In this document: positions 1-64,000 of the stretch, one piece after another | Layout: each line of letters opens with the position of its first letter | Numbering within the stretch: the first letter of the stretch is position 1 | Assembly (NCBI RefSeq): GCF_001717465.1 | Contig: NZ_CP017074.1 | Span: forward strand, 1,392,873-1,456,872 | Direction of reading: 5' to 3' | DNA length: 64,000 nt | Source: Luteimonas sp. JM171 | Lineage (GTDB): Bacteria; Pseudomonadota; Gammaproteobacteria; Xanthomonadales; Xanthomonadaceae | Translations under genes and position numbers: made by a program | Notes under the pieces: generated by a model | Seen by the model: only the letters and a program-made list of their open reading frames with translations | Told to the model about the DNA's origin: nothing | The model's database searches: none

Positions 1-1645
1 CCAGCTCGTCCTCCAGCCTGGCGGTGAAGTCGTAATCCACGTAGCGGGTGAAGTGGCTGGACAGGAACTTGGACACCGCCCGCCCGACGTCCGTGGGGCG
101 GAAGCGGCGGCTCTCCAGCTCCACGTACTTGCGGTACTGCAGGGTCTGGATGATCGAGGCGTAGGTGGAAGGGCGGCCGATGCCGTATTCCTCCAGCGCC
201 TTCACCAGCGAGGCCTCCGAATAGCGCGGGGGCGGCTCGGTGAAGTGCTGGTTGGCGTCCACGCGCTCCAGAGGCACCTTGTCGCCGGGCTTCATCACCG
301 GCAGCTTGCGGCCTTCGTCGTCGTCATCGGCGCCCTTGGTGTCCTTGCCCTCCTCGTACACCGCCAGGAAGCCCGGGAAGACCACCGTGGTGCCGCTGGC
401 GCGGAATCCGTGGTCGCTGCCGGCGGCCAGGTCCACCGAGACCGTGTTGAGGGTGGCCGGCACCATCTGGCAGGCCACGGTGCGCTTCCAGATCAGCTCG
501 TACAGGCGGCGGCCGTCGTCATCCAGGTAGCGCGCCACCTGGGCCGGGGTGCGCAGGGCGGAACTGGGCCGGATCGCCTCGTGGGCTTCCTGGGCGTTCT
601 TGGACTTGGTCTTGTAGAAGTTCGGCTTGTCGGGCACCGAAGCGGTGCCGAAGTCGCGCGCGATCACGTCGCGGATCTCGCTGAGCGCATCGGCCGACAG
701 GCTCACCGAGTCGGTACGCATGTAGGTGATCAGGCCCACCGTGCCCTCCTCGCCCAGCGACACGCCCTCGTAGAGCTTCTGCGCCACCCGCATGGTGCGG
801 CTGGTGGTGAAGCCGAGCTTGCGCGAGGCCTCCTGCTGCAGGGTCGAGGTGGTGAAGGGCGGCGCCGGGCGGCGCTTGCGCTCCTTGCTGGTGACGTCGG
901 TGACGTGGAGCGCGCCGCCGGCGGCCGACGTGATGCGCTGGCGGGCGGCCTCGGCGGTTTCGCCATCGGTGATGGTGAACTGCTCGAACTTCTCCCCGTC
1001 CAGGCGCACCAGCTTGGCGGCGAACGGCTGCGCGGGATGGGCGAGCTGGGCGGCGATCGACCAGTACTCGCGGCTCTTGAAGGCCTCGATCTCCTCTTCG
1101 CGCTCGACGATCATGCGCAGCGCCGGCGACTGCACGCGCCCGGCCGAAAGCCCGCGCTGGACCTTGCGCCACAGCACCGGCGATAGGTTGAAGCCCACCA
1201 GGTAGTCCAGCGCCCGGCGCGCCTGCTGGGCATCGACCAGCGGGCCGGCGATCTGGCGCGGGTTGGCCATCGCCTCCTTGATGGCACGCGGGGTGATCTC
1301 GGTGAACACCACCCGGTGCAGGTCCTTGTCCTCGAGCAGGCCGCGCTCGCGCAGGATCTCCACGATGTGCCAGCTGATCGCCTCGCCCTCGCGGTCCGGG
1401 TCGGTGGCCAGGTAGATGCCGTCGGCCTTGGCGGCGGCCTTGGCGATCGCCTCCACGTGCTTCTCGTTCTTGTCGATCAGGTCGTAGCGCATCCGGAAGC
1501 CGTGCTCCGGATCCACCGCGCCCTCCTTGGGCACCAGGTCGCGCACATGGCCGTAGGAGGCCAGGACCTGGAAGTCCTTGCCGAGGTACTTGTTGATCGT
1601 CTTGGCCTTGGCGGGCGACTCGACGATGAGGAGGTTCTTGGCCAT
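1..1645 (-). CDS. topA: DNA topoisomerase I (N-terminal 548 residues; runs off the window)
   Basis: Type IA topoisomerase that relaxes negatively supercoiled DNA through a transient 5'-phosphotyrosine bond. The start is the ATG at 1645, giving MAKNLLIVESPAKAKTI, the standard Toprim opening. The Toprim acidic motif DPDREGEA lies near residue 110. The active-site tyrosine is Tyr308 in the motif ITYMRTDS; I checked that it is in frame with the start. The motif ARRALDYLVGF and the tail ending in FTARLEDEL are also typical. The reading frame is open to the window edge. The missing C-terminal part would hold the zinc-ribbon DNA-binding repeats. The many plus-strand ORFs over this gene are shadows. 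Identity is certain; only the 3' end is unseen. Confidence 0.97.
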   Translation of the reverse strand, partial: MAKNLLIVESPAKAKTINKYLGKDFQVLASYGHVRDLVPKEGAVDPEHGFRMRYDLIDKNEKHVEAIAKAAAKADGIYLATDPDREGEAISWHIVEILRERGLLEDKDLHRVVFTEITPRAIKEAMANPRQIAGPLVDAQQARRALDYLVGFNLSPVLWRKVQRGLSAGRVQSPALRMIVEREEEIEAFKSREYWSIAAQLAHPAQPFAAKLVRLDGEKFEQFTITDGETAEAARQRITSAAGGALHVTDVTSKERKRRPAPPFTTSTLQQEASRKLGFTTSRTMRVAQKLYEGVSLGEEGTVGLITYMRTDSVSLSADALSEIRDVIARDFGTASVPDKPNFYKTKSKNAQEAHEAIRPSSALRTPAQVARYLDDDGRRLYELIWKRTVACQMVPATLNTVSVDLAAGSDHGFRASGTTVVFPGFLAVYEEGKDTKGADDDDEGRKLPVMKPGDKVPLERVDANQHFTEPPPRYSEASLVKALEEYGIGRPSTYASIIQTLQYRKYVELESRRFRPTDVGRAVSKFLSSHFTRYVDYDFTARLEDEL

Positions 1646-1870
1646 TGGTATCCGCTGTGACACCCGCTCCGGCCGTCGGACGCGGGCAGTGTGGACGGAA
1701 CGCCCGGGGCGGGCCCCGGGCGGTCAGTCAGGTCTTTTAACAGGAATCACGCCCGCTCGCAGGCTGTCAAGCCGGCTGCCCATGCCGCGGGCCCGGGAAC
1801 GCGGTGCGCATTATGTGCCAAGCGCGCCGCCAATGCCCGCCGCCGGGCGGGGCGCCGGGCCGCGCGGGCC

Positions 1871-2542
1871 TCAGGAACGGCAGTCTGCGGGCAGATAGTC
1901 GTTGGGAAGATCCGAATAGCAGCGCCAGGTCCCGTTGGCGACCGCGTATTCCAGCCAGACCTTGGCGCCGTCGGGCAGGTCGCCGGCTTCATCGCGCAGC
2001 GTGATCTCGATCCCGCAGTCGCCATCGGCGGTGCGGCCGACGAACATGGAGCGGTGGGTCACCCCGTTGTAATCGTTGGCGCCGCGGATTTCGCCCACCC
2101 CGTTGACCGGGCAGACGCCACGGTCGCGGTGGTGCCACTGGATCTCCAGTTTCAGCTGCGAGGCGGCGATGAGCGCCGAATTGACCTTGCTCTGGCGGAT
2201 ATACGCATCGGCATCGGCGATGCCGGGCGCCGCCATCCCGCCATCCGGGCCTGCGCCGGGCGCAGGCGCCGCCGGGCCGGCCTGGAACGGGCCGGAACCC
2301 GCGGGCTGCGGGCTTTCCCCGGGCAGCTGCGCGAAAGCCGGCTGTTGCTGCTGGGGTTGCTGGGGCTGCTGCTGTTGCTGCTGTTGCTGCGCCTGACGTT
2401 CCTGGTAGGCGCGATAGGCGGGGATGCCTACCAGCAGGCTCACCAGGATCCACAGGGCGACAAACACCCCCAGGATGACCAGGACGATGACGAGGACTTT
2501 CGAGCGACGCTTGGGGGTGGCCCCATCCTGGGACTGTTGCAT
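1871..2542 (-). CDS. Pilin-like membrane-anchored protein with a glutamine/proline-rich insert
   Basis: This 223-residue protein has a charged cytoplasmic start (residues 1-14), one strong membrane segment (about 15-40) that ends GIPAYRAYQERQ, a Gln/Pro-rich stretch (50-68), a Pro/Gly-rich linker to about 110, and a C-terminal domain. The segment around the membrane exit resembles the end of a type IV pilin helix (AIPAYQDY). The C-terminal domain opens YIRQSKVNSALIAASQLK, like the start of a pilin head (ARSQVSEALSLASGLK), and has cysteines near residues 147, 169 and 212 plus one close to the end. A prepilin peptidase site (Gly followed by Phe and Glu at +5) is absent, so this is unlikely to be a processed pilin. 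It looks like a pilin fold split by a low-complexity insert. Function unknown. The gene lies between topA and smg, with 37 nt before smg. Confidence 0.75.
   Translation of the reverse strand: MQQSQDGATPKRRSKVLVIVLVILGVFVALWILVSLLVGIPAYRAYQERQAQQQQQQQQPQQPQQQQPAFAQLPGESPQPAGSGPFQAGPAAPAPGAGPDGGMAAPGIADADAYIRQSKVNSALIAASQLKLEIQWHHRDRGVCPVNGVGEIRGANDYNGVTHRSMFVGRTADGDCGIEITLRDEAGDLPDGAKVWLEYAVANGTWRCYSDLPNDYLPADCRS
2339..2395 (-). repeat. Trinucleotide (CAG/CAA) tract encoding polyglutamine
   Basis: Nineteen codons of the pilin-like gene encode a Gln-rich run (residues 50-68) interrupted by single prolines. On the plus strand it reads as runs of ctg/ttg. Because the unit is three bases, length changes by slippage would alter the tract without breaking the frame. 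Confidence 0.85.
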
Positions 2543-2579
2543 GGGAATCCTTGTGGGAAGTTGGAGGGAACGGGCGCCT

Positions 2580-3053
2580 TCAGTGCACCGGCTCGGGCTC
2601 GTCGATGAACATCTGGGTTTCCATCCACGCGTAGGCGGCCTCGCTGCCGGGCTGGTTGAACAGCACCATCAGCACCACCCACTTCAGGTCGTCCAGGTCG
2701 ATGTCGTCCTGGTCCAGCGCCATCGCCCGGTCCACCACCAGCTCGCGCTGGCTGGCATCGAGCACGCCGTGCTGTTCGAGGAACATCAGGAAGCCGCGGC
2801 CCTCGTTGTCCAGCCTGTCCAGTTCCGGGCCGGCATACACGCGCACCGGGCCGCCGGCCCGCGGCGCCGGGGAACCGGGCCGTTGCTGGGCCAGGGCGTC
2901 GAGCCATTCGAACGCCTTGTTGATCTCGGTGGGGCTGAAACCGGCCTGGAGCAGGCCGGCCTGGAGGGAATCTCGGTCGCGGAGCAGGTCCGCCTCGTCG
3001 CTGAAGTAGTGCTCAAACAGGAAGAGCAGGACATCCAGGATGCTTTCTTTCAT
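2580..3053 (-). CDS. smg: Smg / DUF494 family protein
   Basis: A 157-residue cytosolic protein opening [17 protein letters not shown], the characteristic start of the Smg (DUF494) family. It continues with the conserved pattern of a hydrophobic helix, then [18 protein letters not shown], and a C-terminal segment ([15 protein letters not shown]) shared across the family. It has no signal peptide or membrane segment. The biochemical role of the family is not established. In many gamma- and betaproteobacteria it lies next to dprA, as here (30 nt upstream of the dprA stop, same strand), which suggests co-transcription with DNA-uptake genes. The length is normal for the family. Confidence 0.92.
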
Positions 3054-3083
3054 TGCCTCTGCCTGCGTCCGGGGACGCCTGGT

Positions 3084-4235
3084 TCAGGATTTGCGGGAGT
3101 AACGCCCATGTTCGGCCACCACCCGGCCCTCGAGCTCCATGGCCGGGAGCATGGAGGACAGCCGGGCCGCCGTCAATCCGGTCCGTTCAGCCAGCGAATC
3201 CATATCTGTGGGGTCGTGGCCGAGCGCTTCCCACAATTTCTGGTAGTCGGGATCTTCCAGCTGAACGATGCCCGGTGAGGTGCCGGAAGCGGGATGGAGT
3301 GTTTCGATGGGGGCGCCGAGCCTGCTGCGCAAGGCGGTTCCCAGGTGGGCCGCCACGGGCGCCAGCGCATCGATCACTTCGCCGGCCGACTCCACCAGCC
3401 CGGCGCCGCTGCGGATGAGCCGGTGGCAGCCGCGCGCCATCGGATTATGGATGGAGCCGGGCACGGCGAACACATCGCGGCCGGCGTCGGCCGCCAGGCG
3501 GGCGGTGATCAGCGCGCCCGAGCGCGTCGCCGCCTCCACCACCAGGGTTGCCAGCGAGAGTCCGGCGACGATCCGGTTGCGGGCGGGAAACTGCCCGGCG
3601 CGGGCTACGGTACCGGGTGGGTATTCGCTGACCACCGCCCCGGAGCGTGCCACTTCCTGCCACAGGGCCCGGTTGCGGGCCGGATAGGGCCGGTCGATGC
3701 CGCAGCCCAGCACCGCCACCGTGATCCCGCCCGCCTCCAGCGCGGCGCGGTGCGCGGCAGAGTCCACGCCCAGCGCGAGCCCGCTGGTCACGCCCAGCCC
3801 GGACCGCGCGAACGCCCGGGCAAACGCAGCGGTGTTGTCCCGTCCGCCCGCGGTCGGCGAGCGGCTGCCGACCACGGCAACCGCGGGATGCCACAGCAGC
3901 GCCGGGTCCCCGGCCACGAACAGCGCCAGCGGCGGCCGGGGCGCGGTGCGCAGCAGGGCCGGGTAGTCGGGGTCGTTCCAGCCCATCAGGTGGTGGCCGG
4001 GTTGTTCCAGCCACTCCAGGGTGCGGGCGTCCTCGCGGCCGGACTCGAGCGCATGCGCCTGCTCCGGCGCCAGGCCACAGGCGCGCCAGGTGGCGGCGCC
4101 AGCGTCCAGCGCGGTAGCGGCGGAGCCGCAGGCCTCCAGCAGCCGGCGCCGCGGCTCAAGCCGTCCACCGGCGGCGAGCAGCCGCAGCAGCGCGGATCGT
4201 TCGCGGGGATCGTTCGTCGGGCAGGTCCGGGTCAT
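3084..4235 (-). CDS. dprA: DNA processing protein DprA
   Basis: DprA binds incoming single-stranded DNA during natural transformation and loads RecA. The 383-residue product shows the Rossmann-like core with VAVVGSRSPT near residue 140, GLALGVDSAAHRAAL about 35 residues later, and the turn LGCGIDRPYPARN. A C-terminal winged-helix module follows (DMDSLAERTGLTAARLSSM). I set the start at the ATG at 4235 (MTRTCPTNDPRERS). An in-frame upstream ATG at 4331 only adds a low-complexity Arg-rich stretch overlapping a strong hairpin. Transcription runs LysM gene, dprA, smg on the minus strand. The gene looks intact. Confidence 0.95.
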   Translation of the reverse strand: MTRTCPTNDPRERSALLRLLAAGGRLEPRRRLLEACGSAATALDAGAATWRACGLAPEQAHALESGREDARTLEWLEQPGHHLMGWNDPDYPALLRTAPRPPLALFVAGDPALLWHPAVAVVGSRSPTAGGRDNTAAFARAFARSGLGVTSGLALGVDSAAHRAALEAGGITVAVLGCGIDRPYPARNRALWQEVARSGAVVSEYPPGTVARAGQFPARNRIVAGLSLATLVVEAATRSGALITARLAADAGRDVFAVPGSIHNPMARGCHRLIRSGAGLVESAGEVIDALAPVAAHLGTALRSRLGAPIETLHPASGTSPGIVQLEDPDYQKLWEALGHDPTDMDSLAERTGLTAARLSSMLPAMELEGRVVAEHGRYSRKS

Positions 4236-4258
4236 TGCCCAAGCCTGACCCTGAAACG

Positions 4259-4284
4259 GCGACGGCGCCCTCGGGCGCCGTCGC
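4259..4284. terminator. Strong GC hairpin between the LysM gene and dprA
   Basis: A 12-bp perfect inverted repeat, GCGACGGCGCCC with its complement, sits in the 95-nt gap between the LysM gene stop and the dprA start. There is no clear T-run on the minus strand, so it could be an attenuator or RNA-stability hairpin rather than a classical terminator. A second, imperfect GC-rich hairpin follows at about 4302-4330. Confidence 0.4.
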
Positions 4285-4330
4285 GGTCGAACGTAGGAGA
4301 ATGCCGCGCGCCGCCGTCGGCGCGCCGGCA

Positions 4331-5509
4331 TCAGTAGGGTGCGTCCGGGTGCTTGAGGTGATAGCCCACCCGGGTCGGCTTGATGCTGTCCATCACCAGC
4401 GCGTAGGCGACCTTGTCATAGGTGCGGAACACCATGGCGTGGCCGGCGAACTCGTCCGGCAGGCGCACCTTGTTCTCGAAGAACACGGTGTCCGGGTCGC
4501 GATACTCGCCCTTCTCCACCCGGTCCACGGTGTTGGTGCCTTCGCGCCACACCGAGAACACGGTGCCGTTGTCCACGCCCTCGCGCGCGCCCACGGAGAT
4601 GGCGATCACGTCGCGCGGGCCGCCGCTGGTGAGCATGTCCGCCACCGCCAGCACCTTGGCGCGGCCGTAGTCGAACTGCTGCGCAGGCGGGTGCGGGAAG
4701 AACTGCAGGTCGTAGGGCTGGGCGTCGACCGGGATCAGGCGGTCGCCCACGCGCACCTCGTAGCCTTCGTCATCCAGCAGCAGGGTCGAGGCCTGGATGC
4801 CGCCTACCTCGCCGCGGGTCACGGTGCCGGCGCCCACGCGCATCAGCTCGTAGCCGAGCACCTCGGTGCCCTTGTCGGGCGTGACCACGTTGGTCCAGAA
4901 CTGGCGGCTGTCGAGGATCCGGCGGCCGCGGAAGTCCAGGTCGTCGGTGCTGAACAGGTCGCAGCACATGCCGCTGCGCATCAGGTGGTGGTAGCGCACG
5001 GTCGGGCGCACCACGCTGAAGCGGTCGCCGGGCTCGGCCTGCAGGTGGCGCACGTAGGCCACCTGGCCCTCGGCGCCGCGCATGCGGTCGTCTTCCAGCC
5101 CAACCACGTGCGGCAGGTGCTCGAAGCCGTCCACCACGCGCAAGTCCTTCAGGAACGCCTCGATGTCCGACAGCGCGATCGCGTTGATTGGCGCCGCCTC
5201 CTGGCGCGGGCCCGGCTGCACGCGGGCCTCGGCCACGCGGTCCAGGTAGGCCAGGCTGATGACGTCGCCCGGGTAGATCAGGTGCGGGTTCTGGATCTGC
5301 GGATTGGCCTGCCAGATCTCCGGCCACAGCCAAGGCCGCTCCAGGAAGCGGCCCGCGATGTCCCACAGCGTGTCGCCGCGGACCACGACATAGGTATCCG
5401 GATGGTCACCGCGCACCCCCTGCGCGGCAGCGAACGTCGCAACGGTGAGCAACGACACGGCACACGCCGTGCGAAGCCCTCCGGAAAGGCGCTTAAGGAT
5501 GCCTGCCAT
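4331..5509 (-). CDS. Exported LysM-domain protein
   Basis: A 392-residue protein with a signal peptide (hydrophobic stretch [16 protein letters not shown], residues 15-30) and one LysM domain right after it (about residues 40-90), seen as [17 protein letters not shown], then [10 protein letters not shown] and [11 protein letters not shown]. LysM binds N-acetylglucosamine in peptidoglycan, so the protein should be periplasmic and wall-associated. The remaining 300 residues have no motif I recognise. A LysM gene between dprA and the divergent def is a common arrangement in Xanthomonadaceae and other proteobacteria. It is transcribed divergently from def with a 134-nt spacer. Confidence 0.9.
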
Positions 5510-5591
5510 CTAGTTGCTCCCCTTGGGTTTTCCCCTTGCAGCGCGGGCACTATGCCCACAAGCCCATGAAGCGCGCAAGTGTGCCGGGCGG

Positions 5592-5597
5592 TACAAT
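5592..5597 (+). promoter_or_regulatory. Putative -10 element of the def-fmt-rsmB operon
   Basis: TACAAT lies 46 nt upstream of the def ATG in the divergent spacer with the LysM gene. No good -35 hexamer is visible. Inferred by eye. Confidence 0.45.
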
Positions 5598-5643
5598 GAC
5601 CGCTGTTGCCCCCGGTTGTGATCCACGCCACCTTTTACGCCCC

Positions 5644-6156
5644 ATGGCCCTGCTTCCCATCATCGAATACCCCAATCCGCACCTGCGCGTGGTCACCTCC
5701 CCGGTGGCGGCGGAGCGGGTGGCCGACCCTGCGTTCCAGAAGCTGCTCGACGACATGCTGCACACCATGTACGAGGCGCCCGGCATCGGTCTGGCAGCGC
5801 CCCAGGTGGACATCATGGACCGGTTCCTGGTGCTGGACGTGAGCGAGGAACGCGACCAGCCGATGGTGATGGTGAACCCGGTGATCCGCGAGCGTTCCGA
5901 TGAGCTGCGCGTGCACCAGGAAGGCTGCCTGTCGATTCCCGGCGTGTTCGCCGACGTCACCCGCGCCGACGGCATCGAGGTGGAGGCCCTGGACCGCGAG
6001 GGCCGCAGCTTCGTGCTGCGGGCCGACGGCCTGCTGGCCACCTGCATCCAGCACGAGATCGACCACCTGGACGGCAAGCTGTTCATCGACTACCTCTCCC
6101 CGCTCAAGCGCTCGATGGCGCTCAAGAAGCTGGAAAAGGCGCGCAGGCGCGCCTGA
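5644..6156 (+). CDS. def: Peptide deformylase
   Basis: A metalloenzyme that removes the N-formyl group from nascent proteins. All three family motifs are present in the 170-residue product: GIGLAAPQ (near residue 46), EGCLS (near 92, metal-binding Cys) and QHEIDHLDG (near 135, two metal-binding His and the catalytic Glu). The start is the ATG at 5644 ([15 protein letters not shown]), matching the usual N-terminus; the longer upstream frame is not supported. It is the first gene of def-fmt-rsmB, which couples formylation and deformylation. The def stop and fmt start are 2 nt apart, consistent with translational coupling. Confidence 0.97.
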
Positions 6157-6158
6157 CG

Positions 6159-7079
6159 ATGCGGATCGTCTTCGCCGGCACCCCGGAATTCGCCGTGCCC
6201 TCGCTGCGCGCCGCCGCGTCGCGGGGCGAAGTGGTGGCCGTCTACACCCAGCCCGACCGTCCCGCGGGGCGTGGCCGCCAGCTCGCGTTCTCGCCCGTCA
6301 AGCAGGAGGCGATGGAACGCGGGATCCAGGTGTTCCAGCCGGCCAGCCTGCGGACGGAGGACGCGCAGGAACAGCTGCGCGCGCTGGCGCCCGACCTGCT
6401 GGTGGTGGTGGCCTACGGGCTGATCCTGCCGCGGGCGGTGCTTGAGATCCCGCGCTTTGGCTGCTGGAACGTGCATGCATCGCTGCTGCCGCGCTGGCGC
6501 GGGGCGGCGCCGATCCAGCGGGCGATCGAGGCGGGCGACGCCGAGACCGGCGTGTGCCTGATGTGGATGGCCGAGGGCCTGGACACCGGCCCGGTGCTGC
6601 TCTCGCAGTCCACCCCGATCGGCCCCGAAGAGACCGCCGGAGAGCTGCACGACCGCCTTGCCGAGCTCGGCGCACAGGTGCTTTCCGACGGCCTCGGGCT
6701 GCTGCGCGCCGGCATCCGCCCGCGGCCGCAGCCGCAGCCGGAGGAAGGCGTGACCTACGCCCACAAGCTCGACAAGGCCGAGGCCCGCCAGGACTGGTCG
6801 CAGCCCGCCGCGCAGCTGGCGCGGCGGGTGCGTGCGTTCCACCCGTGGCCGGTGGCCGAAGCGGAACTGGCCGGCGAGCGCATCCGCATCCACGCCGCGA
6901 CCGCGCTCGAGGCCGCGCACGATGCCGCTCCGGGGACGGTCCTGGCGGCCGGCCGGGACGGTATCGACGTTGCCTGCGGCGAAGGGGTGCTGCGCCTGCT
7001 GCGGGTGCAGCGCCCCGGCGGCAAGGCGATTTCCGCCGCCGATTACCTCAACGCCCGCCGCGACCTTCCTGTCGCCTGA
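6159..7079 (+). CDS. fmt: Methionyl-tRNA formyltransferase
   Basis: Formylates Met on the initiator tRNA using 10-formyltetrahydrofolate. The 306-residue product begins [17 protein letters not shown] and carries the folate/catalytic loop [18 protein letters not shown] near residue 105. It has the conserved [17 protein letters not shown] segment and a C-terminal OB-fold domain ending in [11 protein letters not shown]. Length is normal. It directly follows def, and rsmB begins 6 nt after its stop. Confidence 0.97.
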
Positions 7080-7085
7080 AGCCGG

Positions 7086-8384
7086 ATGAAGACGCCGGCC
7101 GGAACCGATACCCGGGTGTCCGCGGCGCGGGTGCTGGATGCGGTCCTGCACCGGGGGCGCTCGCTGCGCATGGAATTGGCTGCTGCGCTGCCGAACATTC
7201 CCGATCCGCGTGACCGCGCCCTGGTCGAGGCGATCTGCTTCGCCGCGCTGCGCAACCGCGCCCGCTACGACGCGGCCCTTGCCGCCTGGATGCCGCGCCC
7301 GCTGCCGGCGCGCGAGCGCGTGCTCAGGGCGTTGCTGCACGCGGGCTTCGCCCAGCTCGATCCGCTGCAACTGCCCGCCCACGCGGCGCTGGCCGCCACG
7401 GTGGAAGCGGCGCGCGCGCTGGGCCGGCCGCGCCAGGCAGGGTTGGTCAATGCCCTGCTGCGCCGGGCCCAGCGCGAAGGCCTGCCGCCCGCCGATCCCG
7501 CGGCGGCGTGGCCGGACTGGCTGCTGTCCCGGCTGCGCGCCGACTGGCCCGCTGACGTGGATGCGGTCGTGGAGGCCAGCGCCACCCCCGCGCCGATGTG
7601 GCTGCGGATGAACCGGCGCCAGGCCAGCCGCGATGCGTACCTGGAACAGCTGCAGGCGGCCGGCATCGAGGCAACCGCGCCCGAGGGCCTGCCGGACGCC
7701 CTGTGCCTTGCGAAGGCGGCGCCGGTGGCCGCGCTGCCCGGGTTCGGCGAGGGAGCGGTGTCGGTGCAGGACGGCTCGGCGCAGCTGGTCGCCGATGCGC
7801 TGGCGCCGGCCGCCGGCGCGCGCGTGCTCGACGCCTGCGCCGCGCCCGGCGGCAAGGCCGCGCACCTGCTTGAGCGCCACCCGGCGCTGCGCCTGCTGGC
7901 GCTGGACGTCGATCCACGGCGCCTGCAGCGCATCGCCCAGACCTTCGAGCGCCTGGGCCTGGCCGGGCAGGCGGCGCTGCAGGCCGCCGATGCCGCCGTT
8001 CCCGGCGACTGGTGGGATGGCGGGCCGTTCGATTCGATCCTGCTCGACGCGCCGTGTTCGGCCACCGGGGTGGTGCGCCGGCAGCCGGATGTGCTGGTGC
8101 ATCGGCGCGAAGGCGATGTCGCCGCGCTGGTGACGCTGCAGGCGAAGCTGCTGGACGCGCTGTGGCCGATGCTCGCCCCGGGCGGGACGCTGGTCTACGC
8201 CACCTGTTCGATCCTGCGCGAGGAGAACGCGCGGCAGGTGGAGGCCTTCCTGGCGCGCACGCCGGATGCCGTGATTGAGCCGCTGGACGCGCGCTTCGGC
8301 CGCGTCGACGGCCCGGGCCGGCAGCGCCTGCCGGGCGAAGAAGGCATGGACGGCTTCTTCGTCGCCCGGATGAGGCGCGGCTGA
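7086..8384 (+). CDS. rsmB: 16S rRNA m5C967 methyltransferase RsmB (Sun)
   Basis: A 432-residue SAM-dependent RNA methyltransferase. The N-terminal third is the NusB-like RNA-binding domain ([18 protein letters not shown] onward). The catalytic domain has the SAM motif [15 protein letters not shown] (near residue 248), the motif [15 protein letters not shown] with one catalytic Cys (near 322), and [10 protein letters not shown] with the second Cys (near 376). The C-terminal [10 protein letters not shown] is typical. It ends the def operon. The next 200 nt mark a drop in GC at the edge of the glycosyltransferase/lectin insert. Confidence 0.96.
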
Positions 8385-8583
8385 GCAGGGGGTTCGCGTA
8401 CCGGGGCATCCTTGCCGCCCCAAAAAGACTTCACTCGGTACGGTCATGTTGCGATGGGCCCTTCACGCACGAATAAGACCACTGATACAAGAATCCCCGC
8501 CATTTGGTGGCTGCTGGGTGTCCGGAGTCCGGCGGGCCAAATGACTCTGTGGGCTCCTCGTGTTTCATCCTGAGTGAAAAAAT

Positions 8584-9582
8584 ATGACCGTCTCCGCTCC
8601 ATGGCTGAGCATTCTGATTCCGGCACACAATGTGGAGCGGTATCTGGCCGCCTGCCTCGCGTCGATCCATCGGAACCGTGCAAGCGGGGTCGAGGTGGTG
8701 GTTCTCGATGACGCATCCACTGACAACACCAGAGGGTTGGCGTTGCAATGGATGCGCAGTTTCCCCCAGTGCCGCCTGTTGGACGCGCCCCGGAACGTCG
8801 GGGTTGCGGAGGCCCGCAATATCCTCCTCGCGCAGGCCAGGGGCGATTACATCTGGTTCATCGACTCCGACGATGTGCTTTTGCCCGGTTCGCTGCTGCG
8901 GCTCAAGGCGATCGTGGACGCGCGGGTCCCGGATCTGGTCATGTGCGATTTCGTGTCCTTTCGATCGGAAGATGACGGGCCGCGCGGATTCTTACGCGCC
9001 TCCCGGAAACGTACCTTTCGGGGTTCCCGGGGCCCTGGAGCCGGCATGGATCCACTGGTATCGGGACTGTTTGCCAATCGTCAGCTTCATTTGTGGTCGA
9101 AGATTGCCCGGAAAGAAATGTTTGAAAATGCCAGATTTCCTCCAGGGAAGGTCTTTGAAGACAATGCAGTGATTCCAGCCATTCTGGCTGGCGTGGGGTC
9201 TTATTATTATTCTGCGGAAGCGTGGGTCGGGTACAGGCGCAGGCCGGGCAGCATCATGTCGACGATCGGTGGAAAGTCCGTAAAGGACTTCCTCGATTCC
9301 ATTGAAGGCTTGCGGCGCGGGGTTTTCCCCTTGATCCGGTCCCCTGAAGCGCGATTTTCACTGGATTATTTTTGCCTGCGAGGCCTTCAGTGGGCGTTGA
9401 ATCGGATCGAGCGCGGTGATGAGGTTTCGCGGCTCCATTGCGCAAAGGTTTTTCATCGGATGTTCCCGGATGGCTTGGAGAGCGTTTTCCGGGAGTGCGT
9501 CCGCCGGGGTTGGCTCCTTAGAGCCTTTCGCTTGAGAGGGGCGGTGAAAGAAATGCGCTGCTTAGGGAAGTGTCTTGATTAA
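8584..9582 (+). CDS. Family 2 glycosyltransferase (GT-A fold)
   Basis: The 332-residue product opens with the GT2 signature WLSILIPAHNVERYLAACL. It follows with VVVLDDASTDNT and RNVGVAEARNILLAQARG, then the metal-binding motif IDSDD near residue 98. There is no membrane segment, so it is a soluble or peripheral enzyme that transfers a sugar from a nucleotide-sugar donor. The acceptor cannot be read from sequence. Base composition is visibly lower in GC than the neighbours, with many codons ending in A/T. Together with the adjacent lectin gene this suggests horizontal acquisition. The start ATG at 8584 has only weak ribosome-binding sequence. The 8385-8583 upstream spacer holds no gene I can see. 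Confidence 0.88.
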   Translation: MTVSAPWLSILIPAHNVERYLAACLASIHRNRASGVEVVVLDDASTDNTRGLALQWMRSFPQCRLLDAPRNVGVAEARNILLAQARGDYIWFIDSDDVLLPGSLLRLKAIVDARVPDLVMCDFVSFRSEDDGPRGFLRASRKRTFRGSRGPGAGMDPLVSGLFANRQLHLWSKIARKEMFENARFPPGKVFEDNAVIPAILAGVGSYYYSAEAWVGYRRRPGSIMSTIGGKSVKDFLDSIEGLRRGVFPLIRSPEARFSLDYFCLRGLQWALNRIERGDEVSRLHCAKVFHRMFPDGLESVFRECVRRGWLLRAFRLRGAVKEMRCLGKCLD

Positions 9583-9620
9583 CGTTTCTGAGCTTTTGTT
9601 GTTATGATCACTCATAATGA

Positions 9621-9651
9621 CTGCGCCGGGCTGAGGTGCAGCCCGGCGCAG
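9621..9651. terminator. Bidirectional terminator between convergent glycosyltransferase and lectin genes
   Basis: A 13-bp perfect stem (CTGCGCCGGGCTG and complement) with a 5-nt loop lies in the 104-nt gap between two convergent genes. A T-run (9664-9669) lies further downstream on the plus strand. A smaller 6-bp inverted repeat, TTATGA/TCATAA, precedes it at 9602-9617. Confidence 0.7.
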
Positions 9652-9686
9652 AGAGGGTTATGCTTTTTTCGGTTTTGCGTTGCTGG

Positions 9687-10169
9687 TTACGGCCATGACC
9701 ACCACCGTTGATCGGTTTTGCCGTTGCAATTCCATTGATATACAGTGCCGACGCCTGTTTGGATGGCCAGACATTTTTCACTAAAAACATTCGTGAGGGA
9801 TGTGATTTTTAACGAATCTTCCGGGTAGTGATTATAGGTGCTATTAAAATGCCACCGTTGAGTTTGATTAGTGCTGCACGGCCTCTGAATGGCCCGAATT
9901 CCGTCTGCCCCGGAGGCGGTCTGCAGGTCGAGACACATGTTGGTTGCCTTGTTTCGTAACCTCAAATGTGAATATCGCATATGTTCATATTGCCAGAGTT
10001 GTATCTCAGCTCCGGTGCAACTTTGCAATTCCACAAACGCGCCTGAAGTAGAGGATACAGGCGCAAGGCAGTGTTGAAGTTGAAAGTTCTCGATCGTAGT
10101 TGATGACGAGGCCACTGCCGGGCCCGTGCCAAAGCCCGCAAGAATCATACAGAAAACAATCCGTTTCAT
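9687..10169 (-). CDS. Secreted ricin-type beta-trefoil lectin-domain protein
   Basis: A 160-residue protein with an N-terminal signal peptide (MKRIVFCMILAGFGTGPAVA) followed by one RICIN-type beta-trefoil. Repeated signatures are visible: CLAPVSSTSGAFVELQSC with QLWQY; NMCLDLQTASGADG with TQRWHF; KCLAIQTGVGTVYQWNC with DQRWWS. These QxW repeats bind carbohydrate in the family. I chose the ATG at 10169 because GGAGG sits 8-9 nt upstream of it; the in-frame ATG at 10184 overlaps that site. The domain is free-standing, with no attached enzyme. The gene is AT-richer than the chromosome average and is paired convergently with the glycosyltransferase gene. Confidence 0.85.
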   Translation of the reverse strand: MKRIVFCMILAGFGTGPAVASSSTTIENFQLQHCLAPVSSTSGAFVELQSCTGAEIQLWQYEHMRYSHLRLRNKATNMCLDLQTASGADGIRAIQRPCSTNQTQRWHFNSTYNHYPEDSLKITSLTNVFSEKCLAIQTGVGTVYQWNCNGKTDQRWWSWP

Positions 10170-10208
10170 AGCCAAACCCTCCATAGTTTTTGGTGCCCCC
10201 CTATTTCA

Positions 10209-10238
10209 CTGTTAGCACTCTGTCAGTTCCACAGTCAA
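10209..10238 (-). promoter_or_regulatory. Possible sigma-70 promoter of the lectin gene
   Basis: Reading the minus strand, TTGACT (10238-10233) and TAACAG (10214-10209) are separated by 18 nt, about 40 nt upstream of the lectin start. The -10 is a poor match. Confidence 0.3.
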
Positions 10239-10321
10239 TGACTTTTAGAGTGAGGTGCAAATCTGGGGATCACAAGACGCGGAGTCGCGCCACTCGCTGG
10301 TAGTTGTCCATCCAATAGCGG

Positions 10322-11353
10322 TCAGGCGAGCTGCCTCCATGCATTGATGACTTTGCTAACCGGAATATCCGCCACTCGTGCGCAGCCCTCGGACTCGCCG
10401 CCCAGGGTGGTGATGGGCCCGGGACCGATCGGGCGCCACAGCGAGGGCGGGGCGGCGCCGAACAGCACCACCAGCGGGCAGCCCAGCGCGGCGGCCGCGT
10501 GCGCCGGGCCGGTGTCCACCGAGACCATGCCGCGGGCCTGCTCCAGCAGCGCGAACAGGCGCGGGATCGGCAGGTCGTTGGCCAGGTTGCGCACCCGCGG
10601 ATCGCCGCCGGCGGCCTGGCGGATGTCCTCCAGCACCTCGTGCTCGGCCGGCGAACCGCACAGGATCACCCGCGCCTCGGGCATGTCCTCCAGCACCGCG
10701 TGCGCGACCGCGGCCCAGTGTTCAGCCGGCCAGTGCTTGGGGTGGTCGGCGGTCATGCGCTTGCCGCGCTTGTGGGTGCGCTTGTTGCCAGGCTGGAACA
10801 GCACCAGCGGCGCCTCCAGGTCCTGTTCCTTCCGCCACTGCGCCAACTGCGCGCGCGCCTCCCCGGTCACCTCCAGCCTTGGCAACCGGAACGGCGCCGG
10901 GTCGGGGTCGTGCCCGGCATAGCGCTGCGCAGGATCGCGCACCCCCAGCTGCAGCCAGCGATCCGGCCACAGCATCGGGGTGGCCATTTCTTCCGGGGTG
11001 CGTTCAACCAGGTCGTCGGGGTGCACGCCGCCGCGCTCCAGCAGCCGCCGCATTTCGCGGTCGGGGTCGCACAGGTACACCGGGCCGCGTCCGCGCTGCT
11101 TCAGCCAGCGCACCAGCTCCCACTGGCTTGGGCACAGCAGGTACGGCGTCTTGCGGCTGGTCACCAGCTGCAGGTGGCCCACTTGCGGCACATGCGCGAG
11201 CACCCCGGGCGTCCAGCCGCCGGAGCTGACCACGTCCACCACGCCGTTATGGCGCGCGGCCACCAGCCGGATCAGCGTCGCCAGCATCACCATGTCGCCC
11301 ATCGCGCCGCAGCGCACCACCAGCGGCGGCGCGTGGGGTTGCGCGCTCACCAT
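10322..11353 (-). CDS. Family 9 glycosyltransferase (ADP-heptose:LPS heptosyltransferase-like)
   Basis: A 343-residue enzyme of the family that adds heptose or related sugars to the lipopolysaccharide core on the cytoplasmic face of the inner membrane. The N-terminal Rossmann half shows PLVVRCGAMGDMVMLATLIR. The C-terminal half has the family signature of a nucleotide-sugar site: VSVDTGPAHAAAALGCPLVVLFG, then PSLWRPIGP. The start is the ATG at 11353 (MVSAQPHAPPL); a longer upstream frame is only shadow. It overlaps the end of the PH-domain gene by 7 nt (ATGGTGA), so the two are probably co-transcribed with the lauroyl acyltransferase gene upstream. The exact sugar is not determinable. Confidence 0.88.
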   Translation of the reverse strand: MVSAQPHAPPLVVRCGAMGDMVMLATLIRLVAARHNGVVDVVSSGGWTPGVLAHVPQVGHLQLVTSRKTPYLLCPSQWELVRWLKQRGRGPVYLCDPDREMRRLLERGGVHPDDLVERTPEEMATPMLWPDRWLQLGVRDPAQRYAGHDPDPAPFRLPRLEVTGEARAQLAQWRKEQDLEAPLVLFQPGNKRTHKRGKRMTADHPKHWPAEHWAAVAHAVLEDMPEARVILCGSPAEHEVLEDIRQAAGGDPRVRNLANDLPIPRLFALLEQARGMVSVDTGPAHAAAALGCPLVVLFGAAPPSLWRPIGPGPITTLGGESEGCARVADIPVSKVINAWRQLA

Positions 11354-12882
11354 CGCAGCGGCCTGCGTGCGACTTCCGGTCCAAGCCTTGCCATCAGGGC
11401 CCGTGCCTCCTGTACGTCCACGTATCGAATCCTCAGCGGCGCCGAGGCCGAGCGCGCCCCGGCGGTGTCGAACCACACCGAGGCCATGCCCAGCCACCGG
11501 TCCAGCGGCCCCTGGCGCAGCTGCAGCGCCTGCAGCTTGCCGATTTCGGCGAACCGCCAGTGTCGCGACCACCAGCCCTCGCGCACCGCCACCAATTGCG
11601 CGTCCACGCAGAAGCCGGTGCGCCGCGCATGCTGGCGGGCCACGAACGCACTCCAGGGGATCCACAGCAGGCCCGCCAGCCCCCAGGCGCCGAACCGCCA
11701 GCCTGCCGCGGCGGCGAGCACCAGCGCGAACACGGTGCCGCCCAGGGACAGGCGCAGCCAGGCCAGCCGGTGCAGGCCCCGCCAGCCCCCGGGTGGCCAA
11801 TCGGCCTGCGGCAGGAGCTGTCGCACCAGCTCGTCGCAGCGGTCCGGGGTGGCCACCGGCGCCAGCTCGGACAGGCCGCGTTCCTCACTGCCCTGGCCCA
11901 CCACGGCCGTGTCCACGCCCAGGCTGCGACGGCCAAACAGCCTATGGGTGAAGCTTTCCACCAGCGTCCAGGCCTGGATCCGGCGCCGCGGCACGCTGTT
12001 GCGGCGGCGCGTGAACAGCCCGCGGCTGACGGTGAGCCGGCGGCCGTGCGCGGCGAGCTGGAAATCGTGGTACTGCACCAGCGCCAGCAGTACCGACAGC
12101 AGGCGCAGCACGGCCAACGCCAGCACCAGCATGCCCAGTGCGCCCATCACCGCGCCCGTCCAGCCCGGGGCGAAGCTGCCGGCGTAGCCGAACGCCTGGC
12201 GCCCGTAGCGGGTCATTGCCTCCGCCATCCCCGCTTCCGGAGCCACCTGCCAGGCCAGCGCGAACGCGCCGGCCACCAGCACCATGCCGCGGTTGGAGAT
12301 CAGGCCCAGGCGGATCACCTCCGGCGTCGGCAGTCTGAGCAGCAGTTCGCCCTGGCCGGCGGGACCGGCGTGGGAAACGGGCGGGTCGACCGCGATCTCG
12401 CCGCCGCGGCGGATCAGCTGTTCCAGCGCCAGCGCCTCGTCCAGCCGCAGCACCTGCATCCGCGCCTCGGGCTTGTCGCCGCTGGCCGATTCCAGGCGCA
12501 CCTCGGCCACGTCGAACAGCCGGTGCAGCAGGGTCTGGTGCACGGCCACGTCGTGGATGCGGGAAAACGGGATCTGCCGCAGGCTGCGTTCCAGCAGCCC
12601 GCTGCGCACGAACAGGCTGTCGCTGCCGATCCGGTAGCGCCAGGTGAAATAGCGCCAGACCGCGCCGGCCACCAGCGCCGCCACCCCTGCGCCCGCCGCG
12701 GCGAGCTGCCAGTTGTCCTCGCTGCGCCCGCCCAGCACCAGCAGCGCCACCAGTGGCACCAGGAAACGGCCGATGCTGGATACCAGCACGAACAGCCACG
12801 ACAGCGGGTGCAGCCGGCGTTCCTCCCCGGTGGGGAGCCCGGCAGCCTGCGCCGCCGCGCCGGCGTGCTCAGGCGTCGTCAT
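11347..12882 (-). CDS. PH-domain membrane protein (YdbT-like)
   Basis: A protein of about 511 residues with several membrane helices alternating with bacterial PH (bPH2) domains. The helix pair LSWLFVLVSSIGRFLVPLVALLVLGG is followed by RIGSDSLFVRSGLLERSLRQIPFSRIHDV, the typical bPH2 pattern repeated later (RLTVSRGLFTRRRNSVPRRRI; FCVDAQLVAVREGWWSRHW). The family is membrane-bound; its function is unsettled, though the paired smaller protein is usual. I chose the ATG at 12882 (MTTPEHAG). An in-frame ATG at 12888 is equally possible. The gene start overlaps the end of the smaller PH gene by 14-20 nt, a strong sign of one operon. Confidence 0.82.
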   Translation of the reverse strand: MTTPEHAGAAAQAAGLPTGEERRLHPLSWLFVLVSSIGRFLVPLVALLVLGGRSEDNWQLAAAGAGVAALVAGAVWRYFTWRYRIGSDSLFVRSGLLERSLRQIPFSRIHDVAVHQTLLHRLFDVAEVRLESASGDKPEARMQVLRLDEALALEQLIRRGGEIAVDPPVSHAGPAGQGELLLRLPTPEVIRLGLISNRGMVLVAGAFALAWQVAPEAGMAEAMTRYGRQAFGYAGSFAPGWTGAVMGALGMLVLALAVLRLLSVLLALVQYHDFQLAAHGRRLTVSRGLFTRRRNSVPRRRIQAWTLVESFTHRLFGRRSLGVDTAVVGQGSEERGLSELAPVATPDRCDELVRQLLPQADWPPGGWRGLHRLAWLRLSLGGTVFALVLAAAAGWRFGAWGLAGLLWIPWSAFVARQHARRTGFCVDAQLVAVREGWWSRHWRFAEIGKLQALQLRQGPLDRWLGMASVWFDTAGARSASAPLRIRYVDVQEARALMARLGPEVARRPLRW

Positions 12883-13408
12883 CGTCATCGTCGTGCTCGA
12901 CCTGGCGGGCGAGGTGGTCGCGCAGGCGCTCGGCGTCGCCGGCGTCCAGCCCCGGCACGGACACCGCATGCTGGCGTGTTCCCGCCGTGTGCACGAGCAG
13001 CGTGGACAGCCCGAACCGGCGCTCGACCGGGCCGCGCCGGATATCCAGGTGCTGCACGCGTGAGGCCGGGACCCGGGTCTCGCTGTGCCACATGCGGCCG
13101 CGCCGCAGGGCAAATCCGTCGCCGTCGAGCAGCCAGCGCGTATAGCGGTATTTGCGCAGCCCCATCCACGCGCCGAAGGCCACCAGCAGCAGCCACAGCG
13201 CGGCAGCGCCTGCCAGCAGCGGCCGGTCCAGCGGTGCCGCCGCCACCGCTCCGACCCCCAGGGCGATCAGGGCGGGCAGGCCGATGCCGAACGCTCCGGA
13301 GAGCATGAACAGCGGCCGCGCGCGACCCGGCAGCGGCTGCCAGCCCGCATCGGCCGCCAGGCCGGGCTGCGGTGGCTCCGCAATGCCCAGGTCGTCGATC
13401 TCGATCAT
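12869..13408 (-). CDS. PH-domain membrane protein (YdbS-like)
   Basis: A 179-residue protein with two adjacent membrane helices (about residues 35-85) and a bPH2 domain: RYTRWLLDGDGFALRRGRMWHSETRVPASRVQHLDI, where the ending RVQHLDI is the family hallmark. It ends in a run of aspartates. It is the smaller partner of the YdbS/YdbT-type pair and sits immediately upstream of the larger one with overlapping reading frames. Its own start overlaps the acyltransferase stop by 4 nt. Confidence 0.82.
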   Translation of the reverse strand: MIEIDDLGIAEPPQPGLAADAGWQPLPGRARPLFMLSGAFGIGLPALIALGVGAVAAAPLDRPLLAGAAALWLLLVAFGAWMGLRKYRYTRWLLDGDGFALRRGRMWHSETRVPASRVQHLDIRRGPVERRFGLSTLLVHTAGTRQHAVSVPGLDAGDAERLRDHLARQVEHDDDDDDA

Positions 13409-14322
13409 GTGCCCTCCCGCTCGTAGGGGTTGGGTTCATTGCTGCCCACCGGCCGCCAGCGCCAGCGCTTGTAGGTCCACTGGTATTGCGCCGGGTCGCG
13501 CCGGGCAATCCGCTCGACCGCCGCATTGAGCGCGGTGGTGGCCACCACCGGGTCGGGGTCGGCGACAGCCGCCGGCGCGGCTTCCACGTGCAGCGCGAAC
13601 TCGGGGCCGGCGCCGATCCGCTCGCACCAGGCAAACAGCACCGTCGCCCCGGTGCGCGCCGCCAGCCGGCCCATCAGGGTCATGGTCAGCGCGTCCATGC
13701 CGAAGAAGGGCACGAACTCGCCGTCGCCCACCTTGGGTTGCTGGTCGGGCAGGATCCCGGCCACCCCGCCGCCCTTGAGCAGCTTCAGCAACTGGCGGAC
13801 CGCCGCGGGGCCGTCCGCCCGGACCTGGGTGACGCGGTCGGCCGAATCTGCCCGCACCCGCCGCAGGAAGGCCTCGCCCACCTTCGATTCCGGCGGCCGG
13901 TACAGCACCGAGATCGGCGTGCGCCAGGCCAGCCACTGGTTGAGCAGCTCCCAGTTGCCGTAATGCGGCGCCGCCACGATGACGCCGCGATCCGATGCCA
14001 GCGCGGCGTCGAACAGCTCAACCCCGGTGGTGCGGGTGATCAGGGCCAGGTTGTCTCGATGGGGCCGGGTCCAGAATCGCAGCGTCTCCAGGAACTGGCG
14101 GGCCGTGGTGCGCAGGATCTCGCGATGCCATTCCTCGCGCTCGGCGGGCAGCGCCTCGGGATAGGCGATTTCCAGGTTCACCCGTGCCACGTGGCTCTCG
14201 CGCGCGTCCAGCCGCCGCCACAGCGCCGCCAGCCCGTCGCCGATGCGGTTGAGCACGGGCCAGGGCAACCGCCCGAGGGCGGCGGCTGTGGCGTAGAGCA
14301 GGGCGGAGGCGAACCGGGCCAT
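13405..14322 (-). CDS. lpxL: Lipid A biosynthesis lauroyl/myristoyl acyltransferase (HtrB/LpxL family)
   Basis: A 305-residue inner-membrane acyltransferase that adds a secondary acyl chain to lipid A. The catalytic HX4E motif is APHYGNWELL near residue 130. GVAGILPDQQPK and the segment RLAARTGATVLFAWCER are typical of the family. It also has the N-terminal hydrophobic segment and the C-terminal QYQWTYKRWRWRP, near-diagnostic for LpxL-type enzymes. It is first in a minus-strand run (lpxL, two PH-domain genes, glycosyltransferase 9), an envelope-biogenesis set. Whether it is LpxL or LpxM cannot be decided by eye. Confidence 0.92.
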   Translation of the reverse strand: MARFASALLYATAAALGRLPWPVLNRIGDGLAALWRRLDARESHVARVNLEIAYPEALPAEREEWHREILRTTARQFLETLRFWTRPHRDNLALITRTTGVELFDAALASDRGVIVAAPHYGNWELLNQWLAWRTPISVLYRPPESKVGEAFLRRVRADSADRVTQVRADGPAAVRQLLKLLKGGGVAGILPDQQPKVGDGEFVPFFGMDALTMTLMGRLAARTGATVLFAWCERIGAGPEFALHVEAAPAAVADPDPVVATTALNAAVERIARRDPAQYQWTYKRWRWRPVGSNEPNPYEREGT

Positions 14323-14353
14323 CGCGCAAGTCTAGCGTTAGGATGGCCGGGCC

Positions 14354-14794
14354 ATGCTTGCCCTGATCCAGCGCGTCACCCATGCCAGCGTTACCGTCGG
14401 CGACGAAACCGTCGGCGCCATCGGCCCCGGCCTGCTGGCCCTGGTGGGGATCGAGCCGGGCGATGGCGACCCCCAGGTCCAGCGCATGGCCACCCGCCTG
14501 CTGGGATACCGCGTGTTCGCGGATGCGCAAGGCCGGATGAACCGGTCGCTCGCCGATACCGGCGGCGGGCTGCTGCTGGTCAGCCAGTTCACCCTGGCAG
14601 CGGACACCTCCTCGGGGATGCGGCCGGGCTTCAGCACTGCCGCCGAACCGGCGTTGGCGGAGCGGGTTTTCGACCGTCTCGTGGCGCGCTGCAGGCAAAC
14701 GCACGCCGGGGGGGTGGAAATCGGCCGGTTCGGGACCCATATGGTGGTGAACCTGGCCAATGATGGCCCGGTCACGTTCCTGCTCCGGGCCTGA
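14354..14794 (+). CDS. dtd: D-aminoacyl-tRNA deacylase
   Basis: A 146-residue enzyme that hydrolyses D-amino acids mischarged on tRNA. The catalytic motif LVSQFTLAAD is near residue 77, and the chirality-proofreading cross-subunit motif NDGPVTFLL is at the C-terminus. The start MLALIQRVTHASVTVG is standard. It is divergent from the acyltransferase gene (31-nt spacer) and 110 nt upstream of rpoD. Confidence 0.97.
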   Translation: MLALIQRVTHASVTVGDETVGAIGPGLLALVGIEPGDGDPQVQRMATRLLGYRVFADAQGRMNRSLADTGGGLLLVSQFTLAADTSSGMRPGFSTAAEPALAERVFDRLVARCRQTHAGGVEIGRFGTHMVVNLANDGPVTFLLRA

Positions 14795-14853
14795 ACGGCC
14801 CGTTGGGCAGGTGCCCCTTGACCCATCCCGCGCCGGCAGGAGGCTGGACCGGC

Positions 14854-14862
14854 TGGTATAAT
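14854..14862 (+). promoter_or_regulatory. Extended -10 promoter of rpoD
   Basis: TGG followed directly by a perfect TATAAT (14857-14862) forms an extended -10. No good -35 lies at 17 nt. The predicted start of transcription is near 14869, giving a leader of about 36 nt. Confidence 0.7.
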
Positions 14863-14904
14863 TAGGGGTTCCGTTTTTTTCCACTTTCAGGTAGCGCATT
14901 CCTT

Positions 14905-16797
<1,893 letters not shown>

Positions 16798-16801
16798 CGG
16801 C

Positions 16802-16825
16802 GACGGGGCTGGTTCTGCCCCGCCG
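16802..16825 (+). terminator. Putative rpoD terminator hairpin
   Basis: A CGGGGC/GCCCCG stem with a 7-nt loop begins a few bases after the rpoD stop and is followed by a pyrimidine-rich stretch. It is not a clean T-run. Confidence 0.45.
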
Positions 16826-16876
16826 CTTCTCCACCTTTTCCCGTCCCGCGGTTCCGCTTTATCCCCACGGGAAAAG

Positions 16877-16885
16877 TGCTAGCGT
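16877..16885 (+). promoter_or_regulatory. Putative extended -10 (TGC-TAGCGT)
   Basis: TGCTAGCGT lies 33 nt before the start of the small secreted protein gene. The same CTAGCGTT core recurs upstream of the S9 peptidase gene at about 32159-32166 and of dtd at about 14332-14339. Confidence 0.4.
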
Positions 16886-16917
16886 TGCCGGAAGCCCAAA
16901 ATGCCAGGAGGCACGAA

Positions 16918-17301
16918 ATGAGGGGAGGAGGCCGTTTGCCAGCGGCTATGGCCGCGCTCGCGTTTGCCTTGTTTGCGACGCCAGGCTTCGCGTCTGAGCA
17001 AGTCGATCGTCCAATAGAGGCGGAAGGCGCAGAATCCCCGCCAGGGATTGACGCACTGCTTCGCCAGCTTCAGGAGCACGGCGCAGCGCACGGCGTGACA
17101 ATTGAGAGCATTGGAATCAGTAAAGGCATCCGGACCGGGGTAGAAGATGCGCCCCAGGCTGGAGCGGGGTCCACGACCTGTACCGCGTCAGCGGAAACGG
17201 AAATTCCCGGTGGCACGCGCGCCAAGGTCACCGCTACGACCGAGACTTGCGTAAGTGCGGTTCAGATGCTGGAGGTGGCCCTCGTCCCTGCGGCACGGTG
17301 A
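16918..17301 (+). CDS. Small secreted protein of unknown function
   Basis: A 127-residue protein. Start ATG 16918 is supported by a perfect AGGAGG at 16906-16911. The N-terminus is a signal peptide (AAMAALAFALFATPGFA). The mature part is small, with two cysteines (in TTCTASAE and ETCVSAV) that could form a disulfide. I recognise no family. It lies alone between rpoD and a hairpin repeat and is followed by a good terminator. Confidence 0.75.
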   Translation: MRGGGRLPAAMAALAFALFATPGFASEQVDRPIEAEGAESPPGIDALLRQLQEHGAAHGVTIESIGISKGIRTGVEDAPQAGAGSTTCTASAETEIPGGTRAKVTATTETCVSAVQMLEVALVPAAR

Positions 17302-17334
17302 ACACCTGGCTTGCACCTGAAAAATAAAATAAAA

Positions 17335-17362
17335 GGAAGCCCGCGCTGTGCGGGCTTTCCTG
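17335..17362 (+). terminator. Rho-independent terminator
   Basis: The stem AAGCCCGC/GCGGGCTT with a 5-nt loop lies 36 nt after the secreted-protein stop, with an A-rich left flank and T-rich right flank, so it could act in both directions. Confidence 0.75.
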
Positions 17363-17408
17363 TTGTTGGGCCGTTCAGTGGGTGTGGGGCGGCCCGTGGA
17401 ACGGTGGC

Positions 17409-17539
17409 GCGGTGAGCTGAGGGGCCCCGCGGCGGCCGGGAGGCCCTTTCGCTCCATGTCCCCCGGCCTCCGCTGCGCTGCGGCCTCCTCCTTTACTTAC
17501 GCGAAAGGGCCTCCCGGCCACGGCGGAGCTCGGCTCCGG
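17409..17539. repeat. Hairpin repeat, family A, copy 1 (131 bp)
   Basis: The left arm (17434-17452) and right arm (17501-17519) are perfectly complementary over 19 bp, starting GGCCGGGAGGCCC. They flank a 48-bp core (17453-17500) that reads tccatgtcccccggcctcc at one end and tcctcctttacttac at the other. The same core occurs at 48177-48224 and, inverted, at 48427-48474. The outer ends (GCGGTGA on the left, GGCTCCGG on the right) are shared with copy 2, and both units are exactly 131 bp. It lies in a 376-nt gap without genes. The remaining sequence to 17677 shows nothing else I recognise. Confidence 0.9.
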
Positions 17540-17677
17540 TGGGAGGCGGGAGCCCGTGCTGCAGACCGGCCAGCGTCGTCAACCGGATCGAGCCCGGACC
17601 GGCGGCGGGGCCGGACGTGCACGCAGCCACGATTGGGGTCCTGCAATGCTGCTGGCTGGGCGGAAGTGGAGCGCGCA

Positions 17678-18577
17678 ATGGGCGGCGGTCGGGTGGATGT
17701 GGTGGTGATCGGGGGCGGGCCGGCGGGGCTGACGGCGGGGATCTATCTCGGACGGTTCCTGCGCAGTGTGGTGGTGCTGGATGCAGGGAACAGCAGGGCC
17801 CGTTACATCCCGGCCAGCCACAACTGCCCCGGGTTTCCGCATGGGATCGCGGGCGAGGAGCTGCTGGAACGGCTTCGCGAGCAGGCGGAGGAGTTCGGGG
17901 CGACGCTGGTGCGGGCCCGGGCGGATGGCCTGGAGCAGGTTGCCGGCGGATTCGAGGTGGCGGCCGGAGGCACATCGTGGCGGGCGTCAAAGGTGATCCT
18001 GGCCACCGGCTTGGCGGATCGGCTGCCGGACGAGCCATGGGCGGAGGAGGCCATTGCCTGCGGCGCGCTGCGGCTGTGCGCGGTGTGCGATGCGTTCGAA
18101 GCGCGCGATGGGCGGGTTGCGCTCATGGGGCCGGCGGCGGGCCTGGCGGGGCATGCACGGTTCCTGCGGGGATACACGGCGCAGCTCGCGGCCATCCCCA
18201 CGGACCGGAATCTGGAACTCGACGAGGTGGACGGGATGCGCGCGCTGGGCGTGGAGGTGTTCGCCCACGGCGGCACGATGGGCTTTGATGGCAGGCGCTG
18301 CCGGTGGCGGGCCGCCGATGGCCGCGTGAGCGCGTTCGACACGGTCTATCCCTACCTCGGCTACGAGGGCCGCAACGCGCTGGTTGCCGACTGGGGCCTG
18401 GAGGCGGGCGAGGAAGGCGAACTGAAGGTCGACCGCTACCAGCAGACCGCGCGCCCGGGGTTGTATGCGATCGGGGACGTGGTCAGCGGTCTGAACCAGA
18501 TCTCCGTTGCCGTGGGCCAGGCCGCCATCGCCGCCACCCATGCGCACAATTCGTTGCCGTTTGTTCCGCGCACCTGA
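17678..18577 (+). CDS. Thioredoxin-reductase-like FAD oxidoreductase
   Basis: A 299-residue flavoprotein. The FAD-binding motif VVVIGGGPAGLTAGIYLGR opens the protein. A redox pair CAVC is present near residue 133 (LCAVCDAFE), at the position of the CxxC of thioredoxin reductases. The C-terminal FAD motif is GLYAIGDVVSGLNQISVAVG. The second nucleotide motif, normally GGGxSAxEEA, is degenerate here (MGPAAGLAGHARFL), so NADPH use is doubtful. I set the start at ATG 17678 (MGGGRVDVVV); the in-frame extension upstream only translates the repeat. Substrate unknown. The family also includes ferredoxin- and disulfide-linked reductases. Confidence 0.82.
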   Translation: MGGGRVDVVVIGGGPAGLTAGIYLGRFLRSVVVLDAGNSRARYIPASHNCPGFPHGIAGEELLERLREQAEEFGATLVRARADGLEQVAGGFEVAAGGTSWRASKVILATGLADRLPDEPWAEEAIACGALRLCAVCDAFEARDGRVALMGPAAGLAGHARFLRGYTAQLAAIPTDRNLELDEVDGMRALGVEVFAHGGTMGFDGRRCRWRAADGRVSAFDTVYPYLGYEGRNALVADWGLEAGEEGELKVDRYQQTARPGLYAIGDVVSGLNQISVAVGQAAIAATHAHNSLPFVPRT

Positions 18578-18618
18578 GCGCTTTCTCCGCAGGAGCGGGT
18601 AAGATTCCTTTCTTCAAC

Positions 18619-18939
18619 GGGCCTATAGCTCAATGGTTAGAGCAGAGGACTCATCGAAAGGTGACCCCGGCGCCGTGAGGGCCGGTGGAAAAACGGGATG
18701 AATTCAGGGGAACCTCAGCGGCGGCAGGATGCCGGACGGTGGCAACCCTGAGCCAAGCCGGCGGTACACCGCCGGAAGGTGCAGAGACTACCTGGGGGCT
18801 TGAGTGCCCTTGATGACAGGCTTGAGCGTCCCGCACCCCACCAGCGCAGGCTGAGGGTGATGAGATAGTCCGCGCCGGATGGAAACATCCGGGTAAGCGA
18901 ATCCTTTGGTTCCAGGTTCGAATCCTGGTGGGCCCACCA
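18619..18939 (+). tRNA. ileX: tRNA with anticodon CAU, probably tRNA-Ile2, interrupted by a group I intron
   Basis: The 5' exon is 18619-18654 and the 3' exon is 18900-18939; joined they give exactly 76 nt with encoded CCA. The acceptor stem is GGGCCTA/TGGGCCC with one G-T pair. The D arm is GCTC/GAGC, the anticodon stem GAGGA/TCCTT (one G-T), the loop CTCATAA, and the T arm CCAGG-TTCGAAT-CCTGG. The anticodon is CAT at 18652-18654, and the intron falls right after it, between positions 36 and 37. Elongator Met and Ile2 both have CAU. I favour Ile2, since a CAU tRNA-Ile in Azoarcus is known to carry a group I intron at the same place; the symbol is tentative. The mature tRNA would need lysidine at C34. 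Confidence 0.9.
18655..18899 (+). ncRNA. Self-splicing group I intron (IC3-like) in the tRNA anticodon loop
   Basis: This 245-nt intron has no open reading frame of its own. P1 is formed by the 5' exon TCAT and the internal guide GTGA (18661-18664), with the required U-G wobble at the splice site and a C-G pair closing a GAAA loop (18655-18660). P2 is capped by GTGA (18675-18678). P4 is TCAGGG (18704-18709) with CCCTGA (18746-18751). A CCGGCGG/CCGCCGG hairpin (18758-18775) fits P6. P7 is GACTA (18786-18790) with TAGTC (18866-18870). P9 is CCGGATG-GAAA-CATCCGG (18875-18892). The last base, 18899, is G, as required. The segments GCCAAGC and AGAGACTA match the Azoarcus tRNA-Ile intron core as I remember it. 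Helix assignments are by eye. Confidence 0.88.
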
Positions 18940-18964
18940 CCTGCATGTCTTTTGGGGAAATGGA

Positions 18965-19645
18965 TTGAGCAAGACGGCCCTGCTTGAAACCATCGAACGC
19001 GAAACCGCTCCCGACCCCCGCTGGGCGGTGATCTGGCTGCACGGACTGGGCGCGGACGGCAACGATTTCGTGCCGCTGGTGCCGGAGCTGGTGCGCGAGG
19101 GCTGGCCGGCGATCCGGTTCGTGTTCCCGCATGCGCCGGTGCGGCCGGTGACGATCAACAACGGCGTGCCGATGCGGGCCTGGTATGACATCCGCGAGCT
19201 CGACCTGGCCAACCGTGCCGACGAGCAGGGCGTGGCGGAGTCGGTGGCGCAGGTGGAGGCGCTGATCGCGCGCGAGGGCGGGCGCGGCATCCCGCCCTCG
19301 CGGATCATCCTGGCCGGTTTCTCGCAGGGCGGAGCCGTGACCCTGGCCGCCGGGCTGCGGCGCAGCGAACCGCTGGCCGGCCTGGTCGGCTTGTCGACCT
19401 ACGTGCCCGGGGCCCAGGGCGCCCAGGCGGCGCTGGTTGAAGGCGCCACCAGGCAACCTGTGTTCATGGCCCACGGCAGCCAGGATCCGGTGGTTCCTTA
19501 CATGGCCGGCAAGCAGAGCGCCGCGCTGCTGCGGCGGCTGGGCTTCAACGTCGACTGGCACGTGTATGCGATGCCGCATTCGGTGTGCGCCGAGGAGGTC
19601 CGCGACCTGGGCGACTGGTTCGCGGCGCGCCTGGCGGGCGGCTGA
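18965..19645 (+). CDS. Alpha/beta hydrolase, phospholipase/carboxylesterase family
   Basis: A 226-residue serine hydrolase of the carboxylesterase 2 family. VIWLHGLGADGNDFVPLVPEL is the oxyanion region. The nucleophile motif GFSQGG is near residue 119, the acid is in HGSQDPVVP (near 167), and the catalytic His is in AMPHSVC (near 200). The start is TTG at 18965, only 25 nt after the tRNA end. No ATG is available upstream of the conserved N-terminus. The fimS/algZ-like kinase gene follows after 3 nt, so the hydrolase and two-component genes probably form one transcript. Confidence 0.9.
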   Translation: MSKTALLETIERETAPDPRWAVIWLHGLGADGNDFVPLVPELVREGWPAIRFVFPHAPVRPVTINNGVPMRAWYDIRELDLANRADEQGVAESVAQVEALIAREGGRGIPPSRIILAGFSQGGAVTLAAGLRRSEPLAGLVGLSTYVPGAQGAQAALVEGATRQPVFMAHGSQDPVVPYMAGKQSAALLRRLGFNVDWHVYAMPHSVCAEEVRDLGDWFAARLAGG

Positions 19646-19648
19646 GCC

Positions 19649-20725
19649 ATGGGTGGAGACCGGCAGCAGGCGGCCCGCGAGCCCTGGCTGCCGGACCTGT
19701 GCCGGCTGCCGCGACTGGCGGCGATGCTCGGGCTGTCCGAGCTGGTGGTGGTCATCGTGGCGCTGGTGCCCGATGGCTCGCCGGCCTGGAGCCTGGGGCG
19801 GTTCCTGTCCGTCAGCGGCTATGCGCTGTGGCTCGGGCTGGCGGTGACCGTGCTGCTGTGCGTGTCCCGGCGCGAGCTCTCGCGGTTTTCCAGGCGCACC
19901 GGGGCGGTGCTCGCGGTCGCCCTGGCCACCGTCGTGGCCGGGCTTGCGGCGGCCATCGTGCACGGCCTGTTCGTGAGCGTGGGCTCGGAACCCGCGGATT
20001 GGGCGTGGCCATCGATGGCGCGATTCGTGTCCGGCTCGGCCGGGGTGGTGGGGCTCATTACCGCACTGGCGCTGCGCTACTTCTACGTCACCGACCGCTG
20101 GCAGGCGCAGGTCAGCGCGATCGCCCGCGCCGAGGCCGATGCGCTGCAGGCGCGCATCCGCCCGCACTTCCTGTTCAACAGCATGAACATGATCGCCGGC
20201 CTGCTGCCGCGCGATCCGCAGCTGGCCGAGCGCGCCGTGCTGGACCTGTCCGACCTGTTCCGCGCGGCCCTGGGGGCGGGCGAGATGGACTCTTCGCTGC
20301 GCGGGGAGGTGGAGCTGGCCGAACGATACCTGGCGATCGAGGAACTGCGCATGGGCGAGCGCCTGCAGGTGCAGTGGCGCGTGGGCGAGGGGCTGCCCTG
20401 GAGCCTGCCCATGCCGCGCCTGGTGTTGCAGCCTCTGCTTGAAAACGCCGTGCTGCACGGGATCTCCCGTCTGGCAAATGGCGGCGTGGTGGAAATCGAC
20501 CTGGAAGCCACGCGCTCGCGGTTGAAGGTGCGCGTCCGCAATCCTTCCCCGCCTCCGGCCGGCAAGGGCGGGGGCGCCGGCCATGCAAGGCGCAGCATCG
20601 GCCACCGGCTCGAGTATGCCTTCGGCCCCCGTGCGCGGATGACGGGAGGCTGGGCCGATGGCTACTATGTGAGCGAGCTGGATTTGCCGCTGGAGGGGGC
20701 CGGGGGCACAGGGGAGCCGAAGTGA
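19649..20725 (+). CDS. algZ: LytS/AlgZ-type sensor histidine kinase
   Basis: A 358-residue inner-membrane kinase. Four hydrophobic segments occupy about residues 25-145. Next comes the HisK family (PF06580-type) phosphorylation site RPHFLFNSMNMIAGLLP near residue 172. The ATP-binding part has VLQPLLENAVLHGI (N box) near 275. The C-terminal G box is weak. The stop overlaps the start of the response regulator gene by 4 nt. Kinase-regulator-hemC order is the same as algZ-algR-hemC of Pseudomonas, where the pair controls alginate and twitching motility. The name is given by family and context; the targets here are unknown. Confidence 0.85.
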   Translation: MGGDRQQAAREPWLPDLCRLPRLAAMLGLSELVVVIVALVPDGSPAWSLGRFLSVSGYALWLGLAVTVLLCVSRRELSRFSRRTGAVLAVALATVVAGLAAAIVHGLFVSVGSEPADWAWPSMARFVSGSAGVVGLITALALRYFYVTDRWQAQVSAIARAEADALQARIRPHFLFNSMNMIAGLLPRDPQLAERAVLDLSDLFRAALGAGEMDSSLRGEVELAERYLAIEELRMGERLQVQWRVGEGLPWSLPMPRLVLQPLLENAVLHGISRLANGGVVEIDLEATRSRLKVRVRNPSPPPAGKGGGAGHARRSIGHRLEYAFGPRARMTGGWADGYYVSELDLPLEGAGGTGEPK

Positions 20726-21450
20726 AGGTGGTGATCGCCGATGACGAGCCGCTGGCGCGTGAGCGCCTGCGCGCGCTGCTGGCCGCGCAGGATGGCGTTG
20801 AGCTGGTGGCGGAAGTGGGGGACGGGCACGCCGCGCTGCATGCGGCCGCCGAGCACGGCGCGGACCTGGTGCTGCTGGACATCGCCATGCCCGGCATCGA
20901 CGGCCTGGAGGCGGCGCGCCACCTGGCCGCTTTCGATCCGCGTCCGGCAGTGGTGTTCTGCACCGCCTACGATGCCCACGCGCTGTCGGCGTTCGAGGCG
21001 GCTGCGGTCGACTACCTGGTCAAGCCGGTCCGGCTTGAGCGCCTGCAGGCCGCCCTGGAACGTGCCCGCACGTTCACCCTGGGGCGCGAGCGCGAGGACC
21101 CGGAAGCGGGCTCCGGCCAGCGCACCCATCTATGCGCGCGCCTGCGCGGGAGTTTGCGGCTGATCCCGATCGAGGAGGTGCACTACCTCCAGGCCGAGGA
21201 AAAGTACGTGGTGGTGCACCACGCGCGCGGCGAGGACCTGATCGAGGAGTCGCTGAAGTCGCTGGAATCGGAGTTTGGCGAGCGCTTCCTGCGCATCCAC
21301 CGCAACTGCCTGGTGTCGCGCCATGCCCTGGCCGAACTGCGCCGCGGCCATGATGGCCAGGCGCGGGTGCTGTTGCGCGGCGTCGATGCCCAGCTGGACG
21401 TCAGCCGCCGCTGCGTGGCGCAGGTGCGCGAGGCGATCCGGCGGCTGTGA
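20722..21450 (+). CDS. algR: LytTR-family response regulator (AlgR-like)
   Basis: A 242-residue regulator starting at GTG 20722. The receiver domain (1-120) has the acidic pair in [13 protein letters not shown], the phospho-acceptor Asp in [16 protein letters not shown] (near residue 53), and VKPVRLERL. The C-terminal LytTR DNA-binding domain shows [20 protein letters not shown] and [15 protein letters not shown]. It is co-transcribed with the kinase. Family and context support AlgR orthology, though not which genes it controls. Confidence 0.88.
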
Positions 21451-21473
21451 AGCCCGCGCAGACCGATCGCGGC

Positions 21474-21479
21474 GATAAT
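21474..21479 (+). promoter_or_regulatory. -10-like hexamer 6 nt before hemC
   Basis: GATAAT ends 6 nt before the hemC ATG. If used, transcription would begin at or next to the start codon. There is no Shine-Dalgarno sequence. Confidence 0.4.
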
Positions 21480-21485
21480 GGCCGC

Positions 21486-22412
21486 ATGAAGACAACCCTG
21501 CGCATCGCCACCCGCAAGAGCCAGCTCGCCCTGTGGCAGAGCGAACACGTCGCCACCCTGCTGCGCCAGGCGCACCCGGGGCTGGAGGTCGAACTGGTGC
21601 CCCTGTCCACCAAGGGCGACGAGATCCTGGACCGCGCGCTGTCCGCCATCGGCGGCAAGGGCCTCTTCCTGAAGGAACTGGAGGTGGCCATGCAGCGCGG
21701 CGAAGCGGACTGCGCGGTGCATTCGCTCAAGGACGTGCCGATGGAACTTGAGCCGGGGTTTGCCCTGCCGGCGGTGCTCGAGCGCGCCGACTACGCCGAC
21801 GCCTTCGTCAGCAACCAGCACCGCGACGTGGCTGCGCTTCCGCAGGGGGCGTGCGTGGGCACTTCGTCCCTGCGCCGCAAGGCGCAGCTGCGCGCGCTGC
21901 GGCCGGACCTGGAGCTGCGTGACCTGCGCGGCAACGTCAATACCAGGCTGGCCAAGCTGGATGCGGGTGATTACGACGCCATCGTCCTGGCCTGCGCCGG
22001 GCTGCAGCGCCTGGGGCTGGACGAGCGGATCCGCGGCCGGCTGCTGGCCCCCGAATGGCTGCCGTCACCGGCCCAGGGCGCGATCGCCATCGAATGCCGC
22101 GACGACGACCCGCAGCTTGCCAGCCTGCTGGCCGCGCTGGACCACGCGCCCACCCGCACCTGCGTGGAGGCCGAGCGGGCCATGAACCGCGCGCTGCATG
22201 GGAGCTGCCACGTGCCGGTGGCCGCGCTGGCGGAGTTGCAGGGCGGCGCGCTTGTGCTGCAGGGGCTGGTGGGCGATGCCGGCACCGGCCGCCTGGTGCG
22301 GGCCGAGGCGAGCGGGCCCGCGCACGCGCCCGGATCGCTGGGCGGCGAGGTCGCGCGAATGCTGCTGGCCCGCGGCGCCGGCGAGCTGCTGCCGGGCCCA
22401 GCGGCTACCTGA
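21486..22412 (+). CDS. hemC: Hydroxymethylbilane synthase (porphobilinogen deaminase)
   Basis: Condenses four porphobilinogen molecules in haem synthesis. The 308-residue product opens [19 protein letters not shown]. It contains [11 protein letters not shown] and VHSLKDVP (catalytic Asp region), [26 protein letters not shown], and the dipyrromethane-cofactor Cys in [11 protein letters not shown] (near residue 242). I set the start at ATG 21486; an upstream in-frame ATG at 21447 only covers the algR end. hemD does not follow. Instead the gene meets a convergent DUF481 gene with an 8-nt overlap of stops. Confidence 0.97.
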
Positions 22413-23184
22413 AGGTGTAGACCAGGTTGACCGTGCTCAGGGTGTCGGTGTTCTTGCGCCCGGCCGCGGTATCCACCTCGGTGTTGTGACGGAACTGCAG
22501 GCCGGCCTTCAGCGCCAGCGCGTCGCTCATTGCCACCGTCAGGCCCAGGTCGTTCTGGGCAAAGGTGTTGTCGTCGCCCGCCTCCACCAGCAGGGTGTTC
22601 GACAGCCGCGTGTTGGGCGTGAGGTTGCGGCCGAAGTCCAGCAGCGAGCGCACGATGTAGTCGCTGTTGACCTCCTGCGTCTGGGCCTCGCGGGCGCGGC
22701 GGTAGCCCGGGCCCACTTCCAGCAGCAGGAAGGTGTCGTCGTCGTTGAAGAAGTGGTGGCCGTAGCCGAACGAGAAGGTGCCCTGGTAGTCGTTGAGGGC
22801 GTAGTCGTCGCGTTCGTAGCGGGCGGCGCCGAACCAGTTGTGGGTGGCATCGACCTTGATCGAGGTGCTGCCGCCGATCTGGTAGCGGTTGGCACTGGTC
22901 TGGTACACCGTCTGCGAATTGCCGTCCTCATCGAGGATGGTCACGTCGGCCTTGGCCCGCAGCGCCGAGAAGGTGAGCTGGTGCTTGCTGCGCGCATCCT
23001 CCTGCACAAGATGCAGGCGGCTGTTGAGGTTCTCCGAGCGGCGGTTGCCGCGGGTCATCGCGAAGCCGAGCTCACCGGTCGCGTTCCACACGGGCTCGCG
23101 GTTCTCCTCAAAACCGGGATCCTGTCCCCAGGCCGGCAGGGAGAGTGCAAGCAACAGCGGGAACGGCAGGAAGCGTAGGCGCAT
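22405..23184 (-). CDS. DUF481 family outer-membrane protein
   Basis: A 259-residue protein with a signal peptide ([20 protein letters not shown]) and an alternating hydrophobic/polar pattern ending in aromatic residues (C-terminal VNLVYTFR), typical of an outer-membrane beta-barrel. Segments [22 protein letters not shown] and [14 protein letters not shown] strands match the DUF481 (YdiY-like, salt-induced) family. Function of the family is unclear. The start is ATG 23184. It is monocistronic, convergent with hemC. Confidence 0.82.
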
Positions 23185-23265
23185 GGCGTGGGGCCTGTAT
23201 TGAACGACTGCAAGCCCGCCATTATGCCGCCGGCCGCCGGGGGACCCAACCGCGCCGCTTCGCAC

Positions 23266-24225
23266 TCAGTAGTAGAGCGACACCAGGTGCCTCGCCTGGG
23301 CGAAGAACAGCCAGCGTTCGGCAAACGCTCCCGCCAGCAGGGCCAGCGCGGCAGGGACGAGCAGCACCGCCGGCGACAGCACGCCGCCGGCCGCCAGTGC
23401 CCAAGCCGCCAGCGGAACGCCTGCCAGCAGCGCCAACGTTGCCGCGCGCAGGGAGCGGGCATGGCGGCGGGCGAGCACGAACACCATCTCCCGGGTGATG
23501 AAGCTGGCCTCGGTATGCGGGCGCTCGAACACGGATGCCTCGCGGCCCGGAAGGCCCAGCGCCGCGCCGCGGGTGGCGGGAAGCGGCTGCCGGTCGATGT
23601 CGCGCCAATATGCGAGCTTGCAGCCCGCCAACAGCGTGCCCAGCAGCGCGAGGGTCAGCAGGCTGCCGGTTTCGGGCGGGGCGGTGGGCAGCAGCAGCGC
23701 CATGAGCCAGAACAGCAGGGCCAGCCCCGTGAGCAGCGCGAACAGCAGGTACACCGGGACCACCAGCGGATGGCGCCAGGCCGGGATCGGTGGCAGCGAG
23801 GCATAGATCATGGCGGTGCAGGCCACGGTGGCCAGCGCCAGCACCGCAAGTACCAGGCCCAGCACGCCCAGTGCGATGGCGCGGCCCGGCCCGGGCGCGG
23901 CGAGCAGCAGCAGGCCGGCCACTGCCAGTGCCGGCAGGGGGACCAGCAGCGCCAGCACGCCTTCGCGCGACAGCCACGACGTGCGCCACTGGCCCAGTGC
24001 CCGCCATGCCCGCGCGGGGCGGCCGAGGTGGGCGAGGGAGCTGAGCAATCCGGCCGTCGAGAGCACCAGCCCCGCCAGCAGCCCCCACAGGTACATCGGC
24101 TGCAGCATCGGCATGAGGTCGGCGCGGGTGTGGAGCATGAACAGCGACAGCCCCAGCCACGCCATCAATCCGTAGCCGGCGCCGGACAGGGTGGTGAAGA
24201 AGATCACCGAAAGCGCGGGATGCAT
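23266..24225 (-). CDS. DmsC/SoeC-type membrane anchor subunit
   Basis: A 319-residue integral membrane protein with eight or so hydrophobic helices. It opens MHPALSVIFFTTLSGAGYGL, typical of the DMSO-reductase anchor family (DmsC). It contains LGRPARAWRALGQWRTSWLSREG, a family signature, and a C-terminal ARRHARSLR before the last helices. It would anchor the Fe-S and catalytic subunits and exchange electrons with quinone. It is last in the minus-strand run molybdoenzyme, SLC13, small protein, Fe-S protein, anchor. The start ATG 24225 lies 19 nt after the Fe-S gene stop. Confidence 0.87.
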   Translation of the reverse strand: MHPALSVIFFTTLSGAGYGLMAWLGLSLFMLHTRADLMPMLQPMYLWGLLAGLVLSTAGLLSSLAHLGRPARAWRALGQWRTSWLSREGVLALLVPLPALAVAGLLLLAAPGPGRAIALGVLGLVLAVLALATVACTAMIYASLPPIPAWRHPLVVPVYLLFALLTGLALLFWLMALLLPTAPPETGSLLTLALLGTLLAGCKLAYWRDIDRQPLPATRGAALGLPGREASVFERPHTEASFITREMVFVLARRHARSLRAATLALLAGVPLAAWALAAGGVLSPAVLLVPAALALLAGAFAERWLFFAQARHLVSLYY

Positions 24226-24244
24226 GGTCGCTCCTTCCGCCTGC

Positions 24245-25015
24245 TCAACGCCGCAGCGCCCGGCCCAGCCAGCGCTGCAGCGAATGCGCGATGCCGGACG
24301 TGGGCGTGGAATCCGCGTCGCCGTCATCGCGGCCATTCCCGCCGCGTCGCGGACGCGGCGGCAGGTAGCGGTTGACGGGGGCGTAGCCCAGCTCCGGCAT
24401 CAGCGCCACGCCTTCACGTTCAGCCACCAGCCTGGACACTTCGGACTCCGGATCGCCAAGGTCGCCGAAGTGGCGGGCCCGGGTCGGGCAGGCCTGGACG
24501 CAGGCAGGCACCCGGTCCTCCGGCGCGAGGTTCTCGTTGTAGATCCGGTCCACGCACAGGGTGCATTTCTTCATCACCCCGTCCACTTCCGAATACTCGC
24601 GCGCGCCGTACGGACAGGCCCAGCTGCACAGCTTGCAGCCGATGCACTTGTCCTGGTCCACAAGCACGATCCCGTCTTCCGCGCGCTTGTAGCTGGCACC
24701 CGTGGGGCAGACGGTGACGCAGGCCGGGGTGTCGCAGTGCAGGCAGGAGCGAGGGAAGTGCAGGGTCATCGCGGGCTGGCCTTCGCGGCCCTGCGCCGGA
24801 TCCGCTTCTTCCGGCGCCAGCTCATAGCTGTGCACGCGGTTGAACCACACCCCGGATGGTTCCTTGCCGTAGGGCTGCTCGTCCACCAGCGGGCCGAGGA
24901 TCCCGCCCGCGTTCCACTCCTTGCAGCTGGTGGCGCAGGCATGGCAGCCCACGCAGGTGTCCAGGTCGATCACCAGGCCGAGCTTCTTTGCAGGGGGCGG
25001 CGGCAGCGCGGTCAA
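24245..25015 (-). CDS. 4Fe-4S electron-transfer subunit (DmsB/SoeB-like)
   Basis: A 256-residue ferredoxin-type subunit with four cysteine clusters, enough for four [4Fe-4S] centres: CVGCHACATSCKEWN (near residue 20), CLHCDTPACVTVCPTG (near 90), CIGCKLCSWACPYG (near 122), and CTLCVDRIYNE with CVQACPTRA. I set the start at TTG 25015, because it overlaps the stop of the preceding small gene as TTGA and the encoded MTALPPPPAKKLGLVIDL fits the family start. No ATG precedes the first cluster nearby. It would pass electrons from the molybdenum subunit to the membrane anchor. Confidence 0.9.
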   Translation of the reverse strand: MTALPPPPAKKLGLVIDLDTCVGCHACATSCKEWNAGGILGPLVDEQPYGKEPSGVWFNRVHSYELAPEEADPAQGREGQPAMTLHFPRSCLHCDTPACVTVCPTGASYKRAEDGIVLVDQDKCIGCKLCSWACPYGAREYSEVDGVMKKCTLCVDRIYNENLAPEDRVPACVQACPTRARHFGDLGDPESEVSRLVAEREGVALMPELGYAPVNRYLPPRPRRGGNGRDDGDADSTPTSGIAHSLQRWLGRALRR

Positions 25016-25239
25016 CGCAGCCTCCGGTGGCGCAGCCGGCCGCTGCCGAACAGCACCAGCGCGATCGACAGCAGCAGCCCGAAGGCAGCGCGCCAGCGCG
25101 GCGAAGGCGCATGCGACGACCACAGGCCGCCCTGGCCGGTGATGATCGAGGGATCCACCAGCGCCCAGGTGCAGGCGAGCGCGCCCAGGCAGCCCGCCAC
25201 CACCATCAGCACCCCGATCAGCCGATAAAGCGTCTTCAT
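25012..25239 (-). CDS. Small two-helix membrane protein in the molybdoenzyme operon
   Basis: A 75-residue protein with two hydrophobic helices (about 6-28 and 52-66) and a basic C-terminal tail, GRLRHRRLR. I recognise no family. It sits between the SLC13 gene (8 nt after its stop) and the Fe-S gene (4-nt overlap), so it is tightly embedded in the operon. It may be an assembly or accessory subunit; this is inference from position only. Confidence 0.7.
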   Translation of the reverse strand: MKTLYRLIGVLMVVAGCLGALACTWALVDPSIITGQGGLWSSHAPSPRWRAAFGLLLSIALVLFGSGRLRHRRLR

Positions 25240-25247
25240 GCCGTGCC

Positions 25248-27077
25248 TCAGGGATGGAAGGGGAAGAAGCGCGGGATCAGCGTGATCGCCGCGATCCAGA
25301 AGATCACGTTCAGCGGCATGCCCACGCGCACGAAATCGCTGAAGCGGTAGCCGCCGGCGGTGTAGACCATGGTGTTGGTCTGGTAGCTGATCGGCGTGGC
25401 GAAGCTGGTGGACGCGGCGAACGCCACCGCGATCAGCAGCGGCTTGGCATCCACGCCCATCGACTCCGCCGTGGCCAGCGCGATGGGCACCACCAGCACC
25501 GCGGACGCGTTGTTGCTCATCACTTCAGTCAGCACCGACGTCATCAGGTAGATCGCGGCCAGGGTCGCCAGCGGGCCATAGGGGCCGAGCACGTCGAGCA
25601 GGAGGTTGGCGACCAGGGTGGCGCCGCCGGTCTTCTGCAGGGCGATGCCCAGCGGGATGATGCCGGCCAGCAGCAGGATCACCTGCCAGTCGATCGATTC
25701 GTAGGCCTCGTCCGGGGTCAGCAGCCGCAGCGCCACCAGCGCCAGGCAGCCCAGCAGCGCCGAGGCCACGATCGGCAGCCAGCCCAGCGCGGCCACGCCG
25801 ATTGCCGCGGCCATGATCAGCGCCGAGACGATCGCCCGCCGCGGGGCGACGCGCTGCTGGGCGCGCTCGCCGAGCACGATCATGCCCGGGTCCGCGCGCA
25901 GCGCGTCGATGGCGTCCGCCGGGGCATCGAGCATCAGCACGTCGCCCACCGACAGCGGCACCCGGTCCAGCGGCGAGCGGATCGCCAGCTGGCGACGGTG
26001 GATGCCCTGCACCCGGGCACGGTAGGTGTGCGCGAAGCGCATGCCATACAGGGTGCGGCCGATCAGGTGCGAGCCGGGGGCGATCATCGCTTCCACGTGC
26101 AGGCGCTCGTCCTTGCGCGGGTCGGCGGCATCCTTCTTTTCGGCGTTGGCTTCCTCCTCGGTGAGCGGGCGCGGGCGCTCGGGCGCGGTGGGCACACGGT
26201 CGAACTTGCACTTCATCGCCTTGCGTGCGGCCTCGATCTTGGGCCAGTCGCCGCGCAGAAGCAGCTTGTCGCCAGCCTGGATCTCCACGTCGGTGCCGTG
26301 CACCGGTGAGCCCTTGCGCAACACTTCCAGCAGTTCCACGTCGTCGATGCTGTCGGGCACAGCCTCACGCGGGCTGCGGCCGACCACCGGCGATGACTCC
26401 GGCACCTGGATCTCGGCGATGAAGCGGCCGGCGTGCTCGGTCTCGCCCGGGTTGGGCGTGCCGCGGTCCGGCAGCAGCCACCAGCCCGCCGTCAGCAGGT
26501 ACACCGCGCAGATGCCGACGAAGATGATCCCCAGCGGCGCGAACTCGAAGATGGTGAAGCCGACCCCGGTCGCATCGCGCGCCATCGAGTCCACCAGCAG
26601 GTTGGTGGAGGTGCCGATCAGCGTGCACACGCCCGCGGTCTGGGAGATGTAGGACAGCGGGATCAGGAACTTGGAAGGGGCCCAGCCGTTGGCCGAGGTG
26701 GCCACCAGCACCAGCGGCAGGAACACGGCCACCGTGGCGGTGTTGTTGATGAAGGCGGCCACGCTCACCGCCAGCCCGAGCATCACCAGCAGGAACAGCC
26801 AGCGCCAGCGGATCCGCGACAGCACGTCGCCGATCGCCACCAGCGCGCCATTGGCCTTGAGCGCGCCGCTGAGCACGAACATGCAGGCCACCATCACCGT
26901 GGCCTGGTTGCTGAAGCCCGACAGCGCCTCGGGCACGCTGAGCACCCCCAGCACCAGCAGCGCCGTCATCACCAGCAGCGCCACCACGTCCACGCGCAGC
27001 TTCTCGGTGATGAACAGGTACACCGCCACGCCCATCACGGCGACGGTGATCAGCAGCTCCAGCGGCAGGCCGGGCAT
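25248..27077 (-). CDS. SLC13-family anion/sodium symporter with RCK_C domains
   Basis: A 609-residue transporter. The N-terminal half (1-200) and C-terminal third (about 410-605) hold membrane helices of the ion-transporter superfamily (ALSGFSNQATVMVACMFVLS, FINNTATVAVFLP, ISQTAGVCTLIGTSTNL). Between them lie two soluble TrkA-C (RCK_C) domains, seen as IQVPESSPVVGRSPREA and MIAPGSHLIGRTLYGM. Members of this architecture move sulfate and dicarboxylates. The start overlaps the stop of the molybdoenzyme gene by 1 nt, so the two are translationally coupled. In that context sulfate or another sulfur oxyanion is the likely cargo (inference). Confidence 0.87.
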   Translation of the reverse strand: MPGLPLELLITVAVMGVAVYLFITEKLRVDVVALLVMTALLVLGVLSVPEALSGFSNQATVMVACMFVLSGALKANGALVAIGDVLSRIRWRWLFLLVMLGLAVSVAAFINNTATVAVFLPLVLVATSANGWAPSKFLIPLSYISQTAGVCTLIGTSTNLLVDSMARDATGVGFTIFEFAPLGIIFVGICAVYLLTAGWWLLPDRGTPNPGETEHAGRFIAEIQVPESSPVVGRSPREAVPDSIDDVELLEVLRKGSPVHGTDVEIQAGDKLLLRGDWPKIEAARKAMKCKFDRVPTAPERPRPLTEEEANAEKKDAADPRKDERLHVEAMIAPGSHLIGRTLYGMRFAHTYRARVQGIHRRQLAIRSPLDRVPLSVGDVLMLDAPADAIDALRADPGMIVLGERAQQRVAPRRAIVSALIMAAAIGVAALGWLPIVASALLGCLALVALRLLTPDEAYESIDWQVILLLAGIIPLGIALQKTGGATLVANLLLDVLGPYGPLATLAAIYLMTSVLTEVMSNNASAVLVVPIALATAESMGVDAKPLLIAVAFAASTSFATPISYQTNTMVYTAGGYRFSDFVRVGMPLNVIFWIAAITLIPRFFPFHP

Positions 27078-29950
27078 CAGGCGGCCGCCCCGCGCTTGCC
27101 GCCGGCGTAGCGCAGCACGCCAGGGCCCTGCGGGCCCGGCAGCGGCGCGAACTGCGGGGTCGATTCATGCGCGCCGGCCGCCGGCCGCAGCGAGACCCGC
27201 AGGTCGAACCACGCCGCCTGACCGGTCACCGGATCCGCGTTGGCGCAGTCGCCGCGCGGCGTGAGGTCGGAGATGAGGTGATTGAGCAAGAAGCCCTCCC
27301 TGCCTTCCGGCGCGTCTTTGTCCAGGCCCCAGGCCCCGCGTCGCTTGCCGATTGCGTTCCAGGTCCAGACCGTATCCGGCTGCACGTTGCCGGCGAATTT
27401 CGCCTGCACGGTGATGCTGCCATTGTGCGAGGACACTTCCACCATGTCGCCGTCGGCCAGGCCGTGGCGGGCGCCGGTGTCCGGGTGCATGTAGAGGACG
27501 TTGCGCGCGGCGATCTGCCGCAGCCACGCGTTCTGCGAACCCCAGGCGTGGTACATGAACATCGGCCGCTGGGTGATCGCGTGCAGGGGATACGCATCCA
27601 GGTCCACCTGGGCGGCCTCGAAGGGCTCGTACCAGATCGGCAGCGGATCGAAATACGTTTCCACGCGCTCGCGGAGCGCTTCCGGCGGCTGGCGCCGGCC
27701 ATGCCCCTGCGCGGCCAGGCGGAACTTCTGCAGCGGCTCGGCGTAGAGCTGCATCGGAATCGGGTCGGCCGCGCCGATGAAGCCCATGCCGTGGGCCCAG
27801 TCCAGGTAGGCGCGGTTGGACATCTTGAAGTAGCGGCCCGACTGCGGGACCTCCGCGCGCCAGAATCCGCCGTTGTCGATGTAGCGCTTCAGCTGGTCCG
27901 GGTTCGGCGCGCCCTTGCCATGCGCGCCGCCGTCGGCCCCGCGCCAGCCGGCCAGCAGCCCGATGCCCGGCGCGCGCTCATGGCGCACGATGTAGTCGGC
28001 GTAGTCGCGGTACTTCGGCGAGCCGTCGGCGTTGGCCATGCCCGGCAGCCCGAGCCGCGCGCCCAGATCCAGCAGCACCGACTGGAAGCCGCGCACATCG
28101 CGCGCGCGCCCCTGCGAATCGGGCTGGGTGGCCGGGTCGAACACCGGCTGCCGGATCGCATCGGCGGCGCCGTCGGCGTCGGAGATCGGCCGGTCGAGCA
28201 GGCTGATCGCGTCGAAGCGCTCCAGGTAGGTGGTGTCCGGCAGCACCAGGTCCGCGTAGGCCACCATCTCGCTGGCGTAGGCGTCGGAATAGATGATCCG
28301 CGGGATCCGGTATTCGCCGTCATCGCCCCTGTCGGTCAGCCACTGCATGGTCTGCGCGGTGTTCATGGCCGAGTTCCAGCTCATGTTGGCCATGAACATC
28401 ATCAGGGTGTCGATCCGCTGCGGATCGCCGGCGTGGGCGTTGCGGATCACGGTGTGCATCATGCCGTGCGCGGCCAGCGGATAGGTCCAGGAATAGGCGT
28501 GGTCGATCCGGCGCGGGTGGCCGTCGTCGTCCACCACCAGGTCGTCGGGCGAGTGCACGAAGCCCAGCGGCGGCGCATCCAGCGTGCCGTCTTCGCGGCG
28601 GGCCCTGCCCGGGCGGTTGGGCGGCGGCACCGGCCTGGGGAAGGGCGGTTGGAAGCGGAACGACCCAGGGGTGTCCACCGCCCCCAGCAGCAGCTGCAGC
28701 AGGTGCAGCGCGCGGCAGGTGTGGAAGCCGTTGGAGTGCGCGCTGATGCCGCGCATCGCATGCATGGCCACCGGCCGGCCGAGCATTTCCGCATGCTCGC
28801 GCCCGTGCGCATCGGTCCAGGCGATGGGCAGGCGGACGGGGTTTTCGAACGCGGTGACCGCCAGCTCGCGGGCGATCCGGCGGATCGTGTCCGCCGGGAT
28901 CCCGCAGCGTCCGGCCACTGCCTCCGGGGCGTACTGCGGGTCCAGGTAGCGCTCGGCCACCAGCTGGAACACCGGCACCGCGGCGCGGCCATCGGCCAGG
29001 GCATACTCGCCCACCACCGCCGGTGAAATGCCCGCCGCCCCGGCCGGCGCCAGCGCGCCCCGGCCCCCGTTTGCCGCGGTGTCCCAGCACAGCGGCCGGC
29101 CCTGTGCATCGCGGGCAAACATGCCGTCGTCCGCCGCGCCCGGGTCGCGGATCACCAGCCAGTGCGCATCCGCGTGCCGCACCAGGTAATCCAGGTCGAT
29201 GCGGTCCATCCGCAGCAGCTCGTGGATCAGCGCGAAGGCGAACAACCCGTCGGTGCCGGGCCGGATCCCGATCCATTCGTCGGCGATCGCACCATAGCCG
29301 GTGCGCACCGGGTTCACCGCCACGATCTTGGCGCCGCGTTCCTTGAGCTTGCCCAGGCCGAGCTTGATCGGATTGGAGTCGTGGTCCTCGGCGACGCCCC
29401 ACAGCATCAGGTACTTCGTGTGCTCCCAGTCCGGCTCGCCGAATTCCCAGAAGCTGCCGCCTACCGTGTACAGCCCGCCGGCGGCCATGTTCACCGAGCA
29501 GAACCCGCCGTGGGCGGCGTAGTTGATGGTGCCGAACTGCTGCGCCCACCAGCCGGTCAGCGCCTGCGACTGGTCGCGGCCGGTGAAGAAGGCGAGCTCA
29601 TCGGGATCGCGTTCGCGGATCGGGGCCAGCCAGGAGGCGGCGATCTCCAGCGCCTCGTCCCATTCGATCTCGCGGAACTCGCCGGCGCCGCGCTCGCCCA
29701 CCCGCAGCAGCGGGCGCGACAGGCGCGCCGGCGAGGCGTGCTGCATGATCCCGGCCGCTCCCTTGGCGCAGATCACGCCCTTGTTGACCGGATGCGCCGC
29801 GTTGCCCTGCAGGTAGCGGATCGAGCCGTCGCGCAGCCACACCTTGATGCCGCAGCGGCAGGCGCACATGTAACACGTGGTGGCCTTGACCTCGTCCCCC
29901 GGCGAGGGCGACAGGTCCAGGGCCGGCTCGTTCGGGGCGGGCGCTGGCAT
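27077..29950 (-). CDS. Molybdopterin oxidoreductase catalytic subunit (SoeA-like sulfite dehydrogenase?)
   Basis: A 957-residue DMSO-reductase-family enzyme. The N-terminal cluster motif is CYMCACRCGIKVWL followed by GVICAKGAAG, the Cys set for one [4Fe-4S] centre. Molybdopterin-binding segments include FFTGRDQSQALTGWWAQQFG and YLMLWGVAEDHDSNPIKLG. The C-terminal molydop-binding domain starts near residue 780 (YPLHAITQRPMFMYHAWGSQ). No Tat signal is visible, so the enzyme should face the cytoplasm, as in SoeABC. The CACRCG pattern and the partner set (four-cluster Fe-S protein, DmsC-type anchor) resemble sulfite-oxidising SoeABC. A thiosulfate or polysulfide reductase is the main alternative. 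Confidence 0.85.
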   Translation of the reverse strand: MPAPAPNEPALDLSPSPGDEVKATTCYMCACRCGIKVWLRDGSIRYLQGNAAHPVNKGVICAKGAAGIMQHASPARLSRPLLRVGERGAGEFREIEWDEALEIAASWLAPIRERDPDELAFFTGRDQSQALTGWWAQQFGTINYAAHGGFCSVNMAAGGLYTVGGSFWEFGEPDWEHTKYLMLWGVAEDHDSNPIKLGLGKLKERGAKIVAVNPVRTGYGAIADEWIGIRPGTDGLFAFALIHELLRMDRIDLDYLVRHADAHWLVIRDPGAADDGMFARDAQGRPLCWDTAANGGRGALAPAGAAGISPAVVGEYALADGRAAVPVFQLVAERYLDPQYAPEAVAGRCGIPADTIRRIARELAVTAFENPVRLPIAWTDAHGREHAEMLGRPVAMHAMRGISAHSNGFHTCRALHLLQLLLGAVDTPGSFRFQPPFPRPVPPPNRPGRARREDGTLDAPPLGFVHSPDDLVVDDDGHPRRIDHAYSWTYPLAAHGMMHTVIRNAHAGDPQRIDTLMMFMANMSWNSAMNTAQTMQWLTDRGDDGEYRIPRIIYSDAYASEMVAYADLVLPDTTYLERFDAISLLDRPISDADGAADAIRQPVFDPATQPDSQGRARDVRGFQSVLLDLGARLGLPGMANADGSPKYRDYADYIVRHERAPGIGLLAGWRGADGGAHGKGAPNPDQLKRYIDNGGFWRAEVPQSGRYFKMSNRAYLDWAHGMGFIGAADPIPMQLYAEPLQKFRLAAQGHGRRQPPEALRERVETYFDPLPIWYEPFEAAQVDLDAYPLHAITQRPMFMYHAWGSQNAWLRQIAARNVLYMHPDTGARHGLADGDMVEVSSHNGSITVQAKFAGNVQPDTVWTWNAIGKRRGAWGLDKDAPEGREGFLLNHLISDLTPRGDCANADPVTGQAAWFDLRVSLRPAAGAHESTPQFAPLPGPQGPGVLRYAGGKRGAAA

Positions 29951-29957
29951 GGGCGCT

Positions 29958-29963
29958 ATTGTG
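29958..29963 (-). promoter_or_regulatory. -10-like hexamer 7 nt before the molybdoenzyme start
   Basis: On the minus strand CACAAT is followed by 7 nt and then the ATG at 29950, so the operon mRNA may have little or no leader. Confidence 0.4.
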
Positions 29964-29996
29964 CCCGTCCGCGCCGGGGGCAGCGAGCGCGCGCGG

Positions 29997-30608
29997 CTAC
30001 ATGCAAAGCGACTGCAGGCGCCGGATTTCCTCGCGCATCAGTTCGCTGTCGCCGGCCGGGCCAAGCGCGGCCAGGTTGCGCCGGATGCGCGGGCAGGGGC
30101 TGGTCTCGTAGCCCGGCCCGCCCACGAGGGTGCCGATGGCGCGGGCCACGTCCGCGGGCGCCACCGGGTCGCGCATGGCAAAGCGTTCCGCCGCCCGGGG
30201 CTCGCGGCGCGGCCCGCGCAGCGGATCCGGCCGGAAGTCAGGCTGCCCGTGCTGCGTGCTTGCCCACTCGAGCCCCTGCTGCAGCAGCGTGGCCGCAGCC
30301 GGCCCTTGCGCGTCCTGCGGGTCGCCGGCCGCCGGCTCGGAAACGATGCCCCCAGGGCCGGGAATCGGCGCTGGCGGAGGGGCGTTGCCGGCCGCGGCGG
30401 TGATGGCCGGCGAATCCGGAGGCGGCACGCGGAGGGCCCGCTCGGACACGGTCCGCTCGATCCAGGTGACCTGGAGCACGGGCGCCGCTGCCGCAGGGAT
30501 GGCCGGCACGGCAGCAGGGCGCAGCAGCCACCAGCCCAGCGCCACGTGGCAGGCAATGGCCAGGCCGGCCGACAGCACCTTGGCATCAACATCCCTTTCC
30601 CGGGCCAT
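29997..30608 (-). CDS. Hypothetical membrane-anchored proline-rich protein
   Basis: A 203-residue protein. It has one N-terminal hydrophobic helix (about 12-45, AGLAIACHVALGWWLLRP), a Pro/Ala-rich stretch (60-110), and a C-terminal region with PADVARAIGTLVGG, two cysteines (SPCPRIRRNLA and the C-terminal SLCM) and an Arg-rich helix. The layout recalls TonB-like envelope-spanning proteins, but no TonB C-terminal domain is visible. Function unknown. It is upstream of, and on the same strand as, the molybdoenzyme gene (46-nt gap) and divergent from the WYL regulator. Confidence 0.7.
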   Translation of the reverse strand: MARERDVDAKVLSAGLAIACHVALGWWLLRPAAVPAIPAAAAPVLQVTWIERTVSERALRVPPPDSPAITAAAGNAPPPAPIPGPGGIVSEPAAGDPQDAQGPAAATLLQQGLEWASTQHGQPDFRPDPLRGPRREPRAAERFAMRDPVAPADVARAIGTLVGGPGYETSPCPRIRRNLAALGPAGDSELMREEIRRLQSLCM

Positions 30609-30715
30609 CCCTGGGTCCCCACCTGCGGAAGCGCAAAGGTAGGGCGGGTGCGGTTAAGCCGGAGTTAGCCGCGCAGGGACTTGCCGGGTGGGCCCCGGCA
30701 GTCCGGGAATTTGCC

Positions 30716-30721
30716 CATAAT
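30716..30721 (+). promoter_or_regulatory. -10-like hexamer 6 nt before the WYL regulator
   Basis: CATAAT ends 6 nt upstream of the ATG at 30728, with no Shine-Dalgarno sequence between. Confidence 0.4.
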
Positions 30722-30727
30722 CGGCCC

Positions 30728-31696
30728 ATGGACAGATACGAACGGATCCTCGCCCTGCACCGCATCCTGCAGAACGCCCGCTATCCGGTGACGGTCGCGC
30801 GGCTGCAGGACGAACTGGGCTGCTCGCGCGCCACCGTCTACCGCGACCTTGCGTTCCTGCGCGACGCCCTGATGGCGCCGGTGGTCGGCGATGGCGAAGC
30901 GGGTTTCAGTTATGACCGCGAGGAAGCCGAGCGCTTCGAGCTGCCCGGGCTGTGGCTGAGCTCGGACGAGCTGCACGCGCTGGTGGCCGCCCAGCAGCTG
31001 CTTTCGCGCAGCGCCGGCGGGGTGCTGTCCAGCGCGCTGGCGCCGCTGCAGCAGCGCATCGACAAGCTGCTCAACGCCCATTCCACCGGCAAGCACTGGC
31101 CGGTGGAGCGGGTGCGGGTGATCCCGCACCACTCGCGGCGCATGGACGAGCAGGCCTTCCGCGCCGTCAGCTCGGCGGTGCTCGAGCGCAAGCAGCTGGC
31201 GTTCGAATACCGCGCGCGCTCCACCGACGAGCAGACCCGCCGCACCGTGTCCCCGCAGCGGATCACCCACTACCGCGGCAACTGGTACCTGGATGCCTGG
31301 GACCATGACCGCGACGGCCTGCGCAGCTTCTCGGTCGATCGCATCGCCAAGGCCCGGGTGCTCGACGCCGCCGCCCGCGACATCGGCGAGGACGAGCTCA
31401 ACCGCCACCTGGCCGGCAGCTACGGCATCTTCTCCGGCGAACCGCGCGGCTGGGCCACCATCCGCTTCAACAGGCGCGCCGCGCGCTGGGTGGCCGACGA
31501 ACACTGGCATTCGCAGCAGCAGGGCCGGATGCTGGCTGACGGCAGCTATGAGCTGAAGGTGCCCTACAGTTCGCCGCGCGAACTGCTGATGGACGTGCTG
31601 CACTACGGCGCCGACGCCGAGATCATCGAACCGGCGTCCCTGCGCGAGCAGGCCCGCTCCCTGCTGGCCCTGGCGCTCTCCAACTACGATCGCTAG
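30728..31696 (+). CDS. WYL-domain transcriptional regulator
   Basis: A 322-residue regulator. The N-terminal winged HTH (1-60) has YPVTVARLQDELGCSRATVYRDL, the HTH_11 pattern. The central WYL domain (about 140-210) has QLAFEYRARSTDEQTRRTVSP then RITHYRGNWYLDAWDHDR. A C-terminal WCX extension (about 240-320) follows. WYL proteins bind nucleic-acid or nucleotide ligands and often control stress, phage-defence or DNA-damage genes. It stands alone, divergent from the proline-rich protein, so its target cannot be told from context. Confidence 0.9.
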   Translation: MDRYERILALHRILQNARYPVTVARLQDELGCSRATVYRDLAFLRDALMAPVVGDGEAGFSYDREEAERFELPGLWLSSDELHALVAAQQLLSRSAGGVLSSALAPLQQRIDKLLNAHSTGKHWPVERVRVIPHHSRRMDEQAFRAVSSAVLERKQLAFEYRARSTDEQTRRTVSPQRITHYRGNWYLDAWDHDRDGLRSFSVDRIAKARVLDAAARDIGEDELNRHLAGSYGIFSGEPRGWATIRFNRRAARWVADEHWHSQQQGRMLADGSYELKVPYSSPRELLMDVLHYGADAEIIEPASLREQARSLLALALSNYDR

Positions 31697-31800
31697 CGCT
31701 CGCAGGGCGCCGGGGAGGGCAGGCCGTCCGGCGTGATCGCAGGCCGTGCGACGGGACCGGGCGAAGGTGCGGACCACACCCTCTTCCGCCGGAGCCAGCC

Positions 31801-32118
31801 ATGCATCATCCGTCCGCGTCGCCTGAATCCCGATTCCTGCGCCAGGCCCTGGCCGGCGCCGCCTTCCTGGGCCTGGTGGCCGTGTCCACGCTTTCGGCCG
31901 CGCGCGGCGGCGGACCCGTTGGCGCGCTGGCCCTTTGGCTGCCCGGGTTGCCGCTGCTGGCGCTGGCTGCGCTGGCGCTGGCCGGATCGCGAGGACATCG
32001 GGACGCGCCGGCATCCCGGCCGGCGCCAGCGTCCAGCCGCCGGCGGGCGCGTCCGGCCCAGGCCCGGCGTCGTGCACCGGCCCGCCCGGCGCACCCCCGC
32101 CGCCGCGCGGCGGCCTGA
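31801..32118 (+). CDS. Small hydrophobic/arginine-rich protein (hypothetical)
   Basis: A 105-residue reading frame with two hydrophobic stretches (about 16-30 and 41-60) and a long Arg/Ala/Pro-rich tail from residue 62 on. Such tails arise easily in GC-rich DNA, so the C-terminal half may not reflect selection. There is no recognisable family. It is the only plausible gene in the 500-nt space between the WYL regulator and the S9 peptidase. Confidence 0.45.
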   Translation: MHHPSASPESRFLRQALAGAAFLGLVAVSTLSAARGGGPVGALALWLPGLPLLALAALALAGSRGHRDAPASRPAPASSRRRARPAQARRRAPARPAHPRRRAAA

Positions 32119-32156
32119 CCGGCCAACGACAGGCAGGTCCCCGCGGGCGGCGGCTG

Positions 32157-32183
32157 TGCTAGCGTTTCAGGTTTGACACCTGA
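32157..32183 (+). promoter_or_regulatory. Extended -10 and overlapping palindrome upstream of the S9 peptidase gene
   Basis: TGC-TAGCGT (32157-32165) fits an extended -10. Directly downstream lies the perfect palindrome TCAGGT-TTGAC-ACCTGA (32167-32183), around the expected transcription start and before a GGAG ribosome site. It could be an operator or a leader hairpin. Confidence 0.4.
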
Positions 32184-32197
32184 CCGGAGCCGCCCGC

Positions 32198-34324
32198 ATG
32201 TCCCCGATTTCACGTTTCTGCCTTGCCGCCGCGATTGCCGTGGGCGTGGCCGGCTGCGCGGCCCAGTCCCAGGACGGAGGTACCGACGTGGCAGCAGCCG
32301 ATCCCCACCAGTGGCTCGAGGACGTGACCGGCGAAGAGGCGCTGGCCTGGGTGCGCGAGCAGAACGCCGCCGCCGAGGCCGAGCTGGCCGAGACCGCCGA
32401 GTTCCGCGAGCTTGAGGCGGAGCTGCTGGCCATCTACGACTCCGACGAGCGCATCCCGGCCGTCAACAAGATGGGCGAGTACTACTACAACTTCTGGCGC
32501 GACAAGGACAACGAGCGGGGCATCTGGCGCCGCACCACGCTGGAGGAGTACCGCAAGGACAACCCCGAGTGGGAGCTGCTGCTGGACCTGGACGCGCTCA
32601 ACGCGGCCGAGGGCGAGAACTGGGTCTGGCACGGCGCCAACTGCCTGCGCCCAGACTACGACCGCTGCCTGATCGCGCTTTCGCGCGGCGGCGCCGACGC
32701 CGACGTCACCCGCGAGTTCGACCTGGCCAGCAAGCAGTGGGTGGAAGACGGGTTCTTCCGCCCCGAGGCCAAGGGTGCGCTGACCTGGATCGACCGCGAC
32801 ACGGTGTTCGTGTTCACCGATTTCGGCGAGGGCACGCTCACCGAGTCCGGCTACCCGCGCATCGTCAAGGAATGGAAGCGCGGCACGCCGATGGAGGCGG
32901 CCGAGGTGGTGTACGAGGGCAACGCCGATGACATGTACATCAGCGCCCGCCGCGACCTGACCCCCGGCTACGAGCGCGAGTTCGTCAGCCGCACCATCGC
33001 CTTCTACAACGACGAGCTGTACCTGCGCACCGACGATGGCGAGCTGGTGAAGATCGACGCGCCGAACTCCGCCAACAAGTTCGCCATGCGCGAGTGGCTG
33101 GGCCTTGAACTGCGCGAGCCGTGGGAAGTGGAGGGGCAGACCTACCCGGCCGGTGCGCTGCTGGTGACGAAGTTCGATGACTTCATGGCTGGCGGGCGCG
33201 AGTTCGACGTGCTGTTCGAGCCCAGCGAGACCACTTCGCTGGCGGGCCTGACGGTGACGAAGAACCACGTGGTCATCAACGTGCTCGACGACGTCAAGAA
33301 CCGCCTGACCGTGCTCACCCCGGGTGCGGACGGCTGGACGCGCGAGCCGTTCCAGGGCGCGCCGGAGCTGGGCACCGTGGCCGTGTCCGCGGTGGACCGC
33401 GACGAATCCGACGCGGTCTGGATGACGGTCACCGACTACCTCACCCCCAGCACCCTGATGTTGGCCGACCTGGCCACCGGCGGCGAGCCGGAAGTGCTCA
33501 AGTCGATGCCGGAGTTCTTCGACGGCTCCACCCACGTGGCCGAGCAGCACTTCGCCACCTCCGAGGACGGCACCCGGGTGCCGTACTTCCTGGTGCGCCC
33601 GAAGGACATGGAGCTGGACGGCAGCAACCCGACCCTGCTCTACGGCTACGGCGGCTTCGAGATCTCGCTGACCCCGGGCTACGCCGCGGGGGTGGGCAAA
33701 GCCTGGCTGGAGAAGGGCGGCGTGTACGCGGTGGCCAACATCCGCGGCGGCGGCGAGTACGGCCCGCGCTGGCACCAGGCGGCGCTGAAGGAAAACCGCC
33801 ACCGCGCCTACGAGGACTTCGCCGCGGTGGCGAAGGACATGATCGCGCGCGGCATCACCTCGCCGGAGAAGCTGGGCATCCGCGGCGGCAGCAACGGCGG
33901 CCTGCTCACCGGCAACATGCTCACCCAGTACCCGGAGCTGTTCGGCGCGGTGGTGATCCAGGTGCCGCTGCTGGACATGCAGCGCTACCACAAGCTGCTG
34001 GCCGGCGCCTCGTGGATGGCCGAATACGGCAACCCGGACATCCCGGAGGAGTGGGAATACATCCAGACCTTCTCGCCCTACCACCTGTTCGACCCGGCGA
34101 AGGAGTACCCGCCCACCATCCTGCTCACCTCCACCCGCGATGACCGCGTACACCCGGGCCACGCCCGCAAGATGCACGCGAAGATGAGCGAGGCCGGCGC
34201 GGACGTGCGCTACTACGAGAACATCGAGGGCGGCCACGGCGGCGCGGCCAACAACCGCCAGGCGGCGCACATGGACGCGCTGTTCTACACCTTCCTGTGG
34301 CAGCAGCTGGGCGACGGCGCCTGA
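32198..34324 (+). CDS. Prolyl oligopeptidase family (S9A) lipoprotein peptidase
   Basis: A 708-residue serine peptidase. A lipoprotein signal with lipobox VAGC (Cys21) targets it to the envelope. The N-terminal 7-bladed propeller region (about 70-430) precedes an alpha/beta hydrolase domain. The nucleophile motif is GGSNGG (near residue 567). The acid lies in TSTRDDRVHPGHA (near 648) and the catalytic His in IEGGHGGAAN (near 682). It would cleave short peptides after proline or a similar residue in the periplasm. It is followed after 37 nt by a second S9 peptidase on the same strand. Confidence 0.93.
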   Translation: MSPISRFCLAAAIAVGVAGCAAQSQDGGTDVAAADPHQWLEDVTGEEALAWVREQNAAAEAELAETAEFRELEAELLAIYDSDERIPAVNKMGEYYYNFWRDKDNERGIWRRTTLEEYRKDNPEWELLLDLDALNAAEGENWVWHGANCLRPDYDRCLIALSRGGADADVTREFDLASKQWVEDGFFRPEAKGALTWIDRDTVFVFTDFGEGTLTESGYPRIVKEWKRGTPMEAAEVVYEGNADDMYISARRDLTPGYEREFVSRTIAFYNDELYLRTDDGELVKIDAPNSANKFAMREWLGLELREPWEVEGQTYPAGALLVTKFDDFMAGGREFDVLFEPSETTSLAGLTVTKNHVVINVLDDVKNRLTVLTPGADGWTREPFQGAPELGTVAVSAVDRDESDAVWMTVTDYLTPSTLMLADLATGGEPEVLKSMPEFFDGSTHVAEQHFATSEDGTRVPYFLVRPKDMELDGSNPTLLYGYGGFEISLTPGYAAGVGKAWLEKGGVYAVANIRGGGEYGPRWHQAALKENRHRAYEDFAAVAKDMIARGITSPEKLGIRGGSNGGLLTGNMLTQYPELFGAVVIQVPLLDMQRYHKLLAGASWMAEYGNPDIPEEWEYIQTFSPYHLFDPAKEYPPTILLTSTRDDRVHPGHARKMHAKMSEAGADVRYYENIEGGHGGAANNRQAAHMDALFYTFLWQQLGDGA

Positions 34325-34361
34325 CCGGGCCGTTTGCAATCTCCAACGGACATCCCCATCC

Positions 34362-36533
34362 ATGAAGCTTCCCCTGACGATTGCCCTGGCCCTGCTGATG
34401 ACCACCGCCTGCTCTTCCTCCGCTGACGACGCCCGCGACCAGGGCCTCCCCCAGCCGCCGGTCGCCGAGCAGCGTCCGCACCAGGTGCCGTCGCCGCACG
34501 GCGCGGTGCGCGAGGACGAGTACTACTGGCTGCGCGACGACACCCGCGAAAACCCCGAGATGCTGGCCTACCTCAACGCCGAGAACGCCTACGCGGACGC
34601 GGTGATGGCTGGCAGCGAGGCGCTGCAGAAGAAGCTCTACGAGGAGATCGTCGGGCGCATCCGCCAGGACGACAGCTCCGTGCCCGCCCGCGAGCGCGGC
34701 TGGTGGTATTACTCCCGCTTCGAGACCGGCAAGGATTACCCGGTATACGCCCGCCGCCGCGACGGCGAGGGTGTGGACGCGCTGTCGATCCAGCAGGCCA
34801 ACGACTCCGGCGACTTCGCCGACGAGCAGGTGCTGCTGGACGTCAACCGGATGGCCGAGGGCAAGGACTTCTTCTCAGTCGGCAACTATGAGGTCAGCCA
34901 GGACAACCGCATCCTGGCCTGGGCCGAGGACGACGTCGGCCGCCGCCAGTACGTGATCCGCTTCAAGGACCTGGAAACCGACGAGGTCTTCGACGACGAG
35001 ATCCGCGGCGTCTCCGCGAGCCTGGTGTGGGCGGACGACAACCGCACGCTGTTCTACGTCGAGAACGACCCGGACACCCTGCTCACCGTGCGGGTGCGCA
35101 AGCACGTGCTCGGCACGCCGGCGTCCGAGGACGTGCTGGTGTACGAGGAAGAGGACGACAGCTTCTACATGGGCATCGGCCGCACCCGCGACGACGCGTA
35201 CATCTGCATCTACGTGCAGTCGACCGTGTCTTCCGAGATGCGCTGCACCCCGGCCGCGGAGCCGGGCGAGTTCACCGTGCTGGCCGCGCGCGAGCGCGAC
35301 GTGGAATATGACGCCGACCACCACAATGGCCGCTGGGTGATCCGCACCAACTGGGACGCACCCAACTTCCGGGTCATGACCGCGCCCAGCAACGCCACCT
35401 CGCGCGACCAGTGGCAGGAATGGATCGGTCACAGCGAAGACGTGTTCATCGAGGGCCTGGAGCTGTTCGACGGCTTCACCGCGATCGGCGAGCGCTCCGA
35501 AGGCCTGGAGCGGGTGCGGGTGATCCGCGAGGGCGGCGCAGAGGAATACGTGAAGGCCGACGAGCCGGCGTACTCGATGGGCCTGAGCGTGAACTCCGAG
35601 CCGGATACCGAGTGGCTGCGCTACGGCTACACCTCGCTCACCACCCCGGCCACCACGTACGAGCTCAACGTGGTGACCGGCGAGCGGCGCCAGCTCAAGC
35701 AGCAGCCGGTGATCGGTTACGACCCGGCGCAGTACACCACCGAACGCATCTGGGCCACCGCCCGCGACGGCACCAGGGTGCCGGTGTCGCTGGTGTACCG
35801 CAACGGCTTCGAGCGCGACGGCACCGCGCCGCTGCTGCAGTACGGCTACGGCAGCTACGGCTACTCGATGGACCCGGGCTTCAACCTGCCGGTGGTGAGC
35901 CTGCTTGACCGCGGCATGGTGTATGCCATCGCCCACATCCGCGGCGGCCAGGAAATGGGCCGCAAGTGGTATGACGACGGCAAGCTGTTCAACAAGATCA
36001 ACACCTTCACCGACTTCATCGACGTCACCGACCACCTCGTGGCCCAGGGCTACGCGGCGCCGGACCGGGTGGCGGCCTACGGCGGCAGCGCCGGCGGACT
36101 GCTGGTGGGCGCGGTGGCGAACATGGCCCCGGACAAGTACCGGGTCATCCTGTCGCAGGTGCCGTTCGTGGACGTGGTGACGACGATGCTCGACCGCAGC
36201 ATCCCGCTCACTACCAACGAGTACGACGAGTGGGGCAACCCGGAGACCCCGGAGGCCTACCGCTACATGCTCAGCTATTCGCCGTACGACAACCTGGAAG
36301 AGAAGGCGTACCCGGCGATGTTCGTGGGCACCGGGCTGTGGGATTCGCAGGTGCAGTACTGGGAGCCGGCCAAGTATGTGGCGCGGCTGCGCACGCTCAA
36401 CACCGGCGAATATCCGATCGTGTTCCGCACCAACATGGACGCCGGCCACGGCGGCAAGTCCGGCCGCTTCCGCCGCTACGAGGAACTGTCGGAGATGTAC
36501 GCGTTCCTGCTGGACCAGCTCGGGGTCCAGTAA
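34362..36533 (+). CDS. ptrB: Oligopeptidase B family (S9A) peptidase with N-terminal export signal
   Basis: A 723-residue serine peptidase. The family start PHGAVREDEYYWLRDDTREN (near residue 46) is diagnostic of oligopeptidase B. The nucleophile motif is GGSAGG (near 570). The acid lies in GTGLWDSQVQYWEPAKY and the catalytic His in DAGHGGKSGR (near 695). Classical OpB is cytoplasmic. Here there is a hydrophobic N-terminus ending TTACSSS, a weak lipobox, suggesting a lipoprotein. The tandem arrangement with the preceding S9A gene suggests joint peptide scavenging, perhaps by an old duplication. Confidence 0.92.
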   Translation: MKLPLTIALALLMTTACSSSADDARDQGLPQPPVAEQRPHQVPSPHGAVREDEYYWLRDDTRENPEMLAYLNAENAYADAVMAGSEALQKKLYEEIVGRIRQDDSSVPARERGWWYYSRFETGKDYPVYARRRDGEGVDALSIQQANDSGDFADEQVLLDVNRMAEGKDFFSVGNYEVSQDNRILAWAEDDVGRRQYVIRFKDLETDEVFDDEIRGVSASLVWADDNRTLFYVENDPDTLLTVRVRKHVLGTPASEDVLVYEEEDDSFYMGIGRTRDDAYICIYVQSTVSSEMRCTPAAEPGEFTVLAARERDVEYDADHHNGRWVIRTNWDAPNFRVMTAPSNATSRDQWQEWIGHSEDVFIEGLELFDGFTAIGERSEGLERVRVIREGGAEEYVKADEPAYSMGLSVNSEPDTEWLRYGYTSLTTPATTYELNVVTGERRQLKQQPVIGYDPAQYTTERIWATARDGTRVPVSLVYRNGFERDGTAPLLQYGYGSYGYSMDPGFNLPVVSLLDRGMVYAIAHIRGGQEMGRKWYDDGKLFNKINTFTDFIDVTDHLVAQGYAAPDRVAAYGGSAGGLLVGAVANMAPDKYRVILSQVPFVDVVTTMLDRSIPLTTNEYDEWGNPETPEAYRYMLSYSPYDNLEEKAYPAMFVGTGLWDSQVQYWEPAKYVARLRTLNTGEYPIVFRTNMDAGHGGKSGRFRRYEELSEMYAFLLDQLGVQ

Positions 36534-36559
36534 CAGCGCTGCAGCGCGCCCATGGCGGA

Positions 36560-36565
36560 TACCAT
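36560..36565 (+). promoter_or_regulatory. -10-like hexamer 7 nt before the DUF454 gene
   Basis: TACCAT ends 7 nt before the ATG at 36573. A weaker match than the others in this set. Confidence 0.3.
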
Positions 36566-36572
36566 GGGCGCG

Positions 36573-36968
36573 ATGAAACCGACCGTCCGCTTCCGCTGGG
36601 CCTGGTGGCTGCTGGCCTACCTCAGCCTGGGCCTGGGGATCCTGGGCGTGGTCCTGCCGGGGCTGCCGACGGTGCCGTTCATCCTGCTGGCGGCATGGGC
36701 GGCCATGCGCGGCTCCCCCAGGCTGCACGCCTGGCTGCTGGCGCACCCCAACTTCGGGCCCATGATCCGCAACTGGCAGGAGCATGGCGCCATCACCCGC
36801 CGCTCCAAGGTGCTGGCCATCGGCACCATGATCCTGTGCGCGGTGATCGTGTTCGTGTTCGCGCCGCGCGCCTGGATTGCCTGGACGGCGACCGGGATCA
36901 TGGCGGTGGTGGGAACGTGGCTGTGGTTCCGGCCCGAACCCCCGGCCCGGCACCGCCCGACTGATTGA
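36573..36968 (+). CDS. DUF454 (YbaN) family inner-membrane protein
   Basis: A 131-residue protein with three or four hydrophobic helices. The family signature is visible at the start: LAYLSLGLGILGVVLPGLPTVPF, followed by LLAAWAAMRGSPRLHAWLLAHP and FGPMIRNWQEHGAI. The charged loop RRSKVLAIGTMI precedes the last pair of helices. The function of YbaN-type proteins is unknown. I chose ATG 36573 (MKPTVRFRWAW); an in-frame ATG at 36552 would only add MADTMGA. The gene lies between the peptidases and lptM. Confidence 0.85.
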   Translation: MKPTVRFRWAWWLLAYLSLGLGILGVVLPGLPTVPFILLAAWAAMRGSPRLHAWLLAHPNFGPMIRNWQEHGAITRRSKVLAIGTMILCAVIVFVFAPRAWIAWTATGIMAVVGTWLWFRPEPPARHRPTD

Positions 36969-37000
36969 CCGCGTCCATTCCGCGTCGCCGCCGCTGCCGC

Positions 37001-37006
37001 TACACT
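37001..37006 (+). promoter_or_regulatory. -10-like hexamer 6 nt before lptM
   Basis: TACACT ends 6 nt before the ATG at 37013, the same spacing as for hemC, the WYL regulator and the HAD gene. Confidence 0.4.
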
Positions 37007-37012
37007 GCCGCC

Positions 37013-37309
37013 ATGAATCTTCCCCGCCTGCTTCCGCCCTCGCTCGCGCTGTGCGCGCTCCTGCTTGCCGCCTGCGGCAACAAGGCCGACCTGTTCATGC
37101 CCCCGCCGCCTGACGACGAGGAAATCGATGCGTGGGACGGCGAGGACGATGCGTTCGACGAGGATGCCGGGGACGATATCCAGGACGATCCCCCGGTGTC
37201 GCCTCCCCCGGTGCCGACCGGCACCGAGCCGGCCCAGGCGCCGATCCCGGAGATTGAGGCCGATGACGATCCGGAACCGCCGCCGGCCGGGCCGGTCGAC
37301 GACGAGTGA
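37013..37309 (+). CDS. lptM: LptM-like small lipoprotein (YifL family)
   Basis: A 98-residue lipoprotein: signal peptide [20 protein letters not shown] with lipobox LAAC, then the short conserved [12 protein letters not shown], equivalent to CGLKGPLYFPP of E. coli LptM, which helps mature the LPS translocon LptD. The rest is an Asp/Glu/Pro-rich low-complexity tail not present in E. coli. Position directly upstream of dapF, then DUF484 and xerC, is the same as in E. coli and supports the assignment. Confidence 0.82.
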
Positions 37310-37313
37310 GGCG

Positions 37314-38174
37314 GTGACCGCCGCGGCGGAACCAGCGGCGCCGGCCCTGCGTTTCACCAAGATGCATGGCGCCGGCAACGACTTCGTGGTCCTTGACCTG
37401 CGCGACGGGCGCACGCCGCCCGCGCCAGCGCTGTGCCGTGCGCTGGCCGACCGGCGCACCGGCGTGGGCTGCGACCAGATCCTGACCATCGAGCCGCCCC
37501 GCTCACCGGCGGCGGCCGCTTCCTACCGGATCTGGAACGCCGACGGCTCCAGCGGCGCCCAGTGCGGCAACGGCGCGCGCTGCGTGGCGGCCTGGCTGCA
37601 CCGCCGTGGCACGCCCGGGGTCTCCCGCTTCATCCTGGACAGCCCCGCCGGTATCCACGAGGTGGAGATGCTGGGCGATGGCCGGGTCCGGGTGGCGATG
37701 GGGGAACCGGACTTTGCGCCGGCGGCCATTCCGCTGGCAGGATTCCGCAGCGGGACCGATCCCTACGTGCTGGACCTGGGCGGCATGCCGGTGGAGTTTG
37801 GCGCGGTGTCGATGGGCAATCCGCACGCGGTGGTCGAGGTGGACGATGTGGATTCCGCGCCCGTCGACGGCCTCGGGCCTGCGCTGCAGCAAAGCGGCGC
37901 CTTCCCCGATTCGGCCAACGTCGGCTTCGCCCAGGTGATGGACGGGGACCGCCTGCGGCTGCGGGTGTATGAGCGCGGCGTGGGTGAAACCCGGGCCTGC
38001 GGCAGCGGCGCCTGCGCCGCGGCCGTGGTGCTGATGCGCCGCGGCCGGGTCGGGCGCGAGGTCAGCGTGCAGCTGCCGGGGGGTACCCTGAGCATCGCCT
38101 GGCCCGGAGCGGGCCAACCCGTGATGATGGCCGGACCGGCCGCTTTCGTATTCGAAGGGGAGTGGATCCAATGA
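37314..38174 (+). CDS. dapF: Diaminopimelate epimerase
   Basis: Interconverts LL- and meso-diaminopimelate for lysine and peptidoglycan synthesis. The 286-residue product contains [16 protein letters not shown], the first catalytic Cys in [12 protein letters not shown] (near residue 84), [10 protein letters not shown], and the second Cys in [15 protein letters not shown] (near 226). The start is GTG 37314. The in-frame upstream ATG at 37065 lies inside lptM, and the ATG of KMHGAGND would cut the domain. The stop overlaps the DUF484 start (ATGA). Confidence 0.96.
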
Positions 38175-38845
38175 CCGACACCGTCGAAAAGACCGGCGCG
38201 CACGAAGTCGCCGCCTGGCTGCGCCGGCACCCGAAGTTCCTGCAGCAGTTCCCGGACCTGGCGATGAGCCTGGTGGTGCCGCGCGATGACGGCCCGGCGG
38301 CCTCGCTGGCCAGCTACCAGCTGGAGGTGCTGCGCGACAAGAACCGCGAACTCTCGCGGCGCCTGCAAGACCTGTTCGCCATCTCCCAGGAGAACGAGCG
38401 CCTGGCCGTGCGCACCCACCAGCTCACCCTTTCGCTGATGCGCCAGACCACCGCCGCCGGCACCGTGCGCGCGATGGCGGCCGCGCTGGCCGAGGACTTC
38501 GCCGGTGACCTGGTGCGCATCGTCCTGTTCAAGCCCATCGCCGGGCTCGAGGAGGCCGACTGGCTGCAGGTGATCAGCCGCGACGACCGCCTGCTCGTGC
38601 CGTTCGCCGACTGCCTCAGGGAAGGCGAGCCGCTGTGCGGGCGCCTGCATCCGGACAAGCAGGCGGTGCTGTACGGCGCGCGGGTGGAGGAAGTGAACTC
38701 CAGCGCGCTGCTGCCGCTGGAAGGCGTTGGCCTGGTGGCGGTCGGCAGCCACGACCCGAACCGCTTCTACCCCGGCATGGGCACCCTGTTCCTGCGGATG
38801 ATGGGCGAGACCCTCGCCACCGCCCTGCAGCGCTTCGATGGCTGA
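38171..38845 (+). CDS. DUF484 family protein (YigA-like)
   Basis: A 224-residue protein with the family start [23 protein letters not shown], then an alpha-helical stretch ([19 protein letters not shown]) and a GAF-like C-terminal domain from about residue 95. It is conserved between dapF and xerC in gammaproteobacteria, which is exactly its place here, overlapping dapF by 4 nt and xerC by 8 nt. Function unknown. Confidence 0.92.
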
Positions 38846-39764
38846 CAGCGGTTCCCCGGCGCAGGACCCGGACGCGCTGCTGGCGCCGGTCGCGCCGTTC
38901 CTCGCCCACCTCGAGGTGGAGCGGCGGGCCTCCGCCCACACCCTGGATGCCTACCGCCGCGACCTCGCCGCCCTGTGCGAATGGGCCGCGAAGGACGGCA
39001 CCGCCCCCCAATCCCTGGACCCGGCTACCATCCGCGCCTTCATCGCCGCCGAACACCGCCGCGGGCTCGCGCCCTCCAGCCTGCAGAGGCGCCTGTCCGC
39101 CTGCCGCGGCTGGTACCGCTGGCTGCTGCGCAACGGCCGGATCAAGGCGGACCCCACCACCGGCGTGCGCGCGCCCAAGGCCCGACGCAAGCTGCCGCAG
39201 GTGCTCGATCCGGACGAGGCCAAGGCGCTGGTGGAAGTGCCCACCGACGCGCCGCTGGGGCTGCGCGACCGCGCGATGCTGGAGCTGCTGTATTCCTCGG
39301 GCCTGCGCGTGGCCGAACTGTGCGCCCTGCGCTGGCGCGACCTGCAGCTCGACGACGGCCTGGTGACCGTGCTCGGCAAGGGCAGCCGCCAGCGCAGCGT
39401 GCCGGTGGGTTCCCACGCCCGCCGCGCGCTGGAGGAATGGCGCGCCGAAAGCGGCGGCACCAGTGATTCACCGGTCTTTCCCGGCCGCGGCGGCCGCCCC
39501 ATCAGCCCCCGCACCGTCCAGGTCCGCATGCGCCTGCTCGCCCAACGCCAGGGCCTGTTCAAGCGCGTCCACCCGCACCTGCTGCGCCACTCCTTTGCCA
39601 GCCACGTGCTGGAATCCTCCGGCGACCTGCGCGGCGTCCAGGAACTGCTCGGCCACGCCGACATCGCCACCACCCAGATCTACACCCACCTGGACTTCGG
39701 CCACCTCTCCCGCGTCTACGACGCCGCCCACCCCCGCGCCCGGCGCAAGACCTCGTCGGACTGA
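38838..39764 (+). CDS. xerC: Site-specific tyrosine recombinase XerC
   Basis: With XerD it resolves chromosome dimers at dif during division. The 308-residue product has the N-terminal SAM-like domain ([20 protein letters not shown]). The catalytic domain holds the Arg in [13 protein letters not shown], the Lys in [43 protein letters not shown] with the catalytic Tyr, and the C-terminal [13 protein letters not shown] typical of XerC. It ends the lptM-dapF-DUF484-xerC set. Confidence 0.95.
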
Positions 39765-39816
39765 ACGAGCGCCACACGCGAAGTGGCGTGATCCGGAACA
39801 TCACCGCGCTGCTCGA

Positions 39817-39926
39817 GGGGCCGGTGGGGCAGCCCGCGGCGGGACTGTCCGCGCCATGGACGGCGCGGACAAGGCTCCATGGACGGATTCACGGCGTGTC
39901 CCGCCGCGGGCTGCCCCGCCGGCCCC
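39817..39926. repeat. Hairpin repeat, family B (110 bp)
   Basis: Two 28-bp arms, 39817-39844 and 39899-39926, are complementary with one mismatch (left arm begins GGGGCCGGTGGGGC). They flank a 54-bp core (39845-39898). The core carries its own perfect stem, GTCCGCGCC/GGCGCGGAC (39847-39870), and repeats CCATGGACGG twice. It lies in the 238-nt gap between xerC and hslV. A small hairpin, CGCCAC/GTGGCG (39770-39788), precedes it. The architecture is that of family A, but the core is unrelated. Confidence 0.88.
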
Positions 39927-40002
39927 CCCGCGAACCACGCCCTCCGCCCTTGCATCACCGCCCCACGGTCCCCACACAGGGAATTCGACCCCCGGAGGCC
40001 GC

Positions 40003-40554
40003 ATGGATCCCAGCCAGAATCCCCACGTATTCCACGCCACCACCATCGTCTCGGTGCGCCGCGGCGACAAGGTTGCCATCGCCGGCGACGGGCAGGTGAC
40101 CCTTGGCAACACCGTGATGAAGGCCAACGCCCGCAAGGTGCGCCGCCTGGGCAAGGACGGCCAGGTCCTGGCCGGCTTCGCCGGCGCCGCCGCCGACGCC
40201 TTCACCCTGTTCGAACTGTTCGAATCCAAGCTTGAAAAGCACGGCCAGCTCCTGCGCGCCGCCGTCGAGTTCGCCAAGGACTGGCGCACCGAGCGCCGCT
40301 TCGGGAAGCTCGAGGCCCTGCTGGCCGTGGCCGACAGGGAGACCTCGCTGGTGATCAGCGGCACCGGCGACGTGATCGAGCCCGACGACGGCGTGGTCGC
40401 CATCGGCTCGGGCGGCCCCTACGCGCTGTCCGCCGCGCGGGCGCTTGCCGCCCACACCGAAATGGACCCGAAATCGATCGCCGTCGAAGCGCTCAAGATC
40501 GCCGGCGACGTGTGCATCTACACCAATGGCAACGTCGTGGTGGAGGAACTCTGA
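40003..40554 (+). CDS. hslV: ATP-dependent protease HslV, peptidase subunit
   Basis: A 183-residue threonine peptidase of the HslUV (ClpQY) complex. The mature catalytic core starts at the Thr of [19 protein letters not shown], preceded here by a 12-residue leader ([12 protein letters not shown]), longer than the single Met of E. coli. [15 protein letters not shown] and [15 protein letters not shown] are conserved. An upstream CCGGAGG supports ATG 40003. Its stop overlaps the hslU start by 1 nt. Confidence 0.97.
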
Positions 40555-41957
40555 TGGCCAGCAACAACACTTCCGCCACCATGACCCCGCGCGAGATCGT
40601 GCAGGAGCTGGACCGACACATCGTGGGCCAGAACGACGCCAAGCGCGCCGTGGCCATCGCCCTGCGCAACCGCTGGCGCCGCGCCCAGCTGCCCGACGAG
40701 CTGCGCAACGAGGTCATGCCCAAGAACATCCTCATGATCGGCCCCACCGGCGTGGGCAAGACCGAGATCGCGCGCCGGCTGGCGACCCTGGCCAACGCTC
40801 CGTTCGTGAAGGTCGAGGCGACACGCTTCACCGAGGTCGGCTACGTGGGCAAGGACGTGGAGCAGATCATCCGCGACCTGGCCGACACCGCGGTCAAGAT
40901 GTTCCGCCAGCAGGCCAAGCGCCGCGTGCGCACCCAGGCCGAGGAGCGCGCCGAGGACCGCATCCTCGACGCCCTGCTGCCGCGCCGCGAGGCCCCACCG
41001 CAGGCGCCCGGCTTCGGGTTTGCCCCCCGCCCGGAGACCGCCACCGTGGATATTGGCGCGGAGCCCTCGGGCCAGGAATCCGATACCCGCCGCAAGCTGC
41101 GCCAGCGCCTGCGCGCGGGCGAGCTGGACGAGCGCGAGATCGAACTGGACCTGGCGGCGGGCGCCAGCGGCATGGACATCATCACCCCGCCCGGCATGGA
41201 GGAGATGGGCCAGCAGCTGCGGCAGATGTTCTCCAGCCTGGGCGGCGGCCGGACCCAGAAGCGCAAGATGAGCATCCGCGCCGCGCGCCCGCTGCTGATC
41301 GAGGAGGAGGCCGGCAAGCTGGTCAACGAGGATGAAGTGCGCGAGGCCGCGATCGAGGCCGCCGAGCAGCACGGCATCGTGTTCCTGGACGAGATCGACA
41401 AGGTCGCCCGCCGCAGCGAGGGCGGGGTGAGCGGCGCCGACGTCAGCCGCGAAGGCGTGCAGCGCGACCTGCTGCCGCTGGTGGAAGGCTCCACCGTCAG
41501 CACCAAGTACGGGCCGGTCAAGACCGACCACATCCTGTTCATCGCCTCGGGCGCCTTCCACATGGCCAAGCCCAGCGACCTGGTGCCCGAGCTGCAGGGG
41601 CGCTTCCCGATCCGCGTGGAGCTCAACGCCCTGACCAAGGACGACTTCGTGCGCATCCTCACCGAGCCCAGGGCAGCGCTGACCACCCAGTACGTGGAGC
41701 TGCTGAAGACCGAAGGCGTGGAGCTGGAGTTCACCAACGATGCCATCGAGCGCCTGGCGGAGATCGCCGCCCAGGTGAACGAGAAGCAGGAGAACATCGG
41801 TGCCCGGCGACTGCACACGGTGCTGGAGCGGCTGCTCGACAACTTGAGCTACGAGGCCCCGGACAAGACCGGCAAGGTGGTCATCGACCGCGCCTACGTG
41901 GATGGACAGCTCGGCGAGCTGGTGGAAGACCAGGATCTGAGCCGCTACATCCTCTGA
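40554..41957 (+). CDS. hslU: ATP-dependent protease HslU, ATPase subunit
   Basis: A 467-residue AAA+ unfoldase that feeds substrates to HslV. Walker A is [15 protein letters not shown] (near residue 63). The I domain follows (about 110-245). Walker B is [14 protein letters not shown] (near 278). The C-terminal tail ends [14 protein letters not shown], the conserved motif that docks into HslV. ATG 40554 ([16 protein letters not shown]) is the start that couples it to hslV. An earlier in-frame ATG at 40512 lies inside hslV and is rejected. Confidence 0.97.
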
Positions 41958-41980
41958 TCCGGTTCGCCCGGGGACGAACG

Positions 41981-42006
41981 AAAAGCCCGCCGAACGGCGG
42001 GCTTTT
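41981..42006 (+). terminator. Rho-independent terminator after hslVU
   Basis: AAAAGCCCGCC-GAAC-GGCGGGCTTTT: an 11-bp stem including A/T ends, 23 nt after the hslU stop. The symmetrical A- and T-runs would also terminate the convergent b561 remnant. Confidence 0.9.
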
Positions 42007-42011
42007 CGCTG

Positions 42012-42473
42012 TCAGCGCCGCTGGTTCCCGCTGCCCCGGGCCATGCTCGGGAATACGCCGTCGCGGCGGATCCAGGCATGCACCAGGGCTGCAGCCAGGT
42101 GCAGCAGCACGGTGGCGAACAGCAGCCAGGCCAGCAGCCCGTGCGCGCCCCGGAGCACGGCGTACCAGGTCGGGTCGACCGGGGCGATCGATGGCAGCTG
42201 GACGCCGGCGAACAGGGTGACCGGGGAGCCGCCCGCCGAGAGCAGCCCCCAGCCCAGCAGCGGCATCGCCAGCATCAGCGCATACAGCAGCCAGTGCGAC
42301 GCATGCGCTGCCAGTACCTGCCAGCGTGGGAGGTCGGACGGCAGCGGCGGCGGGCGGTGCCTGAGCCGGTTGGCGTCATCGGCCTGCGCACGCTGCTCCG
42401 CGGTGATCTCGCTGAACTCCGCATGCGGCCGCATCACCCAGCGCATGTAGCGCACGCTGCCATCCGCGGCCAC
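42012..42473 (-). pseudogene. N-terminally truncated cytochrome b561-like fragment
   Basis: The 153-residue frame matches only the second half of a prokaryotic cytochrome b561. RLRHRPPPLPSDLPRWQVLA corresponds to the loop after helix 2, followed by helix 3 (HASHWLLYALMLAMPLLGW) and helix 4 (LRGAHGLLAWLLFATVLLHL). The first two helices, which carry haem-ligating His, are missing. Reading upstream in frame gives no helix and reaches a TAG near 42557. The first 40 residues (YMRWVMRPHAEFSEI) do not resemble b561. The likely start is GTG 42473. It is probably a remnant; a reduced functional protein is less likely. Confidence 0.65.
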
Positions 42474-42555
42474 CAGCCCGAAGGCAGGTCGGTGGAGAGG
42501 GGTCGGGGCATGGGCGGCTCGAGTGGGTGGGGAAGCCCGGCGGGGCGGGTCCGGC

Positions 42556-42561
42556 TATAGT
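42556..42561 (+). promoter_or_regulatory. Putative -10 (TATAGT) for the ClpP-fold lipoprotein gene
   Basis: TATAGT lies about 90 nt before the start codon in the 178-nt gap after the b561 remnant. No convincing -35. Confidence 0.35.
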
Positions 42562-42651
42562 CGGCTGACTCCGTAATTCCCCGTCAACGCCGGCGGCGGC
42601 CTGGCCCACAGCGGATTTGGCCGGGGCTGTCCCAGGGAAGGATGGCGCAAC

Positions 42652-43329
42652 TTGATATCCAGGATGATCCAGATCTGCGCGGTGGCACTCCTGCTCGGTG
42701 CCTGCACGCCGGCCATCGAGTCCAAGGCCCTGATCCACGTCGAAGACAACAAGCTCTTCCTTGCCGGCACGCTGGACCACGGGGCGAAGCCGCTGGTCCT
42801 GGCGGCACTGGACGATCATCCGCTCGTCGACACGATTGTGTTCACGGTCGCGCCCGGTTCGGTTGATGACGAGTGCACGCTTGCCCTGGGCCGCGAGATC
42901 AGGGCGCGGGGATTGCACACCCGGCTCATTGATGGCGGCGTGCTGGTTTCCGGGGGCGTGAGCCTGTTTCTTGCAGGTGCCACGCGCGCCATGGACGGGG
43001 CCGCCACCGTGGGCGTGCACTCGTGGGAGGGGTGTACCCACGCCGATGGCCAGGCGCCGCAATGCAGGGATGCGATCGACTATCCGCTTGATGATCCGGC
43101 CCACCGGCTGCATCAGGACTACGTCAGGGAGATGCTGGGATCCGACGGGTTCTACCTGTTCTCGATCCGGGCAGCACCGTCTGATTCCGTGCATTGGATG
43201 AGCCGCGAAGAGATCGGGGAGTTCGGGCTCGCGCCGCACACACCGGGGGAGCCGGACCTCAACGTCCCGGACCATTTGCATCCCGACGCCCTGGTGCCAC
43301 GGATGTGCCGGAATTGCCCGCCGCGTTAG
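42652..43329 (+). CDS. Lipoprotein with a ClpP/crotonase-like fold (COG3904-like)
   Basis: A 225-residue predicted lipoprotein: MIQICAVALLLGACTPA with lipobox LGAC. The mature part has the strand-helix order of periplasmic ClpP-like proteins: HVEDNKLFLAGTLDHG, DTIVFTVAPGSVDDECTLAL, GREIRARGLHTRLIDGG, VLVSGGVSLFLAGATRAMD, ATVGVHSW. In active relatives a serine sits in the VSGG-equivalent segment; a clear catalytic dyad cannot be fixed by eye. C-terminal cysteines (MCRNC) are unusual. The start is TTG 42652, which has AGGGAAGGA upstream; ATG 42664 is the alternative. Confidence 0.7.
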   Translation: MISRMIQICAVALLLGACTPAIESKALIHVEDNKLFLAGTLDHGAKPLVLAALDDHPLVDTIVFTVAPGSVDDECTLALGREIRARGLHTRLIDGGVLVSGGVSLFLAGATRAMDGAATVGVHSWEGCTHADGQAPQCRDAIDYPLDDPAHRLHQDYVREMLGSDGFYLFSIRAAPSDSVHWMSREEIGEFGLAPHTPGEPDLNVPDHLHPDALVPRMCRNCPPR

Positions 43330-43470
43330 CCGCCAGCGGGCCGGCGCCGGCCGGGAGACGACGCTGGCCGAAGTTCCGGGCTCCCGTTTGCCGGCGTGGA
43401 TCGTCGAGTGGTTTTCCGGGGTGCCGGAGCCCGGTTACAGTCGGGGGCCTTCCAGGCAGGGCGGTGCGAC

Positions 43471-43758
43471 ATGGGGATGCTGTTGAACATCGTGCGCTGG
43501 CTGCTGGCCCTGGTGCTCGGATTCATCGCCTGGCGCGCGCTGTCGCTGGGTGACATCGTCCCGGGCGTGCTGATGCTGGCGGGGGCGCTGGTGATCCTGC
43601 CCCCGGTGGGCGGGCTGGTTGCGCGCCTTGCCCCTGCGGTTGCGCGCGATGGCGTCGCGATCGCGCTGGGATTCGCCCTGGCGATGGCAGGCCTGGCGGC
43701 GGCGGGGTTGAATCCTGAGCGCGTGCCGGCGGCGGAAGAGGCCGCTGCCGGGCGCTAG
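43471..43758 (+). CDS. Small membrane protein, hypothetical
   Basis: A 95-residue protein with three hydrophobic helices (about 5-23, 30-52, 60-80) and a short acidic tail. ATG 43471 is preceded by GGCAGGGCGG and, further up, by a -10-like TACAGT (43436-43441). No family recognised. It is convergent with the polytopic membrane protein gene downstream. Confidence 0.65.
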   Translation: MGMLLNIVRWLLALVLGFIAWRALSLGDIVPGVLMLAGALVILPPVGGLVARLAPAVARDGVAIALGFALAMAGLAAAGLNPERVPAAEEAAAGR

Positions 43759-43794
43759 CCAGGAGCCCGAGTCCCTGCCAGCGGCCGTGCGCCG

Positions 43795-45075
43795 TCAGCT
43801 CCCGGTTGCCGCCTCGGGAAAATGCTCCCGCCGGAACGTCCGCGCCCGCGCCAGCCCGCGCAGCTGGGTGGCCAGCACCGCGGCCCATGCAACCAGGAGG
43901 GCCAGGCCCGCCGGACGGACAAGCAGCGCCGGAAACAGGGCAGCGCCCGCCAGCGTCGCGCCCGCCAGCAGGTGCAGCGCAAGCACCACCCACTTGTCCC
44001 GCTGCGCCACCAGGGTGCCGACGCCTGGCACGCGGATGCCGCGCGGGCAGTCGCGGCGCAGGCCGATCCAGGCCAGGAAGCCCATGATCTCCAGCATCAT
44101 GCCGCTGACCATCATCGGCAGGCCGATGGCAATGCCCAGCGCACCCGCCAGCATCACTGAAGAGGCGGGCAGCGGCGTGGTGGTGCCGGCCAAAACGATG
44201 ACGCAGGCCGCGGCCACGGCGAGCGTGCCCATGCGCCAGGACCACACCAGGGGGCGGTTGCGGCGCGCCTGCGGGCGCAGTGGGAACCACAGCGAGGCGC
44301 CAACGAAGAGCAGCGCCGGCAGCAGCGCGGATACGACCAGCGGCGGCTGCTGGCCGCTCCAGATCCGAAGGCCCGCGCCCACGGCCAGCGAAACAATCGT
44401 CAGTGCGATCCAGCCGCCCAGCCAGCGCTCGGGCACCCGTGCCGTGCCCTGGAGCATGGGCAGGGTGACGCTGCCCACGGCCGCCATCAGGCCGACGACG
44501 GCGCCGAGCAGGCCGATGGTGGCGTGGGCGTCGGCGATCGATTCGAGCGGCAGCGGTGCTTCGCCGCGCAGGATGGCCACCAGCAGCGCGCCGGCAAGAG
44601 CGGTGAGAGCCAGGGCCGTCACCGCCATCGCCAGCCCTGAGCGCAGCACCTGCTGCGCGCCGCGAGCCAGCAGGCCGGGGAGGGCCGCGGCGGCGAAGAC
44701 CAGGATCGGCACTGCCAACAGAACGCTGGCCACCCCCAGGCCGGTGCGGTGCATGGTGGTCATGGACACCACGAACACCACCAGCCCCAGGTTGAACGAA
44801 GCGTGCAGCCACGCCGGTGAGCGGCGCAGCGGCATCGGCGCGCCCGCGGCAACAGGCAGGAACTGCAGCAGGCTGCCGAGCATGGCGTTGCCCAGCACGC
44901 CCAGGGTGAACAGGTGCACCAGCGCGATGGTGTGCGGCGACCAGCGGCTGGAAAGCGCGACCTCGCCGGACAGGAGCAGGTAGGCGCCCGCCGCCATGCC
45001 CCACGCCGGCACGCTGAGCAGCCAGCGCAGCGGCCGGGCCGGCGGCGGCGCCTGTGCAAAGTCCAGGCCGCTCAT
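43795..45075 (-). CDS. Polytopic membrane protein (haem-copper-oxidase subunit I/NnrS-like)
   Basis: A 426-residue protein with about twelve hydrophobic helices. The segment SPHTIALVHLFTLGVLGNAMLGSL and later histidines (MTTMHRTGLG, ADAHATIGLLG) recall the haem-binding helices of the oxidase subunit I/NnrS superfamily. I cannot place it in a precise subfamily. The start overlaps the stop of the DUF2249 gene by 4 nt, and DUF2249 proteins accompany nitric-oxide and denitrification genes. A role in NO or haem-dependent respiration is therefore inferred. No other denitrification gene is in view. Confidence 0.65.
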   Translation of the reverse strand: MSGLDFAQAPPPARPLRWLLSVPAWGMAAGAYLLLSGEVALSSRWSPHTIALVHLFTLGVLGNAMLGSLLQFLPVAAGAPMPLRRSPAWLHASFNLGLVVFVVSMTTMHRTGLGVASVLLAVPILVFAAAALPGLLARGAQQVLRSGLAMAVTALALTALAGALLVAILRGEAPLPLESIADAHATIGLLGAVVGLMAAVGSVTLPMLQGTARVPERWLGGWIALTIVSLAVGAGLRIWSGQQPPLVVSALLPALLFVGASLWFPLRPQARRNRPLVWSWRMGTLAVAAACVIVLAGTTTPLPASSVMLAGALGIAIGLPMMVSGMMLEIMGFLAWIGLRRDCPRGIRVPGVGTLVAQRDKWVVLALHLLAGATLAGAALFPALLVRPAGLALLVAWAAVLATQLRGLARARTFRREHFPEAATGS

Positions 45076-45317
45076 GCGGCCGCTTTCTGGATCGCGTCCT
45101 CGCGCAGGAAGATGGTGGTGCGGGCGTGGTCGCCGCTGGCGCTGGGCGTGCGCCGCCAGGCGCAGCCCTGGCTTTCCAGGATCGGCAGCAGCGGCGCCGG
45201 CCAGAACGGCGTCAGCGCCTCGATGTACTCACCCGGGCGCAGCGCCTGCACGGCGTCGAGGATGCGCTCCATGGGTTCGGGCGGCGGCAGGTGGCGAAGA
45301 TCAAGGAGGATGGGCAT
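45072..45317 (-). CDS. DUF2249 domain protein
   Basis: An 81-residue cytosolic protein opening MPILLDLRHLPPPEPMERIL, with GEYIEALTPFWPAPLLPILE and the closing RTTIFLRED, which match the DUF2249 (sulfur-carrier TusA-like fold) pattern. I set the start at ATG 45317, which has AGGAGG close upstream on the minus strand (plus-strand tcctcc is absent, but gaagatcaaGGAGGa lies near). A longer frame starting at 45389 lacks family similarity in its extra residues. It is translationally coupled to the polytopic membrane protein. Confidence 0.75.
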   Translation of the reverse strand: MPILLDLRHLPPPEPMERILDAVQALRPGEYIEALTPFWPAPLLPILESQGCAWRRTPSASGDHARTTIFLREDAIQKAAA

Positions 45318-45415
45318 GGCGAAATCCAGCTGGAACCAGACCTTCCAACCATGCCGCGCCGTCCCGCATGCGGCCATGACCTGCATCAAGCCCTTCCGGC
45401 CGGCGCCGCGGGCGC

Positions 45416-46279
45416 TCAGCCCAGCCGGCGCGCGATGTGCCGTGGCAGTCCCAGCTCCTGCCAGCCCTGCGCCTGCACGTGCTGCAGCACCTCAACCACG
45501 TCCGCGCAGGTGCGGTCGACGGCGTCGAGCAGGTCGGCGCCATTCTCCAGCCGGCCGGCGATCATCGCGGCGAACATGTCGCCCACGCCCTTGACCGGGT
45601 GCGGCACCAGCGGGTGTTCGCGGACCTCGCGCACCCCGTCGCCGACGATGGCCAGCTGGATCCGGCCCGGCGGGCACAGTTCGGGCGCGGCGCTGGTCAC
45701 CACCACCCAGCGCGTGGCGTCACCGAGCAGCGCTTCGGCCGCATCCAGGCAATCTTCCAGCGTGCGCGGGCTGCGGCCGGCCAGGTGCCCGACCTCGAAA
45801 TGGTTCGGGCACAGGCCCTCGGCCAGCGGCATCAGGTGGTCGCGCCATACCGGCAGCAGCGCGGGATCGGTGTAGATGCCGTAGTCGTGGTCGCCGATCA
45901 CCGGGTCGATCTGCACCCGCAGCGCGGGATTGACCTCCCGCATGCGCCGCAGCCATTCCGCCAGCGCGATGCCCTGCTCCGGGGACCCGAGGTAACCCAC
46001 GAGCACCCGCTTCGCGCGGGTCGCGGCCTCGCGGGCCTCCAGGTCGTCGAGCAGCCCCTTGAACCAGTCCAGCGGCAGCGGACCGCCGTGCATGGTGGGG
46101 TAATGCGGGGTGTTGCCGAACACCACCGTGGGCACCGGCGCCACCTGCAGGCCCAGCGCCAGCAGCACCGGCACCGCGATGTTGTTGCCCACGTTGCCGT
46201 AGGCCACCTGCGACTGCACCGAGACCACGTCGACGATGCGCTCGCCCACCGGTGGCGGAAGTGTCTGCGGACGGCTCAC
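45416..46279 (-). CDS. pdxY: Pyridoxal kinase PdxY
   Basis: A 287-residue ribokinase-fold kinase of the vitamin B6 salvage pathway. VVSVQSQVAYGNVGNNIAVPVL is the family start. GYLGSPEQGIAL, IDPVIGDHDYGIYTDPAL, PNHFEVGHLAGR and the anion-hole GVGDMFAAMIAGRL with the catalytic Asp (near residue 230) are all present. It overlaps the yggS-type gene upstream by 4 nt, so kinase and PLP-homeostasis protein are made together. Confidence 0.94.
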   Translation of the reverse strand: MSRPQTLPPPVGERIVDVVSVQSQVAYGNVGNNIAVPVLLALGLQVAPVPTVVFGNTPHYPTMHGGPLPLDWFKGLLDDLEAREAATRAKRVLVGYLGSPEQGIALAEWLRRMREVNPALRVQIDPVIGDHDYGIYTDPALLPVWRDHLMPLAEGLCPNHFEVGHLAGRSPRTLEDCLDAAEALLGDATRWVVVTSAAPELCPPGRIQLAIVGDGVREVREHPLVPHPVKGVGDMFAAMIAGRLENGADLLDAVDRTCADVVEVLQHVQAQGWQELGLPRHIARRLG

Positions 46280-47031
46280 GCGCCGCTCTTCCCGCCGGCG
46301 AAGCCCGGCCAGTAGTCGCTGTCGGCCGTCGGCCGGGCGCCGAAGATTGCGGTGCCCACGCGCACGGTGGTGGCGCCTTCCTCGATCGCCATCTCGAAGT
46401 CGCCGGACATGCCCATCGACAGCTCGTCCATCCCGATCCCGTCGGGCGCTTCCTGGCGCAGCCGGTCGCGCAGTTCGCGCAGGCGCACGAAGCAGGGGCG
46501 CACCAGCGATTCGTCCTTCGAGAACATCGCCAGCGTCATCAGCCCGCGCACGCGCAGTGACGGGTAGGCCGGCAGCGTGCGCACGAAATCCACCACTTCA
46601 TCCGGCGGCAGGCCGAACTTGCTCTCCTCGCCGGAAGTGTTGACCTGCACCAGCACGTCGATCCCCCGGCCCTCCATCTGCAGGCGCCGGTCCAGGGTCT
46701 CGGCCAGGCGGGTGGTGTGCAGGGCCTGGAACTCGCTGATGAAGCGCGCGGCGTGCTTGGCCTTGTTGCCTTGCAGGTGGCCGATGAGCACCCAGCGCAG
46801 GTCATCCAGGTCCGCCATGGCCTCGGACTTGGACTGTGCCTCCTGCACCTTGTTCTCGCCCAGTTCGCGGATGCCCAGCGCGTAGGCGGCGCGCAGGCGG
46901 GCTTCGTCGACGGTCTTGCTGACCGGCAGCAGGCGCACTTCGGAGGGGTCGCGGCCGGCGCGCTGGCAGGCGGCCGCAATGCGGGCCCGGATCGCTTCGA
47001 AATTGGCCCTGAGGGAGTCGATCTGTGACAT
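46276..47031 (-). CDS. yggS: YggS family pyridoxal-phosphate homeostasis protein
   Basis: A 251-residue PLP-binding protein of the alanine-racemase fold. The PLP lysine is in [18 protein letters not shown] (near residue 38), followed by [56 protein letters not shown] and the closing [28 protein letters not shown] pattern (partly quoted). It keeps free PLP balanced. The C-terminal extension after FGARP is slightly long. It is first gene of the pair with pdxY. Confidence 0.94.
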
Positions 47032-47147
47032 GGGGCCAGTTTAACCGGCCACCCGTGCAGGGAGCGCCAGCCGGGCCGCCAGGAACGTGTGGCTGCCTTG
47101 ACGCCGCCCCGTGCACACTGCGCGGACCTGACTTGCGGAGCGTCTCC

Positions 47148-48074
47148 ATGGCCGGTGCCAGCCTGCTCACCCTGCTCGACGATATCGCCACGATCCTCGA
47201 CGACGTCTCCATCCTGACCAAGGCGGCCACGAAGAAGACCGCGGGCGTGCTTGGCGACGACCTGGCGCTCAACGCGCAGCAGGTGACCGGGGTGCGGGCA
47301 GAGCGCGAGCTGCCGGTGGTGTGGGCGGTGGCCAAGGGGTCGCTGCTCAACAAGGCGATCCTGGTGCCCGCGGCGCTGGCGATCAGCCTGTGGATCCCGT
47401 GGTTGATCACGCCGCTGATGATGCTGGGCGGCGCCTTCCTGTGCTTCGAGGGGGCGGAGAAGCTGGCCCACCGGTTCCTGCATCCCAGGGAGACGGCCGA
47501 GCGCAAGGCGCAGCACGCGGCCCACAACGCCGATCCCACGGTGGACCGGGTGGCGGCGGAAAAAGAGAAGATCCGCGCCGCGATCCGGACCGACTTCATC
47601 CTCTCGGCGGAGATCATCGTGCTGTCGCTGGGGGTGATTTCCGAGGCGCCGCTGATGCAGCAGTCGATCACGCTGGTGGCGATCGCGCTGGGGATCACGG
47701 TGTTCGTGTACGGGCTGGTGGCGGGGATCGTGAAACTGGACGATTTCGGGATGTGGCTGTGCGAGCGGGGCGAGGGCGTCCAATCGATGGTGGGCGGCTG
47801 GATCCTGACGGCGGCGCCGTGGCTGATGAAGACGCTGACGGTGGTGGGGACGGCGGCGATGTTCCTGGTGGGCGGGGGGATCTTCGTGCACGGGATTCCG
47901 GCGCTGCATGCGCTGGTGGTGGGGATGTCGCCGGGGGGTGCGCCGGGGGTGGTGGTGGAGATGGTGGCGAACGGGGTGGTGGGGATTTTTGTGGGGGTGG
48001 TGGTGCTGGGGGTGGTGGAGGGGTTCAACCGGGTGCGGAAGAGGCGCGCCGGGGCGGGTGTCACGGCCGCGTAG
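47148..48074 (+). CDS. DUF808 family inner-membrane protein (YedI-like)
   Basis: A 308-residue protein opening [20 protein letters not shown], which is diagnostic of DUF808, followed by [20 protein letters not shown] and [17 protein letters not shown]. Seven or so hydrophobic helices follow, the last ones ([21 protein letters not shown]) very rich in Gly/Val. Function unknown. The start ATG 47148 is supported by family length. Codon use near the 3' end becomes extremely G-rich, and a family A repeat begins 58 nt after the stop. Confidence 0.9.
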
Positions 48075-48132
48075 CGGGTTTGTTGGGTGCTGCTGATGGG
48101 CGTGTTTGAAGCGGGGTGGCGTGATCGGTGAC

Positions 48133-48263
48133 GCGGTGATGTGAGGGGCCCCGCCGTGGCCGGGAGGCCTTTTCGCTTCATGTCCCCCGGCCTGCGCTTC
48201 GCTCCGGCCTCCTCCTTTACTTACGCGAAAAGGCCTCCCGGCCACGGCGGGGCTCGGCTCCGG
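48133..48263. repeat. Hairpin repeat, family A, copy 2 (131 bp)
   Basis: The arms 48149-48176 and 48225-48252 are perfectly complementary over 28 bp (left arm begins CCCCGCCGTGGCC). The 48-bp core (48177-48224) differs from copy 1 at a few positions only. The outer ends match copy 1 and the unit has the same total length. It follows the DUF808 gene. Confidence 0.92.
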
Positions 48264-48405
48264 AGAGGGTGCGGCGTCGCTTCGCTCGCCGCTCGGCTCG
48301 TGCGGATGCTGCGAAAGCTGGAGCGCCGGGCGGGGGTGTATTCCAAGTCCGCAGGTCGGCCCTAGGTGGCCGACGCGGAGAAACCGCGACGACATCTGGA
48401 GTGCC
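48264..48405. other. Gene-free spacer with degenerate repeat pieces
   Basis: Between copies 2 and 3. GGAGCGCCGGGCGGGGGTGT (about 48321-48340) resembles the left-arm region of copy 3 (GGAGTGCCGGGTGGGGGTGC, about 48397-48416), and GTCGGCC/GGCCGAC forms a hairpin at about 48354-48373. It may be the remnant of another repeat copy. No gene is visible from 48075 to 48574. Confidence 0.5.
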
Positions 48406-48495
48406 GGGTGGGGGTGCCCTCCGGTCGTAAGTAAAGGAGGAGGCCGGAGCGCAGCGGAGGCCGGGGGACATGGAGACTGGAGGGCACCCCCGCCC
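48406..48495. repeat. Hairpin repeat, family A, copy 3 (inverted, different arms)
   Basis: The core 48427-48474 is the reverse complement of the family A core, again exactly 48 bp, with one mismatch to copy 1. The arms, 48406-48426 and 48475-48495, are complementary to each other (21 bp, two mismatches; GGGGGTGCCCTCC inside) but unrelated to the arms of copies 1 and 2. Confidence 0.9.
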
Positions 48496-48574
48496 AGTGC
48501 CTGGCGCTGTATCAGTGGGCTCGTTTGCCGGATGGGGTCGTACACTCCGGCATGGTTTATCGGGAGTGGTGCTG

Positions 48575-50146
48575 ATGTCGGGAGCGGTCTGGTCCAGGCG
48601 GGAGGTGTTGGCGGCGATGGGGGCGGGTGCGGCGATGGCGGCGGTGCCGGGTGGTGCGCGCGCCGGGGAGCCGGCCGGCCTGCTGCAGATCCGCGATGTC
48701 CGGGTGGTTGACGGGACGGGGGCGCCGGCGCGGCATGCGGATGTGCTGGTGGGGGATGGGCGGATCCTGCAGGTCGGGCGGATCAATCGGCGGGCGGCGC
48801 ACGGGGCGCGGGTGGTGGAGGGCGGCGGGCGGGTGCTGGCGCCCGGGTTCATCGACCTGCATGTGCACGGGAACCCGCTGGAGGATTCGTACGAGCCGTT
48901 CCTGGCGATGGGAGTAACGACGGTGGTGATGGGCCAGGACGGAAGCAGCCCCGGCACCGGCGAGGACGGCAGGCGGCGGCTGCCGCAGTGGATGGACGCG
49001 GTTACGCGCAAGGGGCCGGACATCAACGTGGCGACCTGTTCGGGCCACGGCACGCTGCGGCGGCAGGCGGGCATTGATGACGGGACGCGGGAGCCTTCGC
49101 AGGCGGACATCGCGCGCATGGTGGCGCTGCTGGAGGAGGACCTGGCGGCGGGTTCGTTCGGGACTTCCACGGGCCTGGAGTACGTGCCGGGGATGTACGC
49201 GCGGCAGGCGGAGATCGCCGCGCTGGGGCAGGCAGTGGCGCGCTTTGGCGGGGTGGCGATGAGCCACATGCGCTCGGAGGACGATGACCGGGTGGAGGCG
49301 TCGATCCGCGAGCACGTTGAGGCGAGCCGTCCCGCGCGTACGCACGTGTCGCATCTGAAGGTGGTGTACGGGGAAGGCGCGGAGCGCGCGGAACGGCTGC
49401 TGCAGGCGCTGGACGGTTACCGGGCCGCGGGCGTCGAACTCACCGCGGACGCGTATCCCTACATGGCCAGCTACACCGGGGTGGGCATCCTGTTCCCGGA
49501 GTGGGCCATGCCGCCGACCGACTACGACCAGGTGCTGGCCACGCGCCGTGATGAGCTGCGGGCGGCGCTGGAGGCGCGGATGATCCGCCGCGGCGGGCCG
49601 GGCGCGCTGCTGTTCGGCACCGGGCCGCACGTGGGCAAGACCCTGGCGCAGGTGGCGGAAGCGGCGGGCAAGCCGTTCCCGGACCTGCTGCTGGAGATCG
49701 GCCCGCGCGGCGGGATGGCCGCCCACTTCGTGATGGACGCGGCGCTGCAGGGCCGGCTGATGGTGGATCCGCACGTGGCGATCGCCAGCGACGGCTCGCC
49801 CGGCGGCAGCCATCCGCGCGGGGCCGGCACGTTCGCCAAGTGGATCGCGGAGTACGCGGTGCGCGATGGCGCGGTCACGCTGGAAGAGGCGGTCCGCAAG
49901 GTCACCTCGCTGCCGGCGTCGATCCTGCGCCTGCCCGATCGCGGCGTGCTGCGCGAGGGCGCCATCGCCGACCTGGTGCTGTTTGATCCGTCGCGGGTAC
50001 GTGCAAACGCGGACTACGTGGATCCGACCGCGCATGCGGAAGGCTTCGACCTGGTGCTGGTGAACGGCATCCCCGCATTCGAAGACGGCGAACGGATCGC
50101 CGCGGCGGGCGCGATGCTGCGCCACGTGCCGCCGCGGCGTCGATAG
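48575..50146 (+). CDS. Tat-exported N-acyl-D-amino-acid deacylase (D-aminoacylase family amidohydrolase)
   Basis: A 523-residue amidohydrolase. The N-terminus has a twin-arginine signal, SRREVLAAMGAGAAMAAVPG, so export of the folded metalloenzyme is expected. The metal-binding motif is APGFIDLHVHGNPLEDS (near residue 95). Further motifs are FGTSTGLEYVPGMYA, THVSHLKVVYG (metal ligands) and HVAIASDGSPGGSHPRG with the catalytic Asp. The closing LRLPDRGVLREGAIADLVLFDP is typical of the family. It would hydrolyse N-acyl-D-amino acids or dihydro-type amides in the periplasm. The ATG at 48575 follows GGGAG; a -10-like TACACT lies at about 48551. Confidence 0.9.
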   Translation: MSGAVWSRREVLAAMGAGAAMAAVPGGARAGEPAGLLQIRDVRVVDGTGAPARHADVLVGDGRILQVGRINRRAAHGARVVEGGGRVLAPGFIDLHVHGNPLEDSYEPFLAMGVTTVVMGQDGSSPGTGEDGRRRLPQWMDAVTRKGPDINVATCSGHGTLRRQAGIDDGTREPSQADIARMVALLEEDLAAGSFGTSTGLEYVPGMYARQAEIAALGQAVARFGGVAMSHMRSEDDDRVEASIREHVEASRPARTHVSHLKVVYGEGAERAERLLQALDGYRAAGVELTADAYPYMASYTGVGILFPEWAMPPTDYDQVLATRRDELRAALEARMIRRGGPGALLFGTGPHVGKTLAQVAEAAGKPFPDLLLEIGPRGGMAAHFVMDAALQGRLMVDPHVAIASDGSPGGSHPRGAGTFAKWIAEYAVRDGAVTLEEAVRKVTSLPASILRLPDRGVLREGAIADLVLFDPSRVRANADYVDPTAHAEGFDLVLVNGIPAFEDGERIAAAGAMLRHVPPRRR

Positions 50147-50156
50147 GGCCGAGTCG

Positions 50157-51344
50157 ATGCGCAGCGGGCATTATGAGGTCGCCGTCATCGGCGGCGGCGC
50201 CGCCGGATTGATGTGCGCCATGGTGGCAGCGGGGCGCGGGCGGCGGGTGCTCGTGCTCGAGCGCGCCAACCGGGTGGGCAAGAAGATCCTGATGTCCGGC
50301 GGCGGGCGCTGCAATTTCACCAATACCGGCACCGGGCCGGAGAACTACATTTCGGCCAACCCGCACTTCTGCAAGTCGGCGCTGGCGCGCTACACGCCCT
50401 GGCACTTCCTGGAGATGGTCGAGCGCCACCGCATCGCCTGGCACGAGAAGGAGCTGGGGCAGCTGTTCTGCGACGAGTCTTCCAAGCTCATCGTCCGGAT
50501 GCTGCTCGACGAGTGCGCCAAGGTGGGCGTGCGCATCGAGACGGAGTGCGACATCAGCGCGGTGGCCGTGGGCGACGACGGACGCTTCCGCATCGACAGC
50601 CGGCTGGGCCGCACGACGGCGGACAGGCTGGTGGTGGCCAGCGGCGGCCTGTCGATCCCGAGCATGGGCGCCAGCGGCTTCGGCTATGAGCTGGCGCGCC
50701 AGTTCGGCCACGGGGTGCTGCCCACCCGCGCCGGCCTGGTGCCGCTGACCCTCAGCGGCAAGCACCTTGAACGCCTGGACGGCCTGAGCGGCGTGTCGCT
50801 GCCGGTGGAAGCCAGCGCCGGCGGGGCCGCCTTCCGCAATGCCATGCTCGTGACCCATCGCGGCCTGAGCGGGCCGGCGATCCTGCAGGTGTCCTCCTAC
50901 TGGCAGCCGGGAGACGGGCTGCGGCTCGACCTGCTGCCCGGGCAGGACGCGCTGGGGCTGTTGCAGCGCTGGCAGCGCGAGCGCCCGGACGCTGAACTGA
51001 AGACCCTGCTGTCGGAGGCGCTGCCGCGGCGGTTTGCCCAGCGCCTGTGCGAGCACTGGCTGCCCAGCCGGCCGATGAAGCAGTACACCAGCCCGCAGCT
51101 GCGGGAGATGGCCGCAACACTGGGCGCATGGCCGATCGTGGCCAGCGGCACCGAGGGCTACCGGACCGCGGAGGTCACGCTGGGCGGCGTCGACACCGAC
51201 GGCGTTTCGTCCTCCACGTTCGAGTCGCGGCTGCTGCCGGGGCTGCATTTCATCGGCGAGGTGCTGGATGTCACCGGCTGGCTGGGCGGCTACAACTTCC
51301 AGTGGGCCTGGGCCTCGGGCCACGCCGCCGGGCAGGCGGTGTAA
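50157..51344 (+). CDS. HI0933-family FAD oxidoreductase (BaiN-like)
   Basis: A 395-residue flavoprotein. The FAD motif is VAVIGGGAAGLMCAMVAAGRG-like at the N-terminus, then the family signature ERANRVGKKILMSGGGRCNF (near residue 36), DRLVVASGGLSIPSMGASGFGY and the C-terminal GLHFIGEVLDVTGWLGGYN. Family members are of uncertain function; BaiN acts in bile-acid dehydroxylation in gut bacteria, which is unlikely to apply here. It begins 10 nt after the deacylase stop, so the two may be co-transcribed. Confidence 0.9.
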   Translation: MRSGHYEVAVIGGGAAGLMCAMVAAGRGRRVLVLERANRVGKKILMSGGGRCNFTNTGTGPENYISANPHFCKSALARYTPWHFLEMVERHRIAWHEKELGQLFCDESSKLIVRMLLDECAKVGVRIETECDISAVAVGDDGRFRIDSRLGRTTADRLVVASGGLSIPSMGASGFGYELARQFGHGVLPTRAGLVPLTLSGKHLERLDGLSGVSLPVEASAGGAAFRNAMLVTHRGLSGPAILQVSSYWQPGDGLRLDLLPGQDALGLLQRWQRERPDAELKTLLSEALPRRFAQRLCEHWLPSRPMKQYTSPQLREMAATLGAWPIVASGTEGYRTAEVTLGGVDTDGVSSSTFESRLLPGLHFIGEVLDVTGWLGGYNFQWAWASGHAAGQAV

Positions 51345-51374
51345 CCTGCGGCGTCGTTTTCCACGGAGCCCGCC

Positions 51375-51827
51375 ATGTCGATTGCCGCCGCCGTCCGCTC
51401 ATCCACCCTCTGCCTGATCGCCGCGCTGCTGTTCGCCGGCTGCGCCGATCCGGGGCCGCCACCGGGCGGCAGCGTGGCGGAGCTGGAGCGGATCGACATC
51501 AAGCAGGGCCAGGGCGAGATCGCCCAGGCCGGCGACGAGGTGGTGGTGCACTACAGCGGCTGGATCTACGACGAGCGCGAACCCGACCTGCGCGGCGAGC
51601 CGTTTGACAGTTCCCGCGAGCGCGGCGAGCCGTTCGCCTTCCCGCTCGGCGCGGGCCGCGTGATCGCGGGCTGGGACCAGGGCGTGACCGGCATGCGCGA
51701 GGGCGGGCGCCGCGAGCTGCGGATCCCGGCCGAAATGGCCTACGGCCGCCGTGGCGCGGGCGGCGTGATCCCGCCCAATGCCTCGCTGGTGTTCGACGTG
51801 GAGCTGCTGGAAGTCCACAAGCAGTAG
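51375..51827 (+). CDS. FKBP-type peptidyl-prolyl isomerase lipoprotein
   Basis: A 150-residue protein with a lipoprotein signal (LIAALLFAGCADPG, lipobox FAGC) and one FKBP domain: EVVVHYSGWIYDE, FDSSRERGEPFAFPLGAGRV, AGWDQGVTGMREGGRRELRI, PAEMAYGRRG, IPPNASLVFDVELLEV. The aromatic and Asp residues lining the rotamase pocket are conserved. It should assist folding in the periplasm. Confidence 0.93.
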   Translation: MSIAAAVRSSTLCLIAALLFAGCADPGPPPGGSVAELERIDIKQGQGEIAQAGDEVVVHYSGWIYDEREPDLRGEPFDSSRERGEPFAFPLGAGRVIAGWDQGVTGMREGGRRELRIPAEMAYGRRGAGGVIPPNASLVFDVELLEVHKQ

Positions 51828-51883
51828 CCGCCCCGGGCGACGCGTATGCCGCGGCTTCACCGCCGCGCTGGCAGGCTGGGCCC

Positions 51884-52201
51884 ATGAGCTACGTCCGCGA
51901 ATACGCCGCGTCCGCGCCCGAGCGCTCCGCCATCGATGCGTCTGAAGGCATCGTGGTGCTGGAATTCGGGACCGGCTGGTGCGGCCACTGCCGCGCCGCG
52001 CAGCCGGCCCTGCAGAAGGCGCTGGCCGGCCGCGACGGCGTGCGGCACATCAAGGTCGAGGACGGGCGCGGCCGGCCGCTGGGGCGGTCGTTCGGGGTGA
52101 AGCTCTGGCCGACCCTGGTGGTGCTGCGCGACGGCGAGGAAGTCGCGCGGCTGGTGCGGCCGGCGGACGAAGAGATCCAGCGCACGCTGGGATCACTGTG
52201 A
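51884..52201 (+). CDS. Thioredoxin-like protein
   Basis: A 105-residue thioredoxin fold with active site WCGHC (near residue 30, in EFGTGWCGHCRAAQPAL) and a trailing SFGVKLWPTLVVLRDGEEV, including the cis-Pro. The CGHC dipeptide is the protein-disulfide-isomerase type and more oxidising than the CGPC of Trx1. No signal peptide, so cytosolic. It lies in a run of small plus-strand genes. Confidence 0.9.
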   Translation: MSYVREYAASAPERSAIDASEGIVVLEFGTGWCGHCRAAQPALQKALAGRDGVRHIKVEDGRGRPLGRSFGVKLWPTLVVLRDGEEVARLVRPADEEIQRTLGSL

Positions 52202-52226
52202 AGCCTGCAGAGGAGACGCGGACGAA

Positions 52227-52619
52227 ATGAGAGTTCCCAAGGGTACGCTGGTCATCGTCGCCGACGGCGGCGGCGCGCGGGTGCTGCGCAACGTCGGCGC
52301 CGCATTTGAACCGGAACTGGTGCAGGAAAAGGTGCTGACACCGCAGGACCTCAATGACGACGGGCCTGCCGGCTCGATCCCCCCCGAAACCCGCGGCGAG
52401 GAGATCGACGAGGCCACTTTCGCCAAGCAGCTGGCGCAGTGGATCAACCGGCAGGCGCTCAGCGACGGGTTCGATGGCCTGGTGCTGATGGCCGACCCCG
52501 AGACCCTGGGCCAGATCCGTCCCAGCCTTCACAAGAGCGTGCACGACCGCCTGATCGGCGAGGTGGCCAAGACCCTGACCAACGCCCCGTTGGGCGACAT
52601 CGTCAGGGCGCTGGGCTGA
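52227..52619 (+). CDS. Host attachment family protein (PF10116-type)
   Basis: A 130-residue cytosolic protein: KGTLVIVADGGGARVLRNVG at the start and LVLMADPETLGQIRPSLHKSVHDRLIGEVAKTLTN-like C-terminus match the family annotated as required for attachment to host cells. The fold resembles eRF1/baeRF domains. The name reflects an Agrobacterium phenotype, and the role here is unknown. Its 3' end overlaps the convergent GGDEF gene by 17 nt. Confidence 0.82.
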   Translation: MRVPKGTLVIVADGGGARVLRNVGAAFEPELVQEKVLTPQDLNDDGPAGSIPPETRGEEIDEATFAKQLAQWINRQALSDGFDGLVLMADPETLGQIRPSLHKSVHDRLIGEVAKTLTNAPLGDIVRALG

Positions 52620-54282
52620 CCTCGGCGGATTCCTCCGGCGCTTCCACCGCGGCTGGGGACCACTCCATGGCGCGCCCCTTGCCGGCGCGCTTGGCCGCGT
52701 ACAGCGCCTGGTCCGCGCGCCGCAGGGCCTTTGACAGGCTGGTCGTGGCCGGATCGGCGATGCAGTAGCCCACGCTGCAACCGGTTTCCGGGGCGCCGCT
52801 GGTGTTTGCAGTCACCACATCGATCAGCTTTTCGGCCAGGCACCTGGCGCCGACCGCGTCGGCCACGTTGAGCGCGATCACCGCGAACTCGTCGCCCCCC
52901 AGGCGCGCCAGCAGGTCGTCGGGCCGCATGCTGTCGCCCAGCCGCGCCGCCACTGCCTGCAGCATGGCGTCGCCGGCGGCATGTCCCAGCTTGTCGTTGA
53001 TGTCCTTGAAGCCGTCGAGGTCGAAGAAGTACACAACCACCGGCTGCCCCATGCTCGCCGCCGCGTCCCAGGCCTGGCCTCCATGGAACTGGAAACCGGC
53101 GCGGTTGAGACAGCCGGTGAGCGGGTCCTGCTGGGCGCGGCGCACCAGTTCCTGGCGGTGCGCCTTCTCCCTGCTCACGTCGCGCAGCATCACGTGGATG
53201 CCTTCGACCGCGCCGGCCGGGCCGCGCTGCGGGATGAAGGTCGCCGCCCAGGTGCGGGTTCCATCCTCATCCGGGTCCTCGAACTCGACGTTGTGTGCCA
53301 CCCCGCCGCGGGCGGTGTCCAGGCCGCGGGCGAAATGGCTGGCGGCCGGTTCGCGGATCAGGCCGACCACGTGCTGCCCGAGGATCTCCCCGGCCGGGCG
53401 CCGCAGTTCGCTGGTCCACCCGGAGTTGATGAACTCCACCCGCAGCTCGCGGTCCACGAACATCAGCAGCAGCGGCAGCGCGTCGGCCAGGGTAGCCAGG
53501 CGCTGGTCGCCGCGCCGGCGGGCCGACTCGGCCTCGCGCTCGCGGGTGACGTCGCGCACGATCACCATCCGGCAGTGGCTGCCGCGAAAGCGGATGGGCT
53601 CGTCGTTGACGCGCACCTGCATCAGGCGGCCGTCGCGGTGCATGTGGGTCCAGTCCACATCGCGGAAGCTGGCGGCAGGGCCGTGCAGTGCGGACAGGAA
53701 GCGCGCGTGCTCGTGGGCCGGGCGGATGTCCAGGGCGGTGCGCTGCAGGAACTCGTCGTGCCGCCAGCCGTAGAATTCCAGCGCCGCGGCGTTTGCCGCG
53801 CACATGCGCAGGCTGGCCTGGTCGTAGACGAGGACCGGCATGGGGTTGCGGTCGAACAGCACGTGCAGCTCCACCGCTGCCTCGCGCAGCCGGTTCTCCA
53901 TGGCCTTGCGTCCCTGCGCATGGCGCAGCACCCGCTCGATCACCTCGCCCCGGGCTTCCTGCTTGGGCAGGTATTCCTGGGCCCCGGCGGCAATGGCGCG
54001 CTCCCCCAGCCCGTCGTCCTCGCGCCCGGTCAGCACCACCACCGCAAGGTCGGGGTAGTGGGCCACGATTTCCTGCAGGCCTTCCAGGTCCTGGCTGTCG
54101 GGCAGGCCGAGGTCGAGCAGCACGGCGGCGTACCCGCCGTCCTCGAGCAGGGCCATGGCCTCGGCCAGGCTGGCCGCCTGTCTGACCTCGCGCGACGGGT
54201 CCGCCGCCCGCAGCAACGCCGCGTAGAGCAGCGCGTCGCTGCGCGTGTCTTCAACCAGCAGGATGGCCCCGGCGCGCGTCAT
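52603..54282 (-). CDS. REC-PAS-PAS-GGDEF diguanylate cyclase
   Basis: A 559-residue cytosolic signalling protein with no membrane segment. The receiver domain (1-125) has AILLVEDTRSDALLY and the phospho-Asp in AAVLLDLGLPDSQDLEG (near residue 57). Two PAS domains follow (about 145-260 and 275-385). The GGDEF domain (about 390-550) has the intact active site LGGDEF and a product-inhibition site RPDD five residues before it. So it should be an active, feedback-inhibited c-di-GMP synthase controlled by phosphorylation and PAS ligands. No partner kinase is adjacent. Confidence 0.93.
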   Translation of the reverse strand: MTRAGAILLVEDTRSDALLYAALLRAADPSREVRQAASLAEAMALLEDGGYAAVLLDLGLPDSQDLEGLQEIVAHYPDLAVVVLTGREDDGLGERAIAAGAQEYLPKQEARGEVIERVLRHAQGRKAMENRLREAAVELHVLFDRNPMPVLVYDQASLRMCAANAAALEFYGWRHDEFLQRTALDIRPAHEHARFLSALHGPAASFRDVDWTHMHRDGRLMQVRVNDEPIRFRGSHCRMVIVRDVTREREAESARRRGDQRLATLADALPLLLMFVDRELRVEFINSGWTSELRRPAGEILGQHVVGLIREPAASHFARGLDTARGGVAHNVEFEDPDEDGTRTWAATFIPQRGPAGAVEGIHVMLRDVSREKAHRQELVRRAQQDPLTGCLNRAGFQFHGGQAWDAAASMGQPVVVYFFDLDGFKDINDKLGHAAGDAMLQAVAARLGDSMRPDDLLARLGGDEFAVIALNVADAVGARCLAEKLIDVVTANTSGAPETGCSVGYCIADPATTSLSKALRRADQALYAAKRAGKGRAMEWSPAAVEAPEESAEVSPAP

Positions 54283-54357
54283 CCATCCAAGCGTATCGCA
54301 GCGGGGGGCGCCCGGCGCCGCTATGGATCGACAGGTGCGATGCGTTGTCGCGCGGCG

Positions 54358-55527
54358 TCAACCTTTGCCGGCGGGCGTCAGCTTGAGCAGGTGTCCACTG
54401 GCGCCCCGGCCGCCATCCTCCAGCAGCCAGATCGATCCGTCCGGGCCCTGTTCCACCTCGCGGATCCGGGTTCCCATGTCGAAGCGCTCGGCTTCCCGGG
54501 CGGATTCACCGTCGAATTCGACGCGTACCAGCGACTGGGAGGACAGGCCACCGATCAGGCCGCTGCCCTGCCAGTGCGGGAACGCGTCGCCGTCATAGAT
54601 CACGAAGCCGGCCGGTGAAATCACCGGCGTCCAGGTGATGGCAGGGGCGCGGAACTCCGGCCGGGTGTCATGGTTTGGGATCGGCCGGCCATCGTAGTGG
54701 TCGCCGTTGGACACGATCGGGTAACCGTAGTTTTCCCCGCGCACCACCAGGTTCAGCTCATCGCCGCCCTTGGGCCCCATCTCGTGGTTCCACAGCCGGC
54801 CCTGCGCATCGAACGCAATGCCCAGCGGGTTGCGGTGGCCCAGCGACCACACCTGCGCGGCCACGCCCCCCTGGTCGGCGAACGGATTGTCCGCGGGGAT
54901 GCTGCCGTCGTCGTGCAGGCGCACGATCTTGCCCATGTTCGACTGCATGTCCTGCGACGGGTCGAACTTCTGCCGGTCGCCCGAGCTGATCCAGAGCATG
55001 CCGTCGTGGAAGGCAATGCGGTGCGCGTAGTGGCCCTGGCCGGTCACCTTCGGGACCTGGCGCCAGATGACTTCGATGTCCTGGAGCGAACCCCCGCCGC
55101 TGCCATCGAGCACCAAACGCGCACGGGCCACGGCGGCGCCGGCGGTATCGCCCTCGCCGGCCTCGGCGTAGCTGATGTACACGAGCTGGTTGCCGTCGAA
55201 CCCGGGATGCAGCACCACGTCGCCCAGGCCGCCCTGGCCGCCGTAGGCCACCGCCGGTACGCCGGTGATCTCGCCGCTGAGGTCGCGGTCGATGTCATAC
55301 ATCAGCAGGCGGCCCGGCTTCTCGGTCACCAGCAGGCGCCCGTCGGGCAGGAAAGTCATCGCCCACGGTTCGTTGAACCGGGTCACCTGTTCCACCTGGA
55401 AGGGCCGATCCTGGCGCTCTCCGGCGACGGAGCCGGGACGTTCCGGGGCATCGGGCGCGGATTGGCCATAGCCGCTGCAAGCGGCCAGTGCGAGCGAACA
55501 GGCGGCGGCGAGGGCAAATCGGGTCAT
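54358..55527 (-). CDS. PQQ-dependent aldose sugar dehydrogenase (soluble GDH family) lipoprotein
   Basis: A 389-residue beta-propeller enzyme of the GSDH family (YliI-like). There is a lipoprotein signal, [17 protein letters not shown], with lipobox LAAC. Signature segments are [41 protein letters not shown]-like strand, [36 protein letters not shown], and [17 protein letters not shown]- and Ca-binding residues are in the [10 protein letters not shown] and GGDE segments. It oxidises aldoses in the periplasm. The start is ATG 55527; the upstream extension lacks signal features. Confidence 0.9.
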
Positions 55528-55908
55528 GGCGGCGGCATCTTCCACGCTGGGCAGGGGGTCATACGATAGCCGCAAGCGCGACCGGCCTGTCCCGGGAAGT
55601 GAAAATTCCGTTCCTGTTCAGGCCCGCGGGCGGCTCCGCTGGCTTGGATACGGCCGACATTTGCCCCGCAATCGGCCGGTTTTCCGACGATCTGTCGACG
55701 CCGTCACGCCAAGTCCTATCGAAAGCCCCTCGCCAGTTGGTTAATACGCCGTTTGCCCGCGGATTCCGGGGCCCTGTCTGTTCATGGCCGCGGCGGCAAG
55801 GTCGGTTCCGTGCGGAGCGCATTCATTGCGTGCCGGAACGCAAGCGGCCGGGACGGGTCGCGCCGGGCCGGCGCCGCACGCCTCGATTTCAAACTTCTGG
55901 AGATCTGT
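55528..55908. other. Gene-free divergent spacer (381 nt)
   Basis: Between the divergent sugar dehydrogenase and EF-hand genes. GC falls slightly around 55680-55760. No convincing promoter, RNA gene or repeat is visible. The short frames over it lack coding character. Confidence 0.5.
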
Positions 55909-56223
55909 ATGAACAACGTTCGCAAGCCCCTCGCCGGTCTGCTCGCCCTTGGTTTCGCGGTCGCCACGCCGATGGCCTTCGCGCAGGACGCCGGGGATGC
56001 CGCTGCCCAGCCGCAGGCCCAGGGCCAGACCAGCTGGTCCGACCTGGACGCTGATGGCGACGGCAACCTGAGCCGGGAGGAAGCGGCGGCCATGCCGCAG
56101 CTGGCCAGCGTGTTCGACCAGGCCGACAGCGATGGCGACGGTGTGCTGACCCCGCAGGAGTACCAGCAGTACGCCCAGTCGCAGGGCGCGGGCGGCCAGC
56201 CGCAGCAGGACGGGGACCTCTGA
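55909..56223 (+). CDS. Secreted EF-hand calcium-binding protein
   Basis: A 104-residue protein with a signal peptide (LAGLLALGFAVATPMAFA) and two EF-hand loops: DLDADGDGNLSREEA (near residue 46) and DSDGDGVLTPQEY (near 73). All Ca ligand positions (1, 3, 5, 12) are acidic or Asn. It ends in a Gln/Gly-rich tail. It should be periplasmic or secreted. The start ATG 55909 has GGAG 10 nt upstream. It is followed by a strong terminator. Confidence 0.9.
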   Translation: MNNVRKPLAGLLALGFAVATPMAFAQDAGDAAAQPQAQGQTSWSDLDADGDGNLSREEAAAMPQLASVFDQADSDGDGVLTPQEYQQYAQSQGAGGQPQQDGDL

Positions 56224-56248
56224 GCCTCCTGCCATCCGCTGGAAACCA

Positions 56249-56275
56249 CGGGGCGGCCTTCGGGCCGCCCCGTTT
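56249..56275 (+). terminator. Rho-independent terminator with UUCG loop
   Basis: CGGGGCGGCC-TTCG-GGCCGCCCCG, a 10-bp perfect stem followed by TTT, 25 nt after the EF-hand gene stop. Confidence 0.88.
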
Positions 56276-56303
56276 GCATCTGCGGCCCGGGCCCGGCGGG
56301 CCT

Positions 56304-56309
56304 TACACT
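56304..56309 (+). promoter_or_regulatory. -10-like hexamer 6 nt before the HAD gene
   Basis: TACACT ends 6 nt before the ATG at 56316, directly after a terminator, so it must belong to a new promoter. This makes it the most convincing of the short-spaced set. Confidence 0.5.
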
Positions 56310-56315
56310 GGGCCG

Positions 56316-57077
56316 ATGGACAATGCCCAGGCCCCGATCGCCCTGGTCGGCTTTGATGCCGATGACACGCTGTGGCGCAGCGAGGATTACTTCGCCCAGG
56401 CCCAGGTCGAGTTCGAGCGGATCATCAGCCGCTACGTGGACCTGGACGACAGCCGCGCGCGTGAGCGGCTGTATGCGGTGGAGAAGGGCAACCTGGCGCT
56501 GTTCGGCTACGGTGTGAAAGGCATGGCGCTCTCGATGATGGAGGCCGCGATCGAGCTCACCGGCGAACGCATCAGCGCCGCCGACATGCACCGGATCCTG
56601 CGCATGGCCAAGGACATGCTGGACCATCCCGTGGAACTGCTGCCCGGCGTGCGCGAGGCGGTGGAAGAAATCGTGTCCGCTTACCAGGTGGTGTTGATCA
56701 CCAAGGGCGACCTGTTCCACCAGGAGGCGAAGGTGCGGCAGTCCGGCCTGGCGCACCTGTTCCCGCGGATCGAGATTGTCAGTGAAAAGGATCCGCCGAC
56801 CTACGCCCGGGTGCTGGAGGAGTTCAAGCTCCCGCCGCAGCGGTTCCTGATGATCGGCAATTCCCTGCGCTCGGACGTGGCCCCGGTGCTGGCCCTGGGC
56901 GGCTGGGCGGTGCACATGCCCTACCACCTCACCTGGGAACACGAGCGCGAGGCCGACCTGGGAGGCGATGCCTGGCGCATGCGCGAAGCGGGCCGGCCGG
57001 CGGAGCTGCCGGCGGCGGTGCGTGAGGTCGCGGCGATGGCCGCGGACAGCGCCACGGGCCGCGCGGGACCAGTCTGA
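56316..57077 (+). CDS. HAD-superfamily hydrolase
   Basis: A 253-residue phosphatase-like protein. Motif I, with the nucleophile Asp, is VGFDADDTLWRSED (near residue 14). Motif II is VVLITKGDLFHQEAK (Thr near 130). Motif III/IV is FLMIGNSLRSDVAPVLALGG with the acidic residue for Mg. The cap domain lies between motifs I and II (C1 type). Substrate cannot be predicted. It stands alone after a terminator. Confidence 0.9.
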   Translation: MDNAQAPIALVGFDADDTLWRSEDYFAQAQVEFERIISRYVDLDDSRARERLYAVEKGNLALFGYGVKGMALSMMEAAIELTGERISAADMHRILRMAKDMLDHPVELLPGVREAVEEIVSAYQVVLITKGDLFHQEAKVRQSGLAHLFPRIEIVSEKDPPTYARVLEEFKLPPQRFLMIGNSLRSDVAPVLALGGWAVHMPYHLTWEHEREADLGGDAWRMREAGRPAELPAAVREVAAMAADSATGRAGPV

Positions 57078-57167
57078 ACGCCGGCGGACGGAGTTACATA
57101 TCTGTTCACCCGCACCGGGGCATGGTGGGATCGACCCTGCAAAGTCGATTTTCCAAGGAGGCCCCGG

Positions 57168-57608
57168 ATGTCCACCCTTTCCCGATGGCTTGCGAGCATG
57201 GCTTTGGCCGCCGGACTTGGCGGGGCGGCGCTGGTGCCGGCGCCCGCGAAGGCAAGCGATGACCTGGTGAGGATCATCGTTGACGTGGCCGACGTGGTCC
57301 TGCGCGGCAACCAGCCGTATTACCGGCACGGAAACTACGGCCGCCATGACCGCCTGATCGTGGTCCGCGACCGGCATGGCCGGCCGACCTATTACCGCCA
57401 GGTCCCGCGCAACTACCGCGCCGTGTACAACCCGCGCCATCGTCCCGCTCCCCCGCCGCATGCGCGCGCCTGGGGCCATCCCAGCCGGAACCATGGCGCG
57501 CATGCCAACAAGCGCTGCGACCGCAACGGGCGCTGCACGGTACGCTATTACGACGCGCGCGAAGACCGCCGCTACCGCGGCCGTCATGACCGGCGCGGGC
57601 GCTGGTGA
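57168..57608 (+). CDS. Secreted His/Arg/Tyr-rich protein, hypothetical
   Basis: A 146-residue protein. The signal peptide (LASMALAAGLGGAALVPAPAKA) is followed by an unusual sequence rich in His, Arg and Tyr (YYRHGNYGRHDRLIVV, RDRHGRPTYYRQVPRNYRAV, RHRPAPPPHARAWGHPSRNH), a Cys pair (KRCDRNGRCTVRYY) and a basic C-terminus. Such composition occurs in RcnB/metal-related periplasmic proteins, but no clear match. AAGGAGG lies upstream of ATG 57168. The stop overlaps the next start by 1 nt. Confidence 0.8.
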   Translation: MSTLSRWLASMALAAGLGGAALVPAPAKASDDLVRIIVDVADVVLRGNQPYYRHGNYGRHDRLIVVRDRHGRPTYYRQVPRNYRAVYNPRHRPAPPPHARAWGHPSRNHGAHANKRCDRNGRCTVRYYDAREDRRYRGRHDRRGRW

Positions 57609-58045
57609 TGCGCACGCGCTTGATTGCTGCCGGAGCGGCGGCGCTGCTGGCCGTGGCGCCGCTTGCCGGCGCCCAGGCGCAGGAACTCAGCTGCACCCTG
57701 GACTTCAGCATGTCCGGCTGGTCGATCTTCTACAAGACGGCCAGCGGCCATGGCACCGTCCGCTGCAGCAATGGCCAGAGCATGCCGGTCCGCATTGAAA
57801 CCCGCGGCGGCGGGCTCACCCTGGGGCGTTCGCGCATCGACAACGGCACCGGCACCTTTGCCGGCGTCAAGCACATCAACGACGTCCTCGGCGGCTATGC
57901 CACTGCGGAAGCGCATGCGGGCCTGGTGCGTTCGGCCAAGGCGCAGGTGGTGACCAAGGGGCCCGTCACCCTGGGCCTGGCAGGCACCGGGGATGGCTGG
58001 GACCTGGGCGTTGCCTTCGGCAGCTTCATCATCAGCCGCCGCTGA
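57608..58045 (+). CDS. Secreted protein of unknown function
   Basis: A 145-residue protein with a signal peptide (LIAAGAAALLAVAPLAGAQA). The mature part has two Cys (LSCTLDF and TVRCSNGQSMP), a Gly-rich middle (ETRGGGLTLGRSRIDNGTGTF) and a closing LGVAFGSFIISRR, suggesting a small beta-structured periplasmic protein. No family name is certain. It is translationally coupled to the preceding His/Arg-rich protein. Confidence 0.8.
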   Translation: MRTRLIAAGAAALLAVAPLAGAQAQELSCTLDFSMSGWSIFYKTASGHGTVRCSNGQSMPVRIETRGGGLTLGRSRIDNGTGTFAGVKHINDVLGGYATAEAHAGLVRSAKAQVVTKGPVTLGLAGTGDGWDLGVAFGSFIISRR

Positions 58046-58056
58046 TCGCGTCCAAC

Positions 58057-58257
58057 TCAGTCTGCGCGGTGGTGGGTGTCCTCCACCAGCGGTGCCTGCT
58101 GGATGCTGGACTCGATGTCATCGCCCAGCTGGGTGCTGAACCAGATCACTGCAGCCCCATAGGTCACCAGCAGGAGGGCGCCAGCGGCCACTGCGAAGGG
58201 CCAGCGGCGGGGGCGTCCCTGGCTGGGAAGCTCCTGGCGGTTGCTGTCATTGGCCAT
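58057..58257 (-). CDS. Small single-pass membrane protein, hypothetical
   Basis: A 66-residue protein: basic N-terminus with RPRRWP, one membrane helix (WPFAVAAGALLLVTYGAAVIW, about 21-40), and an acidic periplasmic tail (LGDDIESSIQQAPLVED). I chose ATG 58257. The in-frame extension to 58416 would cover the divergent promoter region. Function unknown. Confidence 0.65.
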   Translation of the reverse strand: MANDSNRQELPSQGRPRRWPFAVAAGALLLVTYGAAVIWFSTQLGDDIESSIQQAPLVEDTHHRAD

Positions 58258-58355
58258 GTCCGGCTCCGGTCGATGGTGCAAGGCGATTACGGCACAATTC
58301 GCGCATGCGACACGTGAGCCCAGGCGGGTTTTCCAGCCCTCAAGAGGAACGGCCG

Positions 58356-58961
58356 ATGAACAAGCGGAAGCAGGCGACATTGGTGGCCCTGCTGTCGGGC
58401 ATGGTGTTCGCTGCACCCGTGGCCGGCTGGGGGCAGGAGCCGCCGCAGGAAGCTGGCCTCGAGTCGCCGGTCGCCGATCCCGAGGCGGAAGAGGCCGAGC
58501 CTGGCGATGGGTCCGAAGAGGAAGAGGCCGAAGATCCTGCTACCACGGGCGATGCGTGGGTTGACGCGCAGCTCGCCGACATCGGCCGCTATGCCCGCCG
58601 ATATCCCGATACGTTCGCCGATGAACTCCAGCGCTACCACGACGCCCCCCGTGCGTCGGTGCGCGCGCTGCTGGAGGAGGGGTCAGGATGGGCGCCCGGC
58701 GATGTGTATTTTGCCTGCGCGCTGGGGAGCGTGACCGGGCGTGCCTGCCGCTTTGTGGTTGATCAGCGTGGCGATCCACCCCGGATCAGCTGGCGCGCCC
58801 TGGCTGAAGAGCTGGGCGCCGGACCGGGCACCGAAGCATTCGCGCGCCTCAAGCGCGGGATCGTGGAAAGCTACGGCCGCTGGGGCCGGCCGATTGAGCT
58901 GGACGCGGGGCTGGCGGAAGCCTTCCCCGATCATCCCCGGCCGCAGCGGGCCGGGGACTGA
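58356..58961 (+). CDS. Secreted acidic protein, hypothetical
   Basis: A 201-residue protein. The signal peptide (MNKRKQATLVALLSGMVFAAPVAG) is followed by a Glu/Asp-rich stretch (about 25-65) and a folded domain with VDAQLADIGRYARRYPDTF, SGWAPGDVYFACALGSVTGR, two Cys, and ESYGRWGRPIELDAG. No recognised family. A -10-like CACAAT lies at about 58293. An in-frame ATG at 58305 would put the start immediately after it, but then the signal peptide would be internal, so I prefer 58356. Confidence 0.75.
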   Translation: MNKRKQATLVALLSGMVFAAPVAGWGQEPPQEAGLESPVADPEAEEAEPGDGSEEEEAEDPATTGDAWVDAQLADIGRYARRYPDTFADELQRYHDAPRASVRALLEEGSGWAPGDVYFACALGSVTGRACRFVVDQRGDPPRISWRALAEELGAGPGTEAFARLKRGIVESYGRWGRPIELDAGLAEAFPDHPRPQRAGD

Positions 58962-58966
58962 AGCGG

Positions 58967-60168
<1,202 letters not shown>

Positions 60169-60200
60169 TCCCTGGGCTGGCCGGCCTGCAGGAGAACGAC

Positions 60201-60740
60201 ATGAGACGACATCGTGAGCGACATCCCGACCGCCATGGCGAGTACAGCGACGGTGGCGGTCGCAGCGACTCATTCCGCGGCCGCTACGCCGCCGGGGAAG
60301 GCGCCGCGCGCGCCAACGTGCAATGGCAGCCGGACTCACCGCTGCCCGGCAGCGATCCGGCAGACGGCCATGCTCCTGGCGGGCCCGGGCCGCGCGGGAG
60401 CTATGGCCGGCAGCACTACGGGCGCGGGTTCCGGGATTTTCCCCATGATTCCGATGGCGAGCACCGCGGCCATGGCCCGCGCGGCTACCAGCGCTCTGAC
60501 GCCCGCATCCTGGAGCAGGTCTGCGAACACCTGACCGACGACCCGATGGTCGACGCGCGCGGGATCGAGGTGCAATGCAAGGATGCCTTGGTGACGCTGG
60601 AAGGCGAGGTGCCCGGCCGCTGGATGAAGCATCGCGCCGAGGACATCGCCGCGGCGGTGGCCGGTGACGACGCGGTCGAGAACCGCATCCGGGTCGCGCG
60701 CCGCGCTGAGCGCGGCGTCACGCCGCCCGGATCCAACTGA
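60201..60740 (+). CDS. BON-domain protein with a disordered N-terminus
   Basis: A 179-residue protein. The first 95 residues are Arg/His/Gly-rich and probably disordered. The last 75 form one BON domain: SDARILEQVCEHLTDDPMVD, then IEVQCKDALVTLEGEVPGRW and AVENRIRVARR. There is no signal peptide, unlike OsmY. BON domains bind phospholipid or are found in stress proteins. ATG 60201 has AGGAG upstream. It starts 32 nt after the SDR stop. Confidence 0.85.
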   Translation: MRRHRERHPDRHGEYSDGGGRSDSFRGRYAAGEGAARANVQWQPDSPLPGSDPADGHAPGGPGPRGSYGRQHYGRGFRDFPHDSDGEHRGHGPRGYQRSDARILEQVCEHLTDDPMVDARGIEVQCKDALVTLEGEVPGRWMKHRAEDIAAAVAGDDAVENRIRVARRAERGVTPPGSN

Positions 60741-60758
60741 CCACGCGGAGACCATGCC

Positions 60759-61682
60759 ATGGCCCGGCCGATCTGGACTGGAACCCTGTCGTTCGGACTG
60801 CTCAACATCCCGGTGCGGCTGATGGCCGGCGAGCGCCGCGTGGACCTGAGCTTCCGCATGCTCGACAGCCGCAACAACGCCCGCGTGCGCTATGAGCGCG
60901 TGAACGAGGAGACCGGCGAGGAGGTGCCCTGGAAGGAGATCGTCAAGGCCTTCGAGTACGACAAGGGCAGCTACGTGGTGATCGAGGAGGACGACATCGC
61001 CGCGGCCTCCCCGGACCGCAGGGAGACCATCGACATCGAGCTGTTCGTCGACGCGGGGGCCATCGGCGCCGAGTATTACGACAAGCCCTACGTGCTCGAG
61101 CCCGCGGCCAAGGCCGAAAAGGGTTACGTGCTGCTTCGCGACGTGCTGGCGCGCACCGGCAAGGCCGGGATCGGGCGCGTGGTGATCCGCACCCGCGAAT
61201 ACCTGGCGGCGGTGCTCCCCCGGGGCGATGCGCTGGTGATGATGGTGCTGCGCTTTGCCCAGGAGCTGGTGGACCCGGAGGAGTACCGGCTGCCGGAGGG
61301 CAAGTCGACGAAGTGGAAGATCAGCGAGCGCGAGGTGGAGATGGCCGAGCAGCTGATCGAGTCGATGACGGGCGAGTGGGAGCCCGGGCAGTTCAAGGAC
61401 GATTTCCGGCTGCGCCTGCAGAAGGTGATCGAGGACCGGGTGCGCTCGAAGAAGGTGGTGCAGGGCGAGGATGAAGAGGACGAGGCGCCTCCCGAGGGTG
61501 CCGCCACCAACGTCATCGACTTCGCCGAGCTGCTCAAGCGCAGCCTGGACAAGAAGGGTGGAAAGGGCTCGTCGAAGACGTCCGCCAGGACGACCAAAAA
61601 GGCGACCAGGAAGGCAACGAAGAAAGCAGCGAAGAAAACGGCGAAGAAGGCCGCCAGGCGGCCCGCGCGCAAGGCGGGCTGA
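60759..61682 (+). CDS. ku: Ku protein (non-homologous end joining)
   Basis: A 307-residue homodimeric ring protein that binds DNA double-strand ends. The Ku core opens RPIWTGTLSFGLLNIPVRLM and contains RYERVNEETGEEVPWKEIVK, DIELFVDAGAIG, YYDKPYVLEP and RFAQELVDPEEY. The C-terminus (from about 265) is a Lys/Ala-rich tail (KKATRKATKKAAKK), as in other bacterial Ku proteins with basic, DNA-binding extensions. Start ATG 60759. The polymerase gene begins 3 nt after its stop. Confidence 0.97.
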   Translation: MARPIWTGTLSFGLLNIPVRLMAGERRVDLSFRMLDSRNNARVRYERVNEETGEEVPWKEIVKAFEYDKGSYVVIEEDDIAAASPDRRETIDIELFVDAGAIGAEYYDKPYVLEPAAKAEKGYVLLRDVLARTGKAGIGRVVIRTREYLAAVLPRGDALVMMVLRFAQELVDPEEYRLPEGKSTKWKISEREVEMAEQLIESMTGEWEPGQFKDDFRLRLQKVIEDRVRSKKVVQGEDEEDEAPPEGAATNVIDFAELLKRSLDKKGGKGSSKTSARTTKKATRKATKKAAKKTAKKAARRPARKAG

Positions 61683-61685
61683 CCG

Positions 61686-62534
61686 GTGCGCCTGACCAGC
61701 CCCGACCGCGAGGTGTATCCCGGCGAGGGCATCACCAAGCGGCACGTCGCCGAGTATTACGAAGCGGTGGCGGAGTGGCTGATGCCCGAGCTGGCCGAGC
61801 GGCCGACATCGCTGCTGCGCTGCCCGGACGGAATCGGCGGCGACTGTTTCTTCCAGAAGAAGCATGCCGACAGCCTTGGCCCGGGCGTGCATGCGGTGTG
61901 CCTGGACGAACGCGACGGCGAGGACGAGTACATCTACGTGCGCGACATCGAGGGCGTCCTCTCGCTGGTGCAGATGAACGCCATTGAGTTCCACCCCTGG
62001 GGTGCCAGGCGGCGGAGCCCGGAAAAGCCCGACCGGCTTGTGTTCGACCTGGATCCCGCGGACGGCGTGCCCTGGAAGGATGTGCTGCGGGCCGCCCGCG
62101 AAGTGCGCGACCGACTCTCCGCAGCCGGGCTGGAAAGCTGGCCGCGGCTGTCGGGCGGCAAGGGCATCCACGTGTGCGTGCCGCTGGAACCCAGGGCAGG
62201 CTGGGATCGGGCCAAGGATTTTGCCGAGGCCGTCGCCCGCGCGATGGCCGGGGACAGCCCGGACCGCTATGTGGCCAACGCTTCAAAAGAACTGCGCCGC
62301 GGGCGGATATTCATCGACTGGCTGCGCAATGGCCGGGGCAATACCAGCGTCGCGGGCTGGGTGCTGCGCGCACGCCCGGGCGCACCGGTGGCGATGCCGC
62401 TGCGCTGGGACGAACTCGGCCGGACCCGCTCCGGCGGCCACTGGGACATCCACAGCGCCCGCCGCCGCGCCGCGCGCCTGCGCAGCGACCCGTGGGAGGG
62501 GTTCTTTCAGGTCCGCCAGCGGTTGCCCCGGTAG
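61686..62534 (+). CDS. LigD polymerase (PrimPol) domain protein, no ligase domain
   Basis: A 282-residue NHEJ polymerase. The protein starts exactly at the domain boundary: RLTSPDREVYPGEGITKRHV, then LLRCPDGIGGDCFFQKKH, the metal-binding FDLDPADGVPW (near residue 118), LSGGKGIHVCVPL, DWLRNGRGNTSVA, and DELGRTRSGGHWDI near the end. In most bacteria this domain is fused to an ATP-dependent ligase and often a phosphoesterase; neither is present here or nearby. It starts at GTG 61686, with no room for a longer N-terminus because Ku ends 3 nt before. It would fill or add nucleotides at Ku-bound ends. Confidence 0.93.
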   Translation: MRLTSPDREVYPGEGITKRHVAEYYEAVAEWLMPELAERPTSLLRCPDGIGGDCFFQKKHADSLGPGVHAVCLDERDGEDEYIYVRDIEGVLSLVQMNAIEFHPWGARRRSPEKPDRLVFDLDPADGVPWKDVLRAAREVRDRLSAAGLESWPRLSGGKGIHVCVPLEPRAGWDRAKDFAEAVARAMAGDSPDRYVANASKELRRGRIFIDWLRNGRGNTSVAGWVLRARPGAPVAMPLRWDELGRTRSGGHWDIHSARRRAARLRSDPWEGFFQVRQRLPR

Positions 62535-62584
62535 AATTGGCGGTTGCCCTTGCCGCTGCTCCCGGCCTTCCGGTCGGCCCATGC

Positions 62585-63580
62585 ATGCCAAAGTCCAGGC
62601 CCAACCAGGCATTCCGGCTGTCCGTCGCTCCGATGATGGACTGGACGGACACCCATTGCCGGGTGTTCCATCGGGTGCTGGCCCCGCACGCCCGCTTGTA
62701 CAGCGAGATGGTGCATGCCAATGCGGTGATCCACGGCGACCGCTCCAGGCTGCTGGCGATGGATCCGGTGGAGCACCCGGTGGTGCTGCAGCTTGGTGGC
62801 AGCGAGCCGGCGTTGCTGGCACAGGCGGCGCGCATCGGCGCCGACCATGGTTTTGACGAGGTCAACCTCAACTGCGGCTGTCCGTCCGACCGGGTGCAGG
62901 CCGGCCGCTTTGGCGCCTGCCTGATGCGCGAACCGGCGCTGGTGGCCGATTGCGTGGCGGAGATGGCCGCCGCCTGCCCGGTGCCGGTGACCGTCAAGTG
63001 CCGGCTGGGCGTGGACGATGACAGCGAGTGGGAGCGCTTCGCCGGTTTCATCGATACCGTCGCCGCCGCCGGCTGCGCCACCTTCGTGGTGCACGCCCGC
63101 AACGCCTGGCTCAAGGGCCTGAGCCCGAAGGAAAACCGCGACGTGCCGCCGCTGCGCTACGACTGGGCATACCGGATCAAGCGCGAACGTCCCGACCTGA
63201 ACATCCTCATCAACGGCGGCATCGCCGGGGCCGACGCCGCCACCGCTCACCTGGCCCATGTCGACGGCGTGATGCTGGGGCGCGCGGCCTACCACGACCC
63301 GTACCTGCTGCACGTCCTCGACACCCGGTGGTTCGGCGGCCAGCAGCGCGAGCGCGGTGACCTCCTGCGGGCGCTGCGCCCGTATGTGGAAGCGCAGTTG
63401 GGCCGGGGCATCGCCCTCAAACACATCACCCGCCACGTGCTTGGCCTGTTCCAGGGCCAGCCGGGCGGCCGCGCCTTCCGGCGCGTGCTCAGCGAAGGCG
63501 CCCATCGGCCCGGCGCGGGCTGGGCGCTGGTTGAAGAGGCCCTGTCCCATACCCGGCGACACCAGCGCGACGCCGCCTGA
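62585..63580 (+). CDS. dusA: tRNA-dihydrouridine synthase A
   Basis: A 331-residue FMN enzyme that reduces uridines in the tRNA D-loop. RLSVAPMMDWTDTHCRVFHR is the family start (near residue 10). The catalytic Cys is in NLNCGCPSDRVQAGRFGACLM (near 99). VTVKCRLGVDD, FVVHARNAWLKGLSPKENR (DusA-specific) and LILINGGIAG-like FMN-phosphate loop, then GVMLGRAAYHDPYLL, are present. ATG 62585 (MPKSRPNQAFRLSV) is the start. It follows the polymerase gene by 50 nt, probably as a separate unit. Confidence 0.96.
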   Translation: MPKSRPNQAFRLSVAPMMDWTDTHCRVFHRVLAPHARLYSEMVHANAVIHGDRSRLLAMDPVEHPVVLQLGGSEPALLAQAARIGADHGFDEVNLNCGCPSDRVQAGRFGACLMREPALVADCVAEMAAACPVPVTVKCRLGVDDDSEWERFAGFIDTVAAAGCATFVVHARNAWLKGLSPKENRDVPPLRYDWAYRIKRERPDLNILINGGIAGADAATAHLAHVDGVMLGRAAYHDPYLLHVLDTRWFGGQQRERGDLLRALRPYVEAQLGRGIALKHITRHVLGLFQGQPGGRAFRRVLSEGAHRPGAGWALVEEALSHTRRHQRDAA

Positions 63581-63785
63581 GCGGTGAACGGCGGGGCGGC
63601 GGTTGCGCATTTCTGCTGGCCGGGCAGAATCGGAACGGCGCGGGGCTGAACACCAGATGCCGCGCAAGGGGCGAGTTAAGGACGGATTCACCCCGAAATT
63701 TCAACAATTTACGGGTCGCCCGGGAGTTCGTCGCGACAAATCACGCGTCCCGTTCACACGCCCTGCACAGCCGACTGTATTGTCC

Positions 63786-64000
63786 ATGAAGAGTGTCCCG
63801 CTCCTTTGCCTGGTCATGCCGCTGCTTGCCGCCGTCGGGATGGCGGGGGTAACGGCCCATGCCCAGCAGCGATCGCCGGAGCGCTCCGAGCAGTTCGCGA
63901 TGCGGGGCGGGGAAGACGCGGCGACGCGTTCGCAGCGACGCCAGGATTCAATGGCTGATTCCATCCGCCATGTGCGCCGCTCCAACCGTGGGCACATCAT
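63786..64000 (+). CDS. Secreted protein, N-terminal part only (runs off the window)
   Basis: The frame from ATG 63786 is open to the window end (71 codons). It encodes a signal peptide (LLCLVMPLLAAVGMAGVTAHA) followed by a charged region ending DSIRHVRRSNRGHI. This last stretch resembles the beginning of small PepSY-like periplasmic proteins, but that is a guess from a few residues. The 205-nt gap before it has an AT-richer patch (about 63695-63710) and no gene. Confidence 0.6.
   Translation, partial: MKSVPLLCLVMPLLAAVGMAGVTAHAQQRSPERSEQFAMRGGEDAATRSQRRQDSMADSIRHVRRSNRGHI

Follow-up and report, generated by a model that had tools for sequence, protein, structure and literature searches.

Does the interrupted CAU tRNA gene of Luteimonas sp. 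JM171 still give a tRNA-Ile2, and how did its intron come to this gene? The strain was isolated from coral mucus, with a genome reported as 2,992,353 bp at 69.05% G+C (PMC5095477). The genome analysed here is one contig of 2,992,253 bases, and the window, which is the whole 64-kb stretch of DNA that was analysed, has a G+C content of 69.9%. It is very probable that the gene is a split tRNA-Ile2, predicted to splice, and that split and intact genes are interchangeable alleles, old in Lysobacterales, repeatedly lost and partly passed between species. As far as sequences can tell, this is a real and well-supported group I intron that is predicted to self-splice; it turns over rapidly, and alleles of the gene have probably passed from species to species.

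Layout of the split gene

The gene lies at 18619-18939 of the window on the plus strand and is interrupted between tRNA positions 36 and 37. Its exons (18619-18654 and 18900-18939), once joined, form a complete tRNA of 76 nt whose CCA is encoded and whose anticodon is CAU, as read directly from the letters. The locus is arranged as follows.

17651-18577, + strand: upstream neighbour, FAD/NAD(P)-dependent oxidoreductase, thioredoxin reductase-like (Pfam Pyr_redox_2)
18619-18654, + strand: 5' exon of tRNA-Ile2(CAU), positions 1-36, anticodon at its end (sequence; ARAGORN with introns allowed gives the same outer span)
18655-18899, + strand: group I intron of 245 nt, last base G (RF00028, 67.9 bits; comparison with 42 further introns by alignment and covariation)
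18900-18939, + strand: 3' exon of tRNA-Ile2, positions 37-73 and encoded CCA (sequence)
18965-19645, + strand: downstream neighbour, phospholipase/carboxylesterase (Pfam PF02230)

The product of the upstream neighbour scored 128 bits against NCBIfam TRX_reduct, under the cut-off of 343. With default settings ARAGORN reported no tRNA in the window, and with introns allowed it typed the gene as tRNA-Arg(CCG), so the gene is easily missed or mis-named. Annotation can thus lose or mis-name a tRNA that is expected to be essential, and the genome then seems unable to read AUA. An earlier note on this DNA had placed the insertion between positions 36 and 37, had expected tools to miss or mis-type the gene and had assumed a gammaproteobacterial host. 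All three hold: the exons give a perfect tRNA, ARAGORN behaved as described, and the genus is Luteimonas (Lysobacterales).

A group I fold supported by comparison

The intron matched the Rfam model RF00028 over model positions 1-253 of 253 (67.9 bits, E 4.3e-15, gathering threshold 50), and it was the one match in the window and in the entire genome. This covariance search agrees with the earlier note, which had called a group I intron from its helices. For comparison, 43 of 60 script-picked introns, each less than 90% identical to the rest, were aligned; the 60-intron set had no members from Planctomycetota and Verrucomicrobiota, and the 17 unaligned ones include all five Burkholderiales introns. 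RNAalifold predicted 68 pairs from the 43 introns, with double changes in 31 of them. In a hand-drawn structure including the P3/P7 pseudoknot, 92.1% of the cells were paired and 34 of 71 pairs showed double changes; none of 500 shuffles reached either value, and slid registers paired 33-49%. The single-strand fold of the intron gave a z of -2.5, a weak control on its own, and the case for the predicted group I fold is carried by the comparative evidence. The predicted elements are listed below.

18652-18663, + strand: P1, exon CAU and C1 (18652-18655) with GGUG (18660-18663); 43/43 introns, 22 of them preselected
18667-18685, + strand: P2 hairpin; RNAalifold pairs with many double changes, hand-drawn register fits 60.7% of cells
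18694-18833, + strand: P3, 18694-18698 with 18829-18833; invariant in 43/43
18704-18751, + strand: P4 (18704-18709 with 18746-18751), enclosing P5; paired cells 99.6% for P4 and 79.1% for P5
18752-18780, + strand: P6 and P6a (18758-18764 with 18769-18775); double changes in 7/7 pairs of P6a
18786-18870, + strand: P7, the helix that binds guanosine, 18786-18790 with 18866-18870, in a pseudoknot with P3; invariant in 43/43
18791-18820, + strand: P7.1 (18791-18794 with 18817-18820), between P7 and P3; all cells paired, invariant
18795-18799 with 18806-18810, + strand: P7.2, between P7 and P3; all cells paired, 2 pairs doubly changed
18834-18859, + strand: P8, 18834-18838 with 18855-18859; 100% of cells paired, double changes in 2 pairs
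18872-18898, + strand: P9.0, 18872-18873 with 18897-18898, adjoining the terminal G; double changes in 1/2 pairs
18875-18881 with 18886-18892, + strand: P9, with a GAAA loop; double changes in 6/7 pairs

Across the 43 introns, P1, P3, P7 and P7.1 are invariant, and P6a, P9, P7.2, P8 and P9.0 covary. P3, being the same in all 43, is therefore silent on covariation. The invariance of P1 is partly built in, because 22 of the 43 introns came from a scan that required the P1 sequence; P1 was also found in all 53 split CAU loci found by RF00028 alone. Likewise, a U.G pair stands at the splice site in 43/43 aligned introns (22 preselected by the scan pattern) and in 53/53 of the RF00028-only loci. 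The guide had been proposed to pair with the anticodon itself as TCAT with GTGA, and this pairing is recovered: U33-A makes a fifth P1 pair in the copy of Luteimonas sp. JM171. The Rfam alignment placed P1 in the upstream exon, which we took as wrong, preferring the comparative P1. At the other end of the intron, P9.0 beside the terminal G supports the predicted 3' splice site; a terminal G was demanded by our parser, so its presence in 163/163 parsed introns is no independent count.

P5 is a short hairpin with no P5a-d extension, and the absence of this extension is a mark of subgroup IC3 (PMC11835236). The hand-drawn P5a register fits 66.4% of cells, and the third P5 pair is open in 26 of the 43 introns. 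IC3 introns are not known to have a helix between P7 and P3, and such helices are a mark of group IA. In the present introns P7.1 and P7.2 form an insert relative to the RF00028 consensus, and a simple 4-bp P7.1 rule was satisfied in 158 of 163 parsed introns among the matches listed.

No homing-enzyme gene was recognised in the intron, which at 245 nt is too short for a full enzyme, and the ORFs of at least 80 aa that overlap it extend outside its bounds. Similarly, none was recognised across the 163 parsed introns among the matches listed, where the longest stop-free stretch was 120 codons.

Decoding of AUA

To this fold a pathway can be assigned. In the folded precursor, the guide GGUG would form pairs with the anticodon CAU, and a guanosine bound at P7 would cut after U36. 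The freed U36 would then attack behind the last base of the intron, a G positioned by P9.0, and the exons would be joined. Finally, TilS would convert C34 to lysidine, and the tRNA would read AUA. Splicing, its rate and lysidine formation are what we infer from knowledge of group I introns.

How much of decoding would hang on this pathway depends on the other tRNA genes. There were 44 RF00005 matches in the genome, and ARAGORN on those loci gave 44 intact tRNAs besides the split gene. Two of them carry CAU (L008 and L029), which we take, by their characteristic features, to be the elongator Met and the initiator Met; the typing of tRNA-Ile2 likewise draws on likeness to the Ile2 and Met tRNAs of E. 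coli. The single intact Ile tRNA gene carries GAU, and no tRNA-Ile(UAU) was found among the 44 intact tRNAs. The 76-nt exon query matched both halves of the split gene at 100% identity, and otherwise just other tRNAs of the genome at 76-79%. Moreover, tilS is encoded in the genome (TIGR02432, 170.6 bits against a cut-off of 93.6). The earlier note's typing of the gene as probable tRNA-Ile2 thus holds, as does its supposition of a single Ile2 gene. With the other CAU genes being those for Met, no UAU found and tilS encoded, the reading of AUA should, by the known pathway, require splicing and then the formation of lysidine. On the other hand, AUA accounts for 2 of 409 Ile codons across 28 hand-chosen genes of the window, and with a codon so rare the need for splicing may be slight. 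Both of these AUA codons are in rpoD (window 14905-16797). A conserved role for them was considered and dropped, as ATA stands at the two sites in 4 and 12 of 51 species.

The split gene might instead be a silent relic, with AUA read otherwise. The rarity of AUA would fit this, as would the fact that a simple consensus scan found no promoter-like site at the gene. However, no other Ile2 or Ile(UAU) gene was found, the exons are intact with a compensated stem change (A28-U42 to G28-C42), and the intron fold is conserved with covariation. We regard a silent relic as very improbable, and the gene is treated below as a split tRNA-Ile2 that is predicted to splice.

Relation to known tRNA introns

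We take the intron of Azoarcus sp. BH72 to belong to subgroup IC3, and a provisional version of its sequence is used here. Against that version, core motifs are common to both introns, but the Luteimonas intron has the extra P7.1/P7.2 between P7 and P3, where Azoarcus has none, and its P1 is short and GAAA-capped, unlike that of Azoarcus. Both lie in tRNA-Ile(CAU) with a guide that pairs with CAU; for the Azoarcus pre-tRNA-Ile, PMC6274277 gives the anticodon CAU and a three-base guide pairing with it. Common ancestry or transfer between the two is plausible, by comparison with that provisional Azoarcus sequence.

Several other proteobacterial tRNA introns have been published. According to the tRNAscan-SE 2.0 paper, Acidovorax and Burkholderia have tRNA-Ile2 genes that contain group I introns and are so missed by the finder (PMC8450103). 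By that description the same tRNA species is split as in Luteimonas, but these hosts are betaproteobacteria. On a tree of 137 introns, those from Burkholderiales (L143, L188 and others) mostly stand apart from those of Lysobacterales. Group I introns are recorded in cyanobacterial tRNA-Leu(UAA) and tRNA-fMet (PMC4033280; PMC8450103), a tRNA review of 2014 names cyanobacteria, alpha- and beta-proteobacteria as hosts (PMC4033280), and putative ones are given for tRNA-Arg and tRNA-Leu of Beggiatoaceae, which are gammaproteobacteria (PMC4853749). Like the Luteimonas intron these are group I introns in tRNA genes, but of other tRNAs. Lateral transfer has reportedly been claimed for cyanobacterial tRNA introns, to go by titles in reference lists. 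Another 2014 review speaks of scant evidence for interspecies movement of bacterial group I introns (PMC3984707). Among the open-access papers listed we found none on tRNA-Ile2 introns of Lysobacterales, Planctomycetota or Verrucomicrobiota, and no published account of the breadth of tRNA-Ile2 introns; Rfam and similar databases may include these matches already. Therefore, the intron is of a known kind, tRNA-Ile2 introns of several proteobacteria having been published, in a host group for which we found no earlier report.

Distribution beyond the genus

RF00028 matches were found in 12 of 52 genomes of Luteimonas, 40 of 395 of the family and 56 of 369 of the class. All 12 Luteimonas loci are tRNA-Ile2 split at the same site, and so is each of the 23 further loci fetched from the family; nine family genomes with matches lie outside the fetched set. 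Of the 30 best-scoring class loci, 18 are tRNA-Ile2 split at this site, four are tRNA-Thr(UGU), one assigned by script and three by eye, one is a probable tRNA-Lys(CUU), read by eye, and seven were left without an assignment. Named genomes were scanned with a pattern that demanded the P1 sequence, which gave at least 119 loci, at least 110 of which were parsed as split tRNA-Ile2. Among the matches listed, the hosts include Lysobacterales, Woeseiales, Chromatiales, Burkholderiales, Azonexus and others, with at least six records of Planctomycetota, at least two of Verrucomicrobiota and one MAG labelled Actinomycetes. No split tRNA could be parsed by script at 20 of 184 loci (11 of 30 class loci and 9 of 119 pattern loci). 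The site was the same in all 163 parsed tRNA-Ile2 cases among the matches listed, where the parser looked for a split following the anticodon. Exons from Planctomycetota do not resemble proteobacterial exons, so that simple contamination is disfavoured. The split tRNA-Ile2 is sporadic among congeners and, on these matches, is also found in numerous gamma- and beta-proteobacteria as well as some Planctomycetota and Verrucomicrobiota.

The tree of 137 introns was built by a quick method from genus, family and pattern loci, without the class loci and after eight duplicate introns had been dropped. Its 22 host labels required 50 changes, against 93 in shuffles. One 54-row set (SH-aLRT 98) holds 47 of the 48 Lysobacterales rows together with seven other or unassigned rows, and SH-aLRT support was 99 for Planctomycetota and 100 for Verrucomicrobiota. 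The intron on the contig labelled as an Actinomycetes MAG (L183) groups with proteobacterial ones, and mis-binning is likely.

Some further observations were made in these searches. Similar group I introns occupy 36/37 of tRNA-Thr(UGU) in other families of the class (L112, L114, L117 and L120), and one lies at 36/37 of a probable tRNA-Lys(CUU), assigned by eye (L123). A 1.0-Mb genome has three consecutive RF00028 matches within 2 kb (L133, G581:C1:320016-321821). Plasmid records gave no match to the intron. A loose pattern run over 398 genomes of the phylum returned mostly apparent chance sites and was discarded.

Turnover within Luteimonas

Among the 52 Luteimonas genomes, the split gene alone is present in 12 and the intact one alone in 39; none has both, and one has neither. 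The genome with neither (G030) is 89% complete and also without a full rpoD match, and another (G047) has two intact tRNA-Ile2 copies. Of 41 further genomes that bear the split gene, a single one (G074) seems to have an intact tRNA-Ile2 as well: the split gene is at L098 (G074:C175) and the intact one at G074:C122:3118-3193, in an assembly of 230 contigs that is 89% complete with 4% contamination, and the double copy perhaps comes from contamination.

The nearest congener (G035, 73% complete) has an intact tRNA at the same locus, which is an orthologous empty site. Compared with the split locus, its downstream flank is 92.8% identical over 1492 bases and its upstream flank 85.6% identical over 1022; one exon base differs, and the 100 bases just upstream are only 55% identical. 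Split and intact alleles at one locus with similar flanks offer a direct system for the question of interspecies intron movement, and such pairs would allow one to measure what it costs to have a needed tRNA depend on splicing.

Mapped on host trees, intron presence required 10 changes on rpoD (51 genomes; 8 forced by well-supported branches), 10 on hslU (50 genomes; 8 forced) and 9 on both genes joined (51 genomes; 7 forced). The scatter is near random, with shuffles as low in 150, 137 and 36 of 500 cases, respectively. G030 was omitted from these trees, and the hslU of G005 was entered as missing; its hslU match (G005:C4:348474-349556) has an internal TGA and covers 369 of 467 residues. These counts point to a fast turnover of the intron in Luteimonas.

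Probable exchange of alleles between species

The 12 Luteimonas introns reject the host topologies in AU tests (p 3e-7 for rpoD, 9e-6 for hslU and 1e-8 for both), which suggests that split alleles have probably moved between species. Moreover, Luteimonas introns as one clade among the 52 introns of the Lysobacterales cluster were rejected (p 0.003). The introns of G010 and G026 share 94-96% identity with the introns of G004 and G022, but 82-85% with those of G000 and G011. Holding G000, G011, G010 and G026 together gave p 0.029, for a grouping chosen after viewing the trees. G000/G011 are the nearer kin of G010/G026 on rpoD (support 92/93) and on the joined genes, but not on hslU, where they fall in a supported set of six rows (96/80), three of them split and three intact, with G051, G021 and G033 as the nearest others. 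The two genes thus disagree around G000/G011, and the host tree is not settled there. These tests draw on about 250 intron columns and two host genes, and bootstrap values on the 12-intron tree run from 45 to 99 with many weak branches.

Strict vertical descent would place the intron in the Luteimonas ancestor, followed by many precise losses and no transfer between species. The clustering of introns largely by host at the order level fits this, precise loss is easily pictured through recombination with an intact copy, and selection on so short an RNA could mislead the tree tests. However, the host topologies are rejected, the Luteimonas introns do not form one clade, and the introns of G010/G026 are closer to those of G004/G022 than to those of their rpoD kin G000/G011. 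We therefore consider strict vertical descent unlikely, and turn to how split alleles may have moved.

The exons give some indication. In a clade of nine species, five intact tRNAs are identical over 76 nt and four split ones share G28-C42 in place of A28-U42, as if whole alleles had been swapped. G28 was also scored in six intact genes elsewhere in the genus, and a tree-based sign test gave no significant link between exon allele and intron (p 0.25). In nine split/intact comparisons of near relatives the 76 bases differ by 1 to 6; in the pair G023/G003 the difference is confined to the CCA tail. Between split and intact sisters, the flanks beside the tRNA diverge while those farther upstream agree. 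As a trace of replacement this divergence was weakened, as an intact/intact pair (G033/G051) shows the same (43%). On the downstream side, most of the split/intact pairs that were compared have unrelated flanks.

A different route would be movement of the intron itself, by reverse splicing into the anticodon loop or by a homing enzyme acting in trans. The single site in every parsed tRNA-Ile2 case, within what the parser sought, and the presence of similar introns at 36/37 in tRNA-Thr(UGU) and, probably, in tRNA-Lys(CUU) speak for it. On the other side, no encoded enzyme was recognised, and the exons differ together with the intron, both in the nine comparisons and in the nine-species clade, though numbers are small. 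We judge such self-movement improbable. Transfer would most likely have been replacement of the whole tRNA gene by homologous recombination, a reading towards which we lean. In more general terms, and only tentatively, tRNA-Ile2 might in many bacteria be an essential, usually single-copy gene with two exchangeable alleles, one of them carrying a catalytic, protein-free intron in the anticodon loop. Entire tRNA genes would often be replaced horizontally, by which the split allele would both spread and disappear, and a selfish RNA would thus persist over very long times and across several phyla without a homing enzyme.

The tRNA-Ile2 locus has further features of its own. Tyrosine integrases lie directly downstream of the intact gene in G017 and G037 (L316:112-1323 and L073:114-1322, both on the minus strand), so that the locus probably takes up foreign DNA, the tRNA gene probably serving as an integration site. 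The idea that the intron protects against integration was set aside on too few cases: with one integrase as query over 1.4 kb downstream of the tRNA, relatives were found beside two of the 39 intact genes and none of the 12 split ones. Besides its intact gene, G027 has a partial tRNA-Ile2 copy (positions 32-70, 95%) at G027:C22:14748-14786 on the minus strand, which might be a remnant left by an integrated element. Island-like neighbours of tRNA-Ile2 are a HEPN/Toprim-domain protein in G003 (L072:1748-2974, minus strand) and a type I restriction methylase HsdM in G050 (L318:1579-2976, plus strand).
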